Assembly: GCA_903789635.1 (NCBI GenBank)
Contig: CAIFEY010000014.1
Location: 1-60,807, forward strand
Source of the DNA: an uncultured Eubacteriaceae bacterium
GTDB lineage: Bacteria > Bacillota > Clostridia > Peptostreptococcales > Anaerovoracaceae
Length of the DNA: 60,807 nucleotides
Reading direction: 5' to 3'
A program made the translations under genes and the position numbers. A model generated the notes under the pieces. That model was given only the letters and a program-made list of their open reading frames with translations, was not told where the DNA came from and ran no database searches. The number at the start of each line of letters is the position of its first letter. Within the stretch, counting starts at the first letter, position 1. Positions 1-60,807 of this stretch are shown here, piece after piece.

Positions 1-53
1 CCCCTAAAGTAGATTTCGATCTTTTTGCTGTCTACTTTAGGGTGATCATATCA
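1..53. repeat. Left copy of 53-bp inverted terminal repeat with internal hairpin
   Basis: The first 53 bases are the exact reverse complement of the last 53 bases of the window. Inside, bases 2-13 and 31-42 form a perfect 12-bp stem (CCCTAAAGTAGA with its complement) around a 17-base loop. No other copy was noticed inside the window. The housekeeping genes between the repeats argue for two inverted copies of a dispersed chromosomal repeat at which assembly stopped, rather than a linear replicon, but the sequence alone cannot decide. Confidence 0.9.
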
Positions 54-61
54 TTGAAATT

Positions 62-171
62 TGGGAAAAACCACCGTTAGACCTCCATTTTCCCACTCGC
101 CTCCAGAAATGTGGGAAAATGGTCACTGAACAGGCTGATTTCCTAACGGCGACGCGCCATACCCCCGTTGA
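62..171. repeat. Left-end fragments of the dispersed modular repeat family
   Basis: Bases 62-122 match 60423-60482 in the same orientation over about 60 bp, including the shared core CCTCCATTTTCCCAC. A reversed, more diverged version lies at 51321-51358. Bases 155-171 are an exact 17-bp reverse complement of 50936-50952. The left end therefore carries pieces of the same family seen complete elsewhere. No gene is recognisable here. Confidence 0.7.
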
Positions 172-955
172 ATGATCAAGTGAACAGGCAGGAGCGACCC
201 TCTGAGAGATCGGCATCCCGTATACTATAGATTGTATCAATGGAAAATCCCTGCAAGGGGAATTTTGGCCGATTGTTTTTCAGCAGGACGTAAACTAATG
301 AACTTTTGTGTAACGGCTTTTCCGAATTTCTGCAATGTGAATTATTCTGCTCCTTGGTGGAACTTCTTCACTGTCAGAAAGAGGGAGAAGTAGTCTGACA
401 AATTAAAATGGACCTGATACTGGATGAAAATGGTCAGCGGGCGTCTTGGTGTGGTCCGGATATCCCCTGGATGTGTCCGCGGCGATGAACATGTGCTCAA
501 ATTAAACGTATATTTGTATAATACGTCGAAAATCAAGACTCTATTGATTTGCCGCGGACGATATTTTGCCTGAAAAGGGTGTGGGAGGCAGATGAATTTC
601 CGAGAGTACAATAAATTAAAATAACGATAAATTTATAATGCAAAGTGGCTCTTAGAACCTGTTATGTAGTGACGTCGGTTTTTCGCTATTATGGAATTCC
701 GTAAATCGCGTTCCACCAAAAAGAATAATTTGCGGTCATACAGAAAAGAATACAATTTAAAAGGTTAATTAATTGCTCAGGTATGAACTTCTCCTGAAAT
801 GGACGTGCAGCGATAGCATTCTTGCTGTTTGGTTTTGCCAATATGTGGTGCATGGAGTATACAATGATGTCCAGTCTTCCATTTCCTTCAATATAGGTAC
901 CTGCGCTCCAATCTCCGCCCGTCCATTCCGGAGGCGAAGACAGCCTAAACCTGAA
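172..955. other. AT-rich stretch without recognisable gene
   Basis: About 780 bp, clearly more AT-rich than the rest of the window. The open frames are short, lack convincing ribosome binding sites, and give peptides I cannot assign to any family. It could be decayed mobile or prophage DNA or a transferred fragment, but no transposase motif is visible. Confidence 0.5.
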
Positions 956-958
956 AAT

Positions 959-1014
959 CAACAATCCGAAAACAACAATCCGAAAACAACAATCTGAAAA
1001 CAACAATCAAAAAC
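959..1014. repeat. Four tandem copies of a 14-bp unit
   Basis: The unit CAACAATCCGAAAA is repeated four times in a row (959, 973, 987, 1001). The third copy has one change and the fourth is degenerate. The array ends directly at the terminator hairpin that begins at 1016. Confidence 0.85.
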
Positions 1015-1015
1015 C

Positions 1016-1067
1016 AAAAAGCCACCGCCGCGAAGGACATTTCCTCCTTCGCGCGCAGTGGCTTTTT
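1016..1067 (-). terminator. Terminator of the GGGtGRT operon
   Basis: AAAAAGCCAC pairs with GTGGCTTTTT, and an inner CGAAGGA pairs with TCCTTCG. On the minus strand the hairpin ends in a run of T and lies just downstream of the stop codon at 1110. The A and T runs on both sides mean it could work in both directions. Confidence 0.8.
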
Positions 1068-1109
1068 CGCTGTTTTCGCTATCGCTATTAAGGTCTGCTT
1101 AATTTAGAT

Positions 1110-2111
1110 TTACTTATTCATCGCCTCTTCCACCGCAACGGCGCATGCGACGGTGCAGCCGACCATCGGGTTGTTGCCCATGCCGATGTAGCCCATCATC
1201 TCGACGTGTGCCGGGACGGAGGAGGAGCCTGCGAACTGCGCATCGGAGTGCATGCGGCCCATCGTGTCGGTCATGCCGTAGGATGCCGGGCCCGCGCCCA
1301 TGTTGTCCGGGTGCAGCGTGCGGCCGGTGCCGCCGCCGGATGCGACGGAGAAGTACTTCTTGCCCTGCTCGATGCACTCCTTCTTATACGTTCCCGCAAC
1401 CGGATGCTGGAACCTGGTCGGGTTCGTGGAGTTTCCGGTGATGGAGACGTCGACGTGCTCGTGGTGCATGATCGCGACACCCTCGCGGACGTCGTCGGCG
1501 CCGTAGCAGCGGACCTGCGCGCGGTCGCCCTTGGAGTACGGGATCTCCTGAACGATGGCGAGTTCGCCCGTCTTGTAGTTGAACTTGGTCTGGACGTACG
1601 TGAAGCCGTTGATTCTGGAAATGATCTGCGCGGCGTCCTTGCCGAGTCCGTTCAGGATGACGTGGAGAGGCTCCTTGCGGGCCTTGTTCGCGTTGTTGAC
1701 GATGCCGATCGCGCCCTCAGCCGCGGCAAAGCTCTCGTGGCCTGCGAGGAAGGCGAAACATTTGGTCTCGTCTCTGAGGAGCATCGCGCCCAGGTTTCCG
1801 TGGCCGATGCCGACCTTTCTGTCGTCCGCGACGCTGCCCGGGATGCAGAAGCTCTGCAGTCCGATGCCGATTGCCTCGGCTGCGTCAGCGGCCGTCTTTA
1901 CGCCCTTCTTGATCGCGATCGCGCTTCCCGCGACGTAAGCCCAGCCCGCGTCCTCAAAGCAGATCGGCTGAACCTCCTTGGCCGTCTGATACGGGTCGAC
2001 GCCCGCGTCCTTGCAGATTTTCTCAGCATCCTCCAGGGAGGCGATGCCGTATTCCTTCAGTACGCCGTTGATTTTGTCGATGCGGCGCTCATAGCTTTCG
2101 AATAATGCCAT
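1110..2111 (-). CDS. GGGtGRT family protein
   Basis: A 333-residue protein carrying the signature GGGTGRT near residue 260, which names a conserved bacterial family of unknown biochemical role. The protein is soluble, with no signal peptide or membrane segment. The C-terminal third is rich in glycine and methionine, including GMTDTMGRMH, AHVEMMGYIGMG and a final cysteine-containing segment. It lies 3 bp downstream of a NifU/IscU-like scaffold gene in the same orientation, so both are probably translated from one mRNA ending at the hairpin at 1016-1067. The pairing suggests a role linked to iron-sulfur or sulfur chemistry, but that is inference. The start is the ATG at 2111, preceded by AAAGGAG. 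Family assignment is confident; function is unknown. Confidence 0.85.
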   Translation of the reverse strand: MALFESYERRIDKINGVLKEYGIASLEDAEKICKDAGVDPYQTAKEVQPICFEDAGWAYVAGSAIAIKKGVKTAADAAEAIGIGLQSFCIPGSVADDRKVGIGHGNLGAMLLRDETKCFAFLAGHESFAAAEGAIGIVNNANKARKEPLHVILNGLGKDAAQIISRINGFTYVQTKFNYKTGELAIVQEIPYSKGDRAQVRCYGADDVREGVAIMHHEHVDVSITGNSTNPTRFQHPVAGTYKKECIEQGKKYFSVASGGGTGRTLHPDNMGAGPASYGMTDTMGRMHSDAQFAGSSSVPAHVEMMGYIGMGNNPMVGCTVACAVAVEEAMNK

Positions 2112-2114
2112 GTG

Positions 2115-2807
2115 TTACTCCTTTCTCGGGTCGATAACCTTCGCCGCTTCGTCGAATCTTCCGTATGTACCCTTAGCCTTCTCCAATGCCTCGTTTGCGT
2201 CCATGCCGTCCTTGATGAAGTCCATCATCTTTCCAAGGTTGATGAACTCATAGCCGATGATCAGGTCGTTCTCGTCGACGGCAAGGCGGTTGACGTAGCC
2301 CTCCGTCATTTCCAGGTAGCGGGAACCCTTTGCCTTGGTGCCGTACATCGTACCGACCTGGCTGCGCAGATTCTTACCTAAGTCCTCAAGACCCGCACCG
2401 ACCGGAAGTCCGCCCTCGGAGAACGCGGTCTGGGATCTTCCGTAGACGATCTGCAGGAAGAGCTGGCGCATCGCGACGTTGATCGCGTCACATACGAGGT
2501 CCGTGTTCAGCGCCTCGAGCAGAGTCTTTCCAGGCAGGATCTCCGAAGCCATAGCCGCGGAATGAGTCATGCCGCTGCAGCCGATCGTCTCGACCAGCGC
2601 CTCCTCGATAATGCCGTCCTTTACATTCAGCGTCAGTTTGCATCCGCCCTGCTGCGGCGCGCACCAGCCGACACCGTGCGTCAGTCCGCTGATGTCCTTG
2701 ATCTCCTTGACCTGAACCCATTCTCCCTCTTCCGGGATCGGAGCAGGTCCGTGATATGCGCCCTTCGCGATCGGACACATATTTTCTACTTCCGTTGAAT
2801 AAATCAT
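2115..2807 (-). CDS. NifU/IscU-like iron-sulfur scaffold protein, partner of GGGtGRT protein
   Basis: A 230-residue protein with a NifU_N/IscU-like core. The motif VETIGCSGMTHSAAMASEIL resembles the cysteine loop of IscU (GCG..ASSS), and further cysteines occur in WCAPQQGGCKL and TDLVCDAIN. It is longer than a typical IscU (about 130 residues), with an extended C-terminal half of unknown role. Such scaffolds assemble Fe-S clusters and pass them to apoproteins; whether this one does so with its GGGtGRT neighbour is inferred from context. The ATG at 2807 follows AAAGGATGTG. A TTGAAG-17-TAAAAT promoter sits about 40 bp upstream. A second ATG at 2778 lacks a good ribosome binding site. Confidence 0.8.
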   Translation of the reverse strand: MIYSTEVENMCPIAKGAYHGPAPIPEEGEWVQVKEIKDISGLTHGVGWCAPQQGGCKLTLNVKDGIIEEALVETIGCSGMTHSAAMASEILPGKTLLEALNTDLVCDAINVAMRQLFLQIVYGRSQTAFSEGGLPVGAGLEDLGKNLRSQVGTMYGTKAKGSRYLEMTEGYVNRLAVDENDLIIGYEFINLGKMMDFIKDGMDANEALEKAKGTYGRFDEAAKVIDPRKE

Positions 2808-2850
2808 CTATTCACATCCTTTGCTGCTTGGTTTTAACATATCTATGAAC

Positions 2851-2879
2851 ATTTTAACGCGCAGCGGCCTCATCTTCAA
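2851..2879 (-). promoter_or_regulatory. Promoter of the NifU-like/GGGtGRT operon
   Basis: Read on the minus strand, TTGAAG (2879-2874) and TAAAAT (2856-2851) are separated by 17 bases. The expected transcription start is near 2844, leaving a leader of roughly 37 nt before the ATG at 2807. Confidence 0.55.
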
Positions 2880-3209
2880 GGATAAGCGGCTTTCCCCCGC
2901 CGTTTTCCGGAAATCCTGGGGAGAATCTGCGGCGATTGCGGTATAATATTCACAGGACAAAAAAACCACCCGCCCCTGCACACGCCCCGGACCTGATGGC
3001 CACCCGAACGCCCATTTCCGAAACGCCGGTCCTATTATTCGTATCGGCGAAATCGTTCGGATTTTCCGGAGCTGAACGGTCAAGTCTCAACGCCGTCGTG
3101 CCAGTACCGTGGGTTTACGTAACGTCCACATGTACATAACCGAAATCCCGTTATAAAATCCAGCTATAATAGAAATATATGCATACACTAGAAATTAAAG
3201 GAGTCAATC
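2880..3209. other. Divergent intergenic region
   Basis: Between the minus-strand scaffold gene and the plus-strand carbonic anhydrase. It contains a TATAAT at 3165-3170 suitable as a -10 for the rightward gene, without a clear -35, and another TATAAT near 2943. No RNA gene or repeat is evident. Confidence 0.4.
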
Positions 3210-3749
3210 ATGAAAAACAATAATGAAAATAAAGCAACTGTCGAATCCACCGCCACCGTCGCCGAATCGGCCGTCCTCGCGGACACGGCGTACATCGCGG
3301 ACGGGGCGCGCCTGGTCGGTCCGAACATCAGAATCGGTGAGCAGTCCAGCGTCTGGCCGAACGCGGTCCTGCGCTCGACCAGCTCCTCCATCGACATCGG
3401 CGACCGGAGCAACGTCCAGGACAACTGCGTCTTCCACGCCGAGGAGGGCAAGCCGATCCGCGTCGGGGACGGCGTGACCATCGGCCACAGCGCGATCATC
3501 CACGCCTGCACGATCGGCGACAACACACTGGTCGGCATGGGCGCGGTCGTGATGACCGGCTGCAAGGTAGGAAACAACTGCCTGATCGGCGCCGGCGCGC
3601 TCGTGACACAGGGAACCGAGATCCCGGACGGCATGATGGCGTTCGGAAGCCCGGCCAAGATCCGCCGCCCGCTGACCGAGGCCGAGATCCAGGACAACCG
3701 TGACGCGTCCCAGGAATATGTGGACGAAGCCACGGAATACCGCAGATAA
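3210..3749 (+). CDS. Gamma-class carbonic anhydrase family protein
   Basis: A 179-residue left-handed beta-helix protein built from hexapeptide repeats. The family has metal-binding histidines at the trimer interface; candidates are the H of VFHAEEG and the two in TIGHSAIIHACTIG. The products are either zinc or iron carbonic anhydrases interconverting CO2 and bicarbonate, or YrdA/PaaY-like homologues with weak or no activity, so the reaction is inferred. Length is typical. The ATG at 3210 follows AAAGGAG. The gene's last codons form the first copy of a 69-bp tandem repeat that continues downstream. Confidence 0.85.
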   Translation: MKNNNENKATVESTATVAESAVLADTAYIADGARLVGPNIRIGEQSSVWPNAVLRSTSSSIDIGDRSNVQDNCVFHAEEGKPIRVGDGVTIGHSAIIHACTIGDNTLVGMGAVVMTGCKVGNNCLIGAGALVTQGTEIPDGMMAFGSPAKIRRPLTEAEIQDNRDASQEYVDEATEYRR

Positions 3750-3890
3750 AGTAAAATCCGCAGGCAAGGGGAAACTTTGTCCGGGGAGGGCCGGCCGGCA
3801 GGCGAATACCGCAGGCAGGGAGAAACCCGCGGATGAGGGAAACTTTGCCTGGAAACGGCCTGGGAAACAGGGGAATGCCGCAGATCATGG
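3735..3890. repeat. 69-bp tandem repeat at and beyond the carbonic anhydrase stop
   Basis: GAATACCGCAG occurs at 3735 and 3804 and GAATGCCGCAG at 3873, a period of exactly 69. Each of the first two units also contains a CCGC(A/G)G block followed by GGGRAACTTTG. The third unit is partial. The period is a multiple of three, so one forward frame reads as 23-residue repeats. That frame has no ribosome binding site and is not the carbonic anhydrase frame. Confidence 0.75.
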
Positions 3891-3959
3891 TGACAAAACA
3901 TAAGGTTTGCGGTAAAATATCATGGATAATGTATAACATGAACCAAGGAGTATTCATCA

Positions 3960-5048
3960 ATGGGAGAGAAAATCATTCTTACGGGCGATCGTCCGACCGG
4001 AAAGCTGCACATCGGTCACTATGTCGGATCGCTCCGCAATCGTGTCGAGCTCCAGAATTCCGGAGAATACGATAAAATTTACATCATGATCGCGGATTCG
4101 CAGGCGCTGACGGACAATTTCGACAATCCGTCCAAGATCCACGACAACCTCCTTCAGGTTGCCCTGGACGACCTCGCAGCAGGCCTGGATCCGGAGAAGA
4201 TGACGCTGTTCATCCAGTCTGAGGTATCCGAGCTGACGGAGATGACCTTTTATTTCATGAACTTAGTCACCCTGTCCCGTCTCGAGAGAAACCCGACGGT
4301 CAAGAGCGAGATCCAGCTCAGGGGATTCAACAACAGCATCCCGGTCGGCTTCCTGAACTACCCGGTCAGCCAGACGTCCGACATCGTCGCGTTCAAGGCG
4401 ACCACCGTTCCGGTCGGAGAGGACCAGGAGCCGATGCTGGAGCAGGCGAGGGAGATCGTCCGCCGCTTTAACATGATCTACGGAGAGACACTGGTCGAGC
4501 CTGAGATCATGCTGTCCAGCAATAAGGCGAGCATGCGCCTGCCGGGCACGGACGGAAAGAATAAGATGAGCAAGTCCATCGGAAACTGCATCTACCTGGC
4601 CGACGATCCGGACACGATCCGTGAGAAGGTCATGTCCATGTACACCGACCCGGACCACCTGCGCGTGGAGGACCCGGGAAAGATTGAGGGAAACACCGTA
4701 TTTACCTATCTTGACGCGTTCTGCAAGCCGGAGTACTTCCAGGCATTCCTGCCGGAGTACGAGGACCTGGACGCCCTGAAGGCGCACTACAAGCGCGGCG
4801 GACTGGGTGACGTCAAGGTCAAGCGTTTCCTGAACGAGGTGATGCAGGAGACCCTGCGTCCGATCAGAGAGAGAAGAGAAGATTTATCGCATAACCTGGA
4901 CTACGTGTTCCAGGTGCTGAAGGACGGCACGGTAGCCGCCCGCGAGGTTGCCGCACAGACCATGGATGAGATGAAGACGGCCATGAAGATCAATTACTTC
5001 AAGGACGCATCCTTCCTGGACGACTTCCGTGAGAAGAACAACCTGTAG
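3960..5048 (+). CDS. trpS: Tryptophan--tRNA ligase
   Basis: A 362-residue class I aminoacyl-tRNA synthetase that charges tRNA-Trp. The Rossmann catalytic domain starts with GDRPTGKLHIGHYVGSL (HIGH signature as HIGH near residue 17). The KMSKS loop is present unchanged in KNKMSKSIGN near residue 200. Size is typical of the bacterial enzyme plus a short C-terminal extension. The ATG at 3960 is preceded by AAGGAG. No T-box leader fits in the short space between the upstream repeat and the start. It is followed by purC after about 150 bp. Confidence 0.95.
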   Translation: MGEKIILTGDRPTGKLHIGHYVGSLRNRVELQNSGEYDKIYIMIADSQALTDNFDNPSKIHDNLLQVALDDLAAGLDPEKMTLFIQSEVSELTEMTFYFMNLVTLSRLERNPTVKSEIQLRGFNNSIPVGFLNYPVSQTSDIVAFKATTVPVGEDQEPMLEQAREIVRRFNMIYGETLVEPEIMLSSNKASMRLPGTDGKNKMSKSIGNCIYLADDPDTIREKVMSMYTDPDHLRVEDPGKIEGNTVFTYLDAFCKPEYFQAFLPEYEDLDALKAHYKRGGLGDVKVKRFLNEVMQETLRPIRERREDLSHNLDYVFQVLKDGTVAAREVAAQTMDEMKTAMKINYFKDASFLDDFREKNNL

Positions 5049-5201
5049 CTGACGGGGGGACGTCAGGCAGGGCCGCAGCAGGGGCTGCGGCGGTCACGGA
5101 AAACCAACATCGATCACACGCCGCGGGAGTCTTCTTAAATTCTCCTGCGGCTGATGATACAGCCTATTACATCAGTGGATTAGAGCAGGAGGCAGAATAG
5201 C
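5049..5201 (+). other. trpS-purC spacer with two hairpins
   Basis: CCGCAGC and GCTGCGG flank AGGG near 5080. A second inverted repeat, CCGCGGGAG with CTCCTGCGG, spans about 5123-5153. Neither is followed by a T run, so they are not clear terminators. They could belong to the purC leader. No purine riboswitch signature was recognised. Confidence 0.4.
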
Positions 5202-6074
5202 ATGAAGGAGTTTACACCGGTAAAGGCAGGAAAAGTCAGAGAGATCTACGACAACGGCGACAGCCTGATTATGGTTGCCACAGACCGCATTTCCGCATTT
5301 GACCATATTTTAAAGAACAAGATCGTCGGAAAGGGCAAGATCCTGACCCAGATGTCCAAGTTCTGGTTTGATTACACCAAGGACATCGTACCGAACGACC
5401 TGATTTCCATCGACGTCAAGGACATGCCGGAATTCTTCCAGACGGAGGAGTTCGAGGGCAGGAGCACGATGTGCCAGAAGCTGGAGATGCTGCCGATCGA
5501 GTGTATCGTCAGGGGCTACATCACCGGATCCGGATGGGCGAGCTACCAGGAGACCGGCAAGGTCTGCGGAATCGAGCTCCCGGAGGGACTGCAGGAATCC
5601 CAGCAGCTGCCTGAGCCGATCTTCACGCCGAGCACCAAGGCTGAGCTGGGCGACCACGACGAGAACATCTCCTACGAGCAGTGCATCGAGGTCCTGGAGA
5701 AGGAGTACCCGGGCAAGGGCGAGCAGTACGCCAAGGCGATCCGCGACAACACGATCGCGCTGTATAAGAAGTGCGCGGAGTACGCGAGAGAGCACGGCAT
5801 CATCATCGCGGACACCAAGTTCGAGTTCGGACTGGACAAGGACGGCAATGTCGTCATCGGCGACGAGATGCTGACCCCGGACAGCTCGCGTTTCTGGCCG
5901 CTCGAGGGCTACGAGGCAGGCAAGTCCCAGCCGTCCTACGACAAGCAGTTCGTCAGAGACTGGCTGAAGGCCAACCCGGACAGCGACTACAACCTCCCGC
6001 AGGACGTCATCGACAAGACCATCGCCAAGTACGAGGAGGCGTTCGAGAAGCTGACCGGCCACAAGGTTCAGTAG
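5202..6074 (+). CDS. purC: Phosphoribosylaminoimidazole-succinocarboxamide synthase
   Basis: A 290-residue SAICAR synthetase that joins CAIR and aspartate with ATP in step 8 of IMP synthesis, in the cytoplasm. The N-terminal KAGKVREIYD and ATDRISAFD motifs, the central VRGYITGSGWASYQ motif and IADTKFEFGLD near residue 205 are family hallmarks. Length fits the long (about 290) bacterial subtype. The ATG at 5202 follows AGGAGGCAGAATAGC. No other purine gene is adjacent; a strong terminator at 6157-6204 ends the unit. Confidence 0.95.
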   Translation: MKEFTPVKAGKVREIYDNGDSLIMVATDRISAFDHILKNKIVGKGKILTQMSKFWFDYTKDIVPNDLISIDVKDMPEFFQTEEFEGRSTMCQKLEMLPIECIVRGYITGSGWASYQETGKVCGIELPEGLQESQQLPEPIFTPSTKAELGDHDENISYEQCIEVLEKEYPGKGEQYAKAIRDNTIALYKKCAEYAREHGIIIADTKFEFGLDKDGNVVIGDEMLTPDSSRFWPLEGYEAGKSQPSYDKQFVRDWLKANPDSDYNLPQDVIDKTIAKYEEAFEKLTGHKVQ

Positions 6075-6156
6075 CTTCCCGGGATCCGTCCGTATTGTCC
6101 GTATTGATGGATCCGTTCGATTCGGCCGTTTCGGCTGATTAGACAAAGTACACAGG

Positions 6157-6204
6157 GACCGACAGGATGACCGCAGCTGCGGCGTTCTGCCGGTTCTTTT
6201 TTTA
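6157..6204 (+). terminator. Rho-independent terminator after purC
   Basis: ACCGACAG...CTGCCGGT encloses an inner CCGCAGCTGCGG hairpin, followed by a seven-T run. Confidence 0.85.
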
Positions 6205-6229
6205 TTTTGCCTAAAACCTACCGTTAAAC

Positions 6230-6240
6230 TTGTTATAATC
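6230..6240 (+). promoter_or_regulatory. Extended -10 promoter upstream of the Rrf2 regulator
   Basis: TTGTTATAAT contains TATAAT with a TG extension and no good -35. It lies about 175 bp before the regulator start, leaving a long AT-rich leader where an autoregulatory site could lie. Confidence 0.4.
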
Positions 6241-6410
6241 CCAGCAGTATGGTATATTTAAGGTAATAATAAGATAATATTGAGGCATCTATATACTTAA
6301 CATATTTTACTTCATTATTTTCGGCGGACCTCGCTTCTGCGGGGGCGCGGAAACCAAGGGATTGTAACGAGAAGAGAATAAAATCGATTCGATAGGAAGG
6401 CGGTCATCAA

Positions 6411-6848
6411 ATGGCAATGAAGATTTCAACCAAGGGACGCTATGCACTGCGCGTCCTGATCGATCTGGCAGAGCAGGATTCCGGGGAATACACGCCGCTT
6501 CGCGAGATTGCGGCGCGCCAGGGGATCAGTGAGAAATATCTGGAGAGCATCATCGTCGTATTTTCCAAGGCGGGGATCGTCTCCGGCCACAGGGGGAAGG
6601 GCGGCGGATACCGCCTGGCCAAGGATCCGGACAGCATCACCGTGGGCGACGTCCTGCGCGAGGTCGAGGGAGACCTTGCTCCGGTCGCCTGTTTAGAGGG
6701 CGGCGGACAGCCGTGCGAGCGCGCGGCAGACTGCAAGACCCTGCCGATGTGGGAGAAGTTTTACAACATGACGAACGAGTACTTCGACGGCATCACGGTC
6801 GGCGACCTCGCGAACCGCGGGGACGAGGGCGACTTCTACGTGATCTAG
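6411..6848 (+). CDS. Rrf2 family transcriptional regulator (IscR/CymR type)
   Basis: A 145-residue winged-helix repressor. The N-terminal helix-turn-helix spans about residues 1-75, with the family sequence MKISTKGRYALRVLIDLA and the wing GHRGKGGGYRLA. Three cysteines in CLEGGGQPCERAADC at residues 92-106 match the spacing used by IscR-like members to bind a 2Fe-2S cluster; CymR-type relatives instead sense cysteine status through CysK. The next gene is cysK, whose promoter overlaps an inverted repeat, so control of cysteine or Fe-S synthesis is a reasonable inference. The first ATG at 6411 is used; an in-frame ATG at 6417 is an alternative. Confidence 0.88.
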   Translation: MAMKISTKGRYALRVLIDLAEQDSGEYTPLREIAARQGISEKYLESIIVVFSKAGIVSGHRGKGGGYRLAKDPDSITVGDVLREVEGDLAPVACLEGGGQPCERAADCKTLPMWEKFYNMTNEYFDGITVGDLANRGDEGDFYVI

Positions 6849-6927
6849 TCAGGAGCTGCCAGGTAAGGCCGGCCCGCGCGGAGAGCCCGGACGGCAGGAT
6901 GCTGCAAAATTTAAAATGTGAAATTCC

Positions 6928-6969
6928 GAGAGGGGCTGCAACAAAGGCGGCCTCTCTTTTATTGTTTTT
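6928..6969 (+). terminator. Terminator after the Rrf2 gene
   Basis: GAGAGG...CCTCTC hairpin with an inner GGCTGC/GCGGCC pairing, followed by TTTTATTGTTTTT. Confidence 0.7.
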
Positions 6970-7189
6970 GCCTGCCGCTGCTTCCGTGGGTCATCAGGGT
7001 TCATCGGGACTCACCAGGTTCGTCGGGGTTCGGCGGGTTTGTCGGGAGTTGGCGGCGATCGCCTGTTTTCGGCCCGGGAAAGGCTGCACATCAGGGGCGG
7101 TTTGTGGGCTTGGGCGTGGATTTTGTCTGAGGGGCATGAACGGGGGCAGGAGAATTATGGAGGGGAAACAAAAAAAAGTTTAATAAAAA

Positions 7190-7231
7190 CCTATAAACAC
7201 TATTGACATACAGGATTTATAGGAATATAAT
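7190..7231 (+). promoter_or_regulatory. Consensus promoter of cysK overlapped by an inverted repeat
   Basis: TTGACA (7203-7208) and TATAAT (7226-7231) are separated by exactly 17 bases, a perfect sigma-A promoter. CCTATAAA (7190-7197) and its exact complement TTTATAGG (7216-7223) flank the -35 and enter the spacer, where a bound repressor would block RNA polymerase. The nearby Rrf2 regulator is the natural candidate, by inference. The 120-nt leader to cysK shows no riboswitch I recognise. Confidence 0.8.
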
Positions 7232-7351
7232 TCAATCAACATACAGGAAATGTGTGTTTTACATCGTTTCTAAGGTGTATCAATAATTCAGATTAATAAA
7301 TTAGAGATTAATTTTTAGGGTATTTACAATCATTGTGGAGGATCAATCATT

Positions 7352-8284
7352 ATGGCTAAGATTTACACATCAGCGGATCAGCTCATCGGACACACACCTT
7401 TACTGGAGCTCACACACCTCGAGAAGGCACATGGCCTGAAGGCCAAGATTGTCGCTAAGCTGGAGTACTTCAACCCGTCCGGATCGGTTAAGGACAGAAT
7501 CGCCAAGGCGATGCTCGACGACGCTGAGGAGAAGGGCCTGCTGAAGGCTGACACAGAGATCATCGAGCCGACATCCGGAAACACAGGAATCGGACTCGCA
7601 GCAGTTGCGGCAGCAAGAGGCTACAGCCTGACCATCGTAATGCCGGAGACGATGAGCATCGAGAGAAGAAAGCTGATGAAGGCTTATGGTGCCAAGCTTG
7701 TCCTGACAGACGGCGCTCAGGGAATGAAGGGCGCGATCGCTAAGGCGGACGAGCTGCACGAGCAGAATCCGAACAGCTTCATCCCGGGACAGTTCGTAAA
7801 CCCGGCAAACCCGAAGGCGCACAAGGAGACAACAGGTCCGGAGATCTGGGAGGATACGGACGGGAATGTCGACTTCTTCGTCGCTGGAGTTGGTACAGGC
7901 GGAACACTGACTGGAGTCGGCGAGTTCCTGAAGTCCAAGAATCCGGACGTCAAGATCGTAGCCGTAGAGCCTGCTTCTTCCCCGGTACTGTCCGAGGGAC
8001 ACGGCGGACCGCATAAGATTCAGGGAATCGGCGCAGGATTCGTTCCTGACACACTGGACACCAAGATCTACGATGAGGTCATCCCTGTAGAGAACGATGA
8101 CGCGTTCGAGGTCGGCCGCGAGATCGGCCACAGAGACGGCGCTCTGGTCGGAATTTCCGCCGGTGCTGCTGTCTGGGCAGGCATCGAGCTGGCTAAGAGA
8201 CCGGAGAACGAGGGCAAGACAATCGTCGTACTGCTGCCGGATACCGGAGACAGATACCTGTCCACACCGCTCTTCGAAGAGTAA
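7352..8284 (+). CDS. cysK: Cysteine synthase A (O-acetylserine sulfhydrylase)
   Basis: A 310-residue PLP enzyme that makes cysteine from O-acetylserine and sulfide. The PLP lysine is in [11 protein letters not shown] near residue 45, the substrate loop is [11 protein letters not shown], and the phosphate-binding loop is [10 protein letters not shown] near residue 180. Length is typical. The ATG at 7352 follows TGGAGGATCAATCATT. It is monocistronic, between its own consensus promoter and a terminator at 8460. Codon use is less GC-rich at third positions than most neighbours, consistent with high expression. With the desulfurase and mnmA further on it forms a sulfur-supply neighbourhood. Confidence 0.95.
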
Positions 8285-8459
8285 TTAAGCGAGTAGTTCA
8301 TCGAGAAGTTCATCGCACAACAGGGGTATTATTGTACGGGCTTCTGCCCCGCGGCGCGCGCGGCAGTGCACATTCTCCATCTGGCCCGTGCATCTGTGTA
8401 TGAAATCTGCAAGTAAAAATTCTGTGTATAAACGTGTATAAATTGGCCTTAGGGCCGCG

Positions 8460-8497
8460 CCGCTCCGGGGATGTATGTTCCTCGGGGCGGTATTTTT
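8460..8497 (+). terminator. Terminator after cysK
   Basis: CCGCTCCGGGGA pairs with TCCTCGGGGCGG around a short loop and is followed by TATTTTTAT. It lies about 175 bp beyond the cysK stop codon; nothing else is recognisable in between. Confidence 0.7.
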
Positions 8498-8727
8498 ATG
8501 CATTTCCTCTGTGTGCGCGCCCAACGGCAGAAAATTTACCGGATTGAATGGAAAAAACTTGCTGAATCCGATTGATTAACATTTCAGAAGAATTTACAAT
8601 GGATGAGTGAGAGCAAAAGAATATTGAGCACTCTGCTAATTATGTATTAAGTATACAAAGAAGAAGACGATAGTTCCCTCAAGTGGACCTGCCGCCGCCG
8701 GATGCAGCCGCATCATTTTCGCGATGT

Positions 8728-8774
8728 CGGCACGGGGAGGATGCGAGGCCGGTTCAGGGTGCCGGTGTTTTTTT
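8728..8774 (+). terminator. Hairpin plus T run upstream of the peptidase, possible attenuator
   Basis: CGGCAC (8728-8733) pairs with GTGCCG (8759-8764), then TTTTTTT at 8768-8774. A small GATGC/GCATC hairpin precedes it at 8701-8714. The structure sits only about 45 bp before the peptidase start with no gene before it, so it may be a leader attenuator. Confidence 0.5.
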
Positions 8775-8817
8775 GTCAAACGGAATGAAGCAATCGTAAA
8801 ATGAGGAGGGTAAAAGA

Positions 8818-10275
8818 ATGTTAGAAAATCTTGAACCAAAGTCGGTATTTCATTTCTTCGAAGAGATCACGAAGATCCCAAGACCGTCCAACCACGAGGA
8901 CGAGATGGCGGACTACCTGGTAAAGTTCGCCGAGGACCGCGGGCTGGAGCACTACAGGGATGAGGCGAACAACGTCATCATCATCAAGGAGGCGACTCCG
9001 GGCTACGAGAATGCGGCTCCGATCATCCTCCAGGGTCACAGCGACATGGTCTGTGAGAAGGTACCGGGTTCAACGAAGGATATGGAGAAAGAGGGCGTCG
9101 ACCTGATCGTAAACGGCGACTGGATCACCGCTGACGGCACGACGCTCGGCGGAGACGACGGCGCCGCAGTCGCAATGGCGATGGCGATCCTCGATTCCAA
9201 GGAACTGAAGCACCCTAGAGTAGAGTTCCTCTGCACGGCCGGCGAGGAGATCGGCATGGTCGGCGCCAACGCGCTGAAGGATAAGGACCTGTCCATGCTG
9301 AAGGGCCGCCTGATGATCAACATCGACTCCGAGGAGGAGGGCGTATGCACGGCAGGATGCGCAGGAGCGGGAAGTTTCCTGGCTGACCTGCCGCTCGAGA
9401 GGGGCGAGTGCACGATGGAGAGACGCCAGATCCACGTTCACGGACTGCTGGGCGGACACTCCGGCCAGGATATCAACAAGGGCAGAGCGAACGCGAACCT
9501 GCTCGTCACGAGAGTCCTGATCGCGCTGGCGAACGCCGGCTGCACACGCCTGATCTCCATGTTCGGCGGAAAGATGGACAACACGATCAACAAGGAGTCC
9601 ACGGCTGCCGTAGCCCTGGGAGACGTCGAGCAGGCTAAGACCATCATCGCGGACATCGAGCAGACCGTCAGAAATGAGTTCGTCCTCGCTGATCCGGACA
9701 TCCACATCGACCTGGAAGAGATCCCTGCAGACGCAGAGTACGCGAACTGGGAGCCGCTGACCAGAGAGTGCTCCGACCACGCGATCACCCTGCTTGCAAG
9801 CCTGCCGAACGGCGTTCTGCGCATGAACGACGCGATCCCGGGACAGGTAGAGACCTCCCTGAACCTCGGAATCGTCACGACGACGCTGGACACCCTGCAC
9901 CTGGATACCTTCGTCAGAAGCAACGTCAGCAGCGAGCAGCGCGACGTCCTGGACCGCCTGCTGTGGGTCTGCAGCCACCTGGGCGCCAAGGCATCCGTTT
10001 CCGGCGAGTACCCGGCATGGGAGTTCGTCCTGGAGTCCAAGTTCAGAGACCACATGCAGGAAATCTGGAAGGACATGTTCGGTAAGGAAATGGAGCTCGT
10101 ATCCATGCACGCCGGCGTAGAGTGCGGACTCCTCGCAACCCTGCTGCCGGGCCTGGACGCCGTATCCATCGGACCGGACCTCACGGACGTTCACTCCGTC
10201 AATGAGAAGCTGTCCATCAAGTCCACCCAGCACATCTACGACTTCATCTGCAAGGTGCTGGAAGAGGCAAAATAG
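8818..10275 (+). CDS. pepD: Aminoacyl-histidine dipeptidase (PepD-like, M20 family)
   Basis: A 485-residue cytosolic metallopeptidase that hydrolyses dipeptides such as Xaa-His. The M20 metal motifs are visible: QGHSDMV near residue 78, LGGDDGAAVA near residue 118, the catalytic EE in CTAGEEIGMVG near residue 148, and MHAGVECGLL near residue 432. The lid domain lies between about 200 and 380. Length matches the PepD subfamily. The ATG at 8818 follows GAGGAGGG. A terminator at 10318 follows. Confidence 0.92.
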   Translation: MLENLEPKSVFHFFEEITKIPRPSNHEDEMADYLVKFAEDRGLEHYRDEANNVIIIKEATPGYENAAPIILQGHSDMVCEKVPGSTKDMEKEGVDLIVNGDWITADGTTLGGDDGAAVAMAMAILDSKELKHPRVEFLCTAGEEIGMVGANALKDKDLSMLKGRLMINIDSEEEGVCTAGCAGAGSFLADLPLERGECTMERRQIHVHGLLGGHSGQDINKGRANANLLVTRVLIALANAGCTRLISMFGGKMDNTINKESTAAVALGDVEQAKTIIADIEQTVRNEFVLADPDIHIDLEEIPADAEYANWEPLTRECSDHAITLLASLPNGVLRMNDAIPGQVETSLNLGIVTTTLDTLHLDTFVRSNVSSEQRDVLDRLLWVCSHLGAKASVSGEYPAWEFVLESKFRDHMQEIWKDMFGKEMELVSMHAGVECGLLATLLPGLDAVSIGPDLTDVHSVNEKLSIKSTQHIYDFICKVLEEAK

Positions 10276-10317
10276 TCTCCTCAAGGATCCGACAAAATAC
10301 ACAATAACAGATTGCGA

Positions 10318-10357
10318 AAGACGCATGCACCTTCCCCGGGCGTGCGTCTTTTTTTCT
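10318..10357 (+). terminator. Terminator after the peptidase
   Basis: GACGCATGC pairs with GCGTGCGTC (one wobble) around a CCCC-containing loop, followed by seven T. Confidence 0.85.
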
Positions 10358-10434
10358 GCTGGCAGGCTTGAAATGCGGGCGGGGACACGATAATCCGCGA
10401 ATTCCGCCGTTTCCTCTTTAATTTCCTCTGTATG

Positions 10435-10443
10435 TGGTATACT
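10435..10443 (+). promoter_or_regulatory. Extended -10 promoter of the desulfurase-mnmA unit
   Basis: TGG-TATACT with no good -35, about 170 bp before the desulfurase start. Confidence 0.5.
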
Positions 10444-10511
10444 TTCTAATGATTATCTTCCGCCCGGGCGAGGCCGCGGAGGCGGAGAAGAACATTTCGA
10501 ATGAACTATCA

Positions 10512-10567
10512 CATGCGTCATCGCATGAAATTTATGATAAACATAAGCCTGCGTTATGCATGCAGGC
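10512..10567 (+). promoter_or_regulatory. Two hairpins in the desulfurase leader
   Basis: CATGCG-TCAT-CGCATG at 10512-10527 and GCCTGC-9 nt-GCAGGC at 10547-10567, both with perfect 6-bp stems, lie in the expected 5' leader between promoter and start. No T run follows. I do not recognise the element. Confidence 0.4.
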
Positions 10568-10612
10568 AGAGAACGCAGGTAAGAAGTACGAGACAGGGGA
10601 TGGAGAGGAAGC

Positions 10613-11764
10613 ATGATTTATCTGGACAACGGAGCGACGACGAGGCTGAGAGCGGGCGTGCTGGACGCGATGCTCCCGTACCTGAACGAGGAGTACGGGA
10701 ATCCGTTCGGCAGGAGCGCGCTGAACCGAAGCTGCGGCGCGGCGGTGGAGAAGGCGCGGCGGAAGATCGCGGCGCTGGTCGGCGCGGGCTATAAGGAGAT
10801 CTTTTTCACCTCCGGCGGGACGGAGTCGGACAACTGGGTGATCAAGCACCTGATGGACCCTGCGTCATTCCGGGAGAATCAGGGATTTCACGGCCATCTG
10901 ATCGTCTCCGCGGTCGAGCACCACGCCGTGCTGAAGCCGGCGGAATATCTGGAAAAATTGGGATTTGACGTGACGGTCGTGCCGGCGGACGGCAGCGGCC
11001 GCGTGGATCCTGCGGCCGTCAAAGCCGCGATGCGAAAGGACACGCGCCTGGTCTCGGTCATGCTCGCGAACAACGAGGTCGGGACGATCGAGCCGGTTCA
11101 TGAAATCGCGGAGATCGCGCACGCGGGCGGGGCGCTGATGCACACCGACGCCGTTCAGGCCGTCGGCCACATCCCGGTGGACGTGAAGGACCTCGGCGTC
11201 GACTTCTTGTCGGCGAGCGGGCACAAGTTCGGCGGGCCTAAGGGCGTCGGATTCCTGTATATCCGGCGGGGGCTGCTGCCGGAGCCGCTGATGCACGGCG
11301 GCGCGCAGGAGCGCGGCCTCAGGGCCGGCACGCATAACGTCCCGGCGATCGTCGGCATGGGCGCGGTCGCGGAGCTCGCGGCGGAGTCCATGGAAGAGGA
11401 GCGCGCGTACGAGCAGGGGCTCCGCGATCACATGATCGGAAGGATCATCGAGGAGATCCCGGGCGCCTTCCTGAATGGCGATACCGTTAACCGCCTGCCG
11501 GGAAACTGCAATGTCACGATCCCGGGTCTCGAGAATGAGGCCTTCCTGGTCCGTCTCGACCAGGAAGGGATCTGCGCCGCGGCGGGATCCGCGTGCTCGG
11601 CGGAGGCGAGTGAGCCGTCCCATGTATTGACCGCGATCGGAAGGACCGCGGAGGAGGCCGGGTGCAGCCTGCGCTTCACGCTGAATTACATGAATACGAG
11701 AGAAGAGATCGATCATGCCTGTGACGTCCTGAGGGACGTCGCGCAGGAACTCAGAAAGGAATAG
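10613..11764 (+). CDS. Cysteine desulfurase (IscS/NifS family)
   Basis: A 383-residue PLP enzyme that removes sulfur from cysteine as a persulfide for tRNA thiolation and Fe-S clusters. The PLP lysine is in SGHKFGGPKGVGF near residue 205; the persulfide cysteine is in AAGSACSAEASEPS near residue 328. Start YLDNGATTRL is typical. The ATG at 10613 follows GGAGAGGAAGC. mnmA starts 5 bp after the stop codon, so this enzyme probably feeds the 2-thiouridylase, as in many Bacillota (inference). No dedicated scaffold gene is adjacent. Confidence 0.93.
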   Translation: MIYLDNGATTRLRAGVLDAMLPYLNEEYGNPFGRSALNRSCGAAVEKARRKIAALVGAGYKEIFFTSGGTESDNWVIKHLMDPASFRENQGFHGHLIVSAVEHHAVLKPAEYLEKLGFDVTVVPADGSGRVDPAAVKAAMRKDTRLVSVMLANNEVGTIEPVHEIAEIAHAGGALMHTDAVQAVGHIPVDVKDLGVDFLSASGHKFGGPKGVGFLYIRRGLLPEPLMHGGAQERGLRAGTHNVPAIVGMGAVAELAAESMEEERAYEQGLRDHMIGRIIEEIPGAFLNGDTVNRLPGNCNVTIPGLENEAFLVRLDQEGICAAAGSACSAEASEPSHVLTAIGRTAEEAGCSLRFTLNYMNTREEIDHACDVLRDVAQELRKE

Positions 11765-11769
11765 ATACG

Positions 11770-12870
11770 ATGAAAAAAGCACTGGTCGCGATGAGCGGCG
11801 GCGTGGACAGCAGCGTCGCGGCGTACCTGACCAAGGAGGCCGGGTACGAGACCATCGGCGTCACGATGAAGCTGTACGAGAACGAGACCGCGGGCGTCTG
11901 CAGCGACAAGACCTGCTGCAGCCTCTCCGACATCGAGGATGCCAGGAACGTCGCGTTCGACCTCGGAATTCCATACTATGTCTTTAATTTTTCAGGTGAC
12001 TTCGAGAAGGAGGTCATCGACCGGTTCATCCACGCCTACGAGGCGGGGGAGACGCCGAACCCGTGCATCGACTGCAACCGCTACATGAAGTTCGAGAGGC
12101 TGATGGAGCGAGGCAGGGAGCTGCAGCAGGACTACGTCGTGACTGGACACTACGCGATCGTCGAGCACGATGAGGGCAGCGGCCGCTGGCTTCTGAAGAA
12201 ATCCGTCGACCGGCATAAGGATCAGAGCTATGTCCTGTATTCTTTGACGCAGGAGCAGCTCGCGCACGTCCTGTTCCCGCTGGGCGGCATGCATAAGGAG
12301 GAGACGCGCAGGATCGCGGAGGAGCAGGGGTTCGTCAACGCGAGAAAGCACGAGAGCCAGGACATCTGCTTCGTGCCGGACGGGGACTACGCGGCGTTCA
12401 TCAGAAGGTTTACGGGCAAAACATACCCGCCAGGGGAGTTCGTCGATTTTGATGGACACGTGCTTGGTGAGCACAAAGGCATGATCAAGTACACGATCGG
12501 CCAGCGCAAGGGGCTCGGGCTCGCCCTGCCGCATCCGATGTACGTCTGTAAGAAGGACATGGAGACGAACCGCGTGATCCTGGGCGAGAACAGCGACCTG
12601 TTCCATTCCCGCTTCATCGTGGAAAACATGAACTGGTCCGCGATCGAGAGCCCGGATATGGACATTAGCGCGGAGGCCAAGGTGCGTTACTCGCAGAAGG
12701 CTTCTCCTGCGGTCGTTCATCCTTTGTCTGAAAACAAGGCAGTGGTAGAATTCCGGGAGCCGCAGCGCGCCATCACGCCGGGACAGGCATGCGTGCTGTA
12801 CGACGGGGACTACGTCCTGGGCGGCGGCACGATCACGAGTGTGCAGGATACAGATGGACATACGATTTAA
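11770..12870 (+). CDS. mnmA: tRNA-specific 2-thiouridylase
   Basis: A 366-residue enzyme that thiolates U34 of tRNA-Lys, Glu and Gln. The N-terminal P-loop AMSGGVDSSVAAYL activates uridine with ATP. The two catalytic cysteines lie in NPCIDCNRYMKF (near residue 99) and ESQDICFVPDGD (near residue 200). The C-terminal beta-barrel carries GQRKGLG. The ATG at 11770 follows AGAAAGGAAT. Sulfur is expected from the desulfurase encoded immediately upstream. Confidence 0.95.
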   Translation: MKKALVAMSGGVDSSVAAYLTKEAGYETIGVTMKLYENETAGVCSDKTCCSLSDIEDARNVAFDLGIPYYVFNFSGDFEKEVIDRFIHAYEAGETPNPCIDCNRYMKFERLMERGRELQQDYVVTGHYAIVEHDEGSGRWLLKKSVDRHKDQSYVLYSLTQEQLAHVLFPLGGMHKEETRRIAEEQGFVNARKHESQDICFVPDGDYAAFIRRFTGKTYPPGEFVDFDGHVLGEHKGMIKYTIGQRKGLGLALPHPMYVCKKDMETNRVILGENSDLFHSRFIVENMNWSAIESPDMDISAEAKVRYSQKASPAVVHPLSENKAVVEFREPQRAITPGQACVLYDGDYVLGGGTITSVQDTDGHTI

Positions 12871-12925
12871 AAATAGAAATATGTGTAAACTATTTACTTT
12901 GACTATCTTTTTTGGCTTGTAATTA

Positions 12926-12934
12926 TGGTATAAT
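12926..12934 (+). promoter_or_regulatory. Extended -10 promoter of gap
   Basis: TGG-TATAAT about 85 bp before gap. The upstream TTGACT at 12899 is 24 bases away, too far to be a standard -35. Confidence 0.6.
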
Positions 12935-13019
12935 AACAAGATATGAGAGGCCGTCTCCGGAGAAGAAGTGAGGCGGCGGGGTGAAGCCGCGTTCAGCGTG
13001 GGAAGGGAGCATAGGATAT

Positions 13020-14033
13020 ATGATGAAAGTTGCGATCAACGGATTTGGACGCATCGGACGCCTGTCATTCAGACAGCTCTGCAGCAGGGACGATGTGGAA
13101 GTTGTAGCTATTAACGATTTGACGAGCACCAAGATGCTGGCATATCTGCTGAAGCATGACAGCGTGCAGGGACAGTTCGAATCCGACGTAACATATGATG
13201 AGCAGTATCTGTATGTCGGACACCGGAAATTCCGTGTCCTGTCCGAGCCGGATCCGCACAATCTCCCATGGGGCGAGCTCGGTGTGGACGTCGTGCTCGA
13301 GTGTACCGGTTTCTTTACGAGCAAAGACAAGGCACAGGCACACCTGGACGCAGGAGCCAAGAAGGTCCTGATTTCCGCGCCTGCGGGCAGCGACATCCCG
13401 ACAATTGTATATAACGTAAACCATAAGACTTTGACGCCTGAGGACACGATTGTTTCCGGCGCGAGCTGCACGACCAACTGCCTGGCACCGATGGCAAAGG
13501 TCCTGAACACCTACCGCGAGGTCCGCACGGGATTCATGACCACGATCCACGCGTACACCGGCGACCAGATGATCCTGGACGGCCCGCAGAGGAAGGGCGA
13601 TTTCCGCCGTTCGAGAGCCGGCGCGATCAACATCGTTCCGACGAGTTCCGGTGCGGCAAAGGCCATCGGAGCAGTCATCCCGGAGCTTGATGGAAAGCTG
13701 ATCGGTTCCGCTCAGCGTGTTCCGGTAGCGAGCGGCTCCCTGACGATCCTGGACGCGACACTGAAGGATCCGACGGAGAGCGTAACGGTAGAAGGCCTGA
13801 ATGCCGCGATGAAGGCGGCTGCCAACGAGTCCTTCGGATACACGGAGGAGCAGCTGGTCTCCAGCGACATCATCGGCATGCACTACGGATCGCTGTTCGA
13901 CGCGACACAGACGCTGGCACAGCGCTGCGGAACCAAGATCTACGAGGTCAGAATCGTGGCATGGTACGACAACGAGATGAGCTACGTCAGCCAGCTCGTC
14001 CGCACGCTGCTGTACATGGCGACACTGCAGTAA
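13020..14033 (+). CDS. gap: Type I glyceraldehyde-3-phosphate dehydrogenase
   Basis: A 337-residue glycolytic enzyme oxidising glyceraldehyde-3-phosphate with NAD+. The NAD-binding start is [11 protein letters not shown]; the catalytic cysteine is in [11 protein letters not shown] near residue 152; a histidine in TIHAYTGDQ completes the active site. Two adjacent ATG codons (13020, 13023) could start translation after AAGGGAG; a longer upstream frame lacks support. The gene stands alone, with its own promoter and a very strong terminator at 14286. No pgk or tpi is adjacent, unlike many Bacillota. Confidence 0.95.
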
Positions 14034-14147
14034 CAGAAAAACGCGGGCGCCGCTCAGTTGGGATGCCGGCAGGCAGCGGTCAATCGACTGCGCCTGCCCC
14101 GCAATGTCCGGTAAACGACGCCCAAAATCAGTTATTACCAATGGTCA

Positions 14148-14185
14148 GTCCATCGACGGCCGCATGCGGCAGTCGGTGAATGGAC
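14148..14185. other. Large imperfect palindrome downstream of gap
   Basis: GTCCAT/ATGGAC, CGAC/GTCG and GCCGC/GCGGC nest to form one long hairpin with no T run. The surrounding 14034-14285 spacer holds no recognisable gene. Confidence 0.55.
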
Positions 14186-14285
14186 AAGTATCAACCGCAG
14201 CCCAATCAGTTAACTAATGTGCGTGTGAACTATTGGAAAACAGCTGAAACATTAGATATTAACTATTAAGTTAAAGGATTGTAAT

Positions 14286-14339
14286 CCGCCGCCCCGGCAC
14301 GCCTCACATCGTTGAGGTTATCAGGGGCGGCGGTGTTTT
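14286..14339 (+). terminator. Strong terminator after gap
   Basis: CCGCCGCCCC and GGGGCGGCGG form a perfect 10-bp stem with an inner CCTCA/TGAGG hairpin, followed by TGTTTT. Confidence 0.85.
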
Positions 14340-14398
14340 GCGTGCGGAAAACGGCGGAATGTATATTCTGAACGCGTTATATTAACGTGTTCGCCCAT

Positions 14399-14428
14399 TT
14401 GGCACAGGTATGGTATTCGTGATATAAT
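14399..14428 (+). promoter_or_regulatory. Promoter of the FHA-FtsW operon
   Basis: TTGGCA (14399-14404), an 18-base spacer and TATAAT (14423-14428), about 135 bp before the first start codon. Confidence 0.6.
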
Positions 14429-14561
14429 ATTTGCGCGAATACAGTTTTCGCTGCAGTGACGGGCGCGTGACGCGGTGGGAGAGAATGATGTGCGCGGAAT
14501 GCACGGATTTCAATAACATCGCCTAATAACGATGCGCCTCAGGGAGCAGAGGACAGAGCAT

Positions 14562-16364
14562 ATGATATCTAATTTACTGGGAGGAATCCAGGACTGGTTC
14601 CACATGATGTACAGTGCGGGTGTCGCGACGGTTAAATCCGGCCATGCCGCGAGCCTGATGTACACCGCTGCGGCCAGGTGGATTTTTATTTTACTTGCGG
14701 CCTTCATCCTGATCCGCGCGATCATCGCGCTGCTCAGGAGCAAGAGCCCGTCGGAGGTATGGGCTTACCTGCACATCGAGGGCAGCAGGAACATTCCGAT
14801 CACGCATTGGGAGAATGCGATCGGCAGGGCACCGAGCTGCGACATTCAGCTCGAGGACATGAGCGTGTCCAGGAATCAGGGGACGCTCGTACGTGACAAC
14901 AACGGATACTGGACCTACATGGATCTGGGGTCGAGGAACGGCGCTTTCGTGAACGGGGAGAAGACTGTCCCGTACAAGCCGGTCGTCGTCGGCGCGGGGG
15001 ACAAGCTCGTGCTCGGCAGCACGGCGTGCGAGCTGTTTCCAGTCAGCGTCGCGGAGCACATGAACAACATCAGGCGGCGTGCGGAGTACACGCATATTCT
15101 GCCGCCGTGGATGACGTTCCTGGCGCTCACGCTGTTTCAGTTCCTGACTGTCGTCCAGCTGAAGGTCGCGCTGGGAACGCGCTACGTGCCGTCCGTGACG
15201 GTCTCGTTCGTGGGACTCGCGGTCATCATGTGGGCGTATGTCATCGCGATGAAGGTCATGCACCGGCGGGGATTCGAGATCGAGACGATCGCGTTTTTCC
15301 TGTCGACGCTGAGTCTTTCTGTCGTCGCGACCAGGTTCCCGACGCAGGTGTTCAAGCAGTTCATCACGGTTGCGATCGGCGTCGGGCTTTTCCTGTTCAT
15401 GTGTACGTGGCTCAGGGATCTGAAGAGGACCCTGAAAGTGAAGAATCTGATGTATGCGGCGGCAGTTCTGCTGTTCGCGTTCAACCTGGTCTTCGCGACC
15501 AGCAAGTACGGACAGTTGAACTGGGTGCAGCTCGGCGGATTCTCGATGCAGCCGTCGGAGATCGTCAAGCTCGCCTTCATCTGGGTCGGAGCCGCGACGA
15601 TGAATGAGCTGTTTCAGCGGAAGAACTCCATGGTCTTCACGGCCTTCGCGTTCTTCTGTTTCCTCTGCCTCGCCAAGATGGGAGACTTCGGTACGGCCGT
15701 GATTTTCTTCGTGACCTACCTCGTCATCTCCTTCCTGCGAAGCGGAGATTTCACGCGCCTGATCATGATCGTCGGCGTAGCTTTCGCGGGCGGAATGGTC
15801 GTGCTCAGGTTTAAGAGCTACATCGCGGCGCGTCTTGACGTCTGGGGTCACGTCTGGGAGGCGGCAAATGCCAACGCGGGCGGATTCCAGCAGACGAGGA
15901 CGATGTCTGCTGCTGCGAGCGGCGGACTCATCGGTGTCGGAGCCGGAAAGGGCTGGTTCCACACGATCTTTGCCTCCGAGACCGACCTGGTCTTCGGCAC
16001 GGTCGCCGAGGAATGGGGACTGATCATCGCGATCCTGATGGTCGTCGCCATCGTCACCCTGGCGATCTTCGCGTACCGCTCCATCTGGGCCGGCAGGTCG
16101 ACTTACTACACGATCGCGGCCTGTGCGGCGACGACGATCTTCCTGTTCCAGACGATCCTGAACTTCTTCGGATCCGTCGACCTCCTGCCGCTGACGGGAG
16201 TAACTTTCCCGTTCGTATCCGGGGGTGGAACCTCGATGATCGCGTCGTGGGGACTGCTCGCCTTCGTGAAGGCGGCGGATACACGGCAGAACGCGAGTAT
16301 TGCAGTCAGCCTGGACGATCAGGGACTGACGAGTGAGGGGGCAGACCATTATGAAGAAGCTTGA
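14562..16364 (+). CDS. FHA domain fused to an FtsW/RodA/SpoVE family protein
   Basis: A 600-residue membrane protein. After an N-terminal membrane segment (about 35-60), an FHA domain at about 75-155 carries the phosphopeptide-binding pattern IGRAPSCDI, SVSRNQG and LGSRNGAFVNG. About ten membrane helices of the SEDS (shape, elongation, division, sporulation) family follow, with signatures QLGGFSMQPSEIVKLAF and PFVSGGGTSMI. SEDS proteins polymerise lipid II glycan strands with a class B PBP; the next gene encodes one and overlaps this stop by 14 bp. The FHA domain suggests control by a Ser/Thr kinase (inference; none is in the window). The ATG at 14562 follows GAGGACAGAGCAT; an upstream ATG at 14532 has no ribosome binding site. 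Confidence 0.9.
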   Translation: MISNLLGGIQDWFHMMYSAGVATVKSGHAASLMYTAAARWIFILLAAFILIRAIIALLRSKSPSEVWAYLHIEGSRNIPITHWENAIGRAPSCDIQLEDMSVSRNQGTLVRDNNGYWTYMDLGSRNGAFVNGEKTVPYKPVVVGAGDKLVLGSTACELFPVSVAEHMNNIRRRAEYTHILPPWMTFLALTLFQFLTVVQLKVALGTRYVPSVTVSFVGLAVIMWAYVIAMKVMHRRGFEIETIAFFLSTLSLSVVATRFPTQVFKQFITVAIGVGLFLFMCTWLRDLKRTLKVKNLMYAAAVLLFAFNLVFATSKYGQLNWVQLGGFSMQPSEIVKLAFIWVGAATMNELFQRKNSMVFTAFAFFCFLCLAKMGDFGTAVIFFVTYLVISFLRSGDFTRLIMIVGVAFAGGMVVLRFKSYIAARLDVWGHVWEAANANAGGFQQTRTMSAAASGGLIGVGAGKGWFHTIFASETDLVFGTVAEEWGLIIAILMVVAIVTLAIFAYRSIWAGRSTYYTIAACAATTIFLFQTILNFFGSVDLLPLTGVTFPFVSGGGTSMIASWGLLAFVKAADTRQNASIAVSLDDQGLTSEGADHYEEA

Positions 16365-17682
16365 GAAACGGGCGATTATCTGTCTTCTGCTTGCGGCAGT
16401 GCTGGTAATCGGACTCGGAGTATTTACATTCCGTTACGTCAAATACGGCCATAAGTGGGCGACTTTCTACGGAAACTCGCAGCTTTACCACAACGGCGTG
16501 CTGGCAATCGGAAAAATCTACGACAGAAACGGCGTTCTGCTCGCGTCCAACGGCAAGGGCAAGAACGGCGAAATCAAATACAACAGCGACCTGGCCATCC
16601 GCGAGGCGACCGCGCATTCCGTCGGAGACATGAGCGGAAACGTCTCGACCTCTGCGGAGTCGGTGTTCAAGGACAGGCTGGTCGGCTACAATCTGCTGAC
16701 CGGAACGTACAGCGTGAGCGGAAAGGGAAACCAGGTTCATCTATCCATCTCCGCCAAGGCCTGCAAGGTCGCCTATGAGGCGCTCGGCAGCCACAACGGC
16801 ACGGTCGGTGTGTACAACTACAAGACCGGAGAAATTCTCTGCATGGTCAGCAAGCCGACGTTCGACCCGCAGAATCCGACGTCCAACGTCCAGACCGGAA
16901 CGTACATGAACAAGTTCCTCTCGGGAACGCTTACACCGGGATCGACGTTCAAGCTCGTGACGAGCGCGGCGGCGATCGAGAATATCAAGGACCTGAGCTC
17001 GTTCCGCTACTACTGCACGGGCGTGCGCGACATGAACGGCTGGAAGATCCGCTGCGACGAGCCGCATGGCGAGGTGGACTTCACCTCCGCGCTGGCGAAG
17101 TCGTGCAACTGCGCATTCTCCGTGCTCTCTGATGAACTCGGCAACAAGATCATGTCAGAGTACACGAAGAAGGTCGGGCTCGAGACGGCGTACGACATCG
17201 ACGGCATCCACAACGCCAAGGGAACGTTCGACTTCCCGTCCAACAAGTTCAACCTCGCGTGGGCAGGAATCGGACAGTGGAAGGACCAGGTCAACCCGTG
17301 CTCGATGATGGTCTACATGGGCGCGATCGCAAGAGACGGCGTATCGGTCGTTCCGCGCATCCTGAAGCCGACCGTTGCAACGGGAAAGACGACGGACCGC
17401 ATGATCCAGGCATCTACGGCTTCCAAGCTCAGGTCGATGATGAGAAACAACGTCGAGAAGACGTACGGCGCCGAGAACTTCCCGGGACTGAACATCTGCG
17501 CCAAGACCGGAACGGCCGAGGTCAACGGGGCACAGCCGAATGCCTGGTTCGACGGATTCCTGGACGATGACGAGCACCCGTACGCATTTGTCGTCTGTGT
17601 CGAGGACGGCGGATTCGGACAGACGGTCGCGGCACCGGTCGCGAACAAGGTTCTGCAGGAGCTCGTTTCGGAAAATAATTAA
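16351..17682 (+). CDS. pbpA: Class B penicillin-binding protein (transpeptidase)
   Basis: A 443-residue PBP with one N-terminal membrane anchor (about 7-28) and an extracytoplasmic transpeptidase domain. The active-site motifs are STFK (in LTPGSTFKLVTS), SCN (in AKSCNCAFS) and KTG (in ICAKTGTAEV). The pedestal domain is short, as in PbpA of the RodA-PbpA pairs. It crosslinks peptidoglycan strands made by the SEDS partner upstream. The ATG at 16351 lies inside the end of the preceding gene and follows GAGGGGGC, pointing to coupled translation. Confidence 0.92.
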   Translation: MKKLEKRAIICLLLAAVLVIGLGVFTFRYVKYGHKWATFYGNSQLYHNGVLAIGKIYDRNGVLLASNGKGKNGEIKYNSDLAIREATAHSVGDMSGNVSTSAESVFKDRLVGYNLLTGTYSVSGKGNQVHLSISAKACKVAYEALGSHNGTVGVYNYKTGEILCMVSKPTFDPQNPTSNVQTGTYMNKFLSGTLTPGSTFKLVTSAAAIENIKDLSSFRYYCTGVRDMNGWKIRCDEPHGEVDFTSALAKSCNCAFSVLSDELGNKIMSEYTKKVGLETAYDIDGIHNAKGTFDFPSNKFNLAWAGIGQWKDQVNPCSMMVYMGAIARDGVSVVPRILKPTVATGKTTDRMIQASTASKLRSMMRNNVEKTYGAENFPGLNICAKTGTAEVNGAQPNAWFDGFLDDDEHPYAFVVCVEDGGFGQTVAAPVANKVLQELVSENN

Positions 17683-17709
17683 TACAACCAATACATACAG
17701 GAGTAGGAA

Positions 17710-18675
17710 TTGAAACAGTATTACGCATCCGGACTGAAAAAGGACATGGAATTCATGGACTTCTTCATGGTGAAGAAGAGCGGAATCCGTGTCGGAGCAA
17801 ATCACAAGCAGTATTTTGACATCACCCTGGGGGACAAGACGGGCGAGATCACCGCGAAGAAGTGGGACGTCCAGCCGCAGGACATCCCTAAGCTGGAGGC
17901 AATGTCGGAGGGGAAGCTGGTCAAGGTCAAGGCGCAGGTCACCGAGTGGCAGGGCTCACTGCAGCTTCGCCTGCAGAGGATCCGCCTCGCCGTCAATCAG
18001 GACGGGCTGGACATCTCGGACTACGTGAAGGCCGCCCCGGAGGACTCCGGAAAGATGTACGAATATATCTGGAATACAGCAGAACAGATGCTGGACCTGG
18101 ACCTGCGCACACTTTGTCTGGAAGTCCTCAGTGAGAACAAGGACAGGCTGATGTACTACCCGGCTGCGTCCAGAAACCATCACGCGGAATTCGGCGGGCT
18201 GCTCTTCCACATGAAGCGCATGCTGATGAACGCGGTCGGCGTCTGCAGTGTATACACGGACCTGAAGAAGGACCTGCTCTGCGCGGGCGTCATCCTGCAC
18301 GACATCGAGAAGCTCGACGAGATCCTGTCCGACGAGAACGGCGTTTCCCCGGGATATTCCAGGGAGGGTCAGTTCCTGGGGCACCTGGTCATGGGCGTTA
18401 AATACATCGACGTCCGCGCGAGGAAGCTCAATTTTCCTGAGGAGAAGAGGCTGATGCTGGAACAGATGATTCTGTCGCACCACTACGAGCCGGAGTTCGG
18501 AAGCCCGATCCGCCCGCTTTTCCCGGAGGGAGAGGTCCTGCATTACCTGGACATCCTCGACGCCCGCCTGTTCGACATGTACGACGCGCTGGCGACGACG
18601 GAGCCGGGCCACTTCTCGGAGAGGATCTGGACGCTGGACAACCGCCGCATCTACAAGCCTGAGAACGATGATTAG
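17710..18675 (+). CDS. yhaM: 3'-5' exoribonuclease YhaM family protein
   Basis: A 321-residue protein with an N-terminal OB-fold (about 15-100: DITLGDKTGEITAKKWD) and a C-terminal HD phosphohydrolase domain, including NHHAEFGGLLFHMKRM near residue 157 and the HD pair in VILHDIEKLDE. YhaM trims RNA 3' ends. The start is an unusual TTG at 17710 (TTG-AAA-CAG) preceded by CAGGAG; no ATG gives a better position before the OB fold. recD2 follows 2 bp after the stop. Confidence 0.9.
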   Translation: MKQYYASGLKKDMEFMDFFMVKKSGIRVGANHKQYFDITLGDKTGEITAKKWDVQPQDIPKLEAMSEGKLVKVKAQVTEWQGSLQLRLQRIRLAVNQDGLDISDYVKAAPEDSGKMYEYIWNTAEQMLDLDLRTLCLEVLSENKDRLMYYPAASRNHHAEFGGLLFHMKRMLMNAVGVCSVYTDLKKDLLCAGVILHDIEKLDEILSDENGVSPGYSREGQFLGHLVMGVKYIDVRARKLNFPEEKRLMLEQMILSHHYEPEFGSPIRPLFPEGEVLHYLDILDARLFDMYDALATTEPGHFSERIWTLDNRRIYKPENDD

Positions 18676-18677
18676 CC

Positions 18678-20891
18678 ATGGAAGAGAAGCAGGGAATCAT
18701 TACCGACATCATTTTTCATAACGAAGAAAACGGGTACACCATTGCCATCATGGAGACGGAGGACGAGCAGTTTACCGCTGTCGGCAATCTGCCGTCCAAC
18801 GCCGAGGGCAGCACGTTTCTTCTGCGGGGGACCTTCAAGAATCATCCCAAGTACGGCGAGCAGTTCGCGTTTACGGAAGCGGAGGCTGTTCTGCCGACGA
18901 CGCTGGATGAGATTGAAGGTTTTCTTGCGTCCGGCGCGATCAAGGGGATCGGGCGGAAGACGGCGCATTCGATCGTCGAGATGTTCGGCGAGGACACGCT
19001 GGAGGTCATGAAGGACAACCCGAAGAAGCTGCTCCGCGTGACCGGCATCGGCAAAAAAAGCCTGGCAAGGATCACGGAGTCGTTTGCTGAGGAATGGAGC
19101 TTTGCGGAAGTTTCCATGTTTTTCCAGAAGTACGGCATCCCGCAGAGCCGCGCGTTCCGCCTGTTCAAGGCCTACGGCACCGACACGATCGCGAAGATCA
19201 CCGAGAACCCGTACCGCCTGGCCGACGAGGTGCGCGGCATCGGGTTCCGCAAGGCGGACGAAATCGCCCTGAAGCTGAATCTTCCGCCGGACTCGGAGAT
19301 GAGGATCGAGAGCGGCGTCAAATATACGCTGAACTACTACGCGGGAGACGGCAGCTCTTATGTCCCGAAGGAGACGCTCTGCGAGGAGACCGCGCAGCTG
19401 CTGGACCTGACCCGGGCGCAGATCGAGGAGGTCCTGGTCCGGATGGCGGTCGAGGGCAGCATCATGATCGACCGCGTGAAGGGCGAGGAGGCAGTCTACG
19501 TCTACCCGTACTACGAGGCGGAGCAGAAGGTCGCAGGGGCGGTCATGCGCCTCGTCACGGCCGAGCTGAAGCCACTGGACACGGATGTGGACAGCAGTAT
19601 CGACATGACGGAGAGCCGGACCGGGATCCGCCTGTCAGAGGAGCAGAAGAACGCCGTCCGATCCTCGCTGACGAGCGGGATGTCGGTCATCACGGGAGGT
19701 CCGGGAACAGGAAAAACCACGATCATCCACGCGCTGCTGGACATCTTCGACGACAGCGGCTTCAAGACGATGCTCGCGGCGCCGACCGGGCGCGCGGCCA
19801 AGCGGATCACGGAGACGAGCGGCCGCGAGGCCTCGACGATCCACCGCATGCTCGAGTATTCGCGCGGCGAGGATGAGAACATGGCGTTCGGCAAGAACGA
19901 GGACGACCCGCTGAAATGCGACGCGGTCATCGTCGACGAGGCGTCGATGATCGACCTGATGCTGATGAAGGCGCTGACCGCCGCGATCACGCCGGGGACG
20001 AGGCTGATTCTGGTCGGCGACGCGGACCAGCTGCCGTCGGTCGGCGCGGGCGACGTGCTGCGCGACGTGATGGAAAGCGGCATCGCGGGCGTCTCCCGCC
20101 TGACCGCGATCTTCCGCCAGGCGGAGGAGAGCCGGATCGTCGTCAACGCGCACCGGATCAACCAGGGCGAGTACCCGTCCGTCAACGGGAAGGACAGCGA
20201 CTTCTTTTTCATGCGCAGGAACACCGAGCCGCAGATGCAGGACCTGATCGTCCAGCTCGTCACGCGCCGCCTGACGGCGTATTACACAGACCTGGACCCG
20301 CTGAAGGACATCCAGGTCATGACGCCGGTGCACAAGGGAAACGTCGGCACGCAGGCGCTGAACGAGATCCTGCAGCAGACGTTCAACCCGCCCGCCCCGG
20401 ACAAACCGGAGCACAAGAGCCGCGGCCGCGTCTTCAGGACCGGCGACAAAGTCATGCAGATCAAGAACGACTACCAGCTGACGTGGAAACGCATCGGCGA
20501 TGACAAGGCGAGCGCGGGCGTCTTCAACGGCGACGTCGGCTACATCACGGCGATCCACCCAAAGGAGGAGCGCATGACGGTCCTCTACGACGAGGATAAG
20601 TACGCTGACTACGACTTCAGCCAGCTGGACGAGCTAGAGCTCGCTTACGCGATCACTGTGCACAAGAGCCAGGGCTCGGAGTTTCCGATCGTCGTGATGC
20701 CGCTCTCCTGGTTCCCGCCGATGCTCGCGACCAGGAATCTGCTCTACACGGCCGTGACGCGAGGCAAGCGCGCCGTCGTGCTGGTCGGCACGGAGCGGGC
20801 GCTCAAGGGCATGGTCGACAACGACCGCAACAAGCTGCGCTACTCCGGCCTCGGCTGGCGCTTGTCGCAGCTGCAGCAGTTTTTAGCGTAA
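18678..20891 (+). CDS. recD2: RecD2-like ATP-dependent DNA helicase
   Basis: A 737-residue superfamily 1B 5'-3' helicase. The N-terminal OB/helix-hairpin-helix region includes GAIKGIGRKTAHSI and GIGKKS. Walker A is GGPGTGKTT near residue 338; Walker B is VDEASMID; motif III is LVGDADQLPSVG; the C-terminal motifs include AITVHKSQGSEF and YTAVTRGK. The RecBCD-specific partners are absent, as expected for RecD2, which acts in repair and fork stability. It starts 2 bp after yhaM with almost no ribosome binding site, so translation is probably coupled. Confidence 0.93.
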   Translation: MEEKQGIITDIIFHNEENGYTIAIMETEDEQFTAVGNLPSNAEGSTFLLRGTFKNHPKYGEQFAFTEAEAVLPTTLDEIEGFLASGAIKGIGRKTAHSIVEMFGEDTLEVMKDNPKKLLRVTGIGKKSLARITESFAEEWSFAEVSMFFQKYGIPQSRAFRLFKAYGTDTIAKITENPYRLADEVRGIGFRKADEIALKLNLPPDSEMRIESGVKYTLNYYAGDGSSYVPKETLCEETAQLLDLTRAQIEEVLVRMAVEGSIMIDRVKGEEAVYVYPYYEAEQKVAGAVMRLVTAELKPLDTDVDSSIDMTESRTGIRLSEEQKNAVRSSLTSGMSVITGGPGTGKTTIIHALLDIFDDSGFKTMLAAPTGRAAKRITETSGREASTIHRMLEYSRGEDENMAFGKNEDDPLKCDAVIVDEASMIDLMLMKALTAAITPGTRLILVGDADQLPSVGAGDVLRDVMESGIAGVSRLTAIFRQAEESRIVVNAHRINQGEYPSVNGKDSDFFFMRRNTEPQMQDLIVQLVTRRLTAYYTDLDPLKDIQVMTPVHKGNVGTQALNEILQQTFNPPAPDKPEHKSRGRVFRTGDKVMQIKNDYQLTWKRIGDDKASAGVFNGDVGYITAIHPKEERMTVLYDEDKYADYDFSQLDELELAYAITVHKSQGSEFPIVVMPLSWFPPMLATRNLLYTAVTRGKRAVVLVGTERALKGMVDNDRNKLRYSGLGWRLSQLQQFLA

Positions 20892-21191
20892 TTTGCATCT
20901 CCGACGCAGACACGGTGCGCACTGCGCGCTGCTGTCAGGCTCAGGAACGGCTGTGGATAAATGTTGAAATCAGTAAGTGTATGATTAACGGCGGCCGCAC
21001 GTGGCTAAGATGGTGTAATTCCAACGGGTTTCCCCGGCGAAGTTATCCACAGGGTGTGCATCCGCTGCGTAGAAATTTTTGGAAATAAGTAGGAAGCCTT
21101 CTCATAGACACGTGTATGGGGATGTGCGATCATGGTCTTGCGGAGATCATTATGATCCATATTGCTCAAGCGGCGGGGAGGACGAAAAGCT
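20892..21191. other. Spacer with two inverted DnaA-box sequences
   Basis: CTGTGGATAA (20951-20960) and TTATCCACAG (21043-21052) are exact inverted copies, and each contains the canonical DnaA box TTATCCACA. The spacing is about 90 bp. The spacer shows no gene or clear promoter otherwise. Confidence 0.5.
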
Positions 21192-21899
21192 ATGCGTACG
21201 GAGGAAAGGGAAGTCACCGGAAACGGCACCAGGAAGAAGGGGCTGATCGCGGCCTTCCTGGACCTCCTCTACCCGCCGTCCCTGTACTGCTGCGTCTGCG
21301 GCAACATCATCGACGAGACGCGTCCCTACAGCCTCTGTGACCACTGCCTTGATCACCTGATGTGGGACGCCGGCGGCATCCACCGTCAGGACGGGCTGAA
21401 GCTGATGCGGTGCACCCAGTACGGGATCTACGAGCGAACGATGATCTTTGCGCTGAAATACAACAAGCGAAAATACGTCGCCCATTCGATCGGGGAGATC
21501 ATGCAGGACAAGCTCGCCATGGAGGGGCTCAGCTTCGATGTGATCGTGCCGGTGCCGGTTCACGAGAGCAGGCTCAGGAAGCGCGGCTTCAACCAGACGG
21601 ACGAGATCGGCCGCGACCTTGCGGCGCGGACCGGGATGACGCTGCTGTCCGACGCGGTGATCAGGAACCGGGAGACCAAGGCGATGCGCGGGCTTTCTCC
21701 TACGGAGAGGGAGGAGAATGTCCGCGGCGCGTTTTCGCTGCGGGAAGGGGCTGAGGAGCGCCTGCGGGACAGGCGCGTGTTGATCCTGGACGATTTTTTT
21801 ACCACTGGGGCGACTGCGTGTGCGATGGCAGATGTGATTTCGACAGCAGGTCCGTCTGATATCCTGTTCCTCGCTTTTGCCGCAAGGTACGACGACTAG
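21192..21899 (+). CDS. comF: ComF family phosphoribosyltransferase-like protein
   Basis: A 235-residue protein with an N-terminal zinc ribbon (CCVCGNII...CDHC, residues about 25-50) and a C-terminal phosphoribosyltransferase fold. It has KRGFNQTDEIGRDLA and the PRPP loop VLILDDFFTTGATA near residue 200. ComF/ComFC acts in DNA uptake during transformation and possibly in DNA metabolism; the exact reaction is unproven. The ATG at 21192 follows GGGGAGGACG; an upstream TTG at 21162 is less likely. No ComFA helicase is adjacent. Confidence 0.88.
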   Translation: MRTEEREVTGNGTRKKGLIAAFLDLLYPPSLYCCVCGNIIDETRPYSLCDHCLDHLMWDAGGIHRQDGLKLMRCTQYGIYERTMIFALKYNKRKYVAHSIGEIMQDKLAMEGLSFDVIVPVPVHESRLRKRGFNQTDEIGRDLAARTGMTLLSDAVIRNRETKAMRGLSPTEREENVRGAFSLREGAEERLRDRRVLILDDFFTTGATACAMADVISTAGPSDILFLAFAARYDD

Positions 21900-22082
21900 T
21901 TCTCCTCAGGACACGGATATAATTCTGAAAAGTTGGAAATCAATGACGATGTGTTTGAGGAACGGATGAACTTTGTCGGCAAAGGCACACCGGACCAGGT
22001 CACGCGCGCACTTGATGAACTCGAAAACGGCGGAAATTCCGCACTCGGGGAGAGAAACCTACCGTGTGAAGAGGAAACTTGC

Positions 22083-22111
22083 TTGAATTGACGTCTCTCA
22101 GCTGATACAAT
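22083..22111 (+). promoter_or_regulatory. Promoter of the structured RNA
   Basis: TTGAAT (22083-22088), 17 bases, TACAAT (22106-22111). The predicted transcription start falls at about 22118, exactly where the closing helix of the RNA begins. Confidence 0.7.
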
Positions 22112-22117
22112 GGAACA

Positions 22118-22295
22118 AGCAGTTTTTCGGGTCTGTGGTTGAAAGTCCATGGCAGATACGGTCGAAAGGATCCACGTAAACCGTACGCAAGGCGGCGGCG
22201 AGCATGGCGTATCCTAGGTGTAAGTCCTCGGAAAAATTCCGGTAAAGGCAAGTGTGGGGGCAAAGACCAGGTCAGCCGAAGAACTGCTATTTTTG
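22118..22295 (+). ncRNA. Structured RNA upstream of hpf, candidate raiA-motif RNA
   Basis: The ends pair: 22118-22129 (AGCAGTTTTTCG) with 22277-22288 (CGAAGAACTGCT), 12 bp with one wobble, followed at once by ATTTTTG. The RNA therefore has its own promoter, a closing helix and a terminator-like end, about 178 nt in all. No reading frame with a ribosome binding site lies inside. Bacillota and Actinobacteria carry the raiA-motif RNA of about this size just before raiA/hpf, and hpf starts at 22603. Identity is inferred from position, size and architecture; I could not match the covariance model. It also contains GAAAGTCCATG, recalling the conserved box of RNase P RNA, but the rest is too short for that. 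Confidence 0.65.
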
Positions 22296-22455
22296 TGCCG
22301 TGTCAGAGCCGTGTAAAGGGAATATCTGGAAACGAACCGGGCGAAAAAACGACTTTTTGGGGCGGAAAATAATAAAATTGGTGGCCGAAAACGACAGATT
22401 TTCAACGTTTTTAGAGTCAGATCACATGAATACAAGATTGAAAAAAGTCTGAACC

Positions 22456-22484
22456 TTGAAATAATTGAAATAGGGTGATATAAT
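22456..22484 (+). promoter_or_regulatory. Promoter of hpf
   Basis: TTGAAA (22456-22461), 17 bases, TATAAT (22479-22484). It gives hpf a transcript separate from the upstream RNA. Confidence 0.75.
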
Positions 22485-22490
22485 GACCGT

Positions 22491-22602
22491 AGACACAGAG
22501 GAAAGGGCTTCCCACCCGGAGCGGAAAAACCGCACGGTGCAGGGAGAGTCCCGATCCGCGGCAGAACCTCGCCGTTGTGTCAAATAAGTAAAGGAGGCCG
22601 TT
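22491..22602 (+). promoter_or_regulatory. Structured 5' leader of hpf
   Basis: The leader is closed by GACACA (22492-22497) with TGTGTC (22576-22581). Inside are GC-rich segments (GCGG with CCGC, GGGAG with CTCCC-like runs). The ribosome binding site AAGGAGG lies just outside the closed domain. It does not match a riboswitch I know. Confidence 0.45.
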
Positions 22603-23139
22603 ATGAAATATAACATCACAGGTAAGAACTACAAAACATATCGCCGCTTGGAAGAGCAGATCGAGAAGAAATTCGACCGTCTCGACAAGTACTTCAGCGA
22701 GGACAATACGGCCAACATCGTACTGTCCCATGAGAGAGGAAAGGATAAGATCGAGGTAACAATCAACGCACAGGGCGCTTTATTCCGTGCAGAGGAAGTC
22801 ACGGACGATATTTACGAAGGCATTGACCGGGCTGTCGACAAGCTGACCAGCCAGATCAAGCGCTTTAAAGGAAAACTGCAGAAGAGATACCAGGACAACA
22901 AGGCTCTGAAGTTCGAGTTCATGGAAGATGAGCCGATCGAAGACGAGGAGCCGGAGCAGCTGTCCGTCGTCAGGGAGAAGACCTTCGACCTGCGTCCGAT
23001 GGACGTTGAGGAGGCGATCCTGGAGATGGAGATGCTGGAGCATGACTTCTTCGTATTCATGAACAGCGCAACCGACAGCGTCAACGTCGTATACCGCAGA
23101 AAAGGCGGAAAGTACGGACTCCTGTCTCCGCAGTATTAA
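22603..23139 (+). CDS. hpf: Long-form ribosome hibernation promoting factor
   Basis: A 178-residue protein with an N-terminal S30AE/YfiA ribosome-binding domain (about 1-100, with basic DKLTSQIKRFKGKLQ) and a C-terminal dimerisation domain (about 120-178, VVREKTFDLRPMDVEEAILEM and FRRKGGKYGLLSP-like end). Long HPF silences 70S ribosomes in stationary phase by forming 100S dimers. The ATG at 22603 follows AAAGGAGGC. The RNA at 22118-22295 and the structured leader immediately upstream make this a heavily regulated locus. Confidence 0.95.
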   Translation: MKYNITGKNYKTYRRLEEQIEKKFDRLDKYFSEDNTANIVLSHERGKDKIEVTINAQGALFRAEEVTDDIYEGIDRAVDKLTSQIKRFKGKLQKRYQDNKALKFEFMEDEPIEDEEPEQLSVVREKTFDLRPMDVEEAILEMEMLEHDFFVFMNSATDSVNVVYRRKGGKYGLLSPQY

Positions 23140-23165
23140 ACCTCGAAGTTCATATATAAAAGCAC

Positions 23166-23331
23166 TATATACTCTTTAACAGCGCGGCGTGTCCGGGACA
23201 GCAACAACCAGGCGCGCCGCGCTGTCCCCAGCTTTAAAAGTTTCAGAATATTTTTATATGATGTCGCGGAAGATATCACATAATGAGGCGCGGCGCTGCG
23301 GAATGCCGCGGGACAGGCTGCAGCGCCGCGC
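23166..23331. other. GC-rich inverted repeats between hpf and glmM
   Basis: AGCGCGGCG and CGCCGCGCT form one 9-bp inverted repeat at about 23180-23223. GCGCGGCGCTGC (23288-23299) and its exact complement at 23320-23331 form a 12-bp stem. Both share the GCGCGGCG core and neither has a T run. No gene is recognisable in the 329-bp spacer. Confidence 0.5.
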
Positions 23332-23468
23332 GATTCATGCGAGGGGCATGGAAGCGTGTAAGGGGTGCGTATATTGAGGGAAATCCGGTTTTGTGATAAA
23401 TTATATGAAGAAGAAAAATGTCACAACGACTGGAAAGGAGCACGCGCACTGCGTGTGTTGATACAATT

Positions 23469-24905
23469 ATGGGAAAATATTTTGGTACAGACGGATTCCG
23501 TGGGGAAGCAAACATCGATTTAACTTCTGATCACGCATATAAGGTAGGACGTTTTCTGGGATGGTATTTCGGAGAACTCAGGAGAAGAGAGGGGTACGAG
23601 GACGACGGCGTATTCGAGTACAGCTGGAGAGGAGCTGACGAGAAGAAGCCGAGGATCGTCATCGGAAAGGACACCCGCCGCTCCAGCTACATGATCGAGT
23701 ATGCGCTGATCGCCGGCATGGTCGCGTCCGGGGCGGACGCGTACACGATGCACGTCACGACGACGCCGTCTGTCGCATATATTACCAGGACGGAGGAGTT
23801 CGACTGCGGCGTCATGATCACCGCCTCGCACAACCCGTTCTACGACAACGGCATCAAGGTGCTGAACAGAAACGGACAGAAGATGGAGGAGGAGACGATC
23901 GACCTGATCGAGGCGTACCTGGACGGCCATCTGGAAGTCTTTGGAAAGAAATACGACGAGCTGCCTTTTGCTGAAAAAGGAGGCATCGGCAGAGCCGTCG
24001 ACTACATTGCCGGCAGGAACCGCTACATCGGCTACCTGATCTCCCTGGGAATGTATTCTCTGCGTGGGAAGAGGATCGGCCTCGACTGCGCGAACGGCTC
24101 GTCCTGGAGCATCGCCCAGTCGGTGTTCGAGGCGCTGGGTGCCCGCACGTACGTCATCAACAACGAGCCTGACGGAACGAACATCAACAGGAATGCAGGA
24201 TCCACACATATCGAGGGACTGCAGAAATTCGTCTGCGACAATCATCTGGACTGCGGATTCGCCTACGACGGCGACGCGGACCGGTGCCTGGCGGTCGACG
24301 AGAACGGAGACCTGGTTGACGGAGACAAGATCATGTACATCTACGGACGCTACATGAAGGAGAGAGGAAAGCTGCTGACCAACACGGTCGTTACGACGGT
24401 AATGTCCAACTACGGACTGTACAAGGCGTTCGACGAGATCGACGTCGACTACGTCAAGACCCCGGTCGGCGATAAAAACGTATACGCATATATGGCGGAA
24501 CACAGATGCCGCATCGGCGGTGAGCAGTCCGGCCACATTATATTTTCCAAGTACACGACGACCGGAGACGGCATCCTGACCAGCCTCAAGCTGATGCAGG
24601 TCATGATGGATAAGAAGAAGCCGCTGAGTGAGCTCGCCGCACCGGTCAAGATCTACCCGCAGAAGCTGATCAACGTCCGCGTGAAGGACAAGGAGGCGGC
24701 GCAGCACGACGAGGCGCTCACCAAGCGCGCGGCGGAGATCGATCAGGAGCTGGGAAAGAGCAAGCAGGGAAGGGTGCTCGTGAGGGCGTCCGGAACGGAG
24801 CCTCTGATCCGTGTCATGGTTGAGGCAGAGACGATGGATGTCGCCGCGTCTTATGCCGAGGAACTCGTGAATGTATTGAAGCAGCGCGGCCTTACGGCGG
24901 AGTAA
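23469..24905 (+). CDS. glmM: Phosphoglucosamine mutase family phosphohexomutase
   Basis: A 478-residue alpha-D-phosphohexomutase. It starts with MGKYFGTDGFRGEAN as GlmM does. The phosphoserine loop is MITASHNPFYDNG near residue 120, the metal site DGDADR near residue 274, the sugar loop GGEQSGH, and the phosphate site RASGTEPLIRV. It interconverts glucosamine-6-phosphate and glucosamine-1-phosphate for UDP-GlcNAc; glmS lies 7 kb on and cdaA/cdaR between, supporting GlmM over phosphomannomutase. It is slightly longer than usual GlmM (about 450). The ATG at 23469 lacks a close ribosome binding site (GGAAAGGAG is 28 bp upstream); an in-frame ATG at 23418 would add 17 unconserved residues. Confidence 0.85.
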   Translation: MGKYFGTDGFRGEANIDLTSDHAYKVGRFLGWYFGELRRREGYEDDGVFEYSWRGADEKKPRIVIGKDTRRSSYMIEYALIAGMVASGADAYTMHVTTTPSVAYITRTEEFDCGVMITASHNPFYDNGIKVLNRNGQKMEEETIDLIEAYLDGHLEVFGKKYDELPFAEKGGIGRAVDYIAGRNRYIGYLISLGMYSLRGKRIGLDCANGSSWSIAQSVFEALGARTYVINNEPDGTNINRNAGSTHIEGLQKFVCDNHLDCGFAYDGDADRCLAVDENGDLVDGDKIMYIYGRYMKERGKLLTNTVVTTVMSNYGLYKAFDEIDVDYVKTPVGDKNVYAYMAEHRCRIGGEQSGHIIFSKYTTTGDGILTSLKLMQVMMDKKKPLSELAAPVKIYPQKLINVRVKDKEAAQHDEALTKRAAEIDQELGKSKQGRVLVRASGTEPLIRVMVEAETMDVAASYAEELVNVLKQRGLTAE

Positions 24906-24959
24906 CTGCAGCAGGAGCGTCTGCATGCCGCATCGGGGAGCATTCCCGACTCGGAACGA

Positions 24960-27146
24960 ATGAACTTAACACCCTATAGATATGCGATATGCGAATTGAG
25001 AGAGACGGCCATGGATATTGAGCTTAATCAACGAGAACTGCACCAGTATTACGACAAGGTTGAGGGCGGAATCTGCCTGTTTTCCACGGACATGAAGGAG
25101 AGAATCCTCTTCATCAGCGACGGAATACGGGAGCTTTACGAATGTGAGACGGAGGAGGGGTTCTACGCCAGGACGGGCGGAACCTTCCGGGGGATGGTCA
25201 GCGAGGAGGATTATGTCTCGCTGGATGAACTCTTTGTCTCCGAGGCGGAGAACAAGAAGGGCTACCGCGCGATAAGGTTCAGCTTTTACAACAAGAAGAA
25301 TGAACTCAAGCACCTCGAGGGCGCGTTTAGGCACATGGAGGTCCCGAACTACGGGCTCGTCTGGATCATGCACCTGGTCCCGCAGGAAGAGTGGAACTGG
25401 GCACTGAAGTCGGACGACCTGACGGGATTCCTGAGCATGCACGAGCTGCTCCTTCTGATCAAGAAGAAAATAGAGAGTGCTAAGGACCCGCTGGCAGTCA
25501 CCGATTACTGCACGGTATACTTTAACATTGCCAATTTCAAGGAGTATAACCGTTCCGAGGGAATCCGAGCGGGAGACCGGTGCCTGGAGAAGACGGCAGA
25601 GGTCATCCGCAAGGTGTTCCCGGACATGGCGTTCGCGCACGTTTCCGCGGACGGGTTCGCCGGCCTGGTGGAGACGGAGAATGTCTTTGCCGACGCCGAG
25701 CATGTCTGCAGTGAGATGAATGCATATATCGGCAACCCGAGCGTCATGATGAAGAGCGGAATCTGCTTCATGGAGGGAGAAGGAACCATGGAGGCCGTCC
25801 GCTACGCCTTCGACATGGCAAAGATCGCGTGTGACACGATCAAGCGTGACGTCAGGAAGGACTACGCGGTATACACGGAGCAGATCGGCCGTTCTCTCGA
25901 GATGCGCATGTACATCCTGAAGAACTTCAACCGGGCGCTGGAGGAAGGCCACATTCAGGTCTACTTCCAGCCGGTTATCCGGACGCTGTCGGGCAAGGTC
26001 TGCGGACTGGAGGCCCTGGCGCGGTGGAACGACCCGGAGATGGGCATGATCTCGCCGGGAACCTTCGTCCCTGTCCTGGAGGACGCGCGCCTGATCGACA
26101 GGCTGGACCAGTTCATGATCCAGAGCGTCGGAAAGATTCTGGGCGATCAGAAGAAGAACGGCGTGCCGATGCTCCCGATCTCCTTCAACCTGTCCAGGCT
26201 GGACTTCGACCTGATGAACCCAGTTGAGATCGTCGAGCGGACCGTGGAGGAAAACGACATCCCGCGTTCCTTTATGAGGATCGAGGTCACGGAGTCTGCG
26301 CTGGTGCACGACCAGTTCCACCTGATGGACATGCTGTCCCGCCTGCACGAGATCGGCTACCAGGTCTGGCTGGACGACTTCGGCAGCGCCTATTCCTCGC
26401 TGAATGTCCTGCACAACTACCACTTCGACGAGATGAAGATCGACATGGCCTTCTTCCGCAACTTCAACACGACGGGGAAGAAGATCATCGAGGGAATCAT
26501 CCTGATGGCCAAGACGCTGGGCGTGCACACGCTGGCGGAGGGCGTCGAGGACGAGGCGCAGGCTGAATTTCTGAAGAATGTAGGATGTGAGAAGATTCAG
26601 GGCTACTGCTACTGCAGGCCGATGCCGCTCGAGGACATGTACCGCCACTTTAAGGAGACCGGCATGGAGATGGAGACGCGCCGCGAGGAGACGGTCTTTG
26701 ATGAAGCGGGTCTGCTCAATATGCTTTCAGAAACCCCGACGGCGGTTGTCGTCTACGACGGCGAGTACGCCCAGATCCTCAACGCGAACCACGCTTACAT
26801 GAACACGCTGCACACGGTCGGAACGACCAGGCTCGCACAGGCGAATCACACGCTGCGCGACCCGAACAACATGACGATGCTGCGCAAGTTCAAGACCATG
26901 ATCGATAAGATGATCATGGCGGAAGATGAGGAGGACCGCAAGACATCCTTCACTTATGTCGACCGCGGTGAGTACCTGCGTCTGAATGCGAGGCTGGTCA
27001 CCGGCCTGGAGGGGATCTGGATCTTCCGCGTGGAGCTGTACAACATCACGGCGGACCACGATATCCAGGACTCCCGAACGATGGACAAGGTGCTCCGGAA
27101 CATCCTGGCGGACTTCCAGGGCATTTACTACATGAACTACGACTAG
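24960..27146 (+). CDS. Sensor, degenerate GGDEF and EAL protein (5' part of a TAG-interrupted gene)
   Basis: The 728 residues hold an N-terminal PAS-like domain (about 20-140), a GGDEF-like domain (about 150-300) whose signature is reduced to SADGF and so is probably inactive, and an EAL phosphodiesterase domain (about 320-570). The EAL catalytic residues are kept: QPV, LEALARW, EVTES, WLDDFGSAYSS, KIDMAF, AEGVED and QGY. It should degrade c-di-GMP. A second PAS-like domain (about 580-700) follows, and then a new domain begins (ILADFQGIYYMNYD) and is cut by TAG at 27144-27146. The next codons continue in the same frame and complete that domain. The first ATG has a poor ribosome binding site; 25011 is an alternative start. 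Confidence 0.8.
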   Translation: MNLTPYRYAICELRETAMDIELNQRELHQYYDKVEGGICLFSTDMKERILFISDGIRELYECETEEGFYARTGGTFRGMVSEEDYVSLDELFVSEAENKKGYRAIRFSFYNKKNELKHLEGAFRHMEVPNYGLVWIMHLVPQEEWNWALKSDDLTGFLSMHELLLLIKKKIESAKDPLAVTDYCTVYFNIANFKEYNRSEGIRAGDRCLEKTAEVIRKVFPDMAFAHVSADGFAGLVETENVFADAEHVCSEMNAYIGNPSVMMKSGICFMEGEGTMEAVRYAFDMAKIACDTIKRDVRKDYAVYTEQIGRSLEMRMYILKNFNRALEEGHIQVYFQPVIRTLSGKVCGLEALARWNDPEMGMISPGTFVPVLEDARLIDRLDQFMIQSVGKILGDQKKNGVPMLPISFNLSRLDFDLMNPVEIVERTVEENDIPRSFMRIEVTESALVHDQFHLMDMLSRLHEIGYQVWLDDFGSAYSSLNVLHNYHFDEMKIDMAFFRNFNTTGKKIIEGIILMAKTLGVHTLAEGVEDEAQAEFLKNVGCEKIQGYCYCRPMPLEDMYRHFKETGMEMETRREETVFDEAGLLNMLSETPTAVVVYDGEYAQILNANHAYMNTLHTVGTTRLAQANHTLRDPNNMTMLRKFKTMIDKMIMAEDEEDRKTSFTYVDRGEYLRLNARLVTGLEGIWIFRVELYNITADHDIQDSRTMDKVLRNILADFQGIYYMNYD
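27144..27146 (+). other. In-frame TAG separating two halves of one signalling gene
   Basis: The flanking frames are the same. Upstream reads YYMNYD, downstream DYVKLLM, together making the YY-N-D-Y start of a common PAS-like sensor domain. There is no ribosome binding site for the downstream part. TAG is an ordinary stop in this window (purC, pepD and others end with it), so a nonsense mutation, a sequencing error or readthrough are the options. Confidence 0.8.
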
Positions 27147-27152
27147 GACTAC

Positions 27153-29771
27153 GTGAAGCTTCTGATGACGATGATCTCCGACCTGGATGTCGGGCAGCAG
27201 CTGGACGGCATCGCGGAGACGATCCGGAAATATGCGAAACGATACATCTACAGCGGAGACCGGGAGCGGTTCATGATCTTCGCGGACCAGGAACGGCTCT
27301 ACGCGCAGGCGGCCAGGACCAGGCGCGGCGCAGCTGCATCGCTGTTCCGTGTGAAGCAGAGGAACGGGGACTACAACTGGTGCGTATTCAACGTGCAGAT
27401 CCCGTATAAGAATAAGGAAAAGGCACTTCTGGTCAGCGTCAGGGATGTCATCAGCGAATATACGGAAGGCTGGGACGAGCAGTTTTCAGAATTTGCAGCT
27501 TCGTACGGCTATTTTCTGTCGACGAAAAAAGACGTCAAAGAAGAGTACGCGGACGATATCCTGCAGGCGATCTGCCAGCAGTCCGACCTCAAGATGTACT
27601 GGAAGGACACCGACCGGCGCATCCGCGGCATGACCGACGCGTTCTACCAGTACTTCGGATTCCCTAACGACTCGGAACTGATCGGAAGGACAGACGAGGA
27701 GATCGGCTGGTTCATCGACAGTGCACAGCCGCGCCGCACGGAAGATGCCGTTCTGACAAAGGGTGAAATTTCCAGAGACGAGTACGTGCAGTGCCTGGTC
27801 GGAGGAAGGCCGCGCCGCTTCCCGATGACGCGGTTCCCGGTTTACCACGGAAATAAGATCCAGGGGCTGATCGGATACTTCCGGGACGACGCGGATGACG
27901 CGAAGGCCAGGCAGGCCAGGCTGGTCGACCCGCAGACCGGACTCCTGAACTACGAGGGCGCGATGATCGCGGGCGTGCAGTTCAGCGATAACTTCCGCGC
28001 GCACGGGGAGGACTACGTCGGCGTCCTGATGGAGGTTGCCGAGTACGAATTCCTGAAGTCCTCCTACGGCGAGGTCGTGGGGAACAAGCTGCTGAAGAAG
28101 ATCACGGAGATCATCCTGGATGAGTCCGGCTGCACCGGTGCCGTGGGAAGGATCGGCAGCTGCTGCTTCGTCCTCTTCCGCAAGTATCAGGATACGGAGG
28201 AAGTGTACCGAAGGCTGAAAGAGATTGCAGACAAAGTTCGCGCGATCAAGGAGATCGAGGGATACAGCTGCACGATGTACCTGCAGTACTCCGTCGTCTG
28301 GAGCCGTGAGGTCAGAAGCATAGACGAGATGATCGCACTGATGAAGGAGCGTCTGACCGACGCCGGGCGCAATCACTACGGCGAGTCGACCTACACCGGA
28401 GACCGCATCGTATTCGAGCGCGAGAAGTTCGACACGATGCCGGAGAACGTCGTGATGTCGGACCCGGAGACGCACGAGCTGGTCTATATGAACGAGTCGG
28501 CCAAGAAGGCGCTGTCCCTGCCGATGGACTTCTCCTGCTCGGGCAAGAAATGCTACCAGGTGCTCGAGGGCATGGAAAATCCTTGCACGAACTGCAATGC
28601 GGCGGAGCTTAAGCGCAGCCGCTTCGCATCACGTTTCCATCACTGCAGGATGATGTCCACAGACCAGATGGTCCGCGACACGATGGTGACGTGGAAGGGC
28701 AAGGAGCTCCGTTTCTCGATGAGCTTCAACATCCAGGACTACATCAACATGGATGTCGAGGCGAACCGCGTCCTGTTCCAGGAGGCGGAGGTCAACGACA
28801 CGATCGCCGTGGGAATGCGGGAGCAGGACCCGAATATCGGCATCAATAAGATGATCAAGAAGGTCGGAAGCAGCCTGGACGCGGCACGCGTGCTGCTGTT
28901 CGAGCCGCGCGAGGACGGAAGACTCCGCTGCACCTACGAGTGGAATGCGGAGGGGCAGGTCCCGGCGATCGACCGCCTGAAGGACGTCTCGATCAGGGAA
29001 GTCCTGCCGTTCCACAAGCAGTTCTCCGTGCATCCGGTCATCATGATCCAGGACTGGGAGGAATGGACGGTTGCTTCAGGATGGGACAACCGCAACTTCG
29101 TGCTCAACGGCGCGGATAACGTTATCTCCGGCCACATGGTGATGTCGGGCAACACGGTAGGCTACACACTGATGATCGGCGCCAACGAGCGTGCGTTCAG
29201 TTCCGGCAGGAACCTGCTGCTGACGCTGCTGCGCTTCCTCGCGATCATGCTCAGGAATCGTGACACGATCAAGACGCTGCAGCAGTCCGGAAGCAAGGAT
29301 ATCATGACCGGCGCGGGAAACCGAAGGGCGTTCCTGCAGAAGATCGAGGACATGCCGGACGGAAAGACCTTAACCTTCGTCTTCGGCGACGTCAACGGCC
29401 TGAAGAGGATGAACGACGTGGAGGGACACCTGGCGGGCGACCGCCTGCTCCAGGATGCTTCCGGCGTCATGCTCCGTAGGGGAGACGCGGAGCACGTCTT
29501 CCGCATGGGAGGAGACGAGTTCCTGTATCTCGCGGAGAATACCGATGAAGAGCACGCGAGGAGGCTGATGAAGGATCTCCGCCGAGACTACGACCGCGAG
29601 AAGATCAGCATGGCGTTAGGATGCGTCACGGTCAGGACGCCGATCGAGAACATCGACGAGGTGCTGATGGATGTCGACAGCGAGATGTACCTCGATAAGG
29701 AGAAGCAGAAACAGGTCCGCCGCCGGAAGACCGGTGAAGAGGGAATGGCAAAAGAAAAACAGCAGTTCTAA
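27153..29771 (+). CDS. Multi-sensor diguanylate cyclase (3' part of a TAG-interrupted gene)
   Basis: The 872 residues are in the same frame as the preceding gene. The first ~100 complete the sensor domain begun before the TAG. Then come another PAS-like domain (about 140-250), a degenerate GGDEF-like domain (about 265-400; the signature is replaced by RIGSCCF), a PAS domain with a cysteine pair region (KCYQVLEGMENPCTNC, about 430-530), a GAF-like domain (about 545-690), and a C-terminal GGDEF domain with intact FRMGGDEFLYL near residue 785, probably an active c-di-GMP synthase. The GTG at 27153 has no ribosome binding site, so independent translation is doubtful. The whole locus would encode about 1,600 residues. 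Confidence 0.75.
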   Translation: MKLLMTMISDLDVGQQLDGIAETIRKYAKRYIYSGDRERFMIFADQERLYAQAARTRRGAAASLFRVKQRNGDYNWCVFNVQIPYKNKEKALLVSVRDVISEYTEGWDEQFSEFAASYGYFLSTKKDVKEEYADDILQAICQQSDLKMYWKDTDRRIRGMTDAFYQYFGFPNDSELIGRTDEEIGWFIDSAQPRRTEDAVLTKGEISRDEYVQCLVGGRPRRFPMTRFPVYHGNKIQGLIGYFRDDADDAKARQARLVDPQTGLLNYEGAMIAGVQFSDNFRAHGEDYVGVLMEVAEYEFLKSSYGEVVGNKLLKKITEIILDESGCTGAVGRIGSCCFVLFRKYQDTEEVYRRLKEIADKVRAIKEIEGYSCTMYLQYSVVWSREVRSIDEMIALMKERLTDAGRNHYGESTYTGDRIVFEREKFDTMPENVVMSDPETHELVYMNESAKKALSLPMDFSCSGKKCYQVLEGMENPCTNCNAAELKRSRFASRFHHCRMMSTDQMVRDTMVTWKGKELRFSMSFNIQDYINMDVEANRVLFQEAEVNDTIAVGMREQDPNIGINKMIKKVGSSLDAARVLLFEPREDGRLRCTYEWNAEGQVPAIDRLKDVSIREVLPFHKQFSVHPVIMIQDWEEWTVASGWDNRNFVLNGADNVISGHMVMSGNTVGYTLMIGANERAFSSGRNLLLTLLRFLAIMLRNRDTIKTLQQSGSKDIMTGAGNRRAFLQKIEDMPDGKTLTFVFGDVNGLKRMNDVEGHLAGDRLLQDASGVMLRRGDAEHVFRMGGDEFLYLAENTDEEHARRLMKDLRRDYDREKISMALGCVTVRTPIENIDEVLMDVDSEMYLDKEKQKQVRRRKTGEEGMAKEKQQF

Positions 29772-29840
29772 CGGCTGTATTGATTAAGGAAAAATAAAGG
29801 AAAAATAATAGATGAAAGCGGGATCGGGAAGCTGCACGCC

Positions 29841-29869
29841 TTGAATAAATAATGTTTATCTTGTAAAAT
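29841..29869 (+). promoter_or_regulatory. Promoter of cdaA-cdaR
   Basis: TTGAAT (29841-29846), 17 bases, TAAAAT (29864-29869), 33 bp before the cdaA start. Confidence 0.65.
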
Positions 29870-29901
29870 AGGATAGATATCTTGGAAGGAAAGGAGCAGT
29901 G

Positions 29902-30759
29902 ATGAAGGACTATATTTTGACGCTTATATCGAGTATCCGGATCAATGATGTCCTGGATATCCTGATCACCGCTTTTGTCATATATAAAATACTTGGATTC
30001 ATCAAACAGACCAGGGCTCAGCAGCTGGTAAAGGGACTGCTGATCATCGTCGTCGCGTACTTCGCGTCGGACATCCTGGGTCTGAATACGATCAACTGGC
30101 TGCTGAAGGGGCTGTTCACGTTCGGGCTGTTCGCCATCGTGGTCATCTTCCAGCCGGAACTCAGGCGAGGGCTGGAGTTCATGGGACGCAGCAAGTTCGC
30201 GGTCGGGCCGATCTCACAGCTCGATTCGGAGAAAGCCAAGTATATTGTCGATGAAATATCCAGCGCGGCGGGTGAGTTTTCTCAGAGCAGAACCGGCGCG
30301 CTTATTGTATTTGAACGGGAAATCGCGCTCGACGACATTGCGGAGTCGGGCACGCGGCTGAACGCGGAGATCAGCGCGCAGCTCCTGGGGAACATCTTCT
30401 ACGAGGGCGCGCCGCTTCACGACGGGGCGGTGATCATCAGGAGCGACCAGATCTACGCTGCCGGGTGTGTTTTGCCGCTGACGGAGAACAAGAACCTGAA
30501 CAAGAGCCTCGGGACCAGGCACAGGGCAGGGATCGGCGTGAGTGAGCGCTCGGACGCCCTCGTGCTGATCGTCAGCGAGGAGACAGGAATCATCTCTGTC
30601 GCGGAGGACGGACGCCTGCGCCGCTTCCTGGATGAGAAAGACGTGGAGAAGATTTTGCTCGGCATGTATCTGACCGGAAAGGATGAGGATCACTCCTTCA
30701 AGTTCAGCAAGATCTTTGAGCGCCTGAAGAAAGGAAGTGACCACAAGAATGCTGAATAG
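29902..30759 (+). CDS. cdaA: Diadenylate cyclase CdaA
   Basis: A 285-residue membrane enzyme that makes c-di-AMP from two ATP. Three N-terminal membrane helices (about 10-80) precede a DisA_N domain with the hallmarks GAPLHDGAVII and LGTRHRAGIG, then SEETGIISVA. c-di-AMP controls potassium, osmotic balance and wall homeostasis. The ATG at 29902 follows AAGGAG by five bases; a GTG at 29899 is an alternative. cdaR overlaps the stop by 11 bp. The order glmM-(c-di-GMP gene)-cdaA-cdaR-glmS resembles the classic cdaA-cdaR-glmM locus with glmM displaced. Confidence 0.95.
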   Translation: MKDYILTLISSIRINDVLDILITAFVIYKILGFIKQTRAQQLVKGLLIIVVAYFASDILGLNTINWLLKGLFTFGLFAIVVIFQPELRRGLEFMGRSKFAVGPISQLDSEKAKYIVDEISSAAGEFSQSRTGALIVFEREIALDDIAESGTRLNAEISAQLLGNIFYEGAPLHDGAVIIRSDQIYAAGCVLPLTENKNLNKSLGTRHRAGIGVSERSDALVLIVSEETGIISVAEDGRLRRFLDEKDVEKILLGMYLTGKDEDHSFKFSKIFERLKKGSDHKNAE

Positions 30760-31942
30760 CAGAAAGAGCAAGATCATCATTTCTCTGATTGTGGCCATCG
30801 CGCTCTGGGCGTACGTCGTCGGGGAGATCGACCCGAGGATCAAGAAGACGTACCACAGCGTCCCGATCAGGTATACGAACGAGCAGACTCTGGTCGAGAA
30901 GGGGCTGTCGATTTACTCGGTCTCCGAGAAGCAGATGTCGGTCACTCTCTCCGGAAAGCGCAGCATGTTTACGCGCATGGATTCCAGCCAGCTGTACGGG
31001 CAGGTCGACCTGTCGGATGCGGCGGTCGGGACCAACGAGCTGGCGGTCGAGCTGAATGTACCGGGAGGCCTGGAGTCGACGCACCAGAGCCTGACCAAGG
31101 TCGTGGTCAGGGTTGAGCAGCGTGTCAGTCAGAAGCGGGCGATCCAGGTCAGCTACATGGGCAACTACGACAGCGGCGAGGAGCCGACAACCCTGTCCAT
31201 CAGCCCGGCATCGGTCACGGTGAGCGGGGCGGAGTCCCTCGTGAAGAAGGTTTCCTACGTCCGCGCGACAGTCCAGAAGAAGCAGCTGACCGGTGATGCG
31301 AGGATTGTTACGGCGTCCCTGAAGCCGGTGGACAGCAAGGGATACGAGGTCAGGAATGTGACCCTGTCGCAGCAGACCGTGCACATCCGGACGGCGCTGT
31401 ATAAGACGAAGAGTGTGAAGCTGAACCTGTCTGTGACGGGCGGCAGCGACGGCACCAAGACCTACGACGCGCCGGACCGCATCAACATCAAGGGCCCGTC
31501 CTCCAGCCTGAAAAAGATCAGCGAGATCGACACGAAGGATATCGACATCTCGAACATCGATCACGATCAGGACGTCGCCATCGAGCCGATTCTGCCGGAC
31601 GGCGTTCAGCTCGCCTCGGATTCCGAGGATCTGAAGCTCAGCGTGCACGTCAAGAACGCGGAATCATCGAAGAGCTTCACCTTTGACAGCTCGGACGTCG
31701 AGATTCAGGACCTCGGCTCGGATTACTCGGCGACGGTTGAGGGCGAGAGCGTGAAGATCACGGTCTACGGCTCGAAATCGCAGATCGACGCGATCGGCAA
31801 GGGCGACATCAGCCTGTCTGCAGCCGCGGGCGGCCTCAGCGAGGGGACGCACGACCTGCCGGTGGCGGCGTCGTGTTCGAAGAAGTATTCGGACATGAGC
31901 ATCTCGCCGCAGACGGTCAGCGTGCACATCGTGAAGTCATAA
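30749..31942 (+). CDS. cdaR: YbbR-domain regulator of CdaA
   Basis: A 397-residue extracytoplasmic protein with one N-terminal membrane anchor (about 8-28) and four tandem YbbR domains of roughly 85 residues, visible from repeating PxxVxVxG patterns such as ISPASVTVSGAESLVKKV and ISPQTVSVHIV at the end. CdaR binds CdaA at the membrane and adjusts c-di-AMP synthesis. The ATG at 30749 lies within the end of cdaA; an in-frame GTG at 30737 directly abuts AAGGAA and is less likely. Confidence 0.9.
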   Translation: MLNSRKSKIIISLIVAIALWAYVVGEIDPRIKKTYHSVPIRYTNEQTLVEKGLSIYSVSEKQMSVTLSGKRSMFTRMDSSQLYGQVDLSDAAVGTNELAVELNVPGGLESTHQSLTKVVVRVEQRVSQKRAIQVSYMGNYDSGEEPTTLSISPASVTVSGAESLVKKVSYVRATVQKKQLTGDARIVTASLKPVDSKGYEVRNVTLSQQTVHIRTALYKTKSVKLNLSVTGGSDGTKTYDAPDRINIKGPSSSLKKISEIDTKDIDISNIDHDQDVAIEPILPDGVQLASDSEDLKLSVHVKNAESSKSFTFDSSDVEIQDLGSDYSATVEGESVKITVYGSKSQIDAIGKGDISLSAAAGGLSEGTHDLPVAASCSKKYSDMSISPQTVSVHIVKS

Positions 31943-32077
31943 TTTGACGCAGGGGCGTGTATACATGGTGCAGACCGGGTAATCTTTATGGGATTGCGGG
32001 ACGTAGGGCTGCGGAACGCGCGGTGACGCATTCGGCGGTCTGACGGAGTCATCGAACAGCAGAAAAGTGGTTTCCCT

Positions 32078-32100
32078 GCCCGGGTGGATTTTGCCTTAGG
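32078..32100. repeat. Short dispersed repeat, copy before glmS
   Basis: CCGGGTGGATTTTGCCTTAG recurs in similar form near 46270 (CCGGGTGGATTTTGTCTGAA) and 7117 (GGGCGTGGATTTTGTCTGAG), each time 100-230 bp before a start codon. The first two also share CAGAA and TGGTTT-like context just upstream. Confidence 0.55.
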
Positions 32101-32207
32101 GGCGGCGGAAAAAATGGATAAATAAGGAAAATGAAGCGGAAACCCCGGTGCCTTCAAGGGCATCGGGAATTCTGCGGTTTAAAGGGAAATTCAGAAAGGA
32201 ATCAGCT

Positions 32208-34043
32208 ATGTGTGGAATTGTTGGATATACGGGTCATCAGCCGGCCAAGGAGATCATCATTGACGGCTTGAGGAAGCTGGAGTACAGAGGGTATGACTCG
32301 GCGGGAATTGCGCTCCTGGAGGGGGATCACGTCGTCGTCCGCAAGAAGAAGGGCAAGATCGCGAACCTCGAGAAGGCGATTGCGGGCGAGAAGTTTTATG
32401 CGACGACAGGAATCGGCCACACGCGCTGGGCGACACACGGCGCACCGACGGACGGCAACGCGCATCCGCACATCAGCCAGGACGGGAAGATCGCCGTCGT
32501 CCACAACGGAATCATCGAGAACTACATGGAGCTGAAGGAGAAGCTGGAGAAGGAGCACGGAATCACGTTCCGCTCCGAGACCGACACGGAGGTCATCGCG
32601 CAGATCCTGGGCGTCCTGCATCAGGAGAAGAAGAGCCTGCAGGAGTGCGTTTACGAGGCATCGAAGGTGATGAAGGGCGCGTACACGTTCGCCGCGATCT
32701 GCGAGGACGAGCCGGACCGCATCGTCGCGTTCAGAAAGGACACGCCGCTGATCGCAGGGATCGGTGACGGATGCAACTTCCTGGCTTCCGACGTGACGCC
32801 GCTGCTGAAGTACCTGGACGAGATCTACCTGATCGACAACGGCGAGATGATCGTCTGCACGCCGGACAGGATCGAGATCTTCGACGAGGACGGCAAGCCG
32901 GTCCACAAGGATTCTCTGCACGTCAACTGGAGCGTCGAGGACGCACAGAAGGGCGGCTACCAGCACTTCATGCTGAAGGAGATCAACGAGCAGCCGAAGG
33001 CCGTTTCCGAGACACTGGGAAGGCGCCTGGACGACGGCAACCACGTGCACCTGGACGGGATTTCTTTGACAAAGGAAGACCTGGCCAATATCAATAAGAT
33101 CGACATCGTCGCCTGCGGAACTGCCTATCACGCGGGTCTGATCGGAAAGTACCTGATCGAGAAGTTCGCGGGCATCCCGGTCGAGGTCGACGTCGCCTCG
33201 GAGTACCGCTACAGGGACCCGCTGGTCGACGAGCACACGCTGTTCATCGCGGTCAGCCAGTCGGGCGAGACGCTGGACACGCTGATGTCCCTGAGAGAGG
33301 CCAAGTCCAAGGGTGCAAGGGTCCTCTCGATCGTCAACGTCGTCGGCAGCTCGGTCGCGAGGGAGTCGGACGACGTCTTCTACACCTGGGCGGGACCGGA
33401 GATCGCCGTCGCGTCCACCAAGGCGTACACGACGCAGCTGATCTGCATGTACCTGCTCGCGCTGTACATCGGCCGCCTGAACGACCACATCACCGAGGAG
33501 TACTCGCAGAAGGTCATCGCCGAGCTGAAACAGCTGCCGGACAAGATCCAGGACGTCCTGGACCACTCCTCCTCCGTCGAGAGCATGGCCAAGCTGCTCT
33601 ACAACCGCCAGCAGGTCTTCTACATCGGCAGGGGCCTGGACGCCTCCGTCGCATACGAGGGTTCGCTCAAGCTGAAGGAGATCAGCTATATCAATTCGTT
33701 CGCGATTGCCGCGGGTGAGCTGAAGCACGGCACCATCGCGCTGATCGAGCCGGAGACGACCGTGATCGCGATCGCGACGCAGGACTTCCTCTATCCTAAG
33801 ATGTACTCCAACATCGAGGAGATCAGGGCCCGCCATGCGCACATCATCTCGCTGGTGAAGAAGGGCCACGAGGACATCCGGAAGATCAGCACGGACGTGC
33901 TCGAGATCCCGGACTGCATGGACGAGGTCGCGCCGGTGCTGGCCATCGTGCCGTTGCAGCTTTTCTCGTACTACATGGCGAGAGAGCGCGGCGAGAACAT
34001 CGACAAGCCGAGAAACCTGGCCAAGTCCGTCACTGTTGAGTAG
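32208..34043 (+). CDS. glmS: Glutamine--fructose-6-phosphate aminotransferase (isomerizing)
   Basis: A 611-residue enzyme making glucosamine-6-phosphate, the first step to UDP-GlcNAc. The N-terminal class II glutaminase domain begins with the catalytic cysteine directly after the initiator (MCGIVGYTG); two SIS sugar-isomerase domains follow (about 285-420 and 455-600; SQSGETLDT is in the first). The ATG at 32208 follows AGAAAGGAATCAGCT and is fixed by the need for Cys2. The leader at 32110-32207 does not show the conserved core of a glmS ribozyme. A hairpin CCGGTGCC-TTCAA-GGGCATCGG lies at about 32143-32165. Confidence 0.96.
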   Translation: MCGIVGYTGHQPAKEIIIDGLRKLEYRGYDSAGIALLEGDHVVVRKKKGKIANLEKAIAGEKFYATTGIGHTRWATHGAPTDGNAHPHISQDGKIAVVHNGIIENYMELKEKLEKEHGITFRSETDTEVIAQILGVLHQEKKSLQECVYEASKVMKGAYTFAAICEDEPDRIVAFRKDTPLIAGIGDGCNFLASDVTPLLKYLDEIYLIDNGEMIVCTPDRIEIFDEDGKPVHKDSLHVNWSVEDAQKGGYQHFMLKEINEQPKAVSETLGRRLDDGNHVHLDGISLTKEDLANINKIDIVACGTAYHAGLIGKYLIEKFAGIPVEVDVASEYRYRDPLVDEHTLFIAVSQSGETLDTLMSLREAKSKGARVLSIVNVVGSSVARESDDVFYTWAGPEIAVASTKAYTTQLICMYLLALYIGRLNDHITEEYSQKVIAELKQLPDKIQDVLDHSSSVESMAKLLYNRQQVFYIGRGLDASVAYEGSLKLKEISYINSFAIAAGELKHGTIALIEPETTVIAIATQDFLYPKMYSNIEEIRARHAHIISLVKKGHEDIRKISTDVLEIPDCMDEVAPVLAIVPLQLFSYYMARERGENIDKPRNLAKSVTVE

Positions 34044-34177
34044 GACGGGCCTGAGAATCCGACAGAGATTAAGAACGAGAGTCGTAACGAGAAGAATCGA
34101 AGAAGTGAACGCGCAGACAGAACGCGAAGAGAAATAGAATAAGAAATGAAGAGAGGAAATGAGGAGGAACAATATTC

Positions 34178-35428
34178 ATGGCTGAATATGAAATTCGTGA
34201 CCTGAGTCTCGCCCCGTCCGGACACGAGAAGATCGAATGGGTCAGATCACATATGCCGCTGCTGTACGGGCTGGAAGAGGAATTTAAGAAGACCAGGCCG
34301 TTCGAGGGCGTGAAGGTCTCCCTGTCTGTCCACCTGGAGGCGAAGACGGCTTATCTCTGCCTGGTCCTGGCGGCCGGCGGCGCGCAGATGTACGTGACGG
34401 GGAGCAACGTGCTCTCCACGCAGGACGACGTCGCCGCTGCGCTGGTGGACGACGGACTCTCCGTGTTCGCTTACCACGGCGCGACGGAGGAGGAGTACAG
34501 CCACCACATCGAGTGCACCCTGTCCCAGAAGCCGAACATCATCATCGATGACGGCGGCGATCTCGTGGGCATGCTGCACACCAAGCGTCCGGACCTCGCG
34601 GAAGAGGTCTGGGGCGGCTGCGAGGAGACGACGACCGGCGTCATCCGCCTGAAGGCGATGGACGAGGAGGGCGTGCTGAAGTTCCCGATGGTCGCGGTCA
34701 ACGACGCTAAGTGCAAGCATCTGTTCGACAACCGCTACGGCACGGGCCAGTCCGTCTGGGACAGCATCATGCGGAACACCAACCTGATCATCGCGGCCAA
34801 GACGGTCGTCGTGGTCGGCTACGGCTGGTGCGGACGCGGCATTGCGATGCGTGCGGATGCGCTGGGTGCCCAGGTTATCGTGACAGAGGTCGATCCGGTC
34901 AAGGCGATCGAGGCGCGCATGGACGGCTACAGCGTCATGCCGATGAAGCAGGCTGCGGAGAAGGGCGACATCTTCGTCTCCGCAACGGGCTGCTGCAAGA
35001 CGATCACGGTCGATGACATGCTCCGGATGAAGGATCAGGCGATCCTGACGAACGCCGGCCACTTCAACTGCGAGGTCGACATGGAGGAACTGGAAAAGAA
35101 GGCCGTCGAGAAAAAGGAAGTACGTCACAACATTATGGGGTATAAACTGAGTAATGGCCGCTGGGTACACGTCATCGGAGAAGGACGGCTGGTCAACATC
35201 GCCGCCGCCGACGGCCACCCGGCTGAGATCATGGACATGAGCTTTGCCGTACAGGCGCTGTCTGCGCTCTACATCAAGGAGCATCACGGCGAGCTCGGAA
35301 ACCACGTGATCCACGTCACGGATCAGATCGACGACGCCGTCGCGAGAAGAAAGCTCGAGGCGTGGGGCACGGAGATCGACGAGCTGACGGACGAGCAGAA
35401 GAAATACCTGCACAGCTGGAATCTGTAG
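34178..35428 (+). CDS. ahcY: Adenosylhomocysteinase
   Basis: A 416-residue NAD-dependent enzyme that splits S-adenosylhomocysteine into adenosine and homocysteine in the methyl cycle. The NAD-binding loop is VVGYGWCGRGIAMR near residue 215. Family landmarks include TGSNVLSTQDDVAAAL, GGCEETTTGV, and the C-terminal MDMSFAVQALSALYI with a final Tyr shortly before the end. Length matches the shorter clade without the roughly 40-residue insertion. The ATG at 34178 follows GAGGAGGAAC. The purine- and A-rich spacer at 34044-34160 shows no terminator. Confidence 0.94.
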   Translation: MAEYEIRDLSLAPSGHEKIEWVRSHMPLLYGLEEEFKKTRPFEGVKVSLSVHLEAKTAYLCLVLAAGGAQMYVTGSNVLSTQDDVAAALVDDGLSVFAYHGATEEEYSHHIECTLSQKPNIIIDDGGDLVGMLHTKRPDLAEEVWGGCEETTTGVIRLKAMDEEGVLKFPMVAVNDAKCKHLFDNRYGTGQSVWDSIMRNTNLIIAAKTVVVVGYGWCGRGIAMRADALGAQVIVTEVDPVKAIEARMDGYSVMPMKQAAEKGDIFVSATGCCKTITVDDMLRMKDQAILTNAGHFNCEVDMEELEKKAVEKKEVRHNIMGYKLSNGRWVHVIGEGRLVNIAAADGHPAEIMDMSFAVQALSALYIKEHHGELGNHVIHVTDQIDDAVARRKLEAWGTEIDELTDEQKKYLHSWNL

Positions 35429-35594
35429 CGCGCAGGCTTTATACAGAAACATCACGCGCGGCGGCGCATATAGATGTGCGCAGGACAAAATCGATTCGGC
35501 GCAGATTGGCAGACCTGGACTGACGGCCTGCCGGAAGAAGTGCCGCGGCGAGGGGATTTGTGATTCGTGAGAAATGTTGAGGGAGGTCCTGAAA

Positions 35595-36179
35595 ATGGAA
35601 ATAGAGGAGATGAAGAAGGCGGCGCATGACGCGGTGGAGGAACTGCTTCAGGTCGCCGCTGTACCGGAAGGCGGAATCCTGGTGGTCGGATGCTCGACGA
35701 GCGAGGTCGGCGGCATCCACATCGGACAGGGTTCCAACATCCATGTCGCCGAGGCGCTCTACGAGGGTATCCAGGAGGCGCTGCAGCCGAAGGGAATCTA
35801 CCTCGCGGCGCAGTGCTGCGAACACCTGAACCGTGCGGTCGTGATCGAGCGCGAGGCGGTTCCGGCATGGAAGATGAACACGATCGTCAACGTCGTTCCG
35901 CAGCCGCACGCGGGCGGGTCGTTCGCGACGACCATGTATAAGCGCGCCAAGGATCCGGTCGTCCTCGAGGAGGTCGAGGCGGATGCCGGCATCGACATCG
36001 GCGACACGCTGATCGGCATGCACCTGAAGAAGGTCGCGGTTCCGGTCCGCATCGCGGTGAAATCCATCGGCGAGGCGCACGTCGTCTGCGCGAGGACGAG
36101 ACCTAAGTTCATCGGCGGCGAGAGGGCGATCTACGACCATGCCCTGTCCGGCGGTGAAGTCAGAGACGTGGAGAAATAA
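35595..36179 (+). CDS. UPF0340 / TIGR01440 family protein
   Basis: A 194-residue protein of the conserved YwlG family (UPF0340), whose function is unknown. Recognisable blocks are VVGCSTSEVGGIHIGQGS near residue 32, QCCEHLNRA and VVPQPHAGGSFATTMY. It is soluble. The ATG at 35595 follows GGGAGGTCCTGAAA; an upstream TTG at 35574 would place this ribosome binding site inside the gene. A strong terminator follows at 36200. Confidence 0.88.
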   Translation: MEIEEMKKAAHDAVEELLQVAAVPEGGILVVGCSTSEVGGIHIGQGSNIHVAEALYEGIQEALQPKGIYLAAQCCEHLNRAVVIEREAVPAWKMNTIVNVVPQPHAGGSFATTMYKRAKDPVVLEEVEADAGIDIGDTLIGMHLKKVAVPVRIAVKSIGEAHVVCARTRPKFIGGERAIYDHALSGGEVRDVEK

Positions 36180-36199
36180 CTGCGGTTGACGCAGTTGCA

Positions 36200-36232
36200 T
36201 GCGGCTGCCTGGAAACGCGGCCGCTTTTTTCG
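36200..36232 (+). terminator. Terminator after the UPF0340 gene
   Basis: GCGGCTGC pairs with GCGGCCGC (one wobble) around CTGGAAAC, then six T. Confidence 0.85.
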
Positions 36233-36324
36233 CATGATCAGGTTGTATAAACTTGGAAAAATAATATAAAAATATATAAATAACGAGAAGAAATAAAAAC
36301 GAGAGTATATAAATCAGGAAGGAA

Positions 36325-38013
36325 ATGAACATGGACTATCAGAAGCTGGCAGAGATGCTGTTCCCGCAGGTAACCCTGAAGCCGGAGGACTTTGACAAGA
36401 TGTATCCGCCTAGAGAACTCCCGGAGGGGGCCAAGGTCACGAGGCTTGGACCCAGCCCGACGGGATTCATGCACTTAGGAAACCTGTTCGGCGCGTTCGC
36501 CGACGAGCGCCTGGCGCACCAGAGCGGCGGCGTATTCTACCTGCGCATCGAGGACACGGACGACAAGCGCTACGTCGAGGGCGCGGTGGAGACGATCATC
36601 AACTCCCTTGACTTCTTCGGCATCCGGTTCGACGAGGGCGCGTCGATGAAGGCGGAGAAGGGCGGATACGGCCCGTACGTGCAGAGCCACAGGGCGCCGA
36701 TCTACCAGTGCTTCGTCAAGAAGCTCGTCTCCGAGGGAAAGGCGTACCCGTGCTTCCTGACGGAGGAAGAGATCGGAGAGATCAGAGAGAAGCAGGAGGA
36801 GGAGAAGAAGACTCCGGGCATCTACGGCGAGTATGCGGTCTGCAGGGACTGGACGATCGAGCAGGTGCAGGAGGCGCTCGATGCCGGAAAGCCTTACGTC
36901 ATCCGCCTGAAGTCCGACGGACAGCCGCCGGTCGAGGGTGAGGACGGAAAGACCCACGGACGCCGCGTGCGCGTGAAGGACGCGATCCGCGGAACCCTGG
37001 ACATGCCGGAGAACTTCATGGACACCGTCATCCTCAAGCAGACGGGAATCCCGACCTACCACTTTGCCCACGTCGTCGACGACCACCTGATGCAGACGAC
37101 TCACGTCGTCAGGGGCGCGGAGTGGCTGCCGTCGCTGCCGATCCACGTCGAGCTGTTCGAGAAGATGGGCTGGGATCTGCCGATCTACTGCCACACGGCG
37201 CAGCTGATGAAGATCGACGAGGAGACCGGAAAGAAGAGAAAGCTCTCCAAGCGCAAGGACCCGGAGCTGTCCCTGACCTACTACCGCGACCAGGGCTACC
37301 ATCCGGAGGCCGTCAGGGAGTACCTGCTGACGATCCTGAACTCCAACTTCGAGGAGTGGAGACTCGCTAACCCGGACGCACCGGTCGACGACTTCGAATT
37401 CACGACCGAGAAGATGAGCAACTCCGGCGCCCTGTTCGACCTGAACAAACTGAACGACATCAGCAAGGACGTCCTGCTCAGAATCCCGGCAGAGGACCTG
37501 TACGAGTTCCTGAAGGGCTGGGCGGAGGACTTTGCCCCGGAGTACGCGCACTTGTTCGAGGACAAAGACTACATGGTCAAGATCTTAGACCTCGGAAGAA
37601 ATGACAGAAAGCCGCGTAAGGATCTCGTCTACGCGCGCCAGATCATCCAGTTCATCAGCTACTTCTTCGATGACCTGTTTCAGATCGAGGACGAGCTCCC
37701 GCAGGAGGTTCCGGCGGAGGACGTCCCGAAGATCCTGGACATGTACATGGAGACTTACGACCACAGCGACGACAACGGCACGTGGTTCGACAAGATCCGT
37801 GCGATCACGGACCAGCTGGGCTACGCGGTCAAGCCGAAGGACTACAAGAAGCATCCGGACGAGTATAAGGGCCACGTCGGCCACGTCAGCACGGTCATCC
37901 GCATCGCGCTGATGGGACGCAGCGTCTCCCCGGACGTCTGGGCGATCCAGCAGATCCTGGGAGAAGAGCGCACGCGCGCACGCATCCGCAAGTTCGCCGA
38001 AGAGCACCGTTAA
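36325..38013 (+). CDS. gltX: Glutamate--tRNA ligase
   Basis: A 562-residue class I synthetase charging tRNA-Glu. The HIGH-like signature is LGPSPTGFMHLGN near residue 43; the KMSKS-like loop is KRKLSKRKDPE near residue 312. It is longer than the usual bacterial enzyme (about 480), like a subset of clostridial GluRS. Two in-frame ATG codons (36325, 36331) follow GGAAGGAA. The leader is extremely AT-rich. dnaE follows after 110 bp. Confidence 0.93.
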   Translation: MNMDYQKLAEMLFPQVTLKPEDFDKMYPPRELPEGAKVTRLGPSPTGFMHLGNLFGAFADERLAHQSGGVFYLRIEDTDDKRYVEGAVETIINSLDFFGIRFDEGASMKAEKGGYGPYVQSHRAPIYQCFVKKLVSEGKAYPCFLTEEEIGEIREKQEEEKKTPGIYGEYAVCRDWTIEQVQEALDAGKPYVIRLKSDGQPPVEGEDGKTHGRRVRVKDAIRGTLDMPENFMDTVILKQTGIPTYHFAHVVDDHLMQTTHVVRGAEWLPSLPIHVELFEKMGWDLPIYCHTAQLMKIDEETGKKRKLSKRKDPELSLTYYRDQGYHPEAVREYLLTILNSNFEEWRLANPDAPVDDFEFTTEKMSNSGALFDLNKLNDISKDVLLRIPAEDLYEFLKGWAEDFAPEYAHLFEDKDYMVKILDLGRNDRKPRKDLVYARQIIQFISYFFDDLFQIEDELPQEVPAEDVPKILDMYMETYDHSDDNGTWFDKIRAITDQLGYAVKPKDYKKHPDEYKGHVGHVSTVIRIALMGRSVSPDVWAIQQILGEERTRARIRKFAEEHR

Positions 38014-38123
38014 GACGCGGTCAGGCGGTTCGCCGGTCCGCACATTCACTTCGCTGAGGTTCGGCGTTACGGCCTGCTGTGCGGCCGGCGCATCCGGCTT
38101 TCGGATTGAGATAAGGAGGGTAC

Positions 38124-41100
38124 ATGGCATTTACACACTTGCATGTCCACTCGGAATACAGCCTCCTGGACGGCATGGCGAGGATCTCGCAGGCGCCGGC
38201 CAGGGCCAAGGAGATGGGCATGAACGCGCTCGCGATCACGGATCACGGTGCGATGTTCGGTGTGATTGATTTCTACAAGGAATGCCTCAAGCAGGGAATC
38301 AGGCCGATCATCGGCTGTGAGGTCTATACCGCGATGCGCGGGATGGAAGACAAGGACCCGGTCAAGGACAGGGCCCGCGGGCATCTGATCTTGCTCGCAG
38401 AGAATAATGAGGGATATCAGAACCTGATTAAGATGGTGTCCGACTCTTACACGCGCGGTTTCTACTTCAAGCCGCGCGTGGACAAGGAGGAGCTCAGGGC
38501 GCACAGCAGGGGGATTATCGCGCTTTCCGCGTGCCTTGCCGGGCAGGTTCAATTTTGTCTGCTGAATCGCGACTACGACGGCGCGAGGCGGGAGGCGAAC
38601 GAGCTGAGGGATATCTTTGGGGAGGACAATTTCTTCCTCGAGATTCAGGACCACGGCATGGCCGAGGATGCGATCGTCAATCCGCAGCTGAAGGAGCTGT
38701 CGAAGGAGCTCGGGATTCCGCTCGTCGCGACGAACGACGTGCATTATGTCAACCAGAGCGACGCGGAGGCGCACGACGTCCTGCTCGCGATTCAGACGGC
38801 GACCAGCATCCACGATCCCAAGCGGATGCGGTTCAAGAGCGACCAGTTCTACCTGAAGAGCGAGGAGGAGATGCGGGCGCTGTTCCCGGACATCCCGGAG
38901 GCGTGCGATAACACGCAGAAGATCGCTGACCGCTGCAACGTCACGTTCACGTTCGGCGAGTACCACCTGCCGGAGTTCAAGCCGCCGGAGGGGACGACCA
39001 ACACGGAGTACCTGAGGGCGCTCTGCCGCAAGGGGCTTTCCGAGCGCTACGACGACGTGACCGACAAGCTGAAGCAGAGGCTGGAGTACGAGCTGTCCAC
39101 GATCGAGCAGATGGGATATGTGGAGTACTTTTTGATCGTCTGGGACTTCATCAACTACGCGAAGAGCCACGGCATCGCGGTCGGGCCGGGAAGAGGTTCG
39201 GCGGCCGGAAGCCTGGTCGCGTACTGCCTCAGGATTACGGATATCGATCCGATTCGGTACGACCTGATCTTTGAGCGTTTCCTGAACCCGGAGCGTGTCA
39301 GCATGCCGGATATCGACGTCGACTTCGACATCGAGCGGCGCTCGGAGGTCATCGACTACGTGAGAAGGAAGTACGGCGAGGACAACGTCTCGCAGATCAT
39401 CACGTTCGGAACGCTGAAGCCTAAGGCCGCCGTCCGCGACGTCGGAAGGGCGCTCGACGTCAGCTACTCCGACACGGATAAGATCGCGAAGGCGATCCCG
39501 TTCGACCTGCACATGACGATCGACAAGGCGATCGAGGTCAACCCGGAGCTGAAGAAGATGTACGAGGAGGACGGGCAGGTCCGCAAGGTGCTCGACATGT
39601 CGAGGGCGCTCGAGGGAATGCCGCGTCACGCCTCCACGCACGCCGCGGGCGTCGTAATCTCCAGGAAGCCGCTGGACCAGTACGTCCCGCTCTACATGTC
39701 GGATCACGGCATCGCGACGCAGTTCAACATGACGACGATCGAGGAGCTGGGCCTCCTGAAGATGGACTTCCTGGGCCTCCGCAACCTGACCGTCATCCGC
39801 GACGCGCTGCAGATGATCAAGGAGAACCACGGCGTGGAGCTCGACTTTGCAAGGATGGGCTACGACGACCCTAAGGTCTACCAGATGATCGCGAGCGGCG
39901 ACACGGAGGGCGTGTTCCAGCTCGAGAGCGAGGGCATGACCTCGTTTATGAAGAACCTGAAGCCGACCTGCTTCGAGGATATCGTCGCGGGAATCTCCCT
40001 GTACCGACCGGGCCCGATGGACTCGATCCCGACGTACATCGATAATAAGAAGCATCCGGACCACATCAAGTACGTCACGCCGGAGCTCGCGCCGATCCTG
40101 GACGTCACCTACGGGTGCATGGTCTACCAGGAGCAGGTCATGCGCATCGTCCGTGACCTGGCGGGCTACAGCTTCGGGCGCTCCGATATCGTGCGCCGCG
40201 CGATGTCGAAGAAGAAGAAGGACGTCATGATGAAGGAAAAGGAGTACTTCATCCACGGAAAGCTGGCGGAGGACGGGTCGGTCGAGATCCCAGGCTGCGT
40301 AAGGAACGGAATTTCCGAGCAGGCAGCAGAGAAGATATTCTCCGATATGGAGACCTTTGCCCAGTACGCGTTCAATAAGAGCCACGCGGCCGCATACGCG
40401 GTGCTGGCGTTTGAGACGGCCTACCTGAAGTGCTACTACCCGGTCGAGTTCATGGCTGCCCTGATGAGCAGCATGGCCGGAGACGCCAAGCAGACGGCAA
40501 AATACATCCGGAACTGCAGGGAGCACGGGATTGAGGTCCTGGGCCCGAGCGTCAACGAGAGCGGCGTCAAGTTCACCGTGCAGGACGGAAAGATCCGGTT
40601 CGGTCTCCTCGGCGTCAAGAACGTCGGAGAGAACGCGATCGAGGAGATCATCCGCGCGCGCGAGGAGATGGGGAAGCCGAGCGACATCTTCGGCTTCATC
40701 GACAACATCGACGTGCGCATCGTGAACAAGAAGGCCGTCGAGAGCCTGATCAAGGCCGGCGCGCTGGACTGCCTGAACCCGAACCGCGCGGCGCACCTCG
40801 CCGTCTACGAGACGCTGATGGAGTCCGCGCAGGCGAACGCGAAGAAGAACGTCGCGGGGCAGATCAGCCTGTTCCAGACCGCGGAGGCGGCGATGGAGCA
40901 GGGAGACGTCAGGACCAATTTGCCGGACGTCGAGAACTTTGACCGAAGGATCCTGCTCGCGATGGAGAAGGAGATGCTCGGTGTATACATCAGCGGCCAC
41001 CCGCTGGACGACTACGCCGACGAGATCCGCCGCGCCGCGACCGTGAACAGCCAGCAGCTGGAAGAAGCCGGCCGGCAGTCCGCGGAAGAAGAGCCGGAAG

Positions 41101-41672
41101 CGGAGTTCTTCCCGGGGGACGCGCGTGCCCAGATGCCGACGCAGCCTAAAGACGGCGGGCTCCGGGATAAGATGCACGTCGCCGCTGCGGGAATGATCAT
41201 CGGAAAGAAGACCCTGATCACCAAGAAGAACCAGATCATGGCCTTTGTCGATCTGGAGGACCTGTACGGCCAGACGGAGGTCGTCGTATTCCCGCGGGTG
41301 CTCGAACAGTACCAGTCTGAGATCTACGAGGATAACGTCGTCGTGATCCGGGGACGCCTCGATTTCCGTGAGGGGGAGACCCCTAAGATCCTGGCGGATT
41401 CGGTCGAGAGGCTGGATCAGCCGGAGAAGGAGGGCGCGCCGAGGGAGTTCCTGAAGATCAGGATCCCGGACGCGATGGAGGAGAAGCAGGCGATGAACGA
41501 GCTCGCGCAGATCTTCCGCCGCCACACCGGCGCCCAGGCCGCACTGATCTACCGTAAGAACGGCAAGGCAGTGCGGACGGGCAGGAATGCCGGGATCGCG
41601 ATCACCGAGGTCCTGCTGCAGGAGGTCGGTTCACTGGTAGGTGAAGAAAACGTAAAAATTGGCGCACGATAG
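38124..41672 (+). CDS. dnaE: DNA polymerase III subunit alpha
   Basis: A 1,182-residue replicative polymerase of the DnaE type. The N-terminal PHP domain begins HLHVHSEYSLLDG; the palm carries GRGSAAGSLVAY and the catalytic aspartates in PDIDVDFDI near residue 396; helix-hairpin-helix (GLLGVKNVGENAIEEI) and OB-fold domains (GMIIGKKTLIT, about 1010-1090) follow. There is no exonuclease insertion as in PolC. The ATG at 38124 follows AAGGAGGGTAC. pfkA follows after 115 bp, an arrangement also seen in other Bacillota. Confidence 0.96.
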   Translation: MAFTHLHVHSEYSLLDGMARISQAPARAKEMGMNALAITDHGAMFGVIDFYKECLKQGIRPIIGCEVYTAMRGMEDKDPVKDRARGHLILLAENNEGYQNLIKMVSDSYTRGFYFKPRVDKEELRAHSRGIIALSACLAGQVQFCLLNRDYDGARREANELRDIFGEDNFFLEIQDHGMAEDAIVNPQLKELSKELGIPLVATNDVHYVNQSDAEAHDVLLAIQTATSIHDPKRMRFKSDQFYLKSEEEMRALFPDIPEACDNTQKIADRCNVTFTFGEYHLPEFKPPEGTTNTEYLRALCRKGLSERYDDVTDKLKQRLEYELSTIEQMGYVEYFLIVWDFINYAKSHGIAVGPGRGSAAGSLVAYCLRITDIDPIRYDLIFERFLNPERVSMPDIDVDFDIERRSEVIDYVRRKYGEDNVSQIITFGTLKPKAAVRDVGRALDVSYSDTDKIAKAIPFDLHMTIDKAIEVNPELKKMYEEDGQVRKVLDMSRALEGMPRHASTHAAGVVISRKPLDQYVPLYMSDHGIATQFNMTTIEELGLLKMDFLGLRNLTVIRDALQMIKENHGVELDFARMGYDDPKVYQMIASGDTEGVFQLESEGMTSFMKNLKPTCFEDIVAGISLYRPGPMDSIPTYIDNKKHPDHIKYVTPELAPILDVTYGCMVYQEQVMRIVRDLAGYSFGRSDIVRRAMSKKKKDVMMKEKEYFIHGKLAEDGSVEIPGCVRNGISEQAAEKIFSDMETFAQYAFNKSHAAAYAVLAFETAYLKCYYPVEFMAALMSSMAGDAKQTAKYIRNCREHGIEVLGPSVNESGVKFTVQDGKIRFGLLGVKNVGENAIEEIIRAREEMGKPSDIFGFIDNIDVRIVNKKAVESLIKAGALDCLNPNRAAHLAVYETLMESAQANAKKNVAGQISLFQTAEAAMEQGDVRTNLPDVENFDRRILLAMEKEMLGVYISGHPLDDYADEIRRAATVNSQQLEEAGRQSAEEEPEAEFFPGDARAQMPTQPKDGGLRDKMHVAAAGMIIGKKTLITKKNQIMAFVDLEDLYGQTEVVVFPRVLEQYQSEIYEDNVVVIRGRLDFREGETPKILADSVERLDQPEKEGAPREFLKIRIPDAMEEKQAMNELAQIFRRHTGAQAALIYRKNGKAVRTGRNAGIAITEVLLQEVGSLVGEENVKIGAR

Positions 41673-41690
41673 CCCGCCGGGGTTCTCGTG

Positions 41691-41699
41691 TGGTATGAT
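41691..41699 (+). promoter_or_regulatory. Extended -10 promoter of pfkA
   Basis: TGG-TATGAT about 90 bp before pfkA, without a clear -35. Confidence 0.5.
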
Positions 41700-41787
41700 G
41701 AATAGAAAACATAGATTAAGAAAGACAAAATCAGACAGATCAGACAGATCAATAAGATCTGATGGAACAGATATGAGGAGGGATTCG

Positions 41788-42750
41788 ATGAAGAGGATTG
41801 GCGTTCTGACGAGCGGAGGAGATTCTCCGGGAATGAATGCGGCGGTTCGCGCTGTCGTCCGCTGCGGTTTGGACCGCGGCATGGAAGTTTACGGTATCTA
41901 CAGGGGCTACGAGGGCCTGCTGGACGCAGAACTGAAGCAGATGGAGAGAGGCAACGTCGGCGACATCCTGCAGAGGGGCGGAACCATCTTGAAGACGGCG
42001 AGAAGCAAGCGCTTCCAGACGGAAGAGGGAATCGAGCGTGCGATGAGCGTGCTCGACACCTTTAAGATCGACGGTCTGGTCGTCGTCGGAGGAGACGGAA
42101 GCCTGCACGGCGGCCTGGAGCTTTCCAAGCGCGGCATGCCGGTCATGGGCGTCCCGGGAACCATCGACAACGATCTCGCCTACACGGATTACACGATCGG
42201 ATTCGATACGGCGGTGACGACCGTACTCGACGCGATCTCCAAGCTCCGTGACACGTCCTCCGCACACGAGCGCGTGGTCATCGTGGAAGTCATGGGACGC
42301 CGCTGCGGCGACATCGCCATGTATGCGGGACTTGCAGGAGGAGCCGAGGAGGTCCTCGTGCCTGAGCGCCCGTCCGACATCAAGGAGGTCTGCAGGAAGA
42401 TCATCGAGAGCGCGAACCGCGGCAAGCAGCACCACATCATCATCAAGGCAGAGGGCGTCGACATCCCGACGATGGATATCGCACGCGAGATCCAGGAAGT
42501 CACGGGAAGGGAGACCAAGCAGGTCGTGCTGAGCTACCTGCAGAGAGGCGGATCCCCGACCATGAGGGACCGCCTGCTCGCCACGCTCTGCGGCGCCAAG
42601 GCCGTGGAACTGCTCGAGAAAGACTCTGAAAGCAAGGCGATCGGGACCGTCAACGGCCACATCATCGCGGAGGACCTGGAGGAAGCTCTCGAGGAGACGA
42701 GAGAATTCGATACGGGGCTCTACGAGCTGATCGGAGTATTAGGGAAATAG
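41788..42750 (+). CDS. pfkA: ATP-dependent 6-phosphofructokinase
   Basis: A 320-residue group I phosphofructokinase. GVLTSGGDSPGMNAAVR opens the protein, GGDGSLHGG near residue 102 binds ATP, and PGTIDNDLAYTDYTIGFDTA near residue 122 contains the catalytic aspartate. The G at GGDGS suits ATP use rather than PPi. The ATG at 41788 follows GGAGGGATTCG; longer forms starting at 41659 or 41773 would add unconserved residues. It is followed by a flavodoxin gene after 13 bp, suggesting one transcript. Confidence 0.95.
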   Translation: MKRIGVLTSGGDSPGMNAAVRAVVRCGLDRGMEVYGIYRGYEGLLDAELKQMERGNVGDILQRGGTILKTARSKRFQTEEGIERAMSVLDTFKIDGLVVVGGDGSLHGGLELSKRGMPVMGVPGTIDNDLAYTDYTIGFDTAVTTVLDAISKLRDTSSAHERVVIVEVMGRRCGDIAMYAGLAGGAEEVLVPERPSDIKEVCRKIIESANRGKQHHIIIKAEGVDIPTMDIAREIQEVTGRETKQVVLSYLQRGGSPTMRDRLLATLCGAKAVELLEKDSESKAIGTVNGHIIAEDLEEALEETREFDTGLYELIGVLGK

Positions 42751-42763
42751 TGTTAGGAAAAGA

Positions 42764-43300
42764 ATGAAAAAAGCAGTAGTATACAATTCAAAGTACGGCG
42801 CGACCAAGCAGTACGCCGAGTGGATCGCGGCGGCGCTGCACGCCGACCTGATCGACGGAAAACACCTGAAGGCGAGCAGCCTCTCGCCGTATGACATGAT
42901 CATCTACGGCGGGGGCATCTTCTCCGGCGGAATCTACCGCCTGGACTTCCTGAAGAAGCACATTCGGAAGGAACTGAAGGGCAAGGTCATCATCTGCTTC
43001 GGCGTCGGCATCACGGTCAATCACGATGAGAACCAGATCCAGGCGGACGAGATCAACTTCAAGGACGTGCTGGAAGGACTCCCGTGCTTCTACCTGCCGG
43101 GGAAATTCGATCCGGCAGCGGTGCGCGGCGTCGACAAGGGGATCATCAAGATCACCCGTCACATGATCGACGGCGGCGTCGGAAAATACGCGGCGGAGCT
43201 GCAGGACACGTTTGCGAACGGCCGCGACCTGATCGACCGGGAGAAGATCATTCCGCTCTTGGAGTACGTCCACGAGCTGGAAGGCAGGTTGGAGTCATGA
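42764..43300 (+). CDS. Flavodoxin domain-containing protein
   Basis: A 178-residue FMN-binding flavodoxin fold. KAVVYNSKYGATKQYAEWIA is the phosphate-binding loop and DMIIYGGGIFSGGIY the second flavin loop, as in HemG/flavodoxin_5-type proteins. Redox partner and role are unknown; the co-oriented FAD oxidoreductase overlaps its stop codon (ATGA). Its length is typical of protoporphyrinogen oxidase-like members, but no heme genes are near. Confidence 0.82.
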   Translation: MKKAVVYNSKYGATKQYAEWIAAALHADLIDGKHLKASSLSPYDMIIYGGGIFSGGIYRLDFLKKHIRKELKGKVIICFGVGITVNHDENQIQADEINFKDVLEGLPCFYLPGKFDPAAVRGVDKGIIKITRHMIDGGVGKYAAELQDTFANGRDLIDREKIIPLLEYVHELEGRLES

Positions 43301-44571
43301 AGGCAGAGAAGAAGCGCGGCACCGGAGCCGCGCGCAAAGCCACCGGAAGCGTGCGTAAGGACAATCCGAACGGAGTGAGCAGCACGAACAGGGCGAACGG
43401 GACGGTCGATACCAGGATCTGCATCGTCGGCGCGGGTGCGTCCGGCATGACGGCGGCGATCGCGGCGGGGCGCAGGATCGGGGGCAGACACGTCCTCGTC
43501 CTGGAGAAGCTCGATGCGCCGGGGCATAAGATCCTCGCGACGGGCAACGGCCGCTGCAACCTGACGAACATGGCGTGCGAGAATGCGGCGTGGACGCGGG
43601 AGTTTTTCCGTGGGCTCGGTGTATTCACGCGCGAGGAGGATGACGGAAGGGTCTACCCGTGGTGCGGCGACGCGCGCGCGGTGCAGCAGGCCCTGGTCTC
43701 CGAGATGGAGCGCCTCGGCGTCCGCGTCAGGACCGATTCTGCGGTGACAAAGATCGAGCGGCAGAAGGACAAGTTTTTGATCTATACGCGCGGAAACGGG
43801 GACGTAATCCGCGCGGACAGGCTGCTGCTCGCCTGCGGAGGAAAGGCCGGACCTAAGCTCGGGACGACGGGGGACGGGGCACGCCTGGCGCGCTCGCTCT
43901 CCCTTGAAGTCAAGCCGCTCGCCCCGGCGCTGACCGCAGTGGAAGTTTATGAAGACGTCGGCAGCCTCAAGGGCATCCGTGCCCGCGGAAAGGCTGCCCT
44001 TTATTATAAAGATTTGAAGATCGACGAGGAAACCGGCGAGATCCAGTTCACGGCCTACGGCGTATCGGGGATCTGCATCTTCAACCTCTCGAGGAAGATG
44101 GTGCTCCCGCCGGGGAAGAATCTGAAGGACGGGTTCGACGACTACCGCGTGGTCCTGGACCTGGCGGACGGCCTTACCATCCGCAAGGAAGACTTTTTGG
44201 GTGTTTCTGAACAGAATCTGCTGCCGCTCGAGTCGGTCGTCAGGAGGCCGCTCGCGAAGCGGATTTTGGAAATGGCAGAGGGTGACCCGGGCAGGTGCGT
44301 AGAGCTGCTGCACAGCTTCACGCTGCACCCGAAGGGGCTCAAGGGCTGGGACATGGCGCAGGTAACGCGCGGCGGCACGGCGCTTGAGGAACTGGACTGG
44401 GAGACCTTTACCGTAAAAAAGGTCCCGGGACTCTACGTCTCGGGCGAGCTGCAGGACTGGGACGGCCCGTGCGGGGGATTCAACCTCCAGCATGCGTGGG
44501 AGACCGGGTTCGCGGCGGGAGAGGCGATGGCAGAATCCGTTCTCGCAGGCGAAGGCCGCATCAAGGAATAG
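43297..44571 (+). CDS. BaiN/HI0933-like NAD(P)/FAD-dependent oxidoreductase
   Basis: A 424-residue flavoprotein. After a basic N-terminal tail of about 35 residues, the dinucleotide-binding motif ICIVGAGASGMTAA occurs near residue 40, followed by KILATGNGRCNLTN. The C-terminal VSGELQDWDGPCGGFNLQHA closes the FAD site. BaiN homologues reduce steroid intermediates, but most family members are uncharacterised, so the substrate is unknown. The ATG at 43297 overlaps the stop of the flavodoxin gene, suggesting coupled translation and perhaps shared electron flow. Confidence 0.88.
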   Translation: MKAEKKRGTGAARKATGSVRKDNPNGVSSTNRANGTVDTRICIVGAGASGMTAAIAAGRRIGGRHVLVLEKLDAPGHKILATGNGRCNLTNMACENAAWTREFFRGLGVFTREEDDGRVYPWCGDARAVQQALVSEMERLGVRVRTDSAVTKIERQKDKFLIYTRGNGDVIRADRLLLACGGKAGPKLGTTGDGARLARSLSLEVKPLAPALTAVEVYEDVGSLKGIRARGKAALYYKDLKIDEETGEIQFTAYGVSGICIFNLSRKMVLPPGKNLKDGFDDYRVVLDLADGLTIRKEDFLGVSEQNLLPLESVVRRPLAKRILEMAEGDPGRCVELLHSFTLHPKGLKGWDMAQVTRGGTALEELDWETFTVKKVPGLYVSGELQDWDGPCGGFNLQHAWETGFAAGEAMAESVLAGEGRIKE

Positions 44572-44591
44572 GAAACAGAAAGGCAGGATAC

Positions 44592-46175
44592 GTGAGCTAT
44601 CAGTATCGCATACATGAAATCAGGCTGGACCTGGGCGAGCCGAAGGACCGGCTCCCGCAGAAGATCAGCAGGAAGCTCGGGAAGGAAGGCCGAAAGGCGA
44701 TGCTTTCCGACCTGAAGATCAGGCGCGAGTCGATCGACGCGAGGCATAAGGACCGGATCAAGATGGTCTACACCGTGGACTTCACGTCCGACCGCCCGCT
44801 GGACCTCCCGCAGGAGCCGGACCTGGAATACCACCGCGCGCAGCCGGGAACGGAAAAGCTCGCGCACAGGCCGGTCGTCGTCGGGATGGGACCGTGCGGG
44901 ATGTTTGCCGCGCTGGTCCTGGCGCAGCAGGGGTACTGCCCGGTCGTCATCGAGCGCGGCGCGCCGGTGGAGGAGCGGGTGAAGGACGTCCAGAAGTTTT
45001 GGAATGAGGGCGTGCTGGACCCGGAGTCGAACGTGCAGTTCGGCGAGGGCGGCGCCGGGACGTTCTCGGACGGCAAGCTGACGACGGGCATCAAGGATCC
45101 AAGAATCCACTACATGCTCGAGGAGTTCGTGAAGGCGGGAGCCGACCCGGATATCCTGTACGCGCACATGCCGCACATCGGGACCGACGTCCTGCGCGTC
45201 TGCGTGATGAATATCCGGAAGCAGATTTTGGCGTTAGGCGGCGAGATCCACTTCCACACGAGGCTGGAGCGCCTGATCCTGAAGGAGGAAGACGGATCCT
45301 GCAGGGTCGTGGGCATCGAGGTCTCGGAAGGCGGCAGCACGCGCGAGATCGAGGCGGAGCAGGTCGTTCTCGCCCTCGGTCACAGCGCGAGGGACACGTT
45401 CCGGACGCTGCATGGGCAGGAAATCCCAATGGAGCAGAAGGGCTTCTCCATCGGCGTGCGCATCGAGCATCCGCAGGACGTCATCGACCGCGCGCAGTAC
45501 GGGGACACGGGCAGGGCGCTCGGGCTCCCGCCGGCGGTGTACAAGCTGAACTGGCACTGCAGGGAGAGCGGCAGGGGCGTGTATACTTTCTGTATGTGCC
45601 CTGGCGGCGAGGTCATCACCGCATCGTCCCAGAAGGGCGGCGTCGTGACCAACGGAATGAGCAGGCACGGAAGGGACAGCGGGACCGCGAACAGCGCGCT
45701 GCTGGTCGACGTGCGCCCGTCCGACTTCCCGGACCCGGAGGATCCGCTCTCCGGCATCGACTTCCAGGAGAAGTACGAGAGGCTGGCCTACGAGAACGGC
45801 GGCGGAAACTACCGCGCGCCTAAGACGGTCTGGGCGGACTTCCGCGACGGCAGCGAGGCGGCGAGGCCGGTCATCGACTCCCTTCCGGGATTCGCGGCGG
45901 ACTCGATCCGCGAGGCGATGCCGCACCTCGGGAAGAAGCTCAGGGGCTTCGACGCGGACGATGCTGTGATGACGGCGGTGGAGACGAGGAGCTCTTCCCC
46001 GGTCAGGATCCTCAGGGACGAGGCGCAGCAGAGCGTGCGCGTCAGGGGGCTTTACCCGGGCGGCGAGGGCGCCGGCTACGCGGGCGGAATCACGAGTTCC
46101 GCATGCGACGGCATGAAGATCGCCGAGCAGATCATCGGAGTATATGCGCCGTGTGCCCAATACGATGAAAAATAG
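44592..46175 (+). CDS. FAD-dependent dehydrogenase (COG2509-like)
   Basis: A 527-residue flavoprotein with an N-terminal alpha/beta ferredoxin-like domain (about 1-80, SYQYRIHEIRLDLG) and an FAD domain with VVGMGPCGMFAALVLAQQG near residue 97, FGEGGAGTFSDGKLTT and ALGHSARDTF. The family is annotated as uncharacterised FAD-dependent dehydrogenase. The start is a GTG at 44592 after GAAAGGCAGGATAC. It lies 20 bp behind the preceding oxidoreductase, completing a pfkA-flavodoxin-oxidoreductase-oxidoreductase unit. Confidence 0.85.
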   Translation: MSYQYRIHEIRLDLGEPKDRLPQKISRKLGKEGRKAMLSDLKIRRESIDARHKDRIKMVYTVDFTSDRPLDLPQEPDLEYHRAQPGTEKLAHRPVVVGMGPCGMFAALVLAQQGYCPVVIERGAPVEERVKDVQKFWNEGVLDPESNVQFGEGGAGTFSDGKLTTGIKDPRIHYMLEEFVKAGADPDILYAHMPHIGTDVLRVCVMNIRKQILALGGEIHFHTRLERLILKEEDGSCRVVGIEVSEGGSTREIEAEQVVLALGHSARDTFRTLHGQEIPMEQKGFSIGVRIEHPQDVIDRAQYGDTGRALGLPPAVYKLNWHCRESGRGVYTFCMCPGGEVITASSQKGGVVTNGMSRHGRDSGTANSALLVDVRPSDFPDPEDPLSGIDFQEKYERLAYENGGGNYRAPKTVWADFRDGSEAARPVIDSLPGFAADSIREAMPHLGKKLRGFDADDAVMTAVETRSSSPVRILRDEAQQSVRVRGLYPGGEGAGYAGGITSSACDGMKIAEQIIGVYAPCAQYDEK

Positions 46176-46263
46176 CGGCTTTCAGGCCGCCAGGCAATAG
46201 AGGTCAATCTTCTTTATTAGCGGGATATGAGCGGCGGCTTTGTCCGGCAGAAGGGGTTTGGTG

Positions 46264-46290
46264 CGCTGGGCCGGGTGGATTTTGTCTGAA
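46264..46290. repeat. Short dispersed repeat, copy before the SseB-macro gene
   Basis: GCCGGGTGGATTTTGTCTGA matches the copy at 32078 in all but a few positions and a third at 7110-7135. The rest of the 286-bp spacer shows no gene. Confidence 0.55.
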
Positions 46291-46461
46291 ATAACGAAAA
46301 TATGGAACCGTGCTGCGGGAAAGAGAGAATCTTTTCTGAAAAGGGATGAAATTCTACGGAAAATCCGATAAGATATAGAGACATGCGTCCGTGACAGGCG
46401 TGGAAAGCCACGGCGGGCGTAAATACAACGCGTGCAGACGCTGCAGGAAAGTGAGGAACGA

Positions 46462-47511
46462 ATGCACAAGCAAGCAGATGAGATGGAGTTTGCTCCAAAC
46501 GAGCGAATCGAGAATGCGGTAAAAAATTTCGCGGTTGAGCAGGACGATGCCGCCGGTCAGGCGATGACCGAGGCGATCCTGATGAGCGCGGTGAACAGCG
46601 AGGAGCTTCTGGCCCCGGCCGTGCCGGCCGGAGAGGACGGGAAGCCGCTGGATTTGGAATATATGACGGACGAGCAGATCCAGAAATTCCTCGAGAATGA
46701 CGAGATCAGCTTCGCTATTCACGCGGTGACCGACGATGAAGGAAATGACTGGATGCCGGTATTCACAAGCCCGGACAAGGTCATGGAGGGTGAGGTCGTC
46801 GACGTCATGGCGCACCAGATCGAGACGCTGATGGCGATGGCCGTGGACACCGGAATGGCCGGAATCGTGATCAACCCGTGGAGCGATTCCCTGAATATCC
46901 CGGCGGAGTCGCTGCAGGTGCTGCTGAGCAGCATCCAGGCGATGAATGATGAGGACGGCGAGTCGCTCGAGGGAGACATCAACCTGATCGAGGGAGACAT
47001 CGTCAACATGGAGTGCGACGCGATCGTCAACGCGGCCAACAACACCCTGATGGGCGGAAGCGGCGTGGACGGCGCGATTCACGCGGCGGCGGGTCCGGAG
47101 CTGGATGACGCGTGCCGCGAGCTGCACGGATGCAAGACCGGCGAAGCCAAGATCACGGAAGGCTTCCAGCTGCCGGCCAAGTACATCATCCACACGGTCG
47201 GACCGATCTACGATGGGTCGGATCAGTGCGCGGACGACCTGGCGGACTGCTACTGGAACGCCCTGAACCTGGCGATCGACTACGACATTCACACGATCGC
47301 ATTCCCGTGCATCTCGACCGGCGTGTTCGGATATCCGATGGCTGAGGCGGCGGAGATCGCCGTCGACACCGTCCTGACCTGGATGGACAGCTACGCCGGA
47401 GAGTACGACATGCAGGTAACCTTCTGCGTCCACGACGACGAGGCTTACCAGGTGTACACGGAGATTTTAGACGAGGAACTGACTGACGAGCCGGAGGACC
47501 CGCAGAACTAG
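46462..47511 (+). CDS. SseB-like domain fused to a macro domain
   Basis: A 349-residue acidic, soluble protein. Residues about 35-150 resemble the SseB N-terminal domain ([20 protein letters not shown], then [14 protein letters not shown]). Residues about 170-335 are a macro domain with the ADP-ribose-binding motifs [31 protein letters not shown] and [11 protein letters not shown]; the Asn-Asn and Asp pattern matches catalytically competent MacroD/YmdB-type hydrolases. It probably removes ADP-ribose or O-acetyl-ADP-ribose. What the SseB part senses is unknown. The ATG at 46462 follows GTGAGGAACGA; a GTG at 46432 is less likely. Confidence 0.85.
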
Positions 47512-47553
47512 GACCTGTCGAAATAACACGATTTCCCATGCGCAATTGAGACT

Positions 47554-47588
47554 GCCTGCGCCTCACATGAGGATGCCGGCGGTTTTTC
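47554..47588 (+). terminator. Terminator after the SseB-macro gene
   Basis: GCCTGCGCCTCA pairs with TGAGGATGCCGGC (one mismatch and one bulge), followed by GGTTTTTC. Confidence 0.65.
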
Positions 47589-47699
47589 TTTCGGTGCAAA
47601 TTGAGCGTGCGATGCGCATTTTTGATATATTCGAAACATTGTCTATGGAAAAACCACTTGGAAATCAGTTATCATAACCTTAATCCGAGGTGAAAAATT

Positions 47700-48692
47700 A
47701 TGGATGAAATAAGAATGCCTAAGGCAGAATACAATCATCATGAGATGGTCGTCGGGATCCCGCGTTCCCTCCTTTACTTCCGCTACGGGGTGCTGTGGGA
47801 GCGGTTTTTCCAGGAACTCGGCGTGAAAACGATTACCAGTGCGCCGACCAATCTCAAAATCATGACGAACGGCTCCAGGCGGGCTGCGTCGGAGATGTGT
47901 CTGGCGATGAAAATCTATATGGGCCATGTGGAGTCGCTGATCGGGAAGTGCGATTATATCCTGGTCCCGCGCATCCTCGACTTCGGCCTCAGAAGAGTCA
48001 TGTGTGTGAACTTCGAGGCTTTGCCGGACGTCGTGTCCAACATCTTCTTCGAGTCGCCGATCCGCGTGCTCTCGTACAACATCGACGTGTCCAAGAAGCT
48101 GGACGAGCGCAGGGCCATGGTCGAGATGGCCGTCTCGATGGGCTTCTCGCACGGAAAGTCGAACAAGGCGTACAAGAAGGCGCGGAAGGCGCAGAACGAG
48201 GCGGATTCGCGTGCAGTCAAGCAGAATGAGGCAAAATATAAAAACGACGGCATAACACTGGTCCTTGCCGGCCACAGCTACATCCTGGAGGACGAGTACA
48301 TCGGAAAGCCGATCATGCAGTACCTGAACGAGAACGGCGTGAATGTCGTCCGCGCGGACCTGGTCGACCGGAAGGCGGCGCTGCGGGAGTCGGAGAGGCT
48401 TTCCCCGACACTGAAGTGGGAGCTTTCCCGAGAGATCGTAGGTTCGCTCGTCATGCACGTTCATGACTTTGACGGCGTTGTTCTTTTGTCTGTGTACCCG
48501 TGTGCGCTCGACTCCATGGTCAACGACATGATGCTCAGGAAGAACCGGATCACGCACGTGCCGATCCTCCAGATGACGCTGGACGCACAGACCGGAACCG
48601 CCGGCGTGGAGACCAGGCTGGAGAGTTTCCTGGATATCTTGAAGATGAGAAAGGAAGTGGAGGCTGGAAATGGCAGAGAAGCAGAAGCGTAA
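47700..48692 (+). CDS. DUF2229-type dehydratase-activase-associated protein
   Basis: A 330-residue protein matching the DUF2229 part of large acyl-CoA dehydratase activases (MVVGIPRSLLYFRYGVLW; TNGSRRAASEMCLAMKIYMGH; DYILVPRI). Conserved cysteines in EMCLAMK and VMCVNF could help bind a cluster. The next gene overlaps its end by 23 bp. In many Clostridia this domain is fused to the ATPase and HgdB-like domains; here the three are separate genes in one operon. Target enzyme unknown. The ATG at 47700 follows CCGAGGTGAAAAATT. Confidence 0.82.
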   Translation: MDEIRMPKAEYNHHEMVVGIPRSLLYFRYGVLWERFFQELGVKTITSAPTNLKIMTNGSRRAASEMCLAMKIYMGHVESLIGKCDYILVPRILDFGLRRVMCVNFEALPDVVSNIFFESPIRVLSYNIDVSKKLDERRAMVEMAVSMGFSHGKSNKAYKKARKAQNEADSRAVKQNEAKYKNDGITLVLAGHSYILEDEYIGKPIMQYLNENGVNVVRADLVDRKAALRESERLSPTLKWELSREIVGSLVMHVHDFDGVVLLSVYPCALDSMVNDMMLRKNRITHVPILQMTLDAQTGTAGVETRLESFLDILKMRKEVEAGNGREAEA

Positions 48693-49749
48693 AATCGCCT
48701 TTCCGATGGTCGCCCGCTATAACGAGGTGGTGCGCTACTTCGTCGAGGAAGGCCTGCAGCAGACGTATATCATGCAGCCGCAGATGACGCGCAGGACGCT
48801 GAAGCTAGGCGCCAAGTACGCGCCGGACATGGTCTGTACGCCGTTCAAGACGGTCCTGGGCAGCATGATCGAGGCCCTGGAGGCGGGCGCGGACACGCTG
48901 ATCATGGTGTTCGGCTACTGCCGCCTGGGCTACTACGGCGAGCTCGCGGAGACGATCCTGCGGGACCTCGGCTACGAGTTCGACTACCTGAACCTGGCAG
49001 AATATTCGACCGGAAAGAAGAAGGACTACCTGAAGGCGATCAAGAAGCTGAACCCGGACGCGAAGGCGGTCCCGATGGGAAAGGCCGGGCTCGACGGCCT
49101 GAAGATGATCGAGTACATCGACGAGGTCGAGAGCTATTATTATCAGAACTGCGGGTTTGAGACGTCAAAGGGCGAGTACCGCAGGGCGCTTAACCAGTTC
49201 ACTGCTGATTTAGGCAGGGCAAAGAACAGAAGCGACATCGACGATGCCTATGACCGCTGCATGAGCCGTTTTCACGAGATCCCGACGGACAAGGGCGCAT
49301 TCCCGCTCAGAGTCGGCGTCCTGGGGGAATACTTCACGGTCATGGACGAGTTCTCGAACGTCGACCTCGAGCAGTCGATCGCCGACTTGGGCGTGGAGGT
49401 CCACCGCTGGATGAACGTCAGCCACCGGAACATCCACTACCCGGGCGAGAAAAACCTGCACCCGAGGATCTCCAAGTACTGTAACTACGAGATGGGGCCG
49501 ACCTCGACCGCGAACATCTGGTACGCCAAGCGGTGCGCGGAGAAGGGCTACGACGGCCTCGTGCACGTCAAGAGCGCGGGCTGCACGCCGGAGATCGACA
49601 TCATGCCGGTTCTGCAGAGGATCGGCGCGGACTACAAGATCCCGATCCTGTACCTCACCTACGATTCCCAGGACGGCGACGCCGGCCTGCAGACCAGGAT
49701 TGAGGCGTTCTACGACATGATTGAAATGAGAAAGAAGGTCATCCGATAA
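48670..49749 (+). CDS. HgdB/HgdC-family CoA protein activase component (COG3581-like)
   Basis: A 359-residue protein resembling the D-component fold of 2-hydroxyacyl-CoA dehydratases as found in the C-terminal part of large activases. Visible features are KIAFPMVARYNEVVRYF, the cysteines in DMVCTPFKT and GYCRLGYYGE, and VKSAGCTPEIDIMPVLQRI followed by YDSQDGDAGLQTRIEAF. The ATG at 48670 lies inside the preceding gene; its stop shares one base with the ATG of the ATPase gene (TAATGG), pointing to coupled translation. Confidence 0.82.
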   Translation: MAEKQKRKIAFPMVARYNEVVRYFVEEGLQQTYIMQPQMTRRTLKLGAKYAPDMVCTPFKTVLGSMIEALEAGADTLIMVFGYCRLGYYGELAETILRDLGYEFDYLNLAEYSTGKKKDYLKAIKKLNPDAKAVPMGKAGLDGLKMIEYIDEVESYYYQNCGFETSKGEYRRALNQFTADLGRAKNRSDIDDAYDRCMSRFHEIPTDKGAFPLRVGVLGEYFTVMDEFSNVDLEQSIADLGVEVHRWMNVSHRNIHYPGEKNLHPRISKYCNYEMGPTSTANIWYAKRCAEKGYDGLVHVKSAGCTPEIDIMPVLQRIGADYKIPILYLTYDSQDGDAGLQTRIEAFYDMIEMRKKVIR

Positions 49750-50732
49750 TGGAAGATGTATATATGGGAATTGACGTCGGATCCATCTCGACCAAGGGCG
49801 TCATCATCACGAAAGAAAATAAGATTCTGTCCAGCGAGTATATCTGGACGGAAGGAAACCCGATCGGCGCGGTGAAGAAGCTGGTCCGTCTGCTGGAGAA
49901 GCAGTTCGACAAGGAAAACTACCGCATCGTCGCGACCGGAACGACGGGAAGCGCCAGGAAGCTGGTCGGCACCGTCTTAAGCGCGACAGTCGTGAAGAAC
50001 GAGATCACGGCGCACGCAGTCGGCACGACGACCTTCCACCCGGACGTCCGCACGATCCTGGAGATCGGCGGCCAGGACTCCAAGATCATCCTGGTCGAGA
50101 ACGGCGTCGCGGTGGACTACGCGATGAACACCCTCTGCGCGGCTGGAACAGGTGCGTTCCTGTCCAGCCAGTCCGCGCGCCTCGGCATCCCGGTCGAGGA
50201 CATGGGGGAGATCGCGGTGAAGTCACAGCACCCGACCCAGATCGCCGCCCGCTGCACGGTGTTCGCGGAGTCCGACCTCGTCCACAAGATCCAGGTCGGC
50301 CACACCAAGGAGGACATCGTCGCGGGCCTCTGCCAGGCCGTCGTCGGCAACTACCTGAACAACGTCGGCAAGGGCAAGAAGATCCAGTCCCCGGTCGTCT
50401 TCCAGGGAGGCGTGTCAAAGAACATCGGCGTCGTCAAGGCGTTCGAGAACCAGCTCGGCTGCCCGATCATCGTCGACCCGGACGGCCACCTGATGGGCGC
50501 GATCGGCGCCGCGATCCTGGCCCGCCGCAATAAGGAGCGCCGCGTCTTCAACTTTGACGTCGAGGACATGGAGTTCATCACACGCGAGATCAACTGCGGC
50601 GGCTGCCCGAACAACTGCGAGATCATCTGCGTCTACCGAAACGGCGAGATGATCGACAGCTGGGGAAACCGCTGCGAGCGCGGCGACGTCGCGGCGCGCA
50701 AGGCGGCGAATCCGAATGCGGCGGCGGTGTAG
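49749..50732 (+). CDS. Acyl-CoA dehydratase activase ATPase (BadF/BadG/HgdC family)
   Basis: A 327-residue ASKHA-type ATPase. The phosphate-1 loop is GIDVGSISTKGVII near residue 6; LEIGGQDSKII and CAAGTGAFLSSQ (with the first cluster cysteine near residue 128) and AARCTVFAESD (second cysteine near residue 165) match HgdC, in which the two subunits share a 4Fe-4S cluster. Such activases use ATP to inject one electron into a dehydratase. An extra C-terminal segment with CGGCPNNCEIIC adds a cysteine-rich site, typical of the longer activases. No dehydratase subunit pair is adjacent. A long terminator follows. Confidence 0.9.
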   Translation: MEDVYMGIDVGSISTKGVIITKENKILSSEYIWTEGNPIGAVKKLVRLLEKQFDKENYRIVATGTTGSARKLVGTVLSATVVKNEITAHAVGTTTFHPDVRTILEIGGQDSKIILVENGVAVDYAMNTLCAAGTGAFLSSQSARLGIPVEDMGEIAVKSQHPTQIAARCTVFAESDLVHKIQVGHTKEDIVAGLCQAVVGNYLNNVGKGKKIQSPVVFQGGVSKNIGVVKAFENQLGCPIIVDPDGHLMGAIGAAILARRNKERRVFNFDVEDMEFITREINCGGCPNNCEIICVYRNGEMIDSWGNRCERGDVAARKAANPNAAAV

Positions 50733-50745
50733 ATGCGTAAATATT

Positions 50746-50803
50746 AAGAGAGGCTGTGAAAAATGCGGGGGCATTTCTTACAGCCTCTCTTTTGTATTTT
50801 TTT
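50746..50803 (+). terminator. Long terminator after the activase operon
   Basis: AAGAGAGGCTGT pairs with ACAGCCTCTCTT and the stem extends inward to AAATGC/GCATTT, about 20 bp in total; T-rich sequence follows. Confidence 0.9.
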
Positions 50804-50935
50804 GTTTTGCTGCTGTTCTTTTCAACTTCAGCAGGGCCTCAGAAATGGTTTGACGAGGATGGATGTATACAGCATCCACCATTTTCTGACAGAGGTGATA
50901 GCACGATTGCGATTCCGATGCCCGGATCACCCGGA

Positions 50936-51648
50936 TCAACGGGGGTATGGCGGCGCCGCAGTTTGGAATTTCGCCCATTTCCTGGTCAATTCCAAACGTC
51001 TCAAAAAAATTGTGGAAAACGGCGCAAAAAATCCTTATTTCCAAAGTCCCGTAAAGGCCGGCGGGCGCCTCCGCAGCTTTTGGCAGAGCGCGATCATTGA
51101 TTGGAACACCGCGCCCGCCGCAATTGACTGCACCGACGCTGTCATTCTGGACAGACTGCACAATCCGCCGCGCAATATGGTCATTCTGTCGCCCACTTTC
51201 CAGCGACGGCGGCGGTGTTCCCGCCGCCCATCGATGATCATCGCCCTGCATATACCCCTACAGGGTATATCGATCCGCTTGCTCAGCGCAGGCGAGTTGG
51301 GAATTTGAGCTGTATAGGCGTCATTTTCCTAAATTTCCGGAGGTGGGTGGGAAAATGGTGATTTATCGAGCAAATTCCAAAATTTCAGGCCGCTGTGCGT
51401 CATCGTCCGCGCCAAGAATTCCTAAATCCGCAGAATTTCAACGTTTTACGGAAATATGCAGTATACACGCAGCACCCCTGTCGTCACCACACGCCCCGTC
51501 GATCAATAGCCTCGCCGTGCGCCAACACCCGCGCCCAGAATTCCTAAAACCACAGAATTTCAACGCTTTACGGAAATATGCAGTATACACGCAGCACCCC
51601 TGTCGTCATCACACGCCCCGTCGATCAGCAGCGCAGTTACGGCGATGA
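50936..51648. repeat. Internal copy of the modular repeat (inverted relative to the right-end copy)
   Basis: About 710 bp without an assignable gene. Block 51049-51320 is the reverse-orientation match of 60483-60752, including KAGGR...SFWQS-like and ILD.LHNPP-like readings in one frame and an open frame on the other strand. Block 51321-51358 matches 60423-60482. Block 51416-51640 contains two 122-bp tandem units that match the two units at 60203-60400. Bases 50936-50952 match the left end (155-171) exactly. Block order is the same at both large loci. Confidence 0.8.
51416..51640. repeat. Two tandem 122-bp units with the core ATATGCAGTATACACGCA
   Basis: GAATTCCTAAA starts units at 51416 and 51538. 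Each contains CAGAATTTCAACG, TTTACGGAAATATGCAGT and ATACACGCAGCACCCCTGTC. The period is not a multiple of three, so the two units read differently in any frame, which argues against coding. Confidence 0.85.
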
Positions 51649-51671
51649 GATTATGGCGTACTTACCGCTGA

Positions 51672-51718
51672 ATGCAAATGGAGGCCGGGAAAAATGCTCC
51701 TGCAATTTTCCCGGCCCC
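51672..51718 (+). terminator. Hairpin between repeat block and XRE gene
   Basis: GGCCGGGAAAA pairs with TTTTCCCGGCC, about 14 bp, followed by CCTTGTATTA. The T run is weak. Loop and flank resemble the hairpins at 50746 and 60148. Confidence 0.5.
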
Positions 51719-51809
51719 TTGTATTAGTATAAATATAATAGTAGTACCTGCATATATTTTCGAAGAATGTTATCAACGTGGAACAGCTTCGCGCATTCCA
51801 TAATTTTGT

Positions 51810-52334
51810 TTAATTTTCTTCGGACTTTTCCCTCTTCAGGAGCCGCCTCTTGAAGGCTCTTACCTTGACCCCGTACCGGCTGGACATCAGCAGTCCGGCG
51901 AACAGCATGCCGATGCTGAGTCCGCCCGCGATGTCCGTCAGGCTGGTGACGATAGAATAATCCGCGTAGTAGGCGGTCCCTTTCACCAACTGATAGATGA
52001 GGACCAGCAGAAGGGCGACGGCGTTGCATATGCGCACCCTCCGATTGTATTTTTCTGCCTCGGTATTCGTGTAGTCGACTGCCTGCAGTACGGTCTCTTT
52101 CGTTTTCTTATCCATGTTCTCGCTTTTCCTTTCTCCGTCCAGCAGGTCCCGCAGGTCCACCTGGAAGTAATCGGAGATCTCGATTAAGATGTCCAGATCC
52201 GGCATGTTATTTCCGTTTTCCCAGCGGGATACTGTTCGGCTTGATACATTGAACTGCTCCGCAAGCTTTTCCTGCGTCAGTCCTTTTTCCCTGCGAAGCT
52301 CTTTCATAAATGATCCGATCTTCTTCTGATCCAT
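51810..52334 (-). CDS. XRE family transcriptional regulator with membrane tail
   Basis: A 174-residue protein. Residues 5-60 form a Cro/C1-type helix-turn-helix (FMKELRREKGLTQEKLAEQF, then SSRTVSRWENGNNMPD). Two membrane helices lie in the C-terminal half (about 100-122 and 130-152), followed by a basic end. Membrane-tethered XRE regulators of this build are common in Clostridia; ligand and targets are unknown. The ATG at 52334 has AAAGGAG about 13 bp upstream, a loose fit. It stands alone beside the repeat region. Confidence 0.85.
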   Translation of the reverse strand: MDQKKIGSFMKELRREKGLTQEKLAEQFNVSSRTVSRWENGNNMPDLDILIEISDYFQVDLRDLLDGERKSENMDKKTKETVLQAVDYTNTEAEKYNRRVRICNAVALLLVLIYQLVKGTAYYADYSIVTSLTDIAGGLSIGMLFAGLLMSSRYGVKVRAFKRRLLKREKSEEN

Positions 52335-52382
52335 TGGTGATCACTTGCTCCTTTCAAAATAAGCATATGTAAAATGCCGGCG

Positions 52383-52421
52383 AAAAAACACGACACAAAG
52401 CGAGAGAAGTGCCGTGTTTTC
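52383..52421 (-). terminator. Terminator of gpmI
   Basis: On the minus strand AAAACACGGCAC pairs with GTGTCGTGTTTT (one mismatch) and runs into six T, about 210 bp beyond the gpmI stop codon. Confidence 0.65.
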
Positions 52422-52422
52422 T

Positions 52423-52443
52423 ACCGGACAAAGGTTGTCCGGT
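52423..52443. promoter_or_regulatory. Perfect 9-bp inverted repeat beside the XRE gene
   Basis: ACCGGACAA-AGG-TTGTCCGGT. It lies about 90 bp upstream of the XRE start and downstream of gpmI. It may be an operator or a small hairpin. Between it and 52632 are loosely repeated GGATTARTCCTCT units reaching the gpmI stop. Confidence 0.45.
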
Positions 52444-52631
52444 CCTTGATAAATGCCGGTTTGCGGGCGATGCATGGTTTATCGTCCGACTGGTTTACAT
52501 GCGGATCGTTCTCTGAGAGAGCAGTCCGCTGCCGGATGATTTCTCGGCGGGATAATTTCTCCGCGTGAATATTTCTCGCCGGGTTATTTCTTTGTGGGAT
52601 TAGTCCTCTGCAGGATTAATCCTCTTCGGAA

Positions 52632-54170
52632 TTAGTCTTCCGCCAGCACGTCTCCTGTCATCTCCTCCGGGATCGGCAGGCCCATCAGGTGGAGCAGGGT
52701 CGGGGCGATGTCGGCGAGCTTGCCGCCGTCCTTCAGGCGGACCGGGTGGTTCGCGATGTGGACCAGCGGGACCGGGTTCAGGGAGTGGGAGGTGACGGTG
52801 CGGCCGTCTTTGTCGCGCATGACGTCGGCGTTGCCGTGGTCGGCGGTCAGGAGGATCTGGCCGTCCCTGGCGAGCACGGCCTTCTCGATCTGCGGGACGC
52901 ACGCCTCGAGGGTCTCGATCGCGCGGACCGCGGCGTCCATGACGCCGGTGTGGCCGACCATATCGGCGTTCGCGAAGTTCAGGACGATCACGTCGTAGTA
53001 ATCGCGGTCGATCTCGCGCAGCACGCGCTCGGTGATCTCCGGCGCGCTCATCTGCGGCTGAAGGTCGTAGGTCGCGACCTTAGGCGACGGGATCAGGATG
53101 CGGTCCTCGCCCTCGTTCGGCTCCTCCACGCCGCCGTTGAAGAAGAATGTGACGTGCGCGTACTTCTCTGTCTCCGCGATGCGGAGCTGTTTCAGGCCTT
53201 TGGCGGCGAGGTACTCGCCCAGCGTGTTCTTATAGTGCTCCGGCGGGAAGGCGAGCTCGACGTTCGGCATGCTCGCGTCGTACTGCGTCATGCAGACGTA
53301 GACGAGGTCGGAGACGGTCTTCTCGCGGGTGAAGTCGCTGAATGCGGGATCGACAAAGCAGCGCGTGATCTGGCGCGCCCTGTCCGGGCGGAAGTTGAAC
53401 ATGATCATCGCGTCGCCGTCACTGACGACGGAAGGCTTGCCGGATGCGTCCGGGATCACGGTCGGGACCACGAACTCGTCGTTCTCCTCGTTGTCGTAGG
53501 CGAGGCGGATGGCCTCCTCATAGCCTGACGCGGTGCGTCCCTTTCCGAGGGTCATCGCGTCGTAGGCGAGCTGCTCCCTCTCCCAGCGGTTGTCTCGGTC
53601 CATCGCGTAGTAGCGTCCGGAGATCGTCGCGATGCGGCCGAGGCCGATGGCGGAGAGCTTGTCGGAAAGCTGCTTCAGGTAGGTCAGCGCGCAGCGCGGC
53701 GGGACGTCGCGGCCGTCCAGGTAACAGTGGACGCAGACGTTTTCGACGCCTTCCTTCTTCGCCATGTCGAGCAGGGCGAAGAGGTGGTCGATGTGGCTGT
53801 GCACGCCGCCGTCGGAGAGGAGGCCGGAGAGGTGGAGCGTGGAGTGGTTCTTCTTCACGTGGTCCATTGCGTCCTTCAGCGCGTGATTGGAGAAGAATGA
53901 TCCATCGGAGACCGCGTTCGTGATCAGGCTCAGGTCCTGGTAGACGATGCGTCCGCCGCCGATGTTCAGGTGGCCGACCTCCGAGTTGCCCATCTGTCCG
54001 GCAGGCAGGCCGACCGGCTCGCCCGACGCCTGCAGCTTGGTGTGCGGGTAGACGGACATGATGCGGTCGAGCTCCGGCGTGTTCGCCTGCGCGATCGCGT
54101 TGCCGGCGGTGTTCGGGTTCAGGCCGAAGCCGTCCATGATCAGGATCATATTCGGTTTTCTATTGTTCAT
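52632..54170 (-). CDS. gpmI: 2,3-bisphosphoglycerate-independent phosphoglycerate mutase
   Basis: A 512-residue two-metal enzyme of glycolysis interconverting 3- and 2-phosphoglycerate. The alkaline phosphatase-like domain begins MILIMDGFGLN; the catalytic serine is in GQMGNSEVGHLNIG near residue 65; HSHIDHLFAL lies near residue 125; the second metal site includes FANADMVGHTGV and TADHGNADVM. Length is typical. The ATG at 54170 is preceded on the minus strand by AAAGGAGCAACACC. addA is divergent on the other side of a 240-bp spacer. Confidence 0.95.
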   Translation of the reverse strand: MNNRKPNMILIMDGFGLNPNTAGNAIAQANTPELDRIMSVYPHTKLQASGEPVGLPAGQMGNSEVGHLNIGGGRIVYQDLSLITNAVSDGSFFSNHALKDAMDHVKKNHSTLHLSGLLSDGGVHSHIDHLFALLDMAKKEGVENVCVHCYLDGRDVPPRCALTYLKQLSDKLSAIGLGRIATISGRYYAMDRDNRWEREQLAYDAMTLGKGRTASGYEEAIRLAYDNEENDEFVVPTVIPDASGKPSVVSDGDAMIMFNFRPDRARQITRCFVDPAFSDFTREKTVSDLVYVCMTQYDASMPNVELAFPPEHYKNTLGEYLAAKGLKQLRIAETEKYAHVTFFFNGGVEEPNEGEDRILIPSPKVATYDLQPQMSAPEITERVLREIDRDYYDVIVLNFANADMVGHTGVMDAAVRAIETLEACVPQIEKAVLARDGQILLTADHGNADVMRDKDGRTVTSHSLNPVPLVHIANHPVRLKDGGKLADIAPTLLHLMGLPIPEEMTGDVLAED

Positions 54171-54361
54171 GGTGTTGCTCCTTTGTTTGTTGCTCGGGTT
54201 GGCCGGCAGGCAGAATCAGAATCCCGCAGGGGAGGCGTGTGCTGATGTGCGGCAGAGCCTTTGTCCCCTGGGCCCGTGCGGCCTTTGTCTACCAATCATG
54301 ATACCACAAACCGGGCGGAATCCGAACGTGATTTTCAGACCGGGCGGAAACTGAAAAAGTT

Positions 54362-54370
54362 TGGTATACT
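54362..54370 (+). promoter_or_regulatory. Extended -10 promoter of addA
   Basis: TGG-TATACT 40 bp before addA, without a clear -35. Confidence 0.5.
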
Positions 54371-54409
54371 GGAGGGAGTAACGACTGATTTAGGAGAGAG
54401 GGGATTCTT

Positions 54410-57400
54410 ATGGCCTGGACGGACCAGCAGAAGCTTGCGATAGGAGAAAAAGGTAAAAATTTACTCGTCTCGGCGGCGGCGGGATCGGGAAAGACGGCGG
54501 TCATGGTGGAGCGCGTGTGCCGCATGATCACGGAGGAGGGCATGGACGTGCGGGATTTGCTCGTCGTGACCTTTACGAACGCGGCGGCGTCGGAGATGCG
54601 GGAGAAGATCCGGAATGCGCTCAGGAAGAAGGCAAAGCAGGATCCGGTCATGCAGAAACAGCTGGAACTGCTGCCTCAGGCGGAGATCTGCACGTTCCAT
54701 TCGTTTGCGCTGGACGTGATCCGGAGGTTTTTCTATCTGACGGACCTGGAGGCAAGTTTCTCGATCGCGGACGAGGCGAGGAGCACCGTGCTGGCTGAAG
54801 AGGCGATGGACGAGCTTTTCGAGGACCGCTACGAGGCGGAGGACCCGGATTTCCTGGAATTCATGGACTGGTACAGCGGCGAGAAGAATGACGACAGCGT
54901 GCGTGAGCTCCTGATGAAGCTGTATAAGAATATGCGGGCGATGCCGAACCCGGACGACATCTTCAAGGACGGCCCGTTTGACGAGCACCTGGAGACAGGC
55001 CTGGCCGGCAAGGTGCTGGAGGAGACAAAGGCGGAACTGGCCGAGTCGGAGCGAGACCTCGATTCTGCGATCGGTCTGCTGGATGACAGCGGATGCGTGA
55101 AGCTCGCGGAGAAGCTGACCGGCATGCGCGAGCAGATCCTGCGGGCTGAGGACATCGAGATCCCGGACTTCATCGGCAGCGCGCTGGATGGGCTCTCCTG
55201 GCCGCGCATGACGGCGTCCAAGGACGAGAAGGAGAGCTACGCCGAGATCAAGGACATCGTGACCGCCCTGAGGGACAGCGCCAAGAAGCGGCTGGAGAAG
55301 CTCAGGAAGGACTTTTTCAGCCAGTCGTTCGCGGAGGCGGCGGAGGAGATTCGGATGACCAGGAAGCCGGCGGAGACGCTGCACGGCCTGCTGAAGGACT
55401 TTCACGCGCGCTTCCACGAGAAGAAGCAGCAGAGCCACCTGATCGACTTCAGCGACATCGAACACTACTGCCTCGATATCCTGAAAGACGAGGAGGCCAG
55501 TCTCTATTACCGGAGAAAGTTCAAGCAGATCTTCATCGACGAGTACCAGGACACGAGCTTCATGCAGGAGATGATCATCGCGAGGATCACCCGCGACGAC
55601 AACCTCTTCATGGTCGGCGACCAGAAGCAGTGCATCTACCAGTTCCGCCTCGCGGACCCTTCGATTTTCAGGGACAAGTACGCCCGGTACAGCGAGGACA
55701 TGCAGGACCCGTCGGGGGAGATCCCGCACATGAAGATCGACCTGAATCGGAACTTCCGCAGCAAGCCGTCAATCCTGAACACGGTCAACCGCGTGTTCGA
55801 GCCGATCATGGAAGGCTACGACGACGACGCAAAGCTGTACCCGGGGGAGGACATCCCAGAGGCGAAGCCATTCGCGTTCGAGCCGGTGTCCATCGTCGTC
55901 GACCGGGAGAAGGGCGAGAGCGAGGACCGGGAGGAGTCTCAGAACGAGGCGCAGGAAGAGGCCCCGGATAATGATTCGGACAGCGCAGCTGCGATCGCGG
56001 CGATGAAGAAGGCCGACCTCGAGGCGATGGAGGCCGCGAGAATCATCCGCTCTTGCATCGGAAAGCCTTACTACGACAGCAAGGCGCGCGAGGTGAAGCA
56101 CCTGGAGTACCGGGACATCGTGATCCTGCAGCGCTCCGTGCAGAGCAGCGCCCGCGCGTACGCCGAGGTCATGCAGCAGGAGGGCATCCCGTTCTACATG
56201 GACAGCAGCGACGGCTTCTTCGACCGCACCGAGATCCACGTCTTCATGAACCTGCTCGCCGTCATCGACAACACCTACCAGGACGTGCCGATGATCAGCG
56301 TCCTGCGTTCGGAAATCTTCGGCTTCACGACCGACGAGCTCGCGGAGATCCGGAGCCTGTCGCACGAGGGAAGCTTCACCGAGGTCATGATCGGCGCGGC
56401 GGAGGGCGGATTCAACGCCGGGAAGCTCCCGGAAGGGCTCGAGCAGAAGTGCCGCGAGGCCGTCGGGAAGATCCGCAAGTGGAAGGTCCTCTCGCTCGCG
56501 ATGCCGCTTGCGGACTTCCTCTGGAGGATCATGCTGGACAGCGGCTACTACATGATGGCGGGCGCGATGCCGGACGGCGAGCAGCGCCAGGCCAACCTGC
56601 GCGTGCTCCTCTCCAGAGCGCAGCAATACAGCGAGGACGCGCAGAGCTCGCTCTATTCCTTCATGCGCTACATCGACGCGGTCAGGAAGAACACGGTCAA
56701 GACGAGCCAGGCCAGGCTCCTCTCGGAGAGCGACAACGTCGTCCGCATGATGACGATCCACAAGTCCAAGGGACTCGAGTTCCCGGTGGTCATCGTCGCC
56801 GGCATGGCTAATCAGCTGACCTACACGAGCGGCAAGGACGCGATCCTCTATCACACGGGCCTTGGGCTCGGGCTGAGCCTGCAGGACCCGGAGCGGCGCC
56901 TGAGGAAGTCGACCCTGCTGCGCAGACTGATCGTCCGCCGCCATAAAAGGGAAGAGTACGAGGAGAACATCCGCATCCTCTACGTCGCGATGACCCGCGC
57001 CAAGGAGCGGCTCTACCTGCTCGGCACCTACGCGGACGCGAACACAGCGATGATGAAGAAGGAAGCCGGCTTAAGAAGCAGCTCCGACTTCTACGGCATG
57101 CTCGCCGAGATCCCGAACGCGCGGATCGTCCGGGCGTCGGACATCGTCCTGAATGAGAGTGACGCTGAAGAGGCCGCAGAGGCGACAAAGTCGGAACTCA
57201 GCGCAGACGAGATCCTCTCTTCTGCGGGGAACTCCGACTGGTCCGAGGTCGTAAGCCGCCTCGACTACACGTACCCGTTTGCCGCGTCCCGAGCCGTGCG
57301 CTCCAAGTACACGGTCACCTCGCTGAACGAGCAGCGCGCGGCGGAAGAGGGATTTGAGCGCCTGACGTCGCCGCTGGCCGGACCGGAGGCGGGCGAGGAC

Positions 57401-58147
57401 GAACCGGCGGCCCCGCTGCCGATCATCGACGAAGCCGAGCTCGCGCGCATCGAGGACGAGCTGCACGCAATTGAGGCGGATTACCAGGGCCTCCCGCCTT
57501 CCGACGGCGCCGCACCTGCGGAAGGCCGCCCTTCCGAAGCCGGCGGTAAGTCGTCCGGCCAGCCGAAGGCGGCCGTTCACGCGGCAAGGCGGCTCCCGCT
57601 GTTCATGCAGGAGAAGAAAAAGCTGACCTTTGCCGAACGCGGAACCGTCTACCACAGCATCATGGAGCTGATCGACTTCTCCGAGGCGGAGAAGGGCGGA
57701 CTTCCGTACGTGGAAAGGGCCGTCAAAGAGATGAGCGACCGGAAGGTGTTCCTGCCGGAGGAGATCGAGGCGGTAGACTTAAGTAAAATTTCGGCTTTCT
57801 TCGACACGGAAATCGGAAAGCGGTGCGCGAGGGCGTCCGAACGGGGCGAGCTCTGGAAGGAGCAGACCTTCAACCTCGCGGTCGCCATGCACGGCGAGAA
57901 GACGATCGTCCAGGGAATCATCGACTGCTTCTTCCGGGAGGACGGCAGGATCGTGCTTCTGGATTATAAGAGCAACTGGGTGGACGAGCGCAGGCCGTTC
58001 GAGGAGGAGCGCCGCAGGCTGATCGACAAATACAGCACTCAGCTGAAGATCTACCGGGAGGCGCTGAGACAGGGCATGCATCAGCCCGTTTCTGCTGCGT
58101 ACCTGTATCTCTTTGCCGCAGACCGATGCATCTCGCTGGACGAATAA
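54410..58147 (+). CDS. addA: Helicase-exonuclease AddA
   Basis: A 1,245-residue UvrD-like helicase with a C-terminal RecB-type nuclease. Walker A is SAAAGSGKTAVMVERV near residue 25; FTNAAASEMREKI is motif Ia; Walker B is FIDEYQDTS near residue 383; VGDQKQCIYQFR is motif III; MTIHKSKGLEFPVV and YVAMTRAKERLYLLG are motifs V-VI. The nuclease site has ERGTVYHSIMEL and GIIDCFFRE..LLDYKSN. AddAB processes double-strand breaks and needs AddB, normally encoded just upstream; here gpmI (divergent) is the neighbour. The ATG at 54410 follows GGAGAGAGGGGATTCTT. Confidence 0.93.
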   Translation: MAWTDQQKLAIGEKGKNLLVSAAAGSGKTAVMVERVCRMITEEGMDVRDLLVVTFTNAAASEMREKIRNALRKKAKQDPVMQKQLELLPQAEICTFHSFALDVIRRFFYLTDLEASFSIADEARSTVLAEEAMDELFEDRYEAEDPDFLEFMDWYSGEKNDDSVRELLMKLYKNMRAMPNPDDIFKDGPFDEHLETGLAGKVLEETKAELAESERDLDSAIGLLDDSGCVKLAEKLTGMREQILRAEDIEIPDFIGSALDGLSWPRMTASKDEKESYAEIKDIVTALRDSAKKRLEKLRKDFFSQSFAEAAEEIRMTRKPAETLHGLLKDFHARFHEKKQQSHLIDFSDIEHYCLDILKDEEASLYYRRKFKQIFIDEYQDTSFMQEMIIARITRDDNLFMVGDQKQCIYQFRLADPSIFRDKYARYSEDMQDPSGEIPHMKIDLNRNFRSKPSILNTVNRVFEPIMEGYDDDAKLYPGEDIPEAKPFAFEPVSIVVDREKGESEDREESQNEAQEEAPDNDSDSAAAIAAMKKADLEAMEAARIIRSCIGKPYYDSKAREVKHLEYRDIVILQRSVQSSARAYAEVMQQEGIPFYMDSSDGFFDRTEIHVFMNLLAVIDNTYQDVPMISVLRSEIFGFTTDELAEIRSLSHEGSFTEVMIGAAEGGFNAGKLPEGLEQKCREAVGKIRKWKVLSLAMPLADFLWRIMLDSGYYMMAGAMPDGEQRQANLRVLLSRAQQYSEDAQSSLYSFMRYIDAVRKNTVKTSQARLLSESDNVVRMMTIHKSKGLEFPVVIVAGMANQLTYTSGKDAILYHTGLGLGLSLQDPERRLRKSTLLRRLIVRRHKREEYEENIRILYVAMTRAKERLYLLGTYADANTAMMKKEAGLRSSSDFYGMLAEIPNARIVRASDIVLNESDAEEAAEATKSELSADEILSSAGNSDWSEVVSRLDYTYPFAASRAVRSKYTVTSLNEQRAAEEGFERLTSPLAGPEAGEDEPAAPLPIIDEAELARIEDELHAIEADYQGLPPSDGAAPAEGRPSEAGGKSSGQPKAAVHAARRLPLFMQEKKKLTFAERGTVYHSIMELIDFSEAEKGGLPYVERAVKEMSDRKVFLPEEIEAVDLSKISAFFDTEIGKRCARASERGELWKEQTFNLAVAMHGEKTIVQGIIDCFFREDGRIVLLDYKSNWVDERRPFEEERRRLIDKYSTQLKIYREALRQGMHQPVSAAYLYLFAADRCISLDE

Positions 58148-58266
58148 CGATGATCGCAGATAAACCATCACACAACGAACAGGAACAGACGGTAAAATAG
58201 GTGTAAACAGTGTGCTGACCGCCGCGGAATGGGGCGGGACGCAGAGCCAGGACAGGCAGAGGTGAA

Positions 58267-59127
58267 ATGATGAATCTGGAAAATACAGGGATTATTTTTG
58301 AAGGCGGAGGGATGCGCGGCGTGTTCGTCACGGGCGTGATCGACTACCTGATTGAGAAGAAGATATTTTTTCCGCACGTGTTCGGGACTTCCGCGGGCGC
58401 GTGCAACGGGTGCAGCTACGTCAGCCGCCAGGCGGGCAGGGCGTACGGGACGTCGACGGAGTACCTCGGCAATCCGCGGTTCGGCGGCATGAAGAGCCTG
58501 CGCAAGACCGGAAACTACTTCAACCCGGAATTCATTTACCACGAGATTCCGGATAATCTGTACCCGATCGACAACGAGACGTTTAAGAAGAGCGGCGTCG
58601 ACTTCAAGGTCGCGATCACGAACTGCATCACCGGCGAGGCGGAGTACCCGAGGATCCGCGATCTGCACGACGACATCAAGTACATCCAGGCCTCTGCGAG
58701 CCTTCCGGTCCTGTCGCAGATGGTCCCGATCGACGGCTACGTCTACCTGGACGGCGGCATCACGGACTCGATCCCGGTCATGGAATCCGTGCGCGAGGGC
58801 AACCGCAAGAACGTCGTGGTCCTGACACGCCCGATCGGCTACCGCAAGAAGCCGAGCCACGCGATCATGCCGGTGATCCGCGCCAAGTACATCCGCTACC
58901 CGAACCTCGTCAAAGCCGTCGAGAACCGCTACGTCTTCTACAACCGCACCCTCGACTACATCAATAAGGGCGTCGAGGACGGCACGGTGTTCGTCATCGC
59001 CCCGCTCGGTGACCTCGACATCCGCCGCACGGAGATGGACAAGGAGAAGCTGCGCAAGGCCTACGAGGAGGGCTACTTTGTCGCCGAGGGGCTGATTGAC
59101 AGGATGATGGAATTCCTTGAGGACTGA
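58267..59127 (+). CDS. Patatin-like phospholipase family protein
   Basis: A 286-residue serine lipase-like protein. The oxyanion loop is EGGGMRGVFVTGV near residue 13; the nucleophile elbow is GTSAGACNG near residue 42; the catalytic Asp is in YLDGGITDSIP near residue 160. These are the Ser-Asp dyad marks of bacterial patatins that hydrolyse lipid acyl esters. Cytosolic by sequence (no signal peptide). Two adjacent ATG codons (58267, 58270) follow AGAGGTGAA. It is the last of the addA strand group. Confidence 0.9.
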   Translation: MMNLENTGIIFEGGGMRGVFVTGVIDYLIEKKIFFPHVFGTSAGACNGCSYVSRQAGRAYGTSTEYLGNPRFGGMKSLRKTGNYFNPEFIYHEIPDNLYPIDNETFKKSGVDFKVAITNCITGEAEYPRIRDLHDDIKYIQASASLPVLSQMVPIDGYVYLDGGITDSIPVMESVREGNRKNVVVLTRPIGYRKKPSHAIMPVIRAKYIRYPNLVKAVENRYVFYNRTLDYINKGVEDGTVFVIAPLGDLDIRRTEMDKEKLRKAYEEGYFVAEGLIDRMMEFLED

Positions 59128-59136
59128 TGTATTTTT

Positions 59137-59275
59137 CTTGTATTCAGTGTAATACAAGGTTTACTGTGGTATCAACAACACATCGATTGAATAAAATCAA
59201 ATTGAACGCGCGATAATGTGCGCGTGAGATTTCCAAAATTATACATCAAATTATAGGTCAAACAGAATACCACAG
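59137..59275 (+). promoter_or_regulatory. Nested inverted repeats before the nitroreductase gene
   Basis: CTTGTATT-CAGTGT-AATACAAG (59137-59158), CTGTGGTAT (59164-59172) with ATACCACAG (59267-59275), and ACGCGC-8 nt-GCGCGT near 59205-59224 crowd the spacer. The first may terminate the patatin gene; the second encloses the expected promoter and leader. A redox-responsive operator is possible but unproven. Confidence 0.5.
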
Positions 59276-59290
59276 AACATGGAGGTCATT

Positions 59291-59863
59291 ATGTCAGTAA
59301 CAGAGGCATTGGGAAAGAGAAGAACGTATTACGCACTGAATAAGGAACTGCCGGTACCGACGGACGAGGTCAAGAAGCTGCTGCAGGACGTGACGGAGCT
59401 GGTTCCGGACGCATTCAACATGCACAGCCAACGCATATACGTTGCACTCGGCGATAAGCAGGACGAGCTCTGGGATAAGATTTACGACGCCTTCGGCGGA
59501 AAGGTCGCCAGAGATAAGATCGACGGCTTCAAGGCCGCTGCCGGAACAGTGCTGTACTTCTACGACGAGGACGTCGTGAAGGGCATGCAGGATCAGTTCC
59601 CGTCGTACGCCGCCAACTTCCCGGTATGGGCGAACCAGGCGAACGGCATGCTCCAGATCAACATCTGGACCGCACTCCGCGAGCTCGGCATCGGCGCCAA
59701 CATCCAGCACTACAACCCGGTCATCGACGACACCGTCAAGGCCCTCTTCAACGTACCGGACAGCTGGAAGCTGATCGCACAGATGCCATTCGGCGGCATC
59801 GTCGCAGACCCGGATCCGAAGCCTAAGGAAGACATCACCAAGAGAGTGCAGTTCTTCGAGTAA
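59291..59863 (+). CDS. Nitroreductase family protein
   Basis: A 190-residue FMN oxidoreductase of the nitroreductase fold. KRRTYYALNKELPV near the start is the FMN-binding arm; AFNMHSQRIYVAL and QINIWTALRELGIGANIQHYNP are conserved blocks, as in HBN1/YodC-like members. These enzymes use NAD(P)H to reduce nitro groups or quinones; the natural substrate is not evident. The ATG at 59291 follows GGAGGTCATT; an in-frame ATG at 59279 overlaps that site. It is the last recognisable gene. Confidence 0.9.
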   Translation: MSVTEALGKRRTYYALNKELPVPTDEVKKLLQDVTELVPDAFNMHSQRIYVALGDKQDELWDKIYDAFGGKVARDKIDGFKAAAGTVLYFYDEDVVKGMQDQFPSYAANFPVWANQANGMLQINIWTALRELGIGANIQHYNPVIDDTVKALFNVPDSWKLIAQMPFGGIVADPDPKPKEDITKRVQFFE

Positions 59864-59915
59864 TCACGGACTGCTGACCGCGAGCCCTCGGGCGGACAGG
59901 CGGTCTGCTGATCTG

Positions 59916-59993
59916 CCGGCCGCAGGTCTTCGTGCAGACACGGCGGCCTGTCACTCTTCCGGCCGCGGGTCTTCGTGCAGACACGGCGGCCTG
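59916..59993. repeat. Two 35-bp direct repeats, each able to fold
   Basis: The units at 59916-59950 and 59959-59993 are identical but for one base (period 43). Within each, GGCCGC pairs with GCGGCC and GTCT with AGAC. Confidence 0.85.
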
Positions 59994-60063
59994 CTAATCT
60001 GCCGATTGCCGATCGTGCGCAACGGCATTACATTCATGATTTTATAACATCCTATACCATACG

Positions 60064-60134
60064 AACTTTGAAACCTTACAGCAACGAAACCTTGCAAAAT
60101 TGAAACTTTGTAACTTTGCAAATTTGTAACTTTG
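60064..60134. repeat. AACTTTG simple repeats
   Basis: AACTTTG occurs at 60064, 60104, 60112 and 60128 with related ACCTTG/AATTTG between them. It resembles slipped simple sequence; no gene. Confidence 0.7.
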
Positions 60135-60147
60135 AATCTTTCACCGC

Positions 60148-60198
60148 AGAAGGCCGCGAAAAATGACTGTTCATTTTCCGCGGCCTTCTCGTTTTTTT
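60148..60198 (+). terminator. Strong terminator ahead of the right-end repeat block
   Basis: AGAAGGCCGCG pairs with CGCGGCCTTCT and the stem extends through AAAATGA/TCATTTT, followed by seven T. It probably ends the nitroreductase transcript. Confidence 0.85.
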
Positions 60199-60202
60199 GA
60201 CG

Positions 60203-60752
60203 GGGTGATGCGCGTATACTGAATACTTCAGGAAAATGGAGGGATTCGGCGGCACTATGAATATTGGGTGCGGGCGATGGCGCGCCGCGGGGCTATTCAT
60301 CGGCGGGGTGATGAGGGATGGCTGTGGGTGATGCGTGTATACTGCATATTTCTGAAAAAAGCTGGAATTCAGCGGTTTTATGAATAATAGACGCGGGTGG
60401 TGGCACACGGCAGGCTGAAATTTTGGAAAAACCACCGCTAGGCCTCCATTTTCCCACCCACCTCTGAAAATGTGGGAAAATGACGCCTATACGGCTCAAA
60501 TTCCCAAGTCGCCTGCGCTGAGAAAACGGACCAATATACCCTATAGGGGTATATGCAGGTCAATGATCATCGACAGGCGGTAGGAGCACCGCCGCCGCCG
60601 CCGGAAAATGGGCGACAGCGCGACCGAGTTGTGCGGCGGATTGTGCAATTCGTCCAGAATGACGGCGGCGGTGCAGTCAACACCGGCGGGCGCACTGGTC
60701 AAATCGATGATCGTGCTCTGCCAGAAGCTGTGGATGCGCCCGCCCGCCTTTA
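60203..60752. repeat. Right-end copy of the modular repeat
   Basis: Two tandem units (about 123-bp period, cores CGTATACTGAATACTTC at 60212 and TGTATACTGCATATTTC at 60336), then the CCTCCATTTTCCCAC block (60423-60482), then a 270-bp block matching 51049-51320 in reverse. The terminal hairpin repeat follows immediately. No gene is assignable. Confidence 0.8.
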
Positions 60753-60754
60753 AG

Positions 60755-60807
60755 TGATATGATCACCCTAAAGTAGACAGCAAAAAGATCGAAATCTACT
60801 TTAGGGG
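60755..60807. repeat. Right copy of 53-bp inverted terminal repeat
   Basis: Exact reverse complement of bases 1-53, including the 12-bp hairpin. Identity stops sharply inward of this point. Confidence 0.9.

Follow-up and report, generated by a model that had tools for sequence, protein, structure and literature searches.

Interrupted cyclase genes have been described in Shigella flexneri, where dgcE, dgcQ and dgcN are reported to carry nonsense mutations ahead of the GGDEF domain and still to give c-di-GMP (PMC11327459). In the same study, expression of the Shigella dgcM and dgcQ genes gave two proteins each, which match the stop codon and an adjacent methionine, and its authors find the multiple proteins consistent with the use of multiple start codons (PMC11327459). 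More generally, bacterial in-frame stops with dN/dS below 1 are reported in another study as widespread, tending to short persistence and to the scale of population polymorphism (PMC7918605).

The gene considered here lies in a stretch of DNA of 60,807 nucleotides, hereafter the window. It is similar to the Shigella flexneri dgcE, dgcQ and dgcN genes in having a break before an intact GGDEF domain, start codons nearby and an intact cyclase part; however, c-di-GMP was measured in Shigella, whereas the window gene is known from sequence alone (PMC11327459). A further difference is the presence of an EAL domain with an intact signature upstream of the stop, in what would have been the same ancestral chain. 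Like the in-frame-stop genes of the second study, it has a lone in-frame TAG within an otherwise coding frame (PMC7918605). In this bifunctional c-di-GMP gene, a single codon has undone the link between hydrolase and synthase, both of which look intact.

Layout of the interrupted gene and its homologues

Two long frames on the plus strand, 24960-27146 (728 aa) and 27153-29771 (872 aa from its GTG, or 874 codons counted from the TAG), share a common phase, with one TAG between them. Such an arrangement had been proposed in the sequence-only reading, and the frame coordinates are confirmed: the gap consists of the TAG (27144-27146) and the codons GAC TAC alone. Third-position GC content is 0.827 in the upstream and 0.828 in the downstream half; the latter terminates with TAA at 29769-29771, and an alternative start of the former, picked by coding score, is perhaps ATG 25011.

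The upstream half (24960-27146, ending in TAG) begins with an N-terminal region, followed by a degenerate GGDEF domain with the motif SADGF (25410-25772) and an EAL phosphodiesterase domain (25923-26621; PF00563, E = 3.8e-58), in which the signature residues EAL, N, E, DDFG, K, E and Q are aligned with those of the solved EAL structure 4rni. After these come PAS-like region 1 (26712-27044, read by eye from the homologue alignment, with approximate limits) and the first part of PAS-like domain 2, which extends across the stop (27057-27455, limits likewise approximate and profile support weak). The downstream half (27147-29771) comprises the rest of PAS-like domain 2, a PAS_4-like region below cut-off, a degenerate GGDEF domain with the motif GSCCF (27924-28370), a PAS_8 domain matched at its cut-off, and a C-terminal GGDEF domain with an intact GGDEF motif (29298-29711; PF00990, E = 1.1e-23); all of these features lie on the plus strand. 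An intact active-site motif is thus confined to the last of the three GGDEF domains, the other two being degenerate, and the I-site RxxD is absent from it at the position given by alignment to 4urs. Which EAL and GGDEF residues are catalytic is our own presumption. The EAL and the intact GGDEF domain therefore stand on separate open chains, with the TAG between the two domains.

Protein searches covered 61 genomes and one named collection, and a search of 393 genomes of the order with an 11-row profile built on the junction (A1) gave 27 places in 10 genomes, the window counted in. The other 26 places and the named records L031-L033 were aligned at the TAG column (11 of these rows had built the profile), with exclusion of L042, a paralogue that ends ahead of this column. 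A sense codon occupies the column in all 29 aligned homologues, with the same outcome in a first round of 21, and none of the 29 is broken, begins or ends there. Single chains of 877 to 1606 aa span the junction, and a consistent two-gene arrangement with a conserved break, the finding that would have spoken for two genes, is not what the homologues present, as 29/29 run through. Since all 29 have a sense codon at the TAG column, the split of the gene is, as judged from this alignment, derived.

One named example shows both likeness and difference. L031 of [Eubacterium] cellulosolvens LD2006, a frame of 1153 aa, has the same EAL/PAS-like order, and its residues 39-729 align with upstream residues 31-726 (34% identity) and its residues 755-1126 with downstream residues 21-386; in contrast to the window gene, it is uninterrupted and ends before the C-terminal PAS-GGDEF module. 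Because single-chain relatives align in this way to one half after the other, the continuity of the two frames across the TAG is, on the alignments, not a product of chance. The relatives found share at most about 40% identity over long stretches, and the search for an orthologue that has this stop too was negative among them.

The claim that the stop falls within one PAS-like domain is backed by the continuity of the homologues, while profile recognition of this domain is weak. TIGR00229 matches with E = 7.4e-4, below its cut-off, over profile positions 61-116 of 126, all past the stop; PAS_3 was matched in 2 of 12 homologues; Pfam gave zero matches for 27057-27455 translated with the TAG as a residue; and in a solved-structure profile search with the alignment of PAS-like domain 2 nothing was significant (best E = 0.052). 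The PAS identity of this domain is thus weakly supported. Judged from sequence, a turn close to its start seems to hold the TAG column, and the homologues have varied, mostly polar residues there (E, D, N, K, R, Q, T, S).

Related chains end at several points. The 733-aa, TAG-terminated paralogue L042 of the same genome ends after PAS-like region 1, with no homologous sequence seen past its stop; L138, L139 and L043 end after PAS-like domain 2; others, e.g. L031, L037, L038, L039 and L041, end after the degenerate GGDEF domain; and an extra C-terminal GGDEF domain is carried by chains in G007 (1503 aa), G304 (1466 aa) and G036 (L044). The upstream half resembles a short form occurring alone and is likely functional. 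L042 apparently has its natural end close to where the TAG cuts the window gene, which suggests that the upstream half is a working phosphodiesterase. In-frame stops in G362 (C12) and G348 (C31) were considered as marks of further broken copies and rejected: nothing homologous lies beyond them, and the chains end just after PAS-like domain 2, which we take as their natural ends. Separately, L044 (G036:C31, another genus) is frameshifted within EAL, with overlapping frames 3314-4519 and 4429-7644 that are out of phase.

Decoding of TAG and translation of the downstream half

Release factor 1 (prfA) gave a match above cut-off and is intact; stops flagged in this match and in a second release-factor match were discounted, both sitting at match ends. 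The anticodon CUA occurs in none of the 50 detected tRNAs, a set that is incomplete (it is without tRNA-Ile), such that a missed tRNA is possible, and a search of the genome for PylS gave zero matches. Among 348 called genes in a 493-kb sample the terminators are TAG in 150, TAA in 167 and TGA in 31, the TAG count taking in both TAG-interrupted EAL frames. Recoding of TAG was rejected on the combination of intact RF1, no CUA tRNA in 50, absence of PylS and the frequent use of TAG as a terminator. Read-through of the TAG as a special feature, one of the two alternatives in the sequence-only reading, finds no support in the same observations, nor in the occurrence of TAA and TGA breaks elsewhere in the genome.

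It had also been stated that the downstream part has no ribosome binding site, which is a fair description. The first possible reinitiation codon, GTG at 27153-27155, lies 6 nt past the stop, and the duplex energy before it (-3.9 kcal/mol) is at background: of 3048 internal start-type codons 35% do as well, as do 75% of 185 longest-ORF starts, themselves unverified. ATG codons follow at 18 and 24 nt after the TAG. Within 150 codons past the stop there are seven start-type codons in frame, and the best SD-like pairing among them (-7.0) belongs to ATG 27273-27275; it is matched by 8% of internal codons, and for an internal start at this ATG, which was considered, the pairing is slightly better than at the GTG but not above chance.

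Stops would be created by 313 of 7866 single substitutions (4.0%) in the downstream half, and in a model with no selection and equal rates there is a 95% chance of a second stop after about 75 substitutions (2.9% of sites). No second stop is present in the downstream half. Because the frame remains open for 2.6 kb, we take it that either the gene was broken recently or selection still acts on the downstream part; continued expression would fit the absence of a further stop too.

Interrupted genes in the genome and explanations for the break

Three of the six EAL genes in the genome are interrupted: the window gene by TAG, a gene on contig C27 by TAG and a gene on C19 by TAA and a frameshift. 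The C27 paralogue (L135) has its TAG at C27:20689-20691 on the minus strand, inside the same PAS-like domain and at another column than the window TAG, and 65 in-frame codons past it carry on the domain. The C19 gene (L175), a membrane sensor with degenerate GGDEF and EAL domains, is broken by an in-frame TAA plus a frameshift, and a single-chain homologue of 638 aa (L193 in G010) aligns to all three of its pieces. No break was seen in the other three EAL genes (on C46, on C24 and the C27 copy L042), the one on C24 having been viewed without comparison to relatives.

A background was obtained from 20 stretches of 20 kb chosen by coordinate, with about 288 genes, in a screen to which frameshifts are invisible. 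It held one in-gene stop, an in-frame TGA in a PTS EIIA-EIIB-EIIC gene (G000:C5, L151, 13684-13686, minus strand), where the stop separates EIIB profile positions 2-27 from positions 28-88. In-phase coding extensions scoring at least 15 after stops numbered 24 in the sample screen, of which by eye, and as a matter of judgement, 21 are adjacent genes or noise and 3 are in-gene breaks, namely the window TAG, the C27 TAG and the PTS TGA. A Fisher test of 3/6 interrupted EAL genes against 1/about 288 gives p = 1.9e-5, and leaving out the flagged window gene (2/5) gives 7e-4; these figures are rough, as the EAL genes were inspected more closely than the sample and two of them are paralogues. Since TAG, TAA and TGA all occur among the breaks, nonsense mutation under relaxed selection is indicated, and a TAG-specific device is not needed. 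As a separate observation, two genes at G000:C8 (L154, 3150-5024 and 7827-9701, minus strand) have equal length, the same C-terminal residues and the same next-gene residues after the stop; by eye, and over the residues compared, this resembles a duplication of an iron-sulfur protein operon.

Our best reading, which we consider quite probable, is that a c-di-GMP gene once coding for a single chain was hit by a nonsense mutation, within a genome whose EAL genes are being interrupted. The ancestral chain would have consisted of a sensor region, a degenerate GGDEF domain, EAL, PAS-like repeats, a degenerate GGDEF domain, PAS and GGDEF, and would have been cut by a nonsense substitution to TAG in the second PAS-like domain, at a position that varies among homologues. 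The upstream half would then be made as an EAL protein of roughly 730 residues, probably still hydrolysing c-di-GMP, given that this genome also has a paralogue whose chain stops after that PAS-like region. The GGDEF half would be silent, or a low-rate product of reinitiation at GTG 27153, of a later internal start or of near-cognate misreading of UAG, and the broader cause may be relaxed selection on EAL genes in the lineage. This supports the first alternative of the sequence-only reading, that an EAL half with an intact signature was severed from a GGDEF half with an intact motif, the grounds being a derived stop and sense codons in 29/29; that their separation would change the direction of c-di-GMP control is plausible. 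With half of the genome's EAL genes interrupted, the mechanism would be ordinary gene decay, and automatic annotation may show two normal genes at the window locus.

The main rival, which we regard as distinctly unlikely, holds that the TAG at 27144-27146 arose through an error of sequencing or assembly, or stems from a minor-strain (segregating) variant, and that the real gene is intact. This would agree with a genome in 77 contigs, with a downstream frame open to its end and with a PTS gene that likewise has a lone in-frame TGA; however, interruptions cluster in EAL genes (3/6 vs 1/about 288), and the coincidence of a TAA and a frameshift in the C19 gene is not favoured by random base errors. 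It is also possible, if on the whole rather unlikely, that the locus now works as two genes, with termination at the TAG coupled to reinitiation at GTG 27153 or nearby and with separate EAL and GGDEF proteins at useful levels. The nearness of the GTG (6 nt) and of two ATG codons (18 and 24 nt), and a cyclase half that keeps its motif and open frame, are consistent with this, as are the two proteins each from the Shigella dgcM and dgcQ and the continued c-di-GMP production with dgcE, dgcQ and dgcN (PMC11327459). On the other hand, SD pairing at GTG 27153 is at background, the second PAS-like domain would be split, and 0 aligned homologues start at this point. Reinitiated and leaky outcomes overlap with the nonsense-mutation reading, which leaves the rate of GGDEF-half synthesis unset, and are not exclusive of it. 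If the cyclase half is still made, the gene would offer a test, set up by nature, of whether cyclase genes with such breaks keep working outside Shigella.

That the TAG serves regulation, being decoded often enough to yield a full-length bifunctional chain beside a short phosphodiesterase, seems to us very improbable. Its position tolerates many residues, a second EAL paralogue carries a TAG within that PAS-like domain too and its frame goes on for 65 codons, and in-frame stops with dN/dS below 1 are reported as widespread in bacteria (PMC7918605); the same study has such stops as mostly short-lived and on the scale of population polymorphism (PMC7918605), and against decoding stand also the intact RF1, the lack of a detected CUA tRNA and of PylS, the frequency of TAG as a terminator, the breaks by TAA and TGA, and the different columns of the two TAGs. 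Against the nonsense-mutation reading it can be said that 2/3 interrupted EAL genes have TAG in the same PAS-like domain and that L042 is TAG-terminated, a pattern that would also come from a TAG-specific mechanism. The extension of this idea to the lineage, in which amber codons in the second PAS-like domain of EAL proteins, carried by two paralogues, act as a leaky switch, is in our estimation highly improbable; were it true, termination would give a short phosphodiesterase and occasional read-through a longer chain with other outputs, so that termination efficiency would tune c-di-GMP. Practically negligible is the chance that these are two ordinary genes, separate all along, as might be read from the two-frame layout with a start codon just past the stop and from the C-terminal PAS-GGDEF module standing alone in G036 (a 451-aa frame): the chain is continuous through the TAG column in 29/29 homologues, and the standalone module aligns only from downstream residue 425 onward. 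A natural two-gene pair was rejected on the homologue alignment.

Genomic setting

The window gene lies between a glmM-like gene (23418-24905) and cdaA-cdaR-glmS, where cdaR is a name we presume from gene position, an NCBIfam search for it having given zero matches. A cdaA match is present in 15 further genomes of the genus, and neither half was matched in the flanks searched there, which reach upstream for about 1.5 kb in 13 of the genomes, for 0.7 kb in another and hardly at all in the last. hpf is directly upstream of cdaA in G004 and G014 and separated from it by 0.77 kb in G012; in G007 no hpf match was found within 7.3 kb upstream of cdaA. Because neither half was matched in these flanks and hpf adjoins cdaA in G004 and G014, the glmM-like and c-di-GMP genes (window 23418-30759) appear to have been inserted between hpf and cdaA in this lineage specifically, as would fit an accessory gene under weak selection.

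In several species, glmM is only 38-41% identical and lies downstream of cdaR. A raiA RNA (RF03072, 135.7 bits) was located at window positions 22122-22284, upstream of the hpf/raiA gene (22603-23139).
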